DNA of 30,499 bases. It comes from a virus. The notes under the pieces are model-generated. The model did not search any database and was not told where the DNA came from. It worked only from the letters and a program-made list of their open reading frames with translations. Of this stretch, positions 1-30,499 are shown in pieces. How positions within the stretch are numbered: position 1 is the stretch's first letter; every line of letters starts with the position of its first letter. Both the position numbers and the translations under genes were made by a program. The stretch covers positions 1 to 30,499 of IMG/VR virus record IMGVR_UViG_3300030389_001651; one strand, given 5' to 3'.

Positions 1-315
1 TCCAACAACCGTAGCTAAAGATTCTCTATCTACTGTTTGTTGAACTAAGTGTATTCCACCTTCAGTAACCGCTTTGCCTTTATAGGGTAAAATTAATATT
101 CTCCACCCTGTAGGTTGTGGCATACGATCTAAAAATGATTTTTCTAATAATGTTGGATCTAAAACCCTAGCTGATTCTTTAACATAAGCTAAGTTTGTTG
201 GATTTGTAGGTCCACCATCTTCTGTTGGTGTTTCTACTGAGTTTTTGTTTTTTTGTTTTTGCTCCGCCTCGATAGACTTTGCAACATGATCAGGAACCTG
301 TATCTTTGATGTCAT
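1..315 (-). CDS. GroES-like co-chaperonin, partial (C-terminus off the left edge)
   Basis: The frame is open from an ATG at 315 to the window edge, giving 105 residues. Residues 1-65 are a charged, low-complexity extension. From residue 69 (PTGWRILILPYKGKAVTEGG) the protein has the beginning of a Cpn10/GroES beta-barrel, then IHLVQQ where GroES has its GroEL-binding mobile loop (usually IVL). The segment ESLATVVG matches the conserved strand after the loop, GEVLAVG in GroES. GroES caps GroEL; phage versions such as T4 gp31 help fold the capsid protein. The start overlaps the end of the upstream gene by 26 bp, as expected in a packed late operon. The family call rests on a short segment and the second half is missing. 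A structural protein with a Cpn10-like fold is the alternative. Confidence 0.6.
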   Translation of the reverse strand, partial: MTSKIQVPDHVAKSIEAEQKQKNKNSVETPTEDGGPTNPTNLAYVKESARVLDPTLLEKSFLDRMPQPTGWRILILPYKGKAVTEGGIHLVQQTVDRESLATVVG

Positions 316-499
316 CTTGTATGTTTTTCCCTAGCAGTTCTCTAAAAATATTTTCTGAGTCAGCGAGAGAACTGTATCGCCCACGCAGAAATTCATACTG
401 AGAAAAATCACTACAGCCTGCTAACATAGCATCTTTAGTGTCTTCTCGCCTTGCCTCAATTTCTTTTAAAAACTTTTTAGCAAGCCAAACCGAATCCAT
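290..499 (-). CDS. Small helical protein of unknown function, 69 aa
   Basis: This is a charged, probably all-helical protein. It has a short N-terminal helix (WLAKKFLKEIEARRED), a CSDFSQYEFLRGR segment and a second helix ending in RELLGKN. It resembles small proteins often found between portal and capsid genes in phages, but I assign no family. Its ATG overlaps the stop of the upstream gene by one base, which suggests translational coupling. It lies inside the portal-to-GroES-like block and is probably co-expressed with virion genes. Confidence 0.7.
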   Translation of the reverse strand: MDSVWLAKKFLKEIEARREDTKDAMLAGCSDFSQYEFLRGRYSSLADSENIFRELLGKNIQDDIKDTGS

Positions 500-705
500 T
501 AATAAACACCAGAAAACTTACCACCGAACTCTGCTATACCCATGCCTCTAGCTTTACCTTTGCCCATACCAGGTTTAGGTTTTACATTTGTATCAAAAGT
601 TCCTTGGTTTGTTTTTAAAGACACACTGCCTTTATTACTGTAAGGATTTTTATTTTTCATTACAGTAGGTGTTTTTTGTTGATTGATTTCTGTTCTTTTA
701 ATCAT
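499..705 (-). CDS. Small basic Gly/Lys-rich protein, up to 68 aa
   Basis: I do not recognise this protein. It is basic and low in complexity, rich in K, N, G and T, with a KPKPGMGKGKARGMG stretch and a C-terminal EFGGKFSGVY. It could be disordered and bind nucleic acid. The first ATG is at 705; a second in-frame ATG at 660 would give a 53-aa product, and neither has a convincing Shine-Dalgarno. It follows the portal gene after 39 bp and is coupled to the next gene by a one-base overlap. Confidence 0.55.
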   Translation of the reverse strand: MIKRTEINQQKTPTVMKNKNPYSNKGSVSLKTNQGTFDTNVKPKPGMGKGKARGMGIAEFGGKFSGVY

Positions 706-744
706 GTTTGGTATTATGAATACTTAAAATAAATTTTGCAACTA

Positions 745-3207
745 TTAATTTCTAGTAAGTAAATCTAAATTTTTAAATTCACGTTGTTGATCTAGTCTAG
801 CTCTAGCTGTTTCGTCACGCATTTCAGCAATTTCTTCTGAAGTGTCAATTCTTTCTCGATCTATTTGAGCTCTAGTTGCAGCGTCTTGTGCTTTTCTATT
901 TTCTTGTGCAATAAACTGTTGTTGCTCCATAGCTAATTCTTGTCCTTTCAAGGCTAGCTCTTGTTTTCTTATAGCTACTAATGGATCTTCGTCATCAGGA
1001 GATGCTATTTTAGATGTATATTCAGCAATAAGCTGTGACATAATCGGAGCAGAAAACTGAGCTAACACATTATTAGCTTCTAGCATAATTGCTTTTTGTT
1101 CAGCTGGACTAACTTGTTGAGCTTGTTGTTGTAATTGTTGAAACTGTTGCATAGCCTCTGGTGGCATTTGTTGTTGAGCTAAAATATCAGCTTTCATTTG
1201 TAAATGTTCCATAATGTGTGCATGTATCAAAGCTTGTACTTGTGCGTTCATTTGAACAGGAGGTGTATTTAACAAACTCATGTGTGTAGCTATGTGTGCA
1301 TCATGATTTTGTTCTGGGAAAGCTTTGGCAGGATTACCAAGCAATAATGCGTTGTTTTCAAAACCCGCTTCTTGTGGTTGTGGTTTAGTTGGTGGAGGAG
1401 GCATTAATATTTGTTCTATATTATCCACTCCAATTGCTGAGTACATACGCTTATAGGATTCATAAATGCCTGCTGCACCGTGCACTTCTGGGTTAGATTG
1501 CACTAATTGCATCATTTCTTGTGCCATGGCAATACGTTGCGATTGACTGAAAATATCTGGATTAGATATGGGGAATATATCAATTCTGTCGTCAAAGTCA
1601 GACAACTTAATCGAGGTATTGCCATTAGCGATTGCATATGGATATTCAGGTGGTAAATATTCTTGAAATACATTCGCAAGGATACGAAATTCTTTCTTTT
1701 GTGAGTTATGTAAACGCTTGTGAATAGCAGACAGAACTTTTGTAGATCTTTCAAGCAAAGCTAATGTTGTACCTACAGGTGCATTTGGATTACCTTGACC
1801 AACGTTAATTTCAGCAATAGAGGCAAACCTTTGGCCTGAATTTACCAGTAAATTTAACAAGCTTAAAAGTGTTTGACTGGGCTCTTTAAAAGGTAATGGC
1901 TGTATAGCCTGTCCTAAAATACCGCCTGGAGCATCAACATCTCTAAATTCGCCTGGTTGTAATGGTGTATCCTCGTCTCTAATCCTAATACCACGTGTTT
2001 TAAAGCCTGCAGGTAGGTTTGCAAGGGTACCAGCGTCTATCAACTGCCTTAAAATACTGGTTGAAGCCTTAGAAAGTCCTCCAATCATGTGAGTTAGGCC
2101 AAAACCGTAGAATCCTAGACCAGGTAAAAACTTAAAATGCACAAAATACTCTATTTTTTTACGTAACGGGTCATTTTCAGCATAATTACGGTAAATACTT
2201 AAAACGTTATTACTATTAGCATCTATGGTTACGATATAAGGTAGCTTCACACCTGTAACATTACCTTCTTCATCTACATCTTCAAAGCCATCTATATCTA
2301 AATTACAGTGTACTTCGTATAAAACCGATACTTCGCCAAGATCATAACTAGGTTCAAGGCCTGATAACTCATCTATTTCTTCTTGAACTTGACTATTTTC
2401 ATTCGAATAACTATTACTTACATCTATTTTTCTATAAAAACCTATAGCTTGCAGCTTTTTAAGCTCGTTTTCAGGCATTTTTACTAGATTTGTAATTCTA
2501 GGACAAGTTTCTAAGTCAGTTGTAAAATAAGGGACAATTAAATCTTCTGGTGCTATAAATTTAGATACCGCACGACCAAGGTTTTCATCATAATATATTT
2601 TTTTAAATGCCGAACCAGCTAAAGGTAGATAAAAAAGCATTTGATCTAGCTCTTCATCAAACTCTTCCATAACATGCACAATTTGATAGTTCATAAAATC
2701 AGCAACTCTTTGTGCTTGTTCTTCTACTACTGAATCATATTTGCCAACTATTTGTGTTTTAACAGGACCACCTGAAGGTAGTAATTCTTTATATGCTTGA
2801 GCTTGAAAATTAGTTACAGCTTCTCCTAACAAAGGATGTATCACACCAGATGCACCAGCAAAAGGCTCTGATCTTTCTTGATCAAACTTCATGCCTAGGT
2901 ATTTAAGACCGTCTGTATATGTTTTTTCCCAGTCTTCTCTGGAGGATTTATCTTTTTCAATACCCGCTATTAATTCTATTGATATTGTATTAAGTTGATT
3001 GTCGTCTAAAAACTCAGCTAGATTAGATCCAAAACCATCGTCTATTACAGTATCTTCCATACCACTTAAAATAGCACTACCGTCTTCTTGTAACTCAAAT
3101 TCTTCCTCATTTGCCTCTTTTACTGCATCTAAAACCACTGTCATGTCTTCAGTGCCTTGTAAAGAATTTATAGGATCTGTAGTGTTATCTTGTTTTTCAA
3201 TTGCCAT
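745..3207 (-). CDS. Portal protein (head-tail connector), 820 aa
   Basis: The portal forms the dodecameric ring at one capsid vertex through which DNA is packaged and ejected. The call rests on size, on direct coupling to the large terminase (its ATG overlaps the terminase TAA by one base), and on the conserved N-terminal region. That region runs from about residue 90 (REDWEKTYTDGLKYLG) through PFAGASGVIHPLLGEAVTNF (115-134) to LPLAGSAFKKIYYD (194-207), a pattern seen in large podovirus-type portals. The first 85 residues are acidic and probably flexible. The C-terminal part, from about residue 660, is Gln-rich and helical (MQQFQQLQQQAQQ) and ends in a charged coiled coil; this could form the barrel extension or be disordered. 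At 820 aa it exceeds P22 gp1 (725 aa). No frameshift or missing core segment is evident. Confidence 0.88.
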   Translation of the reverse strand: MAIEKQDNTTDPINSLQGTEDMTVVLDAVKEANEEEFELQEDGSAILSGMEDTVIDDGFGSNLAEFLDDNQLNTISIELIAGIEKDKSSREDWEKTYTDGLKYLGMKFDQERSEPFAGASGVIHPLLGEAVTNFQAQAYKELLPSGGPVKTQIVGKYDSVVEEQAQRVADFMNYQIVHVMEEFDEELDQMLFYLPLAGSAFKKIYYDENLGRAVSKFIAPEDLIVPYFTTDLETCPRITNLVKMPENELKKLQAIGFYRKIDVSNSYSNENSQVQEEIDELSGLEPSYDLGEVSVLYEVHCNLDIDGFEDVDEEGNVTGVKLPYIVTIDANSNNVLSIYRNYAENDPLRKKIEYFVHFKFLPGLGFYGFGLTHMIGGLSKASTSILRQLIDAGTLANLPAGFKTRGIRIRDEDTPLQPGEFRDVDAPGGILGQAIQPLPFKEPSQTLLSLLNLLVNSGQRFASIAEINVGQGNPNAPVGTTLALLERSTKVLSAIHKRLHNSQKKEFRILANVFQEYLPPEYPYAIANGNTSIKLSDFDDRIDIFPISNPDIFSQSQRIAMAQEMMQLVQSNPEVHGAAGIYESYKRMYSAIGVDNIEQILMPPPPTKPQPQEAGFENNALLLGNPAKAFPEQNHDAHIATHMSLLNTPPVQMNAQVQALIHAHIMEHLQMKADILAQQQMPPEAMQQFQQLQQQAQQVSPAEQKAIMLEANNVLAQFSAPIMSQLIAEYTSKIASPDDEDPLVAIRKQELALKGQELAMEQQQFIAQENRKAQDAATRAQIDRERIDTSEEIAEMRDETARARLDQQREFKNLDLLTRN

Positions 3208-4676
3208 TAGTAATATGCCCTTTTAATTACAACTCTCTCTTCGTCTGCATAATCATCGTGTAGCGAAACTAAACCACCTTCCCTAAAACGCATTAGGGCT
3301 TGAGACATAGTATCACATAAATCGTCATTTTTACCAAAAGGAAAAGCTGCACATTCTTCAATCATATCTTCTGCAAACTTTTTTTGTGGTGCCCAAACTA
3401 AACCAGATTCAAATATAGGTGCTACAGAGTGCATACGGGTAGATTTATCATGACCTCTAGTAGGTGAGTAATTCACCACAGGTATGCCTAGTCTTCTTAG
3501 CTCATGCGTTAAAGGTGTGCCAGATGCTTTAGATTCAATTAAAGTCATATCAGGATCCCAGTATTTATATTCTTCGTAAGCCACTCGTTTTAGTTCAGGA
3601 AAATCCCAACGGCCCTTTTGTGCGTCTAACAAAATGATAGAGTCTGGGTCATCAGGTGTAGGATTAAATACACCCCAGGTAGAAATGGCAGAGTAGTCAG
3701 AGTTTTGCTTTTTGCTATATGCAGTATCATAACTTTGAATAATATATTTTACAGGTGGCAAGGAATCATATTCCCAAGCGTTCCACCACTCACGTTTAAT
3801 AATCGAACCTTCTTCTGCAGTTGGTGTTTGCATCCACTGGGCGTTCCATTTCTGTGTCGGTAGTGAAGCTTTTACTTTACTTAATTCATCTATATCCCAA
3901 AACTCTGGCCACAAAGGATTACCAGAATCTTCAAAAATAGCAGGAAACTCTACAATATCCCACTGGTCAGCTAACTCTTCCTTTTGAGCCTCTAAAAGCT
4001 TTTCAGTAAGATCTAGTGAACTCCATCTAGTCATAACTAAAATAATAGCTCCTCCTGGTTGTAGCCTTTGTCTAGGACCAGAAGTGTACCATTCCCAACA
4101 AGCCTCCATAGCTGTAGGACTAAGTGCATCTTGTTCAGAATGTGGATCGTCAATAATTAACAAATCAGCACCACGGCCTGTTATAGCACCACCTACACCA
4201 GCAGCAAAATATTCACCACCTTTGTTGGTTTCCCATCGTCCTGCTGATTTAGAATCAGCTTGTAGTTCTACTTTACTAAATATTTTTTTATATTCTTCGG
4301 TATCCATCATGTTTCTAACTTTACGACCAAACCTTACAGCTAGCTCTCCTGTGTGAGTAGTTTGCATAATTTTACGATTTGGTTGTTTACCCATTATCCA
4401 AGCAGGAAAATAGGTAGAGCAAAACTCAGATTTGGTGTGTCTTGGTGGCATATTTATGATTAACCGTTTACAAGTGCCGTTAGCAACTTCTTCTAGCTTT
4501 TGTGCAAAAATTTTATGATGTCTACCACAAATAAACTCTGGCCACATGTAATTTATAAAATCTAAAAAAGATTCTTGACATTTATTTTGTTGTTCGATTA
4601 AAGCAAGACGCTCTTGCAACATTAAAGTTTCGCGTATTTCTGAATCAGATAAATGCGAAAAGTTAGGATTGGTCAT
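3207..4676 (-). CDS. terL: Terminase large subunit, 489 aa
   Basis: This is the ATP-driven DNA-packaging motor with an endonuclease that cuts concatemers. All key motifs are visible. The Walker A-like loop is NMPPRHTKS (residues 75-83), Walker B is LLIIDDP (172-178), and the TRW coupling motif is in VMTRWSS (214-220). The C-terminal RNase H-like nuclease has candidate metal ligands D316 (QSYDTAY), E381 (LIESKASG) and D452/D455 (NDDLCDTM). Length is normal for the family. The start at 4676 overlaps the end of the upstream gene by 14 bp. The portal follows with a TAATG junction. The small subunit is not adjacent; its likely gene lies about 10 kb away at 14866-15486. Confidence 0.96.
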   Translation of the reverse strand: MTNPNFSHLSDSEIRETLMLQERLALIEQQNKCQESFLDFINYMWPEFICGRHHKIFAQKLEEVANGTCKRLIINMPPRHTKSEFCSTYFPAWIMGKQPNRKIMQTTHTGELAVRFGRKVRNMMDTEEYKKIFSKVELQADSKSAGRWETNKGGEYFAAGVGGAITGRGADLLIIDDPHSEQDALSPTAMEACWEWYTSGPRQRLQPGGAIILVMTRWSSLDLTEKLLEAQKEELADQWDIVEFPAIFEDSGNPLWPEFWDIDELSKVKASLPTQKWNAQWMQTPTAEEGSIIKREWWNAWEYDSLPPVKYIIQSYDTAYSKKQNSDYSAISTWGVFNPTPDDPDSIILLDAQKGRWDFPELKRVAYEEYKYWDPDMTLIESKASGTPLTHELRRLGIPVVNYSPTRGHDKSTRMHSVAPIFESGLVWAPQKKFAEDMIEECAAFPFGKNDDLCDTMSQALMRFREGGLVSLHDDYADEERVVIKRAYY

Positions 4677-4965
4677 CTTTTATAATTTTATCTATTTTTT
4701 TTTCTATTTGTTTTACTTGATTTTGGGCAGCAGCTCTTTCAACTGGATCAGCATTTTTTGATAAACTCAATTCTATTTTTCTTCGTTGTAACAAAGGTTT
4801 TATTTTAGCTAAAGCTGCTTTACTAAGTTTTATTTTACCCCCTGGCCCAAAAGTTTCAGACATAACTCCTGATAACCCTTGACCACGTAATCCTAATTTA
4901 TCAACTAATTGTTGAGCACTAGGATTTAATATTTGATAAAATGGGCCACCAAAAGCCTCACGCAT
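4663..4965 (-). CDS. Frame encoding an extension or separate small protein just before terL
   Basis: From the ATG at 4965 this frame encodes 100 residues: a Gly-rich start (REAFGGPFYQILNPSAQQL) and a basic, helical C-terminus (KQIEKKIDKIIKDDQS). That ATG has no Shine-Dalgarno; the bases before it are pyrimidine- and C-rich. The frame is open upstream without an ATG and reads protein-like sequence (FSAGGSTDVGSITPIPPSE) back to a run of ten A on the coding strand. There the 470-aa gene ends in the other frame. I therefore think most of it is made as a -1 frameshift extension of that gene; independent starts at 4965 remain possible. It overlaps terL by 14 bp. No family recognised. Confidence 0.6.
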   Translation of the reverse strand: MREAFGGPFYQILNPSAQQLVDKLGLRGQGLSGVMSETFGPGGKIKLSKAALAKIKPLLQRRKIELSLSKNADPVERAAAQNQVKQIEKKIDKIIKDDQS

Positions 4966-5024
4966 TTCTGATGGGGGTATAGGAGTTATAGAACCAACAT
5001 CTGTTGATCCACCAGCACTAAAAC

Positions 5025-6437
5025 TTAGTTTTTTTTTTGACCTAATCCCATAGGGACTCTATACGATTGAAGTGCAATAATTTCTTGCTGTATTTTGTCT
5101 ATTTGATCAACCACTTCTTGAGCTCTTTCGAACTCATTATTTCTTACTAGCATATCGTAAGATGTCATAAGATTATTAATTAAAGCATTTAAAGAAAATA
5201 TTTGTTCTTCTGGAGTTTGACTGTTTGCTGGACCTCCAGATTCATAACCTCTTAATTTTCTTAATAGAATAAAATCTTGAACTCTTGGACTATCCATTGT
5301 AAGACCGTCTGCCCCCATCTCTGCTAATTTTAATAAATATTCATAATGAGCATCGCTGTTTATTCTTTTTTGATTTTCTATAGCTTCGCTAATAAGTTTA
5401 GAACTTTCATCTACACCTAGCTCTTTTTGTAATAATTCTAAATATATATTAACTGGTTCGGTCTTAAAAATATTTCGACCTGTTTTAGTTTCTGTTAATA
5501 CATTACCTCTGTAGTCAACTACATCATTTGCAATATATCCTAGATATTCTTGTATTCTTTTTTCACGCTCAGTTGGTTTTGGCACGTCAACCACTGTTGG
5601 ATCTGTATAAGTCACTATTTCATTAGCACTAGGCCCTCCTCTGGCCATCATCATAGGTTCTTGGGGTGTTTGCATTTGTGATCCTCCTAATAATTGTTGC
5701 ATATCTATACCTAAAACTTGAGCTGCTTGCTCTAACTCAGCCTCAGTAATACCGTATTGTTCTAATAATGCGATAATTTCGTCTTCGCTTAAACCTTGTT
5801 GAACAAGTGTTTCAATAACTTGTAATATTTGCATCAATCCCTCTTGAGCCTCTTGCACCTCCATCTGACTAACTTCATCCATAGGCATTTGTGATTGCAT
5901 TTGACCAGATAAATCTGGGGGCATAGGAGTCCCTTGCATTTGCATACCACCGCCTTCTGCCATTGTTTGTATAGGCTGTTGCATTATTTGCATTTCCTCC
6001 ATTGGTTGTGGCACTTGTTGAGGGGGTAATGGAGGCATCATTATTCTTTCTCCAACACTTTCTGGGGTTGGTGGATTTTGCAACTTATCTATTTCATCTA
6101 AATAACCAAATTTTACTAATTCTAAATAGTTTTTTGGGTTGTCTACTAATGTTTGTTTTAAGTTTTTTTGTGCTTCTTGAAGTGCTTGTTCGATAGAAAA
6201 TCTTTCTTTTGCAAAAAATCTACCTAATTCTTCTGGATTTGTAATTAGTAAATTTGAAAATGATGGTGATTGTGTAAATCCATCTGTAGCATCATAAAGT
6301 AAAGGTGCACCAGCCATAGTTCCTAAAGCTAAAAATTTTGGATCTGTAACTGCTGTAGCAGCTATACCAGCTTTGACTAATGATCCTGGCAAGGCTCTAG
6401 ATGCTAAACCGAAGGCTGCTGGTACTTGTAATGCCAT
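5025..6437 (-). CDS. M/Q-rich probable virion or assembly protein, 470 aa
   Basis: The N-terminus is hydrophobic and Ala/Gly-rich (residues 5-50, with AAFGLASRALPG and FLALGTMAGAPLLYD). A long Met/Gln/Pro-rich region follows (about 130-270) containing the repeated turn motif MAEGGG / MARGGPS. A charged helical C-terminal domain contains a third variant, YESGGPAN. Such M-A-x-G-G motifs are common in structural proteins of marine phages; one also occurs in the gene at the right edge of this window. There is a start with TAGGAAT about nine bases upstream. It is the first gene of the terminase-portal block. The stop TAA follows directly after a slippery A AAA AAC, so a 591-aa frameshifted form is likely. 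Function unknown; scaffold, ejection or tail accessory roles are all possible. Confidence 0.75.
   Translation of the reverse strand: MALQVPAAFGLASRALPGSLVKAGIAATAVTDPKFLALGTMAGAPLLYDATDGFTQSPSFSNLLITNPEELGRFFAKERFSIEQALQEAQKNLKQTLVDNPKNYLELVKFGYLDEIDKLQNPPTPESVGERIMMPPLPPQQVPQPMEEMQIMQQPIQTMAEGGGMQMQGTPMPPDLSGQMQSQMPMDEVSQMEVQEAQEGLMQILQVIETLVQQGLSEDEIIALLEQYGITEAELEQAAQVLGIDMQQLLGGSQMQTPQEPMMMARGGPSANEIVTYTDPTVVDVPKPTEREKRIQEYLGYIANDVVDYRGNVLTETKTGRNIFKTEPVNIYLELLQKELGVDESSKLISEAIENQKRINSDAHYEYLLKLAEMGADGLTMDSPRVQDFILLRKLRGYESGGPANSQTPEEQIFSLNALINNLMTSYDMLVRNNEFERAQEVVDQIDKIQQEIIALQSYRVPMGLGQKKN
5028..5038 (-). promoter_or_regulatory. Candidate -1 ribosomal frameshift site (A AAA AAC in a run of ten A)
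   Basis: On the coding strand the end of the 470-aa gene reads CAA AAA AAA AAC TAA. It contains a zero-frame A AAA AAC heptamer (5034-5028), a classic simultaneous-slippage sequence, directly before the stop. A -1 slip enters an open frame that continues to 4663 and adds 121 residues. Downstream, an imperfect hairpin can form, GATCAAC-AGAT-GTTGGTTC with one bulge, about 18 nt past the heptamer; this is farther than the usual 5-9 nt. The A10 run could instead act by polymerase slippage, or be a sequencing or assembly error. Confidence 0.55.
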
Positions 6438-6492
6438 AATATTTTATTCCTAAAATAAATATTAAATTGGGTGCAGTCTGTACGGAGGTAAT

Positions 6493-6567
6493 ATGAAGTA
6501 CATATTTGACCACACCCGCCTTATAGCGATTGTATCATCAAAAATAAAAAATACTAGATTCTTTTAA
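6493..6567 (+). CDS. Possible 24-aa peptide antisense to the terminase-block leader
   Basis: An ATG preceded by CGGAGGTAAT, one of the best Shine-Dalgarno sequences in the window, opens a 24-codon frame (MKYIFDHTRLIAIVSS...) ending in TAA. It lies on the opposite strand to everything around it, and no plus-strand gene follows for 2.4 kb. It could be a genuine small peptide, a leader, or chance. The good ribosome site and the less AT-rich codons in its first half are the only evidence. Confidence 0.3.
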   Translation: MKYIFDHTRLIAIVSSKIKNTRFF

Positions 6568-6705
6568 AAATTAAAATTGTGTGAGAGAAATCTTGTACTT
6601 GTATATGTATATATATTATAGGGTCAGTTTTTTGGTGGTGGGGGGTCTTAAATAATTGTATTTGTATATAAAAATGGGGGTCTAAGGGAACCTAGTTGTT
6701 ATAGC

Positions 6706-6733
6706 AATAAAAAAGGGATCATGCGATCCCCCT
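6706..6733 (-). terminator. Rho-independent terminator for the 8044-6758 gene set
   Basis: Read on the minus strand, it is a perfect 6-bp stem GGGATC-GCAT-GATCCC (6730-6715) followed by six T (6714-6709) and ATT. It sits 25 bases after the last stop codon of the small-gene block. Both stem arms contain a GATC, so it also forms the left end of the GATC cluster. Confidence 0.88.
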
Positions 6734-7021
6734 TTATGATCTACTGATCTGCCGATCTTACGAGTGATACCACATGTCCCATTTCTGCACGATCTCATAA
6801 ACATCTGGATCATGATCCTGTTGATCTACGATCAATTTTTTAAGATCATTAAATACCGCTAATCTATATTCATATCGATCTGGTTTATGATCTAAATACC
6901 CTTGATCCATAAAGTATATATGATCTTCGCACATGATCTTTTCTTTCTTGATCCATTCAACCATATCTTTTGCTTCTTCAATAAATGATCTTTTAAGATC
7001 AACGAAAGAGATAAACCGATC
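6717..7021. repeat. Dense cluster of GATC sites (20 in 305 bp)
   Basis: I counted GATC starting at 6717, 6725, 6738, 6746, 6754, 6791, 6808, 6814, 6823, 6830, 6844, 6877, 6889, 6904, 6922, 6935, 6950, 6987, 6997 and 7018. At this base composition about one would be expected. Five sites lie in non-coding DNA past the stop at 6758. The fifteen inside the gene fall in all three codon phases (10, 1 and 4), so protein sequence alone does not explain them. Neighbouring genes show ordinary GATC counts. Comparable clustering is known at oriC and other Dam/SeqA-controlled origins; its function here is unknown. Confidence 0.9.
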
Positions 7022-7102
7022 ATGTTTGAATTCTCTATTGTTTATCTTTTGATATTTAAGAGCAATTTGTTGCTCATCTTCCCAACGTTCTTGTGCGTTC
7101 AT
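6758..7102 (-). CDS. Unknown acidic/aromatic protein, 114 aa, carrying the GATC cluster
   Basis: A charged helical protein with no recognised family. The N-terminus (ERWEDEQQIALKYQKIN) is amphipathic; the C-terminal half is rich in Asp, Tyr and Trp (QQDHDPDVYEIVQKWDMWY). Asp is often followed by His, Arg, Leu, Gln or Pro, because GAT codons are followed by C-initial codons. That makes the gene a carrier of GATC sites. It overlaps the upstream gene by four bases (ATGA) and is the last gene before a strong terminator. Confidence 0.75.
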   Translation of the reverse strand: MNAQERWEDEQQIALKYQKINNREFKHDRFISFVDLKRSFIEEAKDMVEWIKKEKIMCEDHIYFMDQGYLDHKPDRYEYRLAVFNDLKKLIVDQQDHDPDVYEIVQKWDMWYHS

Positions 7103-7287
7103 TCTAAGCCTCCCATATCTTTTAAAGTTCCAAAACTATGATACATAACAGAATTATCTTCATCTTGTAAATGAAGTTTTAATTGTCCAAAACTATGTAC
7201 CATTACAAAACCTTTTTCTTCATCATCTTTTATTTGTTTCGCAACTTGTTCTGAAACATAATTAGCATATTCTTTTTTATTTTTCAT
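7099..7287 (-). CDS. Small protein with an internal HSFGxLK repeat, 62 aa
   Basis: No known family. The sequence contains two copies of an eight-residue motif, VHSFGQLK (about 30-37) and YHSFGTLK (about 49-56). The DNA also repeats (CCAAAACTATG on the plus strand), so a short internal duplication is likely. The N-terminal half is a Lys/Glu-rich helix. The start has an excellent AGGAGGT seven bases upstream. It is coupled to the following gene by an ATGA overlap. Confidence 0.75.
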   Translation of the reverse strand: MKNKKEYANYVSEQVAKQIKDDEEKGFVMVHSFGQLKLHLQDEDNSVMYHSFGTLKDMGGLE

Positions 7288-7310
7288 ATTACCTCCTTTT
7301 ATTTAACAGA

Positions 7311-7820
7311 TTAGCTGACTTCTACCTGCTCGTCCTCTTCATCACGAAGATACTCATACTCACCTATAGCAAATATTTTAGATACTTCTTCAAGATCTAA
7401 ATCGTGTTCAATATTGCTTGCTAAATATCCAAGTAAACCGTTCGAGTCAATATATTGGTCATCTTCCCAATCGTCATATCCTTTTTCGCTTACAGCTACC
7501 AGAGGCTGATCAATAAAAGTTTTTGCTATACTCTCAAGTGATTCAGAATACCAATCATCTTTAACTATATCTGACATACTGCCCTCATAAGTATTATAGT
7601 TGTATGTCCAACAAAACATTTCTTCAATCAAGTTAGATATGTACTCGGTATCCTTCCACCTAAAGCCAAGTCTACCTTCTTTTACATTTTCTTCTGTAAG
7701 ATAATTTTTGCTGTCGGTATATGCTACTTCGTGCCAATATCTACATTCCATTAAAGCATGTCCAATTGCAAACACTTTTCTTTTTATAATTTTTTCACGT
7801 ATTAATGATTTATTTTCCAT
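7311..7820 (-). CDS. Unknown acidic protein, 169 aa
   Basis: A mixed helical protein with a basic first 15 residues and a strongly acidic tail (DEEDEQVEVS). Aromatic residues are frequent (MECRYWHEVAYTDSKNYL; FCWTYNYNTYEG). No catalytic signature or transmembrane segment is visible. It lies between a zinc-ribbon-like gene and the HSFG-repeat gene on one strand and probably shares their transcript from the promoter near 8074-8104. An early or accessory role is a guess from position. Confidence 0.75.
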   Translation of the reverse strand: MENKSLIREKIIKRKVFAIGHALMECRYWHEVAYTDSKNYLTEENVKEGRLGFRWKDTEYISNLIEEMFCWTYNYNTYEGSMSDIVKDDWYSESLESIAKTFIDQPLVAVSEKGYDDWEDDQYIDSNGLLGYLASNIEHDLDLEEVSKIFAIGEYEYLRDEEDEQVEVS

Positions 7821-7822
7821 AT

Positions 7823-8044
7823 TTACTCCTCTTCTTTTTTTAATGTATTTAAATCGTATGTTTCATATTGATGTTCTGAAACTACACAAGCATTATCCCA
7901 ATCGTATGGACTGTCTATTTCATCAACAAATATATACTCGTTGCAGTCGTGACATTCAAAAATGTGAGTTGAACTATTTCCGTCAACCTGTTGAACATGA
8001 TAAACATTATCGTGTTCACATTTACTTTGTTTAATTTTACTCAT
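7823..8044 (-). CDS. Small zinc-ribbon-like protein, 73 aa
   Basis: Potential zinc ligands are C9 and H11 (SKCEHD) and a C-x2-C pair (FECHDCNEY, about 31-34); this fits a minimal zinc ribbon. The C-terminal half is acidic. The start has CTCCT on the plus strand, that is AGGAG, at the right spacing. It is the first gene after a promoter and heads a set of four minus-strand genes. Zinc-ribbon microproteins in phages often bind nucleic acid or host enzymes; nothing here fixes the target. Confidence 0.72.
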   Translation of the reverse strand: MSKIKQSKCEHDNVYHVQQVDGNSSTHIFECHDCNEYIFVDEIDSPYDWDNACVVSEHQYETYDLNTLKKEEE

Positions 8045-8073
8045 ATTTACTCCTTTAATTAATATGTGTATTT

Positions 8074-8104
8074 ATTATAACTTATGTTTACTACAATTTG
8101 TAAA
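8074..8104 (-). promoter_or_regulatory. Promoter for the 8044-6758 genes, with operator-like motif
   Basis: On the minus strand, TTTACA (8104-8099) is followed after 19 bases by a perfect TATAAT (8079-8074); TTACAA with an 18-base spacer is the alternative reading. The -35 is half of TACAATTTGTAAA (8092-8104), a pseudo-palindrome also found at 8714 and 19654. It lies just downstream of a terminator, so this gene set has its own promoter. Confidence 0.6.
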
Positions 8105-8114
8105 AAACATGTAT

Positions 8115-8140
8115 AAAAAAAGGGAGTTAGTACTCCCCTT
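8115..8140 (-). terminator. Rho-independent terminator after the 8596-8162 gene
   Basis: On the minus strand, a GGGAGT-ACTA-ACTCCC stem-loop (8137-8122) is followed by seven T (8121-8115). It starts about 22 bases past the stop at 8162 and directly precedes the next promoter. Confidence 0.88.
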
Positions 8141-8161
8141 ATTTGTTGTGTATGATCTTGA

Positions 8162-8596
8162 TTATGTTAAATCTACATACCAAGAACATATATCCCAACT
8201 AACTGAATCTTTTGGAACATTTATACATGCTCCGTCATACCAATCTAAATACCAATATTCAATCTCTTTAATTGTTTTACTTGAATCGGTATATATTCTA
8301 AATTCATCACTAGGGCCACCCCAAGATAATTGTAGTCTATAATATCCCTCGCGTTGGTCATCAAATGTATAAGGCTCTACATAATCCCAACTTAAAGCTG
8401 TTTGATTCACATAATCAAATAAATCCTCACAATAAAAAAACTTATTGTATTTATGTTTGCATTTAAATTGTTCTTGTTTATCTTCATTAATTAATAAAAG
8501 TTGATCAAAATATTTTTGAGCATCTTTGTATGTTTGTTCTTGTTCTGCAAACTTGTCAGCTACAAGGTCAATACATTTCTTCTCTTGTGTATTCAT
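8162..8596 (-). CDS. Unknown protein with an LSWGGPSDEFRI core, 144 aa
   Basis: The first 60 residues are helical and charged. The second half is rich in Tyr and Trp and contains YRLQLSWGGPSDEFRIYTD followed by IEYWYLDWYDGA. A similar 'GGP ... R/E ... DW' layout occurs in uncharacterised proteins of plasmids and phages, but I cannot name the family with confidence. It is transcribed alone, from a promoter at 8696-8726 to a terminator at 8115-8140. A dedicated promoter-terminator unit beside the divergent early promoter suggests an early accessory role; this is inference. Confidence 0.78.
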   Translation of the reverse strand: MNTQEKKCIDLVADKFAEQEQTYKDAQKYFDQLLLINEDKQEQFKCKHKYNKFFYCEDLFDYVNQTALSWDYVEPYTFDDQREGYYRLQLSWGGPSDEFRIYTDSSKTIKEIEYWYLDWYDGACINVPKDSVSWDICSWYVDLT

Positions 8597-8695
8597 ATTG
8601 TATTACTCCGTATTTATTAATATGTAATATGGCAAGAGTTGTTAACAAGTCTGATTTAAGATACCTCGTGAATTTTGTATCTACCATATAAGCAT

Positions 8696-8726
8696 ATTAT
8701 ACATGATATTGCTTACATTTTGTAAA
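8696..8726 (-). promoter_or_regulatory. Minus-strand promoter of the 144-aa gene, with operator-like motif
   Basis: TTTACA (8726-8721) and a perfect TATAAT (8701-8696) are separated by 19 bases, the same geometry as the promoter at 8074-8104. The -35 forms half of TACATTTTGTAAA (8714-8726). The leader to the ATG at 8596 is about 90 bases. Confidence 0.6.
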
Positions 8727-8823
8727 ATAATGTAATTTTATTTGAGTGTGTAAGAGACTGATAAAGAAGATGCTATTAATCCTCTAAAATAATCACATAT
8801 ATTTATATTAATAATATTATCTC

Positions 8824-8851
8824 TTTACAATTTGTCAGTTATCCGTATAAT
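8824..8851 (+). promoter_or_regulatory. Plus-strand promoter of the small-gene array
   Basis: TTTACA (8824-8829), a 16-base spacer and TATAAT (8846-8851) make one of the best sigma70-like promoters in the window. The -35 lies in TTTACA-ATT-TGTCA, a near-match to the operator-like motif seen at 8092, 8714 and 19654. It is the only clear promoter for the 6-kb plus-strand array and faces away from the promoter at 8696-8726. Confidence 0.72.
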
Positions 8852-8854
8852 AAT

Positions 8855-8967
8855 AGATGTGGCAATATTAATGAGTTCTGTAAATCCTGACTGCATTATT
8901 AATGTAGAAGTCGGTCTGAAATGAAACTTGAATAAGTGCTAGAGACCATCACAAGTGAGCCACATTT
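8855..8967 (+). ncRNA. Structured 5' leader RNA of the small-gene array (candidate)
   Basis: The expected transcript start (about 8858) coincides with one arm of a 9-bp helix: AGATGTGGC (8855-8863) pairs with GCCACATTT (8959-8967), with one G-U. Inside, TTAATG can pair with CATTA, and GGTCT pairs with AGACC around a small ACTT-GAAT-AAGT hairpin. That makes a closed multi-branch fold. The 3' arm ends four bases before AGAGGTAAT, the ribosome site of the first gene, so folding could control its access. I do not match it to a known riboswitch or ribozyme. The remaining bases between 8727 and 8823 hold nothing further I can name. Confidence 0.45.
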
Positions 8968-8985
8968 TAATAGAGGTAATAAATT

Positions 8986-9186
8986 ATGAAAAATGAAATA
9001 AATGATATTTTTCTTATTGAAGAAAAAGATTTTAATAAATTTGTCGTAGCCGTTTCTGGCTCATCTGACTGTTTTCGCAATTGGAATGATGATGTTCGCA
9101 AGGGCGAACTAGATACACCTATTCCTAACGGAAAATATGTCGCTGTTCAATTACAAGATTTTATTACTATAAATAACGAGGATTAA
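8986..9186 (+). CDS. First gene of the array, unknown, 66 aa
   Basis: The start has AGAGGT nine bases upstream, right after the leader RNA. The sequence is mixed alpha/beta with a hydrophobic strand (KFVVAVSGSS) and a PIPNGKYVAVQL segment; the last residues are NNED. No family recognised. As the first gene after the promoter it is probably expressed early and strongly. Confidence 0.72.
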   Translation: MKNEINDIFLIEEKDFNKFVVAVSGSSDCFRNWNDDVRKGELDTPIPNGKYVAVQLQDFITINNED

Positions 9187-9189
9187 AAT

Positions 9190-9429
9190 ATGAATAAAAC
9201 AGAAATAATAGAAGTATCCATATTTGATTATGGTAGTGGTGGTATTTTCTTTTATAAAATAGAAATAGAAGAAAATGCTGATATTGAAGAAACAGTATTT
9301 AATTTAATGGAACTAAAAAACCATAAACAAAATAATTGTTATTGGTCAACTATGTGCATGAACGATATTGTAAATGAAACACATACGACAATTACACATC
9401 AAGAATTAAAAGCTATTGAGGATAAGTAA
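9190..9429 (+). CDS. Unknown acidic protein, 79 aa
   Basis: Starts three bases after the preceding stop, with GAGGAT as ribosome site inside the last two codons of the upstream gene. It contains a beta-like N-terminus (EIIEVSIFDYGSGGIFFYKI), an acidic helix, and a Cys/Trp segment (NNCYWSTMCMND). No family recognised. Confidence 0.7.
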   Translation: MNKTEIIEVSIFDYGSGGIFFYKIEIEENADIEETVFNLMELKNHKQNNCYWSTMCMNDIVNETHTTITHQELKAIEDK

Positions 9430-9674
9430 TGAGTAAAGATAATATTACAGTAGCAACAGCATTATTAAATATTGAAAATGCTTTGATGTCTTATGCTGAA
9501 GATAATATTTCTAGCGATAAAAAAGCACAAAAAGATTTAGATAAATCTTGGAATAAAATAATAAATTATATTGCCAAAGAAGGCGAATACAACGAGAAAG
9601 CCAAAGACATACTTTGGGAATACATATCAGATAAAGATATACCAGAAATAGAAGAGAGGTTATCTAATGTCTAA
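9429..9674 (+). CDS. Unknown helical protein, 81 aa
   Basis: Its ATG overlaps the upstream stop by one base (TAATG). The protein looks all-helical, with alternating Lys and Asp/Glu (ISSDKKAQKDLDKSWNKI) and an acidic end (IPEIEERLSNV). AGAGAGG, the ribosome site of the next gene, is contained in its last codons. No family recognised. Confidence 0.7.
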   Translation: MSKDNITVATALLNIENALMSYAEDNISSDKKAQKDLDKSWNKIINYIAKEGEYNEKAKDILWEYISDKDIPEIEERLSNV

Positions 9675-9831
9675 ATGGTTATGTAATGAATGTTTATCTG
9701 ATGATATTAAAATTAATAAAGATAAACAAAAAGAAATGAGTTGCTTTTGTAATAAATGTAAAGAGGAAAACTATATTGTATCTTCTTGGTGGATTAGTAG
9801 AAATAAAAAGGGAGTAAATACTAATGTCTGA
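9667..9831 (+). CDS. Zinc-ribbon microprotein, 54 aa
   Basis: Two C-x2-C pairs, CNEC (6-9) and CNKC (28-31), separated by a Lys/Asp-rich segment, make a clear zinc-ribbon pattern. A Trp-rich tail follows (SSWWISRNKK). It overlaps the preceding gene by eight bases and the next by eight, with AGAGAGG upstream of its ATG. It may bind nucleic acid or a host enzyme; this is inferred from the fold only. Confidence 0.68.
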   Translation: MSKWLCNECLSDDIKINKDKQKEMSCFCNKCKEENYIVSSWWISRNKKGVNTNV

Positions 9832-10024
9832 TCCAACTCACATAAGCAAACATATTGACAATTACTTCATAAATTTCTTTTTATCCAGAAACAAAAAACA
9901 TTTTTTTAATTTCTTAAAAGATAAATATAAAGCTAAAACTTTAAATGACATACATATAAAAATGCTTAGCGAATTAGAACAAAAGATTTACTTTAAAATT
10001 ATAAACAAAAAAAGAGGTAATTAA
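9824..10024 (+). CDS. Unknown basic helical protein, 66 aa
   Basis: Unlike most of the array, this protein is basic (NKKHFFNFLKDKYKAK; NKKRGN), with an aromatic N-terminal segment (DNYFINFFLS). The last codons coincide with the first copy of a 21-bp repeat that recurs at 10148-10168. Ribosome site GGGAG is ten bases before the ATG. Confidence 0.65.
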   Translation: MSDPTHISKHIDNYFINFFLSRNKKHFFNFLKDKYKAKTLNDIHIKMLSELEQKIYFKIINKKRGN

Positions 10025-10168
10025 CTATTATAATGCGAGGGTTGATAGGGAAATTAGCAGTTAATGAACTATCCAAAGTTAATCCAACTGCCCATTATAA
10101 TTATAGTGCTAGGTATCACTAACGAAAAACTGCCTAACATTAATAGCAAAAAAGAGGTAATTAACTAT
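10008..10168 (+). repeat. 140-bp insert-like block flanked by a 21-bp direct repeat
   Basis: The same 21 bases (six A, then GAGGTAATTAACTAT) occur at 10008-10028 and 10148-10168. Each copy carries the ribosome site of a gene, but only the second is followed directly by an ATG at good spacing. The DNA between has the 9-bp inverted repeat ATTATAATG (10027-10035) / CATTATAAT (10093-10101) and an inner GATAG (10044-10048) / CTATC (10069-10073) pair. A 29-codon frame at 10033-10122 is poorly placed behind its GAGG (15 bases). It looks like a short structured insertion or a decayed gene. Confidence 0.6.
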
Positions 10169-10325
10169 GGCAATACATATAGAAGAACAAGAAAAACTAA
10201 CTATGGACGAACTGTGCGACAGACTTGATAACGAGTTTGATGATGTAGATATGCACATAAAAGAATGTGCTACTAAAGGTTGTGTAGCAGTTGTTTACTT
10301 TTATGAAGATAAGGTTGAGGACTAA
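10167..10325 (+). CDS. Unknown acidic protein, 52 aa
   Basis: AGAGGTAATTAACT stands directly before the ATG. The N-terminus is an acidic helix (IEEQEKLTMDELCDRLDNEF); the C-terminus is a short strand pair (GCVAVVYFYEDKVED). Three cysteines are present but not in a zinc-ribbon spacing. No family recognised. The final E-D codons carry the GAGGA ribosome site for the next gene. Confidence 0.66.
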   Translation: MAIHIEEQEKLTMDELCDRLDNEFDDVDMHIKECATKGCVAVVYFYEDKVED

Positions 10326-10327
10326 CT

Positions 10328-10576
10328 ATGGCAAGTAAATATGTAGATCACTATACAGAAAAAGATAACGAGGGAAACATAACTTTTACCGATAAAGAAC
10401 TAACTCTTACTTCAGAAGCATTTATTTCACTAACAGATGATCTAGAGGAACTTATAGATAAGTATGCAAATGTTGAGGACTGGATAGAAAACGATAAATA
10501 TTATCATACCACTAATGAAATAAGACAAGATTTAATGATTTTAATTCACGATATTATTAATAACAAAGAGGAATAA
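10328..10576 (+). CDS. Unknown acidic protein, 82 aa
   Basis: Starts two bases after the upstream TAA, behind GAGGACTAACT. A short beta region (YTEKDNEGNITFTDKELTL) precedes an acidic helical part (LTDDLEELIDKYANVEDWIE). No family recognised. Confidence 0.68.
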   Translation: MASKYVDHYTEKDNEGNITFTDKELTLTSEAFISLTDDLEELIDKYANVEDWIENDKYYHTTNEIRQDLMILIHDIINNKEE

Positions 10577-10578
10577 CT

Positions 10579-10794
10579 ATGAAAAAACCAATATTAAATG
10601 CAGAAACTTGGGTCGGTATGTATGCAGAACTATCAAATTACATTTTAGAGTATTCATCTTTAGACCCTATATGGAAAACCGATAGTGAGGGTAATGAAAT
10701 ACCAGAAAGAACAGAAGAAAAACAAGATCAATTTATAGATATTGTTGATACCGTTGAAACTATTATGCATAAGTATTTAAAAAAAGAGGACTAA
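10579..10794 (+). CDS. Unknown acidic protein, 71 aa
   Basis: Uses the same GAGGA-stop-ATG junction as its neighbours. Helical N-terminus (ETWVGMYAELSNYILEY), central DSEGNEIPERTEEK turn, acidic helical end (DTVETIMHKYLKKED). No family recognised. Confidence 0.68.
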   Translation: MKKPILNAETWVGMYAELSNYILEYSSLDPIWKTDSEGNEIPERTEEKQDQFIDIVDTVETIMHKYLKKED

Positions 10795-10796
10795 TT

Positions 10797-10982
10797 ATGA
10801 AAAATAAAGGATATTTATTAGTTTGGTGTGAAGATTCAGAGGACTGGAATGGTAAACAAACTGACCATTATGAACATTACCATACAAAAAATGATGTAAA
10901 TAAAGCATACAAAAGATTACTTGATATGGACAATATTTATTCAGCTTCAGTATGCTCAATTATAGATTCAACAGATTATTAG
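10797..10982 (+). CDS. Unknown Tyr/His-rich protein, 61 aa
   Basis: The N-terminus YLLVWCEDSEDWNG is a strand followed by an acidic turn; then DHYEHYHTKNDVNKAYKRLLDM, and a second strand (SASVCSIIDS). The arrangement strand-loop-helix-strand would suit a small ferredoxin-like unit, but no family is recognised. Junction GAGGACTAATT precedes the ATG. Confidence 0.67.
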   Translation: MKNKGYLLVWCEDSEDWNGKQTDHYEHYHTKNDVNKAYKRLLDMDNIYSASVCSIIDSTDY

Positions 10983-10993
10983 GAGGACTGATT

Positions 10994-11191
10994 ATGGCTC
11001 ATATACACATAATAGAAGATAAAAACGGAGATATGATTGATTGCAAGATCTATTGTTCTGATAGATGTCATATTTGGGATAATGATGATTATCAAGGGTG
11101 GAATGGTTGTCATGAAATATCTTTTAGTCAGCCATGCGATAGGGAAGGTTGTAGCAATACTATTAAAGGTATTGAGGATTTTGAGGATTAA
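10994..11191 (+). CDS. Cys-rich, possibly zinc-binding protein, 65 aa
   Basis: I chose the ATG at 10994 because it has AGGAGGA seven bases upstream; an in-frame start at 10952 would overlap the previous gene and has no ribosome site. Six cysteines (CKIYCSDRC, then GC, CDREGC) and several histidines make metal binding plausible. The start IHIIEDKNGD is strand-like. No family recognised. Confidence 0.68.
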   Translation: MAHIHIIEDKNGDMIDCKIYCSDRCHIWDNDDYQGWNGCHEISFSQPCDREGCSNTIKGIEDFED

Positions 11192-11193
11192 TT

Positions 11194-11370
11194 ATGGATT
11201 TACCATTAACTAGCGATGAAACAGATGTAGTTCAATACGCTTTATTATTTCTTAAAAAGAACTTTGCCAAAATTGAAAAAGGCAACGAACTTAATGATAG
11301 AGATATTAAAGATATAGATTCTGTTTTAAATTTTATTAAATCAACAAATGGCTATGAGCCAAAAATATAA
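11194..11370 (+). CDS. Unknown helical protein, 58 aa
   Basis: Starts behind GAGGATTAATT, the ribosome site lying in the last codons of the preceding gene. It has two predicted helices (DVVQYALLFLKKNFAKIEKG and IKDIDSVLNFIKS) around an ELNDRD turn. No family recognised. Confidence 0.66.
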   Translation: MDLPLTSDETDVVQYALLFLKKNFAKIEKGNELNDRDIKDIDSVLNFIKSTNGYEPKI

Positions 11371-11382
11371 GGAGCAAGACTA

Positions 11383-11583
11383 ATGAAATATACAGTTAAA
11401 TTTGGTATGGCTAGAGCATATTACACCCCAGAATTACATGAAAACACTAGGTCAAAAACTTTTACCAATAGAAAAAAAGCAGAAAGTTATTGGGATAGAC
11501 TAGATAAATTTACTTTTAAAGACCCAGTTTTCTCTGAGTTTCATTTAATAGCTTGGAAAGATTGGATTGAGGAGCAAGACTAA
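11383..11583 (+). CDS. Unknown basic/aromatic protein, 66 aa
   Basis: Preceded by GGAGCAAGACTA and the ATG, a 15-base junction repeated exactly at the next gene. N-terminal strand (YTVKFGMARAYY), then a basic TFTNRKKAESYWDRLD helix and a Trp-rich end (IAWKDWIEEQD). No family recognised. Confidence 0.68.
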   Translation: MKYTVKFGMARAYYTPELHENTRSKTFTNRKKAESYWDRLDKFTFKDPVFSEFHLIAWKDWIEEQD

Positions 11584-11897
11584 TGGAAGACATATACAAA
11601 CAAGTTACTTGGAATTGGGATAAAGACTTACTTAATTACCGTATCACTATAAATTGGTTGCGAGATATGGAACATGAGAATAGATGTAGGAATGATCTAC
11701 CATATGATAAAAGAGCAAGATATCTACAAGACTTACTTTTACAAAAAATAGAATATGGTTTACAAAGTATAGATGATTGTATTGATATTTTATATACAGA
11801 TGATTTTAGCGATCTAATACCAAAAAACTTTGAAGATTATGAGTATGAAGATTGTATAAAGTTTATTAATAATTTTATTAAAAAGGAGAGAGAATGA
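11583..11897 (+). CDS. Unknown helical protein, 104 aa
   Basis: The ATG overlaps the preceding stop by one base (TAATG), behind a second copy of GGAGCAAGACTA. Predicted all-helical, with WLRDMEHENRCRNDLPYDK and an acidic C-terminal half (DDFSDLIPKNFEDYEYED). One of the longer array proteins; no family recognised. Confidence 0.72.
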   Translation: MEDIYKQVTWNWDKDLLNYRITINWLRDMEHENRCRNDLPYDKRARYLQDLLLQKIEYGLQSIDDCIDILYTDDFSDLIPKNFEDYEYEDCIKFINNFIKKERE

Positions 11898-12070
11898 ACA
11901 TAGCTAAACCAAGTAAAGACTGTGAAAAGGATTATAAAGAACTACAACACGCATTATATAGAGATGATGTTGCAGATAAAAATACTTGGAAAGATATTTG
12001 TAATATGTTGGGTGTTCCAACAAATGCAGATCAAATATATTTCAACGCAAAAGATATTACTTATGGATAA
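11894..12070 (+). CDS. Unknown protein, 58 aa
   Basis: GGAGAGAGA precedes an ATG that overlaps the upstream TGA by four bases. Mixed charge (KPSKDCEKDYKELQHAL; DVADKNTWKDICNMLG). The next gene is preceded by an almost identical junction (GGAAAGAGA-ATGAAC). No family recognised. Confidence 0.66.
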   Translation: MNIAKPSKDCEKDYKELQHALYRDDVADKNTWKDICNMLGVPTNADQIYFNAKDITYG

Positions 12071-12082
12071 CAAGGAAAGAGA

Positions 12083-12388
12083 ATGAACAAATTATTTAGA
12101 ACTACCGTTGATACTTTACCTATACAAACTAAAGTACAAGTTGTTGAATATTTTGATGGTATAGGTGGTATCTCTTTTAACAAGTACAAAGAAGCAATAC
12201 AAGACAAACTAAATTGTCATACTAAAAAAGAATTTAATACTTATTTAGAAAACTATGATCATTACGATATGTTTATCTTCGAAGAGATAGCTGATTTTTA
12301 TAATCTTGAAGCAGAATTTATTGATACTAGGCCTAGCAAAGGCGAGGGATATTTTATTTTATTTAAAAGGAGTAAGATTAATGACTAA
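12083..12388 (+). CDS. Unknown protein, 101 aa
   Basis: Starts behind GGAAAGAGA. It has a KVQVVEYFDGIGGISFNKYK segment, a helical middle (HTKKEFNTYLENYDHYDMF) and a strand-like end (GEGYFILFKRSK). No catalytic motif is visible. It ends overlapping the next gene by eight bases. Confidence 0.72.
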   Translation: MNKLFRTTVDTLPIQTKVQVVEYFDGIGGISFNKYKEAIQDKLNCHTKKEFNTYLENYDHYDMFIFEEIADFYNLEAEFIDTRPSKGEGYFILFKRSKIND

Positions 12389-12479
12389 ACCTGTATATCC
12401 GAATCCAATACCGAAACACTTACAACACTTGCCAGAATGGAAGTTAAGGTGTTTATTTTATTTATTCAGATCACGATAG
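12381..12479 (+). CDS. Pro-rich basic microprotein, 32 aa
   Basis: Thirty-two codons behind AAGGAG, overlapping the preceding stop by eight bases. Composition differs from the acidic array: VYPNPIPKHLQHLPEWK followed by LRCLFYLFRSR. The tail could be a short amphipathic or membrane-associated helix. No family recognised. Confidence 0.5.
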   Translation: MTKPVYPNPIPKHLQHLPEWKLRCLFYLFRSR

Positions 12480-12488
12480 GAGGTAAAG

Positions 12489-12668
12489 ATGACAATTAAA
12501 GTAAGAGAAACTTGGACTGAGATAGTAGAAAGAGAAAGAATTATTGAAGTAAATAGTCTAGAAGATGCTATGGATATGGAATTAGAACTTGGGGAGGGTG
12601 ATGAAATATCAACAGAAATTGATACTAATTCTATTAACTACGAAATTATTGAGGAGGTGTCTGAATGA
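12489..12668 (+). CDS. Very acidic microprotein, 59 aa (net charge about -15)
   Basis: Nineteen Asp/Glu against four Lys/Arg. A beta-like start (IKVRETWTEIVERERIIEV) leads into NSLEDAMDMELELGEGDE. That is the strand-strand-helix plan of a common class of small phage proteins in which the helix begins with A/S-x-x-E-x-A. The next gene and the one at 14390 share this plan. Strong AGGAGGT nearby. Charge mimicry of DNA is conceivable but untested. Confidence 0.68.
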   Translation: MTIKVRETWTEIVERERIIEVNSLEDAMDMELELGEGDEISTEIDTNSINYEIIEEVSE

Positions 12669-12883
12669 AAACTTATAAAATTACAAGAATAGAAACTGTT
12701 TGTATTGAGATTGAAGCAGAAGATGATGCAGAAATGAGGGAATTATATAGTAATGGAACTGTTGATGACCATTGTTCTGATAATCTGTGGAATGACTCTG
12801 ACTTAAATTATAGACAATATGTTTATGAGGTTGATGAAAATGTAGTAGACATATGGAAAGAGGAGGAGGTGTCTGATGAGTAG
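12665..12883 (+). CDS. Very acidic microprotein, 72 aa (net charge about -16)
   Basis: GAGGAGGTGTCTGA runs up to the ATG. The N-terminus (YKITRIETVCIEIEAEDDAE) has the same strand-helix plan as the preceding gene, suggesting they are distant paralogues. It has 22 acidic and 6 basic residues. The end KEEEVSDE carries the next ribosome site. No function assigned. Confidence 0.7.
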   Translation: MKTYKITRIETVCIEIEAEDDAEMRELYSNGTVDDHCSDNLWNDSDLNYRQYVYEVDENVVDIWKEEEVSDE

Positions 12884-13067
12884 AGATATAACAGATATTA
12901 TTGACGATGATTGCAGAGAGCAATTAGGTCATTCAAATTGGGTAATTATTAGCACACTATCTGACCAGGAAAAAGTAGGAATAGAAACACAAGGTATTTT
13001 GAAAACCTATCAAGGTGTTGATGTTCTGTTTTATTGGGATGATCGTGAGGAGGATTGGGATGAGTAA
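12876..13067 (+). CDS. GHxNW-family protein, copy 1, 63 aa
   Basis: Contains DITDIIDDDCREQLGHSNW near the start, which matches DITKVIDNYCLKKYGHTNW in the gene at 13690 at 10 of 19 positions. Both then have a polar middle and a short strand (VLFYWDD / IIFYFKE). These are clear tandem-array paralogues of a family I cannot name. Acidic C-terminus (DDREEDWDE) overlaps the next start. Ribosome site GAGGAGGTG. Confidence 0.72.
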   Translation: MSRDITDIIDDDCREQLGHSNWVIISTLSDQEKVGIETQGILKTYQGVDVLFYWDDREEDWDE

Positions 13068-13251
13068 TGTATTTAAAATAAAACCGAGTGAAGCTAGACA
13101 TTTTATGTATAACAATAAAGAGTTTGAAATACGCATAACAGATGAGGGAGATAAACTTGAAATATGGGAGGTTGAATTCGATTCAGCTGGTAAATGTATT
13201 GGTTTTAAAGATATAGTTGCTGAATTTTATTTAGAGGTGAATGATGATTAA
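13060..13251 (+). CDS. Unknown acidic beta-rich protein, 63 aa
   Basis: I start at 13060, where GAGGAGGATTGGG precedes ATG; an in-frame start at 13015 lies within the previous gene. Alternating strands (FEIRITDEGDKLEIWEVEF) suggest a small beta-sheet protein. It overlaps its neighbours at both ends. No family recognised. Confidence 0.68.
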   Translation: MSNVFKIKPSEARHFMYNNKEFEIRITDEGDKLEIWEVEFDSAGKCIGFKDIVAEFYLEVNDD

Positions 13252-13420
13252 AACATTATATGAAGAACAAGCAGTAAATTCTTATCCAGATGGATGGACT
13301 TGTATTGAGTGTGGTAAGGAGTTTTCTGAAAGAACAGTAGATGTTGAAGACTATTATGTTAATTATACTGATGAGGGAACTATTTGTTTAACTTGCCAGA
13401 AAAAAAATGAAAAGTTTTAA
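13241..13420 (+). CDS. Zinc-ribbon microprotein, 59 aa
   Basis: C-x2-C pairs CIEC (21-24) and CLTC (49-52) flank an acidic middle, the classic zinc-ribbon layout. The start is ATGATG, overlapping the upstream TAA; either ATG may be used. Probably a nucleic-acid- or protein-binding ribbon; partner unknown. Confidence 0.68.
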   Translation: MMIKTLYEEQAVNSYPDGWTCIECGKEFSERTVDVEDYYVNYTDEGTICLTCQKKNEKF

Positions 13421-13697
13421 AGATTATCAACCTACGCTAGAGTGTGATACTTGTGGCTATACACTATTTGGTGATATGCCACAAATAGTTATGACTTGTG
13501 ATGATTGCATACAGGAAAAAGAAATGTTTGAAAACATGAACACTAAAGAACGATTAGAAGAAGTGGTTATGTGGATTATAAAAGATTTATGGGATGAATT
13601 AACTCAAAGCAGTAAGACAAGAGTTATAAGACAATTAAAATTTATGGGCTATCCCGTTGAAGATTTAGAGGAGATCAAAGGAGAAGGTAATGGATGA
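13407..13697 (+). CDS. Zinc-ribbon plus helical protein, 96 aa
   Basis: Residues 13-34 hold CDTC and CDDC pairs (ECDTCGYTLFGDMPQ; TCDDC). A helical part follows (TKERLEEVVMWIIKDLWDEL) and a tail with LKFMGYPVEDLEEI. The ribbon resembles that of the previous gene in spacing. It overlaps both neighbours, so coupling is likely. No named family. Confidence 0.7.
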   Translation: MKSFKDYQPTLECDTCGYTLFGDMPQIVMTCDDCIQEKEMFENMNTKERLEEVVMWIIKDLWDELTQSSKTRVIRQLKFMGYPVEDLEEIKGEGNG

Positions 13698-13860
13698 TAT
13701 AACAAAAGTGATTGATAATTATTGTTTAAAAAAATATGGTCATACTAATTGGGATTGGACAGATACTCTTTATGATGAAGAGGACCAAAGAAGAATGTCT
13801 AAGTTGGGTGAATTAGAGGGTAATATAATTTTTTATTTTAAGGAGGTTAAAGATGAGTAA
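13690..13860 (+). CDS. GHxNW-family protein, copy 2, 56 aa
   Basis: Paralogue of the gene at 12876: DITKVIDNYCLKKYGHTNW, then an acidic middle (LYDEEDQRR), then GNIIFYFKEV. Conserved Asp, Cys, Gly-His and Asn-Trp positions suggest a structural or metal site. AGGAGG for the next gene lies in its last codons. It begins behind GGAGAAGGTA. Confidence 0.7.
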   Translation: MDDITKVIDNYCLKKYGHTNWDWTDTLYDEEDQRRMSKLGELEGNIIFYFKEVKDE

Positions 13861-14104
13861 ATATTGCTGTGAAATGTGTAATGAAGAACAGGTAAAAGTT
13901 TTTTATGAGCCAGATGTAAGACCTTATTTTATTTTCTGCTCTCAAAGCTGTATTAATAAACACTTAATTGATATAGAGCAAGGAGATTGGGATAACTATG
14001 AAGGTGGAAACTTACGAATTGAATATGCTAACGAAATAAAAAATAATTGGAAAAATTTGCATATACAAAAACACATACAAGAGGAGGTGTCAGATGTATT
14101 ATAG
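13853..14104 (+). CDS. Zinc-binding microprotein, 83 aa
   Basis: CCEMC (5-9) and CSQSC (29-33), with a C-terminal His in KHLID, resemble short MYND/FCS-like or treble-clef fingers. An acidic second half follows (GDWDNYEGGNLRIEY). AAGGAGG seven bases before the ATG is a very strong ribosome site. It ends in EEVSDVL, encoded by the next GAGGAGGTGTC cassette. Confidence 0.7.
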   Translation: MSKYCCEMCNEEQVKVFYEPDVRPYFIFCSQSCINKHLIDIEQGDWDNYEGGNLRIEYANEIKNNWKNLHIQKHIQEEVSDVL

Positions 14105-14393
14105 CTATGTTTTTAAAAATGGAGTAAAACAAACTTATATTGATTGGGAATGTGATATGTGGGTAGAAGTTAAAAATTTAGTAGACTGTTGTCCTGCCGA
14201 TCATGGTGAATCAAAAATATTATATCTAATAGAATGGTGCATACCAAATTTATCTAAAGATAATCCTTATATAAAAGTTGCAGAATCAGAAGATGAGGAA
14301 ATAAATGGCTACCATGAAACTTTAAATGTATATAGAGAAGTAAAAAAAGGAATTGATTGGGAGTTAGCAAATAAAAAAGGAGATAAAAGATGA
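14094..14393 (+). CDS. Unknown protein, 99 aa
   Basis: Starts behind GAGGAGGTGTCAG. N-terminus YYSYVFKNGVKQTYIDWE is strand-rich; WVEVKNLVDCCPADHGESK follows, then an acidic stretch (AESEDEEINGYH). No known motif. It ends with a four-base ATGA overlap onto the next gene. Confidence 0.7.
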   Translation: MYYSYVFKNGVKQTYIDWECDMWVEVKNLVDCCPADHGESKILYLIEWCIPNLSKDNPYIKVAESEDEEINGYHETLNVYREVKKGIDWELANKKGDKR

Positions 14394-14542
14394 GTAAACC
14401 AAAAGAATTTTATGTATATGCAACACTATCAACAGTTGTTGAAGCACCTACAAAAGAAGAAGCAATATTAACTGCTAATAATTTTTGGGCAAATCTACCA
14501 GATATAGGTGAAATAACTGCTGAAGAGATTAAAGATGAATGA
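14390..14542 (+). CDS. Small protein with VEAxxxEEA motif, 50 aa
   Basis: FYVYATLSTVVEAPTKEEAI has the same strand-strand-helix plan as the genes at 12489 and 12665, so a third member of a divergent family is likely. AAGGAG is nine bases before the ATG. It overlaps both neighbours by four bases. Confidence 0.66.
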   Translation: MSKPKEFYVYATLSTVVEAPTKEEAILTANNFWANLPDIGEITAEEIKDE

Positions 14543-14757
14543 TTTTAAGTATGTCGACAACTAAACCTCAATACCGTATTAAACTGGTATCCTGGGACGA
14601 AGTATCAGCTTACTTTGATCCAAACCTAGATCCACACTCTAAGTTTGGCTTCTTAGTCTATAAGCCTAAGTCAACCGTATATGACCAGGCTTTTTGGTAT
14701 GCAACTAACAAACTAAGATGGAGAGGAGTAGCTAAATATGTTGCACAATTACCCTAA
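14539..14757 (+). CDS. Unknown basic protein, 72 aa
   Basis: The ATG at 14539 overlaps the preceding TGA; a second ATG at 14551 (MSTTKPQYRI) is possible. The sequence is more basic and less acidic than the array average (PQYRIKLVSWDEVSAYF; YATNKLRWRGVAKYVAQLP). No family recognised. Its last codons contain the AGGAG that precedes a further 35-codon frame. Confidence 0.65.
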   Translation: MILSMSTTKPQYRIKLVSWDEVSAYFDPNLDPHSKFGFLVYKPKSTVYDQAFWYATNKLRWRGVAKYVAQLP

Positions 14758-14845
14758 AGCACATAAGATGAAAGTTAGGCACTCTTTTCACAAATATTAC
14801 TTCATAATACTCCTCTCCGAAATAATTGATTGGAGTGCCTTGTAA
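14738..14845 (+). CDS. Possible microprotein, 35 aa
   Basis: An ATG with GGAGAGGAG at nine bases opens a 35-codon frame overlapping the end of the previous gene. The product is basic then hydrophobic (KMKVRHSFHKYYFIILLSE). Its stop forms TAATG with the next start. The 8-bp inverted repeat AGGCACTC / GAGTGCCT lies within it. Credible from ribosome site and coupling only. Confidence 0.45.
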   Translation: MLHNYPKAHKMKVRHSFHKYYFIILLSEIIDWSAL

Positions 14846-14937
14846 TGTTTGAAGGTTGGACTTTTTTAAATTGGTTTGGCTTTATCGCAATCTGTTGGTG
14901 TGTCTTCCACCCCTTGTTGACTAGCAGAAGAAGATAA
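14845..14937 (+). CDS. Possible 30-aa membrane peptide antisense to the small terminase end
   Basis: Starts at TAATG with GGAG nine bases upstream. The peptide is very hydrophobic (FLNWFGFIAICWCVFHPLL) and ends in SRRR, a positive-out or positive-in anchor pattern. It overlaps the last 72 bases of the terminase gene on the other strand, so it could be chance. If real, it is the last gene of the array. Confidence 0.35.
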   Translation: MFEGWTFLNWFGFIAICWCVFHPLLTSRRR

Positions 14938-15486
14938 TTTTTTTTCCTCAACTTCCTCTATTACCTTTGGATCTTCTTTTTTAGTTTCAACACCTATCTC
15001 TATAATATTACCCATAAGCTGTGCTAAACGCTGTTCTACTTCTTTTCTACTCATTTGATCTATTTTGCCGAACATAACCTCTTTTCTATCTACTATAAGG
15101 CCACCAACCCTTAAAAGAGAGTTTTGGGCAGATATTGCAGCATTAAAAGATCCTGCAGCTAAAGCCTTATCTCTTATATCATATAAATCCTGGACTGCCC
15201 TATCATAATTAAGTTCATACTTTTTCTTAACTTCATTAGATAAAAAATTAAATTCTTTTCTAACCAGCTCATTCTTAAACACATTAACTGCAGCTTGGCG
15301 TGGATCTTTATAACCAGCTTTACTGGCACACTCTATTAAAGATAGTCTTGGATTATTAACAGCTATCCATACAAAGTTTCTTTGTCTTCTGGTAAGTTTG
15401 TTGTCTAGGTTAGCGAATTCAGGTGGAACTTCCTCTTCATCAGATATGATAGGCTCGTATTCTAGTTTATGTTTTTTGAATCCCAT
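14866..15486 (-). CDS. terS: Probable terminase small subunit, 206 aa
   Basis: Small terminases recognise the packaging site and load the large subunit. LTRRQRNFVWIAVNNPRLSL (31-50) followed by IECASKAGYKDPRQAAVNVF is the N-terminal HTH typical of Terminase_2-type small subunits, which usually read LTxxQxxFV...N...AAxxAGY. The middle is helical, for oligomerisation, and the C-terminus is acidic and disordered. I start at the ATG at 15486; a TTG three codons earlier extends the frame. Neither has a clear Shine-Dalgarno. It is unlinked to the large subunit and is transcribed from its own region, next to repeats that could include the packaging site. Confidence 0.8.
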   Translation of the reverse strand: MGFKKHKLEYEPIISDEEEVPPEFANLDNKLTRRQRNFVWIAVNNPRLSLIECASKAGYKDPRQAAVNVFKNELVRKEFNFLSNEVKKKYELNYDRAVQDLYDIRDKALAAGSFNAAISAQNSLLRVGGLIVDRKEVMFGKIDQMSRKEVEQRLAQLMGNIIEIGVETKKEDPKVIEEVEEKKLSSSASQQGVEDTPTDCDKAKPI

Positions 15487-15495
15487 ATTAAGCAA

Positions 15496-15546
15496 ATTAG
15501 GGTATTACGCTTATTTTAATACTACATACCCCCACATTACCCTAAT
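15496..15546. promoter_or_regulatory. Inverted repeat ATTAGGGTA / TACCCTAAT before the small terminase gene
   Basis: Perfect 9-bp arms at 15496-15504 and 15538-15546, 33 bp apart, lie between the promoter (-10 at 15557-15562) and the start codon of the small terminase gene. The right arm sits where transcription should start. It could be an operator, a 5' hairpin that hides the weak start site, or a terminase-binding site. Confidence 0.5.
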
Positions 15547-15556
15547 ATGTATAGAA

Positions 15557-15586
15557 AGGATAGTTTATAGATCTATTGTTTGTCAA
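15557..15586 (-). promoter_or_regulatory. Promoter for the small terminase gene
   Basis: On the minus strand a perfect TTGACA (15586-15581) is followed after 18 bases by TATCCT (15562-15557). The -10 is only a 4/6 match. Expected start near 15550, giving a leader of about 65 bases that contains the inverted repeat. Confidence 0.5.
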
Positions 15587-15626
15587 GAATTATTTTAAAA
15601 ATATAGATAGATTTCTTTATTGCCTA

Positions 15627-15719
15627 TGACAATAATGACAAAAATGAAATAATCCTGAAACCCTTATAAACAAAGGCTTTGAGGCCGTCATATATGTCAT
15701 GACAATAATTGACAATAAT
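15627..15719. repeat. TGACAATAAT iterons and TGTCATGACA palindrome
   Basis: TGACAATAAT occurs at 15627-15636 and twice in direct tandem at 15700-15709 and 15710-15719. A perfect palindrome TGTCATGACA (15696-15705) overlaps the first copy of the tandem pair. Degenerate copies (TGACAAAAATG at 15636) lie close by. Iteron-like repeats upstream of a small terminase gene could be a packaging site, a replication origin or operators. Confidence 0.55.
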
Positions 15720-15723
15720 AAAT

Positions 15724-15845
15724 GGGCAACAAAAACACTATGAATAGTAGAGGGGTATTCTTGTTGCCCTTGTAGTAAGTTTTGGTTTCATTCGTTTGCC
15801 CCTTACTACTATGTATGCTCACTATACGAAAAGTTGTTGCATACA
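15724..15845. repeat. Three successive inverted repeats in the intergenic block
   Basis: First: GGGCAACAA (15724-15732) / TTGTTGCCC (15761-15769), with an inner GAATA / TATTC pair at 15742-15746 and 15756-15760. Second: GTAGTAAG (15772-15779) / CTTACTAC (15802-15809). Third: TGTATGC (15812-15818) / GCATACA (15839-15845). All arms are perfect. None has a T-tract typical of a terminator. They could form an RNA of three hairpins or structured DNA at an origin or packaging site. Confidence 0.6.
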
Positions 15846-15849
15846 AAAC

Positions 15850-15939
15850 TTATATTTGATCAAATAAAACAATAAAGATTGCAGGTATTACGATTATAGC
15901 CACGAAAAACCAAAAAAAGAATTGTAGTGTTTCAATCAT
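15850..15939 (-). CDS. Single-pass membrane microprotein, 29 aa
   Basis: ATG at 15939, eight bases inside the end of the zinc-ribbon gene, and TAA at 15850. The product (MIETLQFFFWFFVAIIVIPA, then nine more residues) is almost wholly one hydrophobic helix with acidic ends. The overlap suggests translational coupling. Holin-like or host-membrane roles are possible, but the length is below that of known holins. Too short for family assignment. Confidence 0.55.
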   Translation of the reverse strand: MIETLQFFFWFFVAIIVIPAIFIVLFDQI

Positions 15940-16108
15940 TTGAATTTTCTTTTTCTGTTTCCTCAACCTTATCCCAATGTACCAAAACAAAAGCCTCACA
16001 TTTAGGGCAAGATAAATTAGTCACTATATGATAATCTTCACAACCATAATCTTCTCCAGTATGATCACCACCCCAAATTAATTCTGTTTGACATGCCCAA
16101 CAATTCAT
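15932..16108 (-). CDS. Zinc-ribbon microprotein, 58 aa
   Basis: CWAC near the start and CPKC about 30 residues later form a standard zinc ribbon; acidic residues separate them (GGDHTGEDYGCEDYH). I favour the ATG at 16108 because AGGA lies nine bases before it; an ATG at 16117 adds three residues but has no spacing for the AGGA. The end (EETEKENSND) overlaps the membrane microprotein start. Confidence 0.7.
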   Translation of the reverse strand: MNCWACQTELIWGGDHTGEDYGCEDYHIVTNLSCPKCEAFVLVHWDKVEETEKENSND

Positions 16109-16308
16109 AAAATACATTCCTGGCTATTATCTTCATCATAAAAGTTAATTAGATCTCCTTGTGGATCTGTTGCAGTCATGCCTACATTAATTTGATAGTA
16201 TTTTTTATAAGCGTCTAACAAAGAATTTGTTTTCTTGTTGTTATAATCATCAACGGCTTGTTCATACGATAATCTCATCATCATATAAAGTGTTCCTGAC
16301 TTACTCAT
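16105..16308 (-). CDS. Unknown helical protein, 67 aa
   Basis: The start has AGAGAGG ten bases upstream. N-terminal helix with Met-rich LYMMMRLSYEQAVDDYNNKK, then LLDAYKKYYQINVGM and an acidic tail (FYDEDNSQECIL). It is the first gene of a three-gene minus-strand set opposite the exonuclease operon. No family recognised. Confidence 0.7.
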   Translation of the reverse strand: MSKSGTLYMMMRLSYEQAVDDYNNKKTNSLLDAYKKYYQINVGMTATDPQGDLINFYDEDNSQECIL

Positions 16309-16352
16309 AAATACCTCTCTTTATTTGTAATAAATTAATTTTACTATTTGTA

Positions 16353-16381
16353 TTGTAAAATGTCTAGTATTTGTTTATACT
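16353..16381 (+). promoter_or_regulatory. Promoter of the exonuclease operon
   Basis: TTGTAA (16353-16358), a 17-base spacer and TATACT (16376-16381) match sigma70 at 4/6 and 5/6. The expected start is about 20 bases before the first ATG at 16408. No TACA-N3-TGTAAA operator is present here, unlike the other divergent regions. Confidence 0.55.
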
Positions 16382-16407
16382 TAGTAAATATTTTGACGGA
16401 GGTAAAC

Positions 16408-16593
16408 ATGTCATTAGAAAAAAACGGTATTGCTTATTCGCTTATAGACGCACAAGTAGACAACATTCAACAACAACAAAAACAAGACGCTTTGAATTAC
16501 TCAATCTTTGAGTTAAGAAAAGCACTCAAAGAAATATCTAACGAACTTGATGTTTTAGTTAAAAGAGTAGAAACAATTAAGGACGTATCATGA
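16408..16593 (+). CDS. Coiled-coil protein, 61 aa
   Basis: I start at 16408, where GACGGAGGTAAAC precedes the ATG; an upstream in-frame ATG at 16348 lies in the promoter. Most of the protein is one amphipathic helix (LRKALKEISNELDVLVKRVE) after a Gln-rich QQQQKQD turn. It overlaps the exonuclease start by four bases (ATGA), so the two may be made in step. Function unknown. Confidence 0.72.
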   Translation: MSLEKNGIAYSLIDAQVDNIQQQQKQDALNYSIFELRKALKEISNELDVLVKRVETIKDVS

Positions 16594-17474
16594 TAGATAA
16601 CCCACCACTACCAGATTCACTAAAAAGTCATCAGCATGTAGCTATTGGAGATACTATATATTTTCCTGATATGGATAATGCATATTATCATCAATCGCCT
16701 GGCGTGTCTTCATCTACCTTAAGGAGGTTTAGACAATCGCAGTTACATGCTATGCAAGAGGTGGTAGAGCCTACACCTGCTATGCAGTTTGGTTCTGCCG
16801 CCCACTCTCTTATTGTAGAGGGTGAGAACGCATTTAATAACGAGGTTGCAGTTATATCTGGATCTCCGTATACAAATGCAAACAAACAACTAAAACGTGA
16901 TTACGAAGATAGAGGTATGTTAGTAATTACACAAGACAAAAGGGACATGTTGTTTCGCATGAAAGATAATCTGATTGAAGAAGCAAGAAAGTTCCTTGAC
17001 GTTGATCAGGGCGAGTATCCTGGAGTTTTTACCAAGCCATACGAAAACTCCTTGTACTGGTGGGAGCAAGATGTACTCCTCAAGCTAAGGTCTGATGTTA
17101 TCAGACACCCAGTAGTGCAACCCTATTCAGATGAATCTATTGTAGTTATTGATTATAAGACTACAAGTGATTGCTCCGTATCTGGATTTACTCGCTCTAT
17201 TAGACGTTATCAGTATGATTTACAGGCCGCTTTTTATAGAAGAGGTTATCAAAAAGCTGGTTTTAAAGTAGAAGACTTCTTGTTTGTTGCACAAGAAACA
17301 AAGCATCCCTTTGCAACAAAAATATTCAAAATGAATGATGAGGATATGGATAGGGGATGGGAACAACTAGAAAAAACGCTTGGAGATTATAAGGCCGTAA
17401 GGGACGGGGAAAGACCTACGATCTATAATACTCCAAGCATAGTTGAGGTTATGTTGGGATACGAGTTTGAGTAA
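16590..17474 (+). CDS. PDDEXK/RecB-like phage exonuclease (DUF3799/ExoVIII type), 294 aa
   Basis: This family resects double-stranded ends for annealing-based recombination. Motifs in order: VSSSTLRRFRQS (39-50), typical of the family's 'S.S.L..F..S' start; GSAAHSLIVEG (68-78) with the conserved His; the acidic site SDV (D169); VVIDYKTT (185-192) with the D-x-K catalytic pair; and YQYDLQAAFY (207-216), the Q-x3-Q/A helix. Length is near that of the RecE nuclease domain. The gene lies on the opposite strand from a Sak4-like annealase and a DUF669 protein about 1-2 kb downstream; together they form a likely recombination module. Confidence 0.87.
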   Translation: MIDNPPLPDSLKSHQHVAIGDTIYFPDMDNAYYHQSPGVSSSTLRRFRQSQLHAMQEVVEPTPAMQFGSAAHSLIVEGENAFNNEVAVISGSPYTNANKQLKRDYEDRGMLVITQDKRDMLFRMKDNLIEEARKFLDVDQGEYPGVFTKPYENSLYWWEQDVLLKLRSDVIRHPVVQPYSDESIVVIDYKTTSDCSVSGFTRSIRRYQYDLQAAFYRRGYQKAGFKVEDFLFVAQETKHPFATKIFKMNDEDMDRGWEQLEKTLGDYKAVRDGERPTIYNTPSIVEVMLGYEFE

Positions 17475-17706
17475 AGGTAGCAAGCCTAGGCCTGGCAATC
17501 ATGATAAATGGAGCAAAGGTTGGGACAAAGTATTTAACAAAAAAAAGACAAAAGACATAACCAAACTTAAAAACGTGTGTGAAGAAAGATTTGTAAAAAA
17601 ATGTCTAAGTTGTAATAACAGCTACCCAAGAGATTATTTTCCTACAAAACAAAAAGCATATAAAGTCACACGGCTAGATATTTGTAAAGAGTGTTATAAG
17701 AAATAA
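17467..17706 (+). CDS. Basic zinc-ribbon protein, 79 aa
   Basis: The frame has no ATG near its start; TTG at 17467 (SKGSKPRPGNHDKWSKGW) is the best candidate, overlapping the exonuclease end by eight bases. An earlier TTG at 17443 would add eight residues. The N-terminal half is basic. CLSC and CKEC, 25 residues apart, form a zinc ribbon around YPRDYFPTKQKAYKVTRLDI. It may bind DNA beside the exonuclease; an HNH-like nuclease remnant is less likely as no HNH is seen. Confidence 0.65.
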   Translation: MSKGSKPRPGNHDKWSKGWDKVFNKKKTKDITKLKNVCEERFVKKCLSCNNSYPRDYFPTKQKAYKVTRLDICKECYKK

Positions 17707-17717
17707 GGAGAAACAAA

Positions 17718-17957
17718 ATGAACAAAGATAAATTAGTAGAACTAACAGATGAACTATTAACTGATATAGAACCTGAACTTAGAGAGTATATGAGAAAATG
17801 TTTAGAAGAAAAAATATGTGAAAAATTGTCAAGTATATTTACTTCTGCTCAATATGCTGGCACTTTTGCAGATAACAAAGAAAGACAAAAAAATTATAAA
17901 TCTGTAAAACCAATACTTGATGCTTGTATAGATAAATTACTTGGAGAAACAAAATGA
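17718..17957 (+). CDS. Unknown acidic helical protein, 79 aa
   Basis: Preceded by AAGGAGAAACAAA. Predicted helices: LVELTDELLTDIEPELREYM, KCLEEKICEKLSSIF, and a KSVKPILDACIDKLLGETK end. It overlaps the following gene by four bases. No family recognised. Confidence 0.72.
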   Translation: MNKDKLVELTDELLTDIEPELREYMRKCLEEKICEKLSSIFTSAQYAGTFADNKERQKNYKSVKPILDACIDKLLGETK

Positions 17958-18178
17958 CAGATGATGTAAACCACCCCCCACATTACGCCAAACAAGGTTC
18001 TGTAGAGTGTATTGACGCAATAGAATCAGCTCTTACCTTTGAAGAGTTTAAGGGTTATTGTAAAGCAGCAGCGTTTAAATACATTTGGCGTGAAGATCAT
18101 AAGGGTAATAATATCCAAGACTTAGATAAAGCAATATGGTATTTAACAAGGCTAAGAAACAAAATGGAGAACAGATAA
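17954..18178 (+). CDS. DUF3310 family protein, 74 aa
   Basis: The segments HPPHYAKQGSVECIDAIE (7-24), FKGYCKAAAFKYIWRED and IQDLDKAIWYLTRL define DUF3310, a small family spread widely in phages and sometimes labelled nucleotide kinase without proof. Role unknown; commonly found near replication genes, as here. ATGA overlap upstream, TAATG junction downstream. Confidence 0.88.
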   Translation: MTDDVNHPPHYAKQGSVECIDAIESALTFEEFKGYCKAAAFKYIWREDHKGNNIQDLDKAIWYLTRLRNKMENR

Positions 18179-18249
18179 TGGATCTTAGTTTTTATGCTTT
18201 AGTAGGCATTATTTTATTAGTAACATATCAAATATTTTTAGATAAATGA
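18178..18249 (+). CDS. Membrane microprotein, 23 aa
   Basis: TAATG-coupled start behind GGAGAACAGATA. The peptide MDLSFYALVGIILLVTYQIF, then LDK, is one transmembrane helix. Its stop overlaps the next ATG (ATGA). Coupling at both ends and a ribosome site support it despite its size. It recalls the 29-aa membrane peptide at 15850. Confidence 0.5.
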   Translation: MDLSFYALVGIILLVTYQIFLDK

Positions 18250-18386
18250 CCATAGAAAAAAAAATTCAAGAACTACAAAAGCACATCAAGTATATTGAAA
18301 TGGTGCTAAAAGAAAAAAGAGATGAGCTATTTTGTTTACTTGTAGAAAAAAAACAAAAAGATAAAGACAATAAAAAAGGGGCTTAA
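18246..18386 (+). CDS. Coiled-coil protein, 46 aa
   Basis: Follows the membrane microprotein by a four-base overlap. The sequence is a Lys/Glu-rich helix (IEKKIQELQKHIKYIEMVLK) ending in a basic tail (KKQKDKDNKKGA). Small membrane plus small coiled-coil pairs recall lysis gene layouts, but nothing specific supports that. Its last codons run into the terminator stem. Confidence 0.58.
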   Translation: MTIEKKIQELQKHIKYIEMVLKEKRDELFCLLVEKKQKDKDNKKGA

Positions 18387-18400
18387 CGCCCCTTAGTTTT
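18371..18400. terminator. Bidirectional terminator between convergent operons
   Basis: AAGGGGC (18376-18382) pairs with GCCCCTT (18388-18394) around TTAAC. It is followed by AGTTTT on the plus side; on the minus side it is followed by six T from the A-run at 18372-18377. It serves both the exonuclease operon ending at 18386 and the DUF669 gene ending at 18399, so both stop codons lie in or beside it. Confidence 0.82.
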
Positions 18401-18866
18401 ATCCCAGATCGGGTGGAACTGCCGCAGGGGGTGGCGACATACCACCAGTATCCGCAGGTAAATAGCGTAAAACTTTATTTTTACTACCAGTTCTTTCATT
18501 TCCCTCATCATCAGTCCAGTTGTTTTCAACTTCCTTTAGAGTGAGTGTAAGCTCTTTGCCTACATAGTCCTGAGCAGAACTAGGTGGTTGTTTTACAAAA
18601 CCAACAGCCTTACTAAGTCTAGTAAATATATCTGTTGATATTTGTTTAATTTCTTCTCTAGGATCCCACAAGTTAAACCACTCGTTGTGATCTCTATAAT
18701 TACCTCCAGCTATCTGGAAAGTCATCTTTAAAGTCCAATTACCCTTTTGAGATTTGTATTTCTCAGCTTGAATAATCTTTGCAGGGTGGTCGCCAGACGG
18801 AGCCACTCCAGGCCCCGCAGGTTTGTCCTCCACCTCAACATACGTAATGTCATCAAAGTCAGACAT
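18399..18866 (-). CDS. DUF669-type, SSB-like protein, 155 aa
   Basis: DUF669 proteins accompany phage Sak4/AAA_24 ATPases and probably bind single-stranded DNA. Features: a short acidic start, AGPGVAPSGDHPAKIIQAEK (17-36), KGNWTLKMTFQIAGGNYRDH (41-60), HNEWFNLWDP, then FTRLSKAVGF and the beta-rich GKELTLTLKEVENNW. The Pro-rich tail (GGMSPPPAAVPPDLG) resembles the flexible tail of SSBs but lacks their acidic tip. It overlaps the upstream ATPase gene by eight bases, so they are co-translated. The family call is from memory of motifs. Confidence 0.75.
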   Translation of the reverse strand: MSDFDDITYVEVEDKPAGPGVAPSGDHPAKIIQAEKYKSQKGNWTLKMTFQIAGGNYRDHNEWFNLWDPREEIKQISTDIFTRLSKAVGFVKQPPSSAQDYVGKELTLTLKEVENNWTDDEGNERTGSKNKVLRYLPADTGGMSPPPAAVPPDLG

Positions 18867-19599
18867 TTGTTATCTCCTTCACATTATCTGTGTTGTTTGC
18901 TACAGCCGTAAAGCCTAGCTTTTCTATTAATGCAGTAAGATCTGGAACTTCAAAAGCTTCTAACTTACCACTCCTATCCTTGGCAACGTAGCCTTGACCA
19001 ACTCTGGTTTGCAACCATCTGGCTTGAACTGCATTACCCTCCGCGTCTGTATCGTCAATAACTCTAAGAGCTAAGACTTCATCAAAGAAATAAGTAATGG
19101 ACTGACCTAACTTTGTACCAACCATTTTAGGCTCGTGCATAAAGATACCGTCACTATTTACTTTTTCTTCTTTACAAATAAACATAACGTGCATGTGTAA
19201 ATCACGAAAAGCACGCATGACATTTGTTACAGATTCTTGTACCTCCCCGTATGCTTTACGAGGATCTTTGTGTCTGGCTTTCTCCTGTTGCAATAACAGT
19301 TCACTAATCTCTGATATAGAGTCAAGACAAACCGTATCGTATTGAAGTTGTCCAGTATTTAGCAACTCATGAAGTTGCATAAGTTCAGAAGCTTCTTTCA
19401 CTTCTATAGCATCTACATTAGTTGCATCTTTAATAGATAACAACCCTGCCTCAGCACTAATTACTAACACCTTGCCTGGTGCAGTTTTAGCAAGAGATGT
19501 TTTACCTGCTCCAGCCATTCCATACACAAGAACTTTTGCTCCTTGATCCTGGACTAACTTTTCAGGCGTTACAATCCTGCTTGATAAATCATTATTCAT
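18859..19599 (-). CDS. Sak4-like RecA-fold ATPase (AAA_24), single-strand annealing type, 246 aa
   Basis: Walker A is VYGMAGAGKTS (25-35), followed by VLVISAEAGLLS (45-56); Walker B is TVCLDSISE (89-97). The short RecA core, about 180 residues, without recA's C-terminal domain is typical of Sak4. Sak4 proteins anneal strands together with an SSB partner, which the adjacent DUF669 gene could supply. The exonuclease on the other strand (16590-17474) would make the ends. The start has GGAGG about ten bases upstream and its own promoter at 19637-19666. Confidence 0.88.
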   Translation of the reverse strand: MNNDLSSRIVTPEKLVQDQGAKVLVYGMAGAGKTSLAKTAPGKVLVISAEAGLLSIKDATNVDAIEVKEASELMQLHELLNTGQLQYDTVCLDSISEISELLLQQEKARHKDPRKAYGEVQESVTNVMRAFRDLHMHVMFICKEEKVNSDGIFMHEPKMVGTKLGQSITYFFDEVLALRVIDDTDAEGNAVQARWLQTRVGQGYVAKDRSGKLEAFEVPDLTALIEKLGFTAVANNTDNVKEITNV

Positions 19600-19630
19600 A
19601 ATATGGTTCCTCCGTAAATAAATAATTGAT

Positions 19631-19659
19631 TTGCTAATTATACACTAAAAGATTACAAT
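19631..19659 (+). promoter_or_regulatory. Plus-strand promoter of the regulator and Prim-Pol genes
   Basis: TTGCTA (19631-19636), exactly 17 bases, TACAAT (19654-19659): 4/6 and 5/6 matches. It overlaps the opposed promoter of the Sak4 gene, so the two should compete. TACAATGTGTAAA (19654-19666), an operator-like palindrome, covers its -10. Confidence 0.65.
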
Positions 19660-19666
19660 GTGTAAA
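19637..19666 (-). promoter_or_regulatory. Minus-strand promoter of the Sak4-DUF669 genes, with operator-like motif
   Basis: TTTACA (19666-19661), an 18-base spacer and a perfect TATAAT (19642-19637). The -35 lies in TACAATGTGTAAA, matching those at 8092 and 8714. A repressor bound there would block both directions; the HTH gene at 19689 is the obvious candidate. Confidence 0.68.
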
Positions 19667-19688
19667 ATTAATTTATCAGGAGAGTAAA

Positions 19689-20027
19689 ATGGAGGAAATA
19701 GAAAGTCTACAATGGATCGCAAATTATTACCACAGACAAAATTCAATATCTCGAGAAAAGCTAAGGAGGTTAGAGAGTATGGGCATTACACCAAAATATA
19801 AAGATAGAAAAGTAGATCTATTTACTTTAGCTATGTATATACAATTTTTAGGAAAAGAAAAAGCAGCTAAAGACTGGGACGTTTCAGAACATACTGTAGA
19901 AGCTTGGAGGTATGGACATAGACAACCGTCTGTAAAACAAGCAAAACGTATAATTAAATTAACTGGCGGTAGGCTGGATTGGGAGTCAATATACGGCTCA
20001 ATAGATGAATTAATTGCAGAAGATTAA
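19689..20027 (+). CDS. HTH transcriptional regulator (Cro/YdaS-like), 112 aa
   Basis: Residues 55-100 read GKEKAAKDWDVSEHTVEAWR followed by YGHRQPSVKQAKRIIKLTGG. This is a helix-turn-helix in which the recognition helix is VSEHTVEAWRYG and the following basic helix resembles YdaS/Cro-type phage regulators. The first 50 residues form a helical N-terminal domain. It lies just downstream of the divergent promoter pair at 19631-19666, so it probably controls its own gene and the Sak4 gene. The same operator-like motif in two other promoter regions suggests wider control. Start has AGGAGAG seven bases upstream. Confidence 0.78.
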   Translation: MEEIESLQWIANYYHRQNSISREKLRRLESMGITPKYKDRKVDLFTLAMYIQFLGKEKAAKDWDVSEHTVEAWRYGHRQPSVKQAKRIIKLTGGRLDWESIYGSIDELIAED

Positions 20028-20030
20028 AAC

Positions 20031-22154
20031 ATGTTTAATTTTAATCTGTCTGAGGGAGAGGCAGCGTTAGATATTGCACTAGCTTATTATGATGAGGGAT
20101 ATAATGTTGTACCTCTACAAAGATCTAACAAAAAACCTCCGCCTTTTTTAAAAGGTTGGGAGCAATACAAAAACGAAAGGCCTTGTAGAACTACCGTTGA
20201 GGAATGGTTTACTGATCGCGATAATTTAGTTGTAGCTTTAGTTTGTGGTAAATTTATTGTTGTAGACGCAGACTCTCCAGAAGCTATGACTTGGGTAGAA
20301 GAAAATTTACCTACCTGTCCATACAAAGTTAGAACTGGTAAGGGTATGCATTATTATTACAATAATCCTGAAAATTACACCACCTTTGCTACAAGAAGAA
20401 CAAACGATACACCTGTTGAAAGGTTGATAGATTTAAGGGGTGTTGGCGGACTCATAATTGCTCCATTTAACCGTCATGCAAACGGTCAAATGTATAAGCC
20501 AATACCCCTCCCAGGTTGGGATATTTTTGATCATAAAGATTTACCAGACTTTACTCCAAAAGAGTTTGAGAAGATAACTGGAGTACCAAAGCATGATACC
20601 GCTAAAAAAACAGCTCCTTTTTCTTTACACGGTGTTAATGAGGGATCAAGAAACGATAATGCTGCACGTATTGCAGGGTATTTAATATCCAAAAACCTTA
20701 ACCTAGACTTTGTAAGAATATTCTTACACAACTGGAATAGAGATAACAAACCCCCTTTACCGCAACAGGAGATAGATTCAGTTGTAGATAATGTAAAAAA
20801 AACACACGATAGGAAAAATCAGATAGCTCCTCTGTTTGTGCAAACCAAAGAAGATATTAGACCGCCTGATGATTTATTTAATCCACCAGGGCTGCTAAAA
20901 GATATGTATGAGTATGCAGAAGAGATAGCACAAGTATCACAACCAGAATTATCTTTAGTAGCTGCTTTATCACTTGCTAGTGTTGTTTGTGGCAGGATAT
21001 TTAAAACCGATATGAATAATTTTTCTAGTATGTATTTCATGTGTATTGCTAAGTCAGGACAAGGCAAGGAAAACATAAAAACATTTGTTGAAGCAGTTTT
21101 GAATGCTTCTGAACACGATAAATTAATAGTAGGAGACGGATATACCTCTAGTGGTGCAGTTCATTCAGTATTAAAGATGAGGCCAACACATATAACTATT
21201 ATGGACGAGTTTGGTAAAAGATTAGAAAGCATAAGCCAAGCTGGTAATACTAACAAAGAGGACGGCATACAAACACTTATGGAAGCTTGGGGTAGATGCC
21301 ACGGTACATTAAGACCAGATAATTATTCTTTAATGGGTATACAAGTAGAAGACATCAAAGAAAAAATTATGAACCGTGTGACACATAAACCTGCTATAAC
21401 TATGGTTGGTTTATCTGTACCTAAAAACTTTTACAAAGCTTTGAACTCTGGTCGTATTGCAGACGGCTTTCTAAATAGGTTTATGGTTATAGAATCTAAA
21501 GAACCAAGACGTGTATCTAATCTTAAAAAGATAAAAAGCCCGCCACTAACAATAGTTAACTGGGTTAATTATATTAGGAGAGATAGAGGTGGCTTGTCAG
21601 CTCCTATGGTAAATAACTCTGAATATAACATACCGCAAGAAGTATTAGCCTTTGATCATGATTCAGAGCAGTTATTACAAGAGTTTGCAAGTGAAATAGT
21701 ACAAAGACAAGATATATTAGAAAGAGATGGCCTAGAGCCGCTTCTAAGCCGTTCTAAGGAAAAAGCTATGCGACTGGCTCTAATATGCGCCTTAGCATCA
21801 AATGCTCAGACACCAACGATTACAGCAGACGTTACTAAATGGGCAATAGACTATGTTAGATATTACGATATGCTCTTTATAGAAGCCTGTAGAGACAAGG
21901 TAGCAAGTTCTGCAACCGAAGCTAAGATTAAGCAAGTATTGTCTTATATCAGGTCTAGGGAAAGCGAGGGCATATCCAAAAGAGAAGTTGACCGTCATGA
22001 ACTATTTAGAAGCATGAAATCACATGAGGTAAAAGAAATTATAGAAAGACTTAAAAACGCTGGAGAGATCCAGGAAATAGATATTAAAGTAGGGGGCAAG
22101 GGCAGGCCAACTAAAAGGTTTGTTGCTGTAGATCCTGCATTCTTTGAAGAATAG
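20031..22154 (+). CDS. Prim-Pol primase fused to a DUF3987-like ATPase/helicase, 707 aa
   Basis: Likely the phage replicative primase-helicase. N-terminal Prim-Pol domain (about 10-165): GYNVVPLQRSNKKPP (23-37), the catalytic D-x-D in FIVVDADS (D79, D81), KVRTGKGMHYYY (99-110) with the conserved His, and IDLRGVGGLIIAP (133-145). A PriCT-like linker (SRNDNAARIAGYLI, about 206-219) follows. The ATPase domain has CIAKSGQGKENIK (338-350) in the Walker A place and ITIMDEFG (388-395) as Walker B. Walker A has Glu instead of the usual Ser/Thr after Lys. A winged-helix-like end (SKREVDRHELFRSMKSHEVK) closes it. No DNA polymerase gene is in the window, so Prim-Pol activity may matter more than usual. 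Confidence 0.85.
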   Translation: MFNFNLSEGEAALDIALAYYDEGYNVVPLQRSNKKPPPFLKGWEQYKNERPCRTTVEEWFTDRDNLVVALVCGKFIVVDADSPEAMTWVEENLPTCPYKVRTGKGMHYYYNNPENYTTFATRRTNDTPVERLIDLRGVGGLIIAPFNRHANGQMYKPIPLPGWDIFDHKDLPDFTPKEFEKITGVPKHDTAKKTAPFSLHGVNEGSRNDNAARIAGYLISKNLNLDFVRIFLHNWNRDNKPPLPQQEIDSVVDNVKKTHDRKNQIAPLFVQTKEDIRPPDDLFNPPGLLKDMYEYAEEIAQVSQPELSLVAALSLASVVCGRIFKTDMNNFSSMYFMCIAKSGQGKENIKTFVEAVLNASEHDKLIVGDGYTSSGAVHSVLKMRPTHITIMDEFGKRLESISQAGNTNKEDGIQTLMEAWGRCHGTLRPDNYSLMGIQVEDIKEKIMNRVTHKPAITMVGLSVPKNFYKALNSGRIADGFLNRFMVIESKEPRRVSNLKKIKSPPLTIVNWVNYIRRDRGGLSAPMVNNSEYNIPQEVLAFDHDSEQLLQEFASEIVQRQDILERDGLEPLLSRSKEKAMRLALICALASNAQTPTITADVTKWAIDYVRYYDMLFIEACRDKVASSATEAKIKQVLSYIRSRESEGISKREVDRHELFRSMKSHEVKEIIERLKNAGEIQEIDIKVGGKGRPTKRFVAVDPAFFEE

Positions 22155-22163
22155 GAGGTAATT

Positions 22164-22631
22164 ATGTTTAAAACACCAAGTTTTGAAACAATACAAGATA
22201 AAAAAAGAGAAGATAGAGTAGCAGGCTTTTTAGAGGGCCTATGGCAAGTAAGTTGTCATAAACTACCAGTTAGTTACGGTATAGATTATTGGATAGAATC
22301 AGCCGATAAATGGTACTGGTGTGAAATTAAATGCCGTAGTTTTGCTAGTGACAAGTACGACACGTTCATCCTATCTGCAAATAAACTACGTAAGGGTGCT
22401 TCGTTTAGTCAATCTACAGGCTACCCTTTTATAACAGTTTACGGTATGACAGACGGTATTTGGATGCATGAATGGATGCCAGATCATGTTTACGATATAC
22501 GTATGAATATCAATCCAACGCCTAATTATGATGAGGACAACGAACCCTACATACATATACCAAAAGAACATTTAACATGTTTATCAGATGTGCCATTAGG
22601 TTTTGATAGGGATGAGATAGGACTTATATAA
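22164..22631 (+). CDS. PD-(D/E)XK nuclease-like protein, 155 aa
   Basis: The core IDYWIESADKWYWCEIKCRS (40-59) fits the PD-(D/E)XK pattern: D41, then E54-x-K56, in a strand after a hairpin; LSANKLRKGASFSQSTGYP follows, with a Tyr/Thr-Gly segment often seen in such folds. Holliday-junction resolvases and small phage nucleases use this fold; the role here is inferred from position after the primase-helicase. AGGAGG stands before the ATG. Its last eight bases overlap the end of the convergent structural gene, with no terminator between them. Confidence 0.7.
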   Translation: MFKTPSFETIQDKKREDRVAGFLEGLWQVSCHKLPVSYGIDYWIESADKWYWCEIKCRSFASDKYDTFILSANKLRKGASFSQSTGYPFITVYGMTDGIWMHEWMPDHVYDIRMNINPTPNYDEDNEPYIHIPKEHLTCLSDVPLGFDRDEIGLI

Positions 22632-25600
22632 TAGGTCTTCTAAATAACTGTTCAGCAAAGTCTATTCTGTCTTGTGGTATGCCGCTTAACTGATCAGAAA
22701 TTTGTACAGGTGCAACTTGTGGCAAGCTTATATTAACTTGAGGTGCTCTAGTTTGTGGAGTTTGTCCCAAAAGATCCTCTACACTTAAATCTGGCACGTT
22801 TTCATCAATAAGTTCAGATGCAATATCACCCACTCTTATTAATTCACCATTAACATATCTATAGCCAAATTGTATGGCTGTTCTTCTTAGCACCTCTAAT
22901 GCTTGTGCTACTGATCCTTTATCAGTTTTAGATGCAAACTTTATAAAAGCTCTGCTACCCAACATTCTTTTAGCAAATTCTAAGCCTGCAAGAGTTCCTA
23001 TGGATGCAAGTGGAGCAAAAACAACACCTGCTGCCATACCTGCAGCTACTAAAGCACCAGGGAAGTTGCCTCTTCCTATTTCTCCTTTTGTTAATACATC
23101 AATTGTATCAGCAAAATGTTTAAGGTCCTTTGCAAACTCTTTACCAAACATAGCTTCTAATGTTTCATCACTATATTTATCTAAAGCTGTGTTTAAGTTT
23201 TTTGCTTTAAAAATATCTGTTACGTTACCACCTTTGACGTTGTAATCAATAGCATCTTCTAAAAGTTGACCAAGGCTTGCTTCTTGCACTTTAGCAAAAT
23301 CATCTGGGTCTAGCATGTTTTTTAGCCTTAAAATATTTTCACTATTTTTTGGTCTGAATATTGTTTCTACTATCTCACTAGGACTTCTATTTGGCAGTTC
23401 TGATAGATTACGGTTAGCTAATAAATCAGCCTCCCTAGCTGATGCTTTGGCCTGTGCCTCCAGTGCACTTATAAAAGCTCTACCTTTTGGTGTTGTGCCT
23501 AATCCATCCTGTCCTCTAAATACTTTTACTAAGTCTTCTACGTCCGCAGACTTAAGTTTAGGAGCTACTTTTACTAATTGATTTATAGTTTGTAGTATAA
23601 TTGGACCGCTTGATGTTCCATCATCAGCTTTAAACAAAGAATTAAGTTTTCCTGGATGTTTTGATTCAAACTTTAGAATTTCTTTAGCAAAGGCAGTATA
23701 ATTTAACGTATCTGTAACAGGATCTATACTTTTTTCAAAAGCATCAGAAAATAATTTTTGTGCAGTTTGTGTTTTAACTCTGTTTAAATTTGTTGCAAGA
23801 TCAGCTTTGTTAGCACCAATCAAATATTTATCGTAATCGTCAACCGCTTTGAAAAAGTCATCTAACTGTCTAAGTGAACCATTAAATATTAGTTTATCGT
23901 ATACTTCATCAGGATCAAAAGCTCCTGTGCCTCTAGCAGCGTTTGTTATTTTTTTTATTGTTGCATTTTTAAAAGGTTCATTTAATTTTGCATTTAATCT
24001 GTCTGCTTGTCTCAGCAAATCAATACTTTCATTAACTTTAGCTATTTCATCAAACGACATAGTATCAAAAATCATTTTGCCTTTTGCGTTTTCTAATTTA
24101 ATAACTTCATTACCTTTAAGTCCCAGAACAGTAAATATACTGTCAGCATTTTCTGGATTGTTTTTTAAAAAATCTTCTCCTTTTAAAGCATGTAAGTCAG
24201 CATCATCAAGTAATCTTGTTAAAGTGTAAAATAGTTCTCTTTCTTTCGAGTCCTTTGATTGCGATATAAAAGCATTTAATTTTCTTTTTGTTTCCAAAAC
24301 TCTAGTTAATTTACCAAAAGGCTGTTGGCCTACAAATTGACCATCAAAACGTGGTAATGAATCATCTAGTTTTAGTATTTCTGCTTCTGCTTCCAAAACA
24401 TTTCTTACATTTATGTCTCCGATTGGATCTTGTAAATTGTCAGTAGTTTTATTAGTTATACCTTGTCTCGCTTTAAAATAGTTTATTGCTTGAATACCTT
24501 TATTTTTATAATATTTAATGACGTTTTCTATAGCTTTTGCAGTTGGATTTACTGCATTATTATTGCCATCATATTTTGCCACACTAAAAAAGGCATCATC
24601 TACTTTGTTATACATTTCCCCAACTTGTCTATTTACAACACCTTTTGCATTACCTAATAAATCTAAAACTTGTTCTCCGTATTCTCGCATACCAGGAGCA
24701 TCTCTATATGTTGCAGTTTCTACAAAGCTGTCAGCTAGGTCCTCTACAGTATTTTTCGTTACCTTTGCTGCTTCATTAGTAGCCATTTCTAAATTTCTTT
24801 TTGTTTGATTTACGGTCTGACCAATATTTTCTGAAGTAACGTCATCTACATAAGCATTAAGAGTTGCTCCTCTTTTTCTAAAAGAATCTGTCATAGTATC
24901 AAACATATCTTTGAGATAGTTTATGTTACCTTTTTCTCTTGATGATTTAAGAACCGCCTCTGCTATTTGTTGTGTTTTTGCACCTAAATTAACATCTAAT
25001 CCTTGTAAAGCTATTGCGTATTTAGCATCAAGCAATTTAACTTTGCCATCTGCTACAGCTTTTTTTATTTCTGCTTCGGTTGCTTCTTTACCTAAAGATT
25101 CATCTAATTTTTTTATATCTGTTACATCTCTACCTTTTGCAGCTTGATTTGCTAGTCTTTTTGTAGATGTTGGGGCCTTTGCACCAAGAAATGTTCTATA
25201 TAACACAGCTGAACCTTCACCTACTCCTTGACCAAAACCTCCAATAGTAAATTCGTATCCTAGTAATTTAGCTAAATCCTCTTTATCTTGTAGCTGAAAA
25301 CCTTGAACTGCATCTGCAACCTCTTCAATACCCTTACCACCTGCGCCTCCAATAGCAGATCCTAAAATTCTTGTGTAACGTTCTCCAACTCCTGTTAAAC
25401 CTCTAATACCCTTGTACAGTCTGCTTTGCGGTAAAACACCATACACACTTCCTATAACGGGTCCTGCTATTCCTGCAAAGTCAGCAATATCTGCTCTGCC
25501 TTCAAATTTGTTAGCATCTATAATTGTATTTAATTCTAATACGGTACCGTCATTAAGTGTTTTTGTTTGAACTGGCTGTCCTCTAGCTCTTAGTCCAGTA

Positions 25601-25884
25601 GGAGTTAAAGCAAGTTGTCCTTTTGAATTTCTAGTAAATCCAGACGATCCAACATAGTTTCTTAATACTGATTCTTTTTCCTCATAAGTTTCTGCTCTTG
25701 ATAATAAACGTCTTATTTGTAAATCATCTACACCTGTTTCATAATCAAAAAATAAATCGTTTATGACTGGGTTCAAAGCACCCTTCATGATTTGTGCTTT
25801 TACTAGCTTTCTTGCATCACTAGGGTTTGCAGCTTCAACGCTTTCAAAAACACCTGGAGCTATTTCTACTCTATAAGCAGGCAT
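22624..25884 (-). CDS. Very large virion protein, probable internal/ejection protein, 1086 aa
   Basis: Size, position as last gene of the structural set and composition suggest an internal virion or ejection protein; I cannot name the family. The N-terminus begins PAYRVEIAPGVFESVEAANP and continues to a LALTPTGLRARGQ segment seen in marine-phage virion proteins. The middle is a long series of charged helices (about 280-900). Near the end lies a hydrophobic, Ala/Gly-rich segment (FPGALVAAGMAAGVVFAPLA) that could cross a membrane during DNA entry. A second Gly/Ala stretch occurs near residue 140. Coupled to the upstream gene by TAATG. Confidence 0.7.
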   Translation of the reverse strand: MPAYRVEIAPGVFESVEAANPSDARKLVKAQIMKGALNPVINDLFFDYETGVDDLQIRRLLSRAETYEEKESVLRNYVGSSGFTRNSKGQLALTPTGLRARGQPVQTKTLNDGTVLELNTIIDANKFEGRADIADFAGIAGPVIGSVYGVLPQSRLYKGIRGLTGVGERYTRILGSAIGGAGGKGIEEVADAVQGFQLQDKEDLAKLLGYEFTIGGFGQGVGEGSAVLYRTFLGAKAPTSTKRLANQAAKGRDVTDIKKLDESLGKEATEAEIKKAVADGKVKLLDAKYAIALQGLDVNLGAKTQQIAEAVLKSSREKGNINYLKDMFDTMTDSFRKRGATLNAYVDDVTSENIGQTVNQTKRNLEMATNEAAKVTKNTVEDLADSFVETATYRDAPGMREYGEQVLDLLGNAKGVVNRQVGEMYNKVDDAFFSVAKYDGNNNAVNPTAKAIENVIKYYKNKGIQAINYFKARQGITNKTTDNLQDPIGDINVRNVLEAEAEILKLDDSLPRFDGQFVGQQPFGKLTRVLETKRKLNAFISQSKDSKERELFYTLTRLLDDADLHALKGEDFLKNNPENADSIFTVLGLKGNEVIKLENAKGKMIFDTMSFDEIAKVNESIDLLRQADRLNAKLNEPFKNATIKKITNAARGTGAFDPDEVYDKLIFNGSLRQLDDFFKAVDDYDKYLIGANKADLATNLNRVKTQTAQKLFSDAFEKSIDPVTDTLNYTAFAKEILKFESKHPGKLNSLFKADDGTSSGPIILQTINQLVKVAPKLKSADVEDLVKVFRGQDGLGTTPKGRAFISALEAQAKASAREADLLANRNLSELPNRSPSEIVETIFRPKNSENILRLKNMLDPDDFAKVQEASLGQLLEDAIDYNVKGGNVTDIFKAKNLNTALDKYSDETLEAMFGKEFAKDLKHFADTIDVLTKGEIGRGNFPGALVAAGMAAGVVFAPLASIGTLAGLEFAKRMLGSRAFIKFASKTDKGSVAQALEVLRRTAIQFGYRYVNGELIRVGDIASELIDENVPDLSVEDLLGQTPQTRAPQVNISLPQVAPVQISDQLSGIPQDRIDFAEQLFRRPII

Positions 25885-27485
25885 TATTCACTTCCTGGAT
25901 TTAATTTTATGTCAATTTCTTCTTCGTTTTTTGATGGTCTTTGATTCTCTTGCTGCAAAGCCTCTAATATTTTAAACAAATCTGTAGGTGGAGGTTTTTC
26001 ACCTGCTGCTGCATAACGATCTTCTAAATTTTGAAACTCCGTGCCCGCTTTAGCTTGATCTCTTTCTAGGTCAGCTCTTCTTCTTGCAATTATTGATAAT
26101 ATTTCATCTGATGTTAATGTTGCTCCACTTAAGCCCTCTAATTTTCCAACTAGCGTTGTTGCTAATTCAATATCTTTATCTGATAGTCTACCACTAGCTT
26201 GACCAAGAACTTTATCTGCGTTTCCAATTGATATTTCTCTTAATAAATTCTCAACCTCTGTTTTTGCATCCATAGGCGCATTAGGATTTCCCAAAGCCCT
26301 AATTCTGTAGCCAAATTGCTTAAATAAATTGTTAAGCCCTGTAACGCTTGTTTGACTTAATATATTTTCAACTTGATTCAAAAAGTTAAGACTAGCTGCA
26401 TTTTCAGCCATTGTGCTTGCATACGTTGTGTAATCTTTATCCATTTTATATCGTAATTCATCACTTAAACCACCTTTACCGCTAGCTTTTATAAGTTCAA
26501 GTTTTAAAGCTAACTCTTCTGCGGCTCTTTCTTCTGCCGCTGCAGCAGCACCTTGAGCAAGACCTGCCCCAACCTGTCCTGTTTTGACTAATGCAGAACC
26601 TACGTTACGTATAAATCTATCAAACTGTGGTGTACCAAAAATATCTGAAATACTTGGTCTTTTATCTTTATTACCTGTACCTCCTCCTGTTCCTGAGCCT
26701 GTGCCATCTTCTGCATTTATCTCTTCTTCTTTATTTTCTTTTTCTTTTTCAAGATTGTCTTGAACTTCTGCGATTGCTTTGTTAGCTTCTATTACCTCAC
26801 CTACTTTGAGCTTATTAATACTTTTTTGTAATTCGTCTCTTTGTTCGTTTATTGCATCTATTTCGGATGCCCTATCAATTCCATAAATTCCTGCACCTGT
26901 AAGAAGTGATGCTTTAGCTACATCTACGCCTGGAATTTTAGGTATTGTGATTTGCGTGTAAGGTGCACCACCCCCTGTTGGACTAACGGTTGGTCCTTTT
27001 TTGATTGGTTTTTTGTAAAACGGATTTAAAAGGTTTTTTAATTTTTTTAATTTTGAAATTTTTTCAGTTTTTTTTTGAATTTTTCTACCCATAACTAGAG
27101 CCTTTAGTCCTAAACCAGCTTTAGTGCCACCACCAGTAAACATCAACGTACCTGATAAATAATCTATTGGATCTTTGGGATCAAAAAACACTAATTTGCT
27201 TTCTTCAAGAACTAATAAATTTACTGCATCTTTTAGTTCGTTTGCTGTTTTTCCAGTTGGATCAATACCCATTTCCACAAATGCAGCAATTTCTTCTGGG
27301 TTAAGAAGATATGGATTTTCAATCATTTCTCCATAATTACCTTGTGCTAACTCGATTTGTGCTGTATCTATAAAAGATTGTGTTTCAGCATCAAATCCAG
27401 GAAGTTTAGGTGGCTCTGCACTCGCTCTTTTTTCTATAGGTTCATAATAACTAGTTGAATATGATGGTCTATTACCTAGTGACAT
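25884..27485 (-). CDS. Virion structural protein, 533 aa
   Basis: No named family. The N-terminal 100 residues are acidic with proline (PPKLPGFDAETQSFIDTAQ). A basic, Lys-rich stretch with GRKIQKKTEKISKLKKLKNL lies around 135-150. A Gly-rich linker (GTGSGTGGGTGNKDK) separates it from a helical C-terminal domain with an Ala run (QGAAAAAEERAAEELAL) and the segment SIGNADKVLGQASGRLSDKD. This C-terminal layout is familiar from uncharacterised virion proteins of marine podovirus-like phages. Coupled to the following 1086-aa gene, so the two are probably assembled together. Confidence 0.7.
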   Translation of the reverse strand: MSLGNRPSYSTSYYEPIEKRASAEPPKLPGFDAETQSFIDTAQIELAQGNYGEMIENPYLLNPEEIAAFVEMGIDPTGKTANELKDAVNLLVLEESKLVFFDPKDPIDYLSGTLMFTGGGTKAGLGLKALVMGRKIQKKTEKISKLKKLKNLLNPFYKKPIKKGPTVSPTGGGAPYTQITIPKIPGVDVAKASLLTGAGIYGIDRASEIDAINEQRDELQKSINKLKVGEVIEANKAIAEVQDNLEKEKENKEEEINAEDGTGSGTGGGTGNKDKRPSISDIFGTPQFDRFIRNVGSALVKTGQVGAGLAQGAAAAAEERAAEELALKLELIKASGKGGLSDELRYKMDKDYTTYASTMAENAASLNFLNQVENILSQTSVTGLNNLFKQFGYRIRALGNPNAPMDAKTEVENLLREISIGNADKVLGQASGRLSDKDIELATTLVGKLEGLSGATLTSDEILSIIARRRADLERDQAKAGTEFQNLEDRYAAAGEKPPPTDLFKILEALQQENQRPSKNEEEIDIKLNPGSE

Positions 27486-27515
27486 TTTTGTTTTCCATAT
27501 TTGTTATAAATACCA

Positions 27516-29147
27516 TTATCCTGTTGCAGTTTGTCTTGGTGGTTTTATCGCTTGATATGTGCTAAATGCAGCTCCCAGTCCTTGAGAAACTGGATCTACA
27601 GGCAATCTATAATCTGACTCTATTGTAGTTTGTTGTGCTCCATATCCAGGTAAAGACCTACCAACACTTGTCAGTAAATCAATCGGCCTATTTATTTGTC
27701 CCATTTGCCTTGCATATTGATCTCCAAACTGACCTAATGCTGCTCTTTGTGCCTCAGTAAAGCCTGATCTTCTAATATCTGATAACGATTCAGCTAAACC
27801 CCTGCCAAGTGCTTCTCTTCTTTCGTCAGCAGTTAATCTAGCTCTAGACCCAAAAGCCGATAACCCACCTGTTTGTATATCTCGTGCTCTAGCAGCAATA
27901 TCTTGTTTTTCACCAAAGTCCATAACATCTTGTATGGTTTGTTGCACAACTCTATCCTCATACGGATTAAAAAATTGTTGAGTCATACTTTGATCAAATT
28001 GTGTAGACGGTAGTTCTGCTCCCATAACATTTTGGGTTGCTTGCTGTAATTGATTTATAAACCCAGGTTGATCAGCAGTACCAAAGTAAAGTGCACGTAG
28101 TAATGGATCTGACAAAATCTCCGTTGTATCTTGTTGTGCTAAAACAGGATCAATTTGAGGCCTGTAATCAGCAGGTGTTACAGTTGGGGGTACTGCCCCT
28201 ACATCATCCGCCACTGCAGCTGGCGTAGTAGGAGCAGGTGTTGTTGGTTGTCTAGTGCCCAAATTTCCTAATATTGAAGAAAGTGGTGGTTGATTTCTAA
28301 GTTCTTCTGCTCCTGGTTCTCCACTTGGTACTTCTATTCTATCGCCATCTGGACCATAGGCATACACAAAACCTGGTCTTGGAGAAACCGCTGTTCGTAC
28401 GCTTCCGATTGTATCTTGAAAAGAATAACCTTCTGGTAAGTTTGCTGGGTCAAACATTTTACCAGTTCCATATCTATCTTCTGGAAGAGGAGGTGGTTGT
28501 ATAGAGTCTAAAGGCGGTAGTATATTAGTTCTGTCCACAGGACTAAACGTTCTATTGTCTGTAAACCCACCACCTGGACCACCTATTGACATGAAATCAT
28601 CACGACTTGTAGGCATGGTTGGAGGAACAAACGGCACAGAATCACCCACAGGCAAAGATCTCATAATTGGATCATCTTCAACGATAGGTATTTCTACAGG
28701 TGTTTGTGGTGGTAAAACTTCTCTAGGTAGCTCTCTATCTACAATAGTTCTTGGTGGCACAAATATTTGTTGCTCTCTTATACTTTGTATAGGTAATTTT
28801 TTTAAAGGTGTGGGAGCTGGTATGCTTGGTGGTGTTATTGGAGGTGGCACAAAAGGTACTACAGGTGGTGCAACTGGTGGCTGTGGTGGTAATACTGGAG
28901 TTATAGGCATAGGTATTTCCGTTGGTATTACAGGTTCTACAGGTGTTATACCTGGCACACCAACATTTTCAATATTTTGTATGGACATAAAATCATCTCT
29001 TGGATCATCAAAAGGGAATCTCTCAAAAGGTTTTAGTGGAGGTATTGGTTCAGGTATATTAGGCACCATTCTTGGTCTACCCATAGGAGGTCCAAAATCT
29101 CTTCTACCTCTTCTTCTTTCTCTTAAAACTTTTTTTAATAACCCCAT
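27516..29147 (-). CDS. Virion structural protein with Pro-rich N-terminus, 543 aa
   Basis: Residues 20-165 are strongly Pro-rich (PPITPPSIPAPTPLKKLP; PPQPPVAPPVVPFVPPP), probably an extended spacer. A second low-complexity region spans about 290-330. The C-terminal 200 residues are an ordered domain: FNPYEDRVVQQTIQDVMDFG, then GGLSAFGSRARLTADERREA and GQFGDQYARQMGQI. That NPYxxxVVxxTIxD ... SAFGSRAR pattern is typical of a widespread, functionally undefined marine-phage structural protein. Gap of two bases to the upstream gene. Confidence 0.72.
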   Translation of the reverse strand: MGLLKKVLRERRRGRRDFGPPMGRPRMVPNIPEPIPPLKPFERFPFDDPRDDFMSIQNIENVGVPGITPVEPVIPTEIPMPITPVLPPQPPVAPPVVPFVPPPITPPSIPAPTPLKKLPIQSIREQQIFVPPRTIVDRELPREVLPPQTPVEIPIVEDDPIMRSLPVGDSVPFVPPTMPTSRDDFMSIGGPGGGFTDNRTFSPVDRTNILPPLDSIQPPPLPEDRYGTGKMFDPANLPEGYSFQDTIGSVRTAVSPRPGFVYAYGPDGDRIEVPSGEPGAEELRNQPPLSSILGNLGTRQPTTPAPTTPAAVADDVGAVPPTVTPADYRPQIDPVLAQQDTTEILSDPLLRALYFGTADQPGFINQLQQATQNVMGAELPSTQFDQSMTQQFFNPYEDRVVQQTIQDVMDFGEKQDIAARARDIQTGGLSAFGSRARLTADERREALGRGLAESLSDIRRSGFTEAQRAALGQFGDQYARQMGQINRPIDLLTSVGRSLPGYGAQQTTIESDYRLPVDPVSQGLGAAFSTYQAIKPPRQTATG

Positions 29148-29149
29148 AA

Positions 29150-30499
29150 TTAACTCATCATATCTTGATAGTTTTCAAAAAACTTCATTAACCTGTCGTT
29201 GTTTTTGAATCCTTGCTCTCTGTCTGGTTTACCTGTTGGAAAAATAGTAAGGCTATCTTTGTTTTTTTCTATTTTAAAACCGCCTAGTCCTTTATTTGCT
29301 GCAGCAGTCATGACAAATTCTCCGTCAGATAACAAAGCAGGTATGTCGTCACTTGTTTCTGTACCAGGCCCAATAGAGGGTCCGCCTACACGAAGATCAA
29401 GCTCTTGATTCATAGGACCACCTTCCGCCATACTTCTATTTAAATCTGCTATTTGTTTTGATTGTGCAAGCAAAATATTTTGGAAATTTCTTGATGGTTC
29501 ATAATCTATATCTTTTACTGCCCTTGCAAAAGTAGTAAATTCACCTCCCATAATTAGACCGTGTTCAAATTTTTGTTTATCAATTTCATCTAGCCCTAAA
29601 ATAGTTTTACCTGGATTTTCAGTAGCCAAAACTCTAAAAGCAAAAGATTCGTTATCAGGGTTTCTTTTATCTATATCAAATACTGCGTTTCCCATCTGCA
29701 TGCCTGGTCTTACTCCAGCATCAAAGCCTTGGAATACTTGCTGCGGCATCAAGTCTGGTCTGGTAGATAACCGTATGTCACGCAACCCACCTTCTGTTTT
29801 TTCTGCGGCTTTTTTAGTGGCTAAACCAAAAAGAGCAGCTAGTCCCATTAGGCCAGTATTGTCGCCACCAATACCTTTTATTTTATCTTCTATACCTTTA
29901 ATAGCACCTGGTGTTTTACTGCTACCAAAACCTACGCTTGGACCAGAGCTTCCACCAAAGCCAAATACATCACCTATACTCTTAATAATTTGGGGTGTTC
30001 GTCCTTGATCGCGAGGATCTCTTCTAAAAAATGATCCCATACCACTTGGTATGCTTTGATAAGCTGTCATCATTTCGGTCATCATAGTACTTGGATCGTA
30101 CAAATTACCTTGCGGATCTTGCATTAAACCTGGAAAATCAGGGCTATCTGTAAAAAAGTCATTAAATGCTTGTTGTTCATCTGGACTCATTTGTGACAAA
30201 ATTTGAATTGGATTAGTTTGCCCACCACCAGATGTGAACTGAAAACCACCTCCAAACCCACCGCCTTGTCCTCCGACAGATGTTGGTAAAAAAGGACCAA
30301 CTCCTTGTTGTGGCATCATTTGTGGTGTCAGACCACCTAACATTTGTTGTTTTGGTCTAAACATGCCACCAAGCCCTCTTCTGATACCTGGTCCAAATTT
30401 GCCACCAAATATTCCAGTAGTGCCTTTTGCTGGATTAAAAAATCCACTTAAACCAGCTCTAAATTTGCCGCCAGCTCCAAATATTTTTCCTGTTGTTGC
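29150..30499 (-). CDS. Gly-rich virion protein, N-terminus beyond the right edge (449 residues visible)
   Basis: The frame stays open past the ATG at 30364 to the window end, reading KFRAGLSGFFNPAKGTTGIF and FGGKFGPGIRRGLGG, so that Met is probably internal. The protein is Gly/Phe/Pro-rich through about residue 200. The C-terminal domain contains MAEGGPMNQE and GPGTETSDDIPALLSDGEF, a domain common in structural proteins of aquatic phages. A tail or adhesin-connected role is plausible but not shown. Confidence 0.72.
   Translation of the reverse strand, partial: ATTGKIFGAGGKFRAGLSGFFNPAKGTTGIFGGKFGPGIRRGLGGMFRPKQQMLGGLTPQMMPQQGVGPFLPTSVGGQGGGFGGGFQFTSGGGQTNPIQILSQMSPDEQQAFNDFFTDSPDFPGLMQDPQGNLYDPSTMMTEMMTAYQSIPSGMGSFFRRDPRDQGRTPQIIKSIGDVFGFGGSSGPSVGFGSSKTPGAIKGIEDKIKGIGGDNTGLMGLAALFGLATKKAAEKTEGGLRDIRLSTRPDLMPQQVFQGFDAGVRPGMQMGNAVFDIDKRNPDNESFAFRVLATENPGKTILGLDEIDKQKFEHGLIMGGEFTTFARAVKDIDYEPSRNFQNILLAQSKQIADLNRSMAEGGPMNQELDLRVGGPSIGPGTETSDDIPALLSDGEFVMTAAANKGLGGFKIEKNKDSLTIFPTGKPDREQGFKNNDRLMKFFENYQDMMS

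Follow-up and report, generated by a model that had tools for sequence, protein, structure and literature searches.

A dense GATC array between the terminase genes of an HTVC023P-like phage: a candidate packaging region

What would read twenty copies of the same four letters crowded into 305 bp of a phage genome, and would that reader belong to the host or to the phage? The question is raised by the window, i.e. the whole stretch of 30,499 nucleotides analysed here (positions 1 to 30,499 of IMG/VR record IMGVR_UViG_3300030389_001651), for which a preliminary description had reported the GATC cluster, proposed selection or duplication at DNA level and named oriC and P1-type origins with Dam/SeqA control as known analogues. 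The features of the window on which the argument turns are as follows.

745 to 3207, minus strand: portal protein (phrog_1216), homologous to the portal of HTVC023P-type phages and DSL-LC04
3207 to 4676, minus strand: TerL (phrog_38, E 2e-114), 55-62% identical to that of HTVC023P-type phages and DSL-LC04
5025 to 6437, minus strand: 470-aa gene with no family match, the first downstream of the array towards terL
6440 to 6700, minus strand: conserved intergenic stretch from the array to the 470-aa gene, with the TAGGTTCCCTTAGACCCCC element, a C-tract, a promoter-like A/T stretch and a hairpin (alignment of relatives; sequences of L004, L003 and L007)
6710 to 6735, minus strand: terminator-like, GC-rich hairpin, a GATC in each arm and T6 after it (predicted fold)
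6717 to 7021, no strand: array of 20 GATC, candidate terminase recognition (pac) array (counts, codon nulls, k-mer scan; kept in all close relatives)
6758 to 7102, minus strand: 114-aa gene holding 15 of the 20 sites, product predicted all-helical, also found in other phages without the array
14866 to 15495, minus strand: TerS (tblastn with annotated TerS of HTVC027P, E 1e-17, HTVC023P, 8e-12, and DSL-LC04, 4e-7; HMM)

Excess of GATC over sequence and codon nulls

Direct counting gave 20 GATC at 6717-7021 (305 bp), where 1.03 would be expected from the density of the window outside the cluster (Poisson P(>=20) ~3e-19) and 0.96 from base composition, so the reported excess of about 20 times expectation was reproduced. 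Apart from the A and T homopolymers no other tetramer reached 20 in 305 bp, and no k-mer of the window clustered more strongly than GATC (score 34.7 vs 11.7 for the next tetramer). Of the five sites past the stop codon (6754, 6746, 6738, 6725, 6717), two sit in the arms of the terminator hairpin, as had been described, and the 15 sites in the 114-aa gene occupy all three codon phases (10/1/4), as had also been stated. When the gene's own codons were permuted, 9.2±1.4 in-gene sites were obtained (maximum 14 in 5000), and a synonymous null with genome codon usage gave 6.0±1.5; the codon-preserving shuffles thus fall short of the observed 15, and the excess over such nulls was similar in five relatives. 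Protein and codon usage account for about 40% of the in-gene GATC, and the remainder is unexplained by them. The whole window contained 122 GATC (102 without the cluster) vs 79±10 in shuffles, and the avoidance of this word expected of phages therefore does not apply here. Within the window we found no helical phasing of the GATC spacing, no wider consensus around the sites except that C is absent at -1 in the non-coding ones, and nothing significant in Rfam over the array.

Two other elements were observed beside the array. At 6660-6700, directly after it, TAGGTTCCCTTAGACCCCC and a C-rich/A-rich tract are kept in most clade A contigs (defined below). At 6455-6512, just before the 470-aa gene, there is a conserved hairpin whose loop, TTCATATTACCTCC, is complementary to the Shine-Dalgarno/start region of a 62-aa gene (about 7285-7298); read on the opposite strand, the hairpin offers an SD-ATG and a small ORF (MKYIFDHT...).

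The 114-aa gene and the phage backbone

The 114-aa protein is encoded in fifteen viral contigs, to which a profile search adds more, and its homologues form two sets, clade A (72-100% identity) and clade B (40-52%). All close relatives in clade A possess a dense GATC cluster, with 13-23 sites per 305 bp where the contig covers the region, and their TerL are 94-100% identical and their TerS, where the contig reaches it, 89-91%. In the alignment of homologues that had been proposed as a check, the density is kept in clade A while the individual positions turn over: among 48 distinct GATC columns only 6 are common to all six sequences, and every sequence is still dense. Between clade A sequences GATC was retained at 0.75, whereas the tetramers of the gene averaged 0.475. 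L003 has more than 40 GATC over 800 bp, mostly non-coding, and contains 32-bp units (GATC at 0, +10, +23) in which GATC is kept and the linkers have diverged, and in L005 and L007 the non-coding DNA past the gene is unlike that of the window yet again full of GATC. Together with the codon nulls, the retention, the turnover of sites at a maintained count and the L003 repeats support the suggested selection at DNA level on GATC in the array.

In clade B the densest 305 bp hold 4-8 GATC and there is no dense cluster, and these phages also lack the TerL of the window, with the exception of a 75% TerL in the intermediate record of L043. That the protein should be kept and the GATC sites lost had been named in the preliminary description as grounds for giving up its claim; this is what is found in clade B, but on an unrelated backbone, so the array is separated from the gene and the claim of an array is left intact. 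Since clade B has neither the cluster nor this TerL, the 114-aa gene has passed from phage to phage, and the array is a property of the backbone, not of the gene. The 114-aa protein itself had no match in Pfam, PHROG, PDB or BFVD, and was accordingly dismissed as a known DNA binder. In clade B phages two hammerhead-ribozyme-like motifs (CUGAUGAG...GAAAC...GUC, at L011:5901-5964 and L011:6368-6417) flank the homologue, with Rfam Hammerhead_HH9 E values of 0.13 and 0.32, below gathering.

The closest named phages by TerL (55-62%) were the Pelagibacter phages HTVC023P, HTVC027P and 023Pt_psg01, and DSL-LC04. Genes for CsgG, FecR and a CHASE2-cyclase lie in the tail of the record, and this curli/FecR/cyclase module is known from HTVC023P-type phages (PMC9599517). 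By the homology of its TerL, TerS and portal, and by this module, the phage of the window can be placed in an HTVC023P-like marine group. A search for the host through genomes encoding the 114-aa protein found none; TerL matches in MAGs and single cells fell in SAR11 and mixed bins, and the single match near the window clade was a TerL of 79% identity from the MAG of a gammaproteobacterium.

Arrays of other words between terS and terL

In the window terS and terL are apart, with the GATC array in the interval, upstream of terL. Each of the four complete relatives also has its strongest k-mer cluster between TerS and TerL, in 5-8% of the genome, and the word differs from one to the next: CACG, CGCA, GCGAGC and CAAGC. 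Across the group we found lineage-specific words (GATC, GCTTG, CGCA, CGAGC, CCGA, CTTACC), the sequences of relatives showing heptads (GCTTGNN, CTTACNN), among other repeats, and arrays that resemble iterons in their steps of 7 or 10 bp; the SAR11-associated relatives with GCTTG words are HTVC027P and contigs L456, L463 and L464. At 24 loci where both genes are present, k-mer clusters were sought without bias; 27 of 35 arrays, and none in shuffles, fell in a zone that starts 700 bp beyond TerS, ends at TerL and covers 31% of the sequence (p=3e-8; the 700-bp margin was chosen after the data had been seen), and a second sample of genome contigs, for which the margin was fixed, placed 12 of 13 there (p=6e-5), both samples including related phages, so that both p-values are too small. 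For the bare TerS-TerL interval the density was 0.143 arrays per kb inside vs 0.038 outside. Some arrays are located beyond terS and some overlap coding sequence, and the nearest non-clade relatives, L188 and L446 (TerL 79%), have no strong array. GATC arrays occur in at least four TerS lineages, with 7-8 changes on the TerS tree, and therefore the word does not simply follow TerS. Judged from these sequences, the constant feature is the TerS-TerL interval, not GATC, and the word differs by lineage.

The same position was recovered in blind scans of 2.9 million viral contigs, in which TerL and TerS HMMs built from the proteins of this group were run on the fetched stretches. The pattern of five GATC with steps of 8-13, 10, 10 and 8-13 bp returned 67 stretches (49 clusters at 90% identity), with the TerL of the group in 29 (16 clusters at 90% and 10 at 80% identity; one of them, L280, with a weak TerL score only) and TerS alone in 7. 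The array was upstream of TerL in 29/29, by 0.55-3.1 kb, and TerS, where in reach, was beyond the array in nearly all stretches, L322 being an exception. The 114 10-bp steps contained 65 different linkers, a spacing that is favoured by the search pattern and a variety that is not. A composition-matched GTAC control with the same pattern gave at least 120 stretches and, among the matches listed, the TerL of the group never reached full score. When GCTTGNN x4 was the pattern, group TerS or TerL was present in 112 of 120 among the matches listed, where 142 copies were upstream of TerL and 0 downstream, and 16/16 NN were in use as linkers. In an earlier scan with four GATC, GATC-rich high-GC phages dominate among the matches listed. 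In an unrelated lineage (L142, L166-L169; TerL phrog_2) a GATC array directly precedes a small TerS-like gene and TerL, and relatives of this lineage at 61% identity (L170-L172) are without it.

A candidate packaging region and competing readings

Previous studies showed that seven GATC hexamers in pacA of phage P1 flank the packaging cut (PMC10028697). The array of the window resembles P1 pac in being a GATC cluster (4+3 in about 160 bp in P1), in coding DNA and at a terminase locus, and, as P1-type pac sites lie in or next to the terminase genes, so it lies between terS and terL. In P1 pac, however, the cut is flanked by two blocks with seven TGATCA/G hexamers in all, and Dam is required, whereas the window has 20 sites that do not form a fixed hexamer (the cluster contains one TGATCR/YGATCA, the GATC core alone being common to both), no phage MethyltransfD12, an array between a split terS and terL, and relatives in which the word changes. 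P1 oriR and E. coli oriC also have dense GATC, but they serve replication control with DnaA or initiator boxes, while the relatives of the window use other words; by analogy, P1 pac would be the better match than the P1 origin, and the nearest known one. In SPP1 and SF6 the pac repeats extend over the beginning of the small terminase gene and are not the same in the two phages, the SPP1 boxA repeats being replaced by other repeats in SF6, and the isolated TerS HTH of SF6 binds pac DNA with little sequence preference (PMC4737164). The likeness to these sites (boxA, B, C) is in repeats at the terS locus whose sequence varies between relatives, and the difference is that SPP1 and SF6 have few box copies adjoining terS, while this group has up to tens of 4-5-bp words; the little preference of the SF6 HTH calls for caution against a simple reading of the word by TerS. 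The HTVC023P-type pelagiphages (HTVC023P, HTVC027P, 023Pt) share with the window the TerL, portal, split terS-terL, curli genes (CsgG, FecR, cyclase) and arrays in the same interval, and differ in the array words, which are CGCA, GCTTGNN or CGAGC instead of GATC. Our limited search of the literature found neither terS-terL arrays in these phages nor a changing word there described.

Because the same interval holds arrays of GATC or of some other short word in many related phages, the cluster may well be a packaging address label, and we tentatively read it, at somewhat less than even chances, as the window clade's form of a short-word array and a candidate pac (packaging-initiation) region. 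The small terminase, alone or together with a further phage protein, would assemble on the many copies of the word, label phage concatemers as its own cargo and bring in TerL and the portal for packaging to start; the word could spread over the end of a neighbouring gene through synonymous and tolerated changes, and could change between lineages because its copies are short and many. We infer that TerS would bind and cleavage would occur at the array, and that packaging would be headful. Several facts speak against the pac reading: the array, 0.1-1 kb from terS in many relatives, is 4-8 kb away in the window clade and about 8 kb in the window itself; L237 alone holds CGAC, GCTTG, AAGC and GATC arrays, more than a single pac needs; L188 and L446 are without a strong array; the word is not tied to the TerS lineage in any simple way; and helical phasing is absent in the window. 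The position of the array is well documented and its function poorly, packaging-site repeats being a known kind. Further, it is conceivable, if doubtful, that the address switches its motif, the word being exchanged in evolution and relatives in the same cell thereby kept from packaging one another's DNA.

Replication control of the origin or iteron type, in which a phage initiator or host factor binds the words and opens nearby DNA, would suit the iteron-like steps in relatives and the A/T-rich conserved intergenic DNA adjoining the array; the replication genes, however, are elsewhere, the arrays hug terS and precede terL, and in the four complete relatives GC skew, a weak test in phages, does not turn at the interval, skew near 6.9 kb having been suggested as a check in the preliminary description. 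We consider this reading unlikely. A late-operon array, on which a phage transcription factor would switch on the terL-portal operon, seems just as unlikely: the array is at the upstream edge of that operon, before the conserved promoter-like stretch, but arrays are also found beyond terS and over coding sequence, and tens of sites exceed the usual need of an operator.

Host-read methylation, by which Dam-methylated GATC (with SeqA or similar) would gate packaging or late transcription, draws on the Dam sites of P1 pac and on the recurrence of GATC in several TerS lineages and in the unrelated L142 lineage. Against it, no record of the clade has a MethyltransfD12 homologue, which also disposes of a phage-borne Dam, and MethyltransfD12 passed the cut-off in 1 of 60 sampled SAR11-family genomes (hosts of HTVC023P/HTVC027P, which may not be the host of the window clade). 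Moreover, arrays of GCTTG, CGCA, CGAGC, CCGA and others at the same place mean that a GATC-specific host system is no explanation, and the origin under Dam/SeqA control put forward earlier found no support in the same evidence or in the skew. We regard methylation as quite unlikely; Dam/SeqA is possible for the GATC members and is not needed, because SAR11-associated relatives use GCTTG and almost all SAR11-family genomes are without MethyltransfD12. Dam/SeqA control does not follow from a GATC cluster, however striking. Very improbable, finally, is a decoy titrating a host GATC-specific enzyme, or a by-product of protein sequence and tandem duplication: GATC is often a restriction target, about six sites are expected from the protein alone and L003 has its 32-bp duplications, but the place between terS and terL is fixed, the words elsewhere are non-palindromic, and the word is kept while linkers differ. 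For the packaging reading the group is of use in itself, as the recognition by small terminases of their own genome is poorly understood and a natural series of words at one place is offered here; since it includes cultured members (HTVC023P, HTVC027P), the link between word and terminase is directly testable.

Repeated short words were also observed outside this group. Many viral contigs carry GTAC arrays (TGTACCGAACTGTACCGAAATGTACCGAAATCGGTAC; L326, L328, L329, L336, L339 and others), possibly another iteron-type system, and contigs of other phages contain long near-perfect tandem GATC repeats (GATCTAATGC, GATCGGCTT and GATCAGGTCA; L301:2488-2765, L321:4962-5260 and L311:1-115). Further GATC arrays were noted in L164, L113, L055 and L084, that at L164:10218-10485 comprising sixteen GATC in coding frame and adjoining an FtsK/SpoIIIE-like gene.
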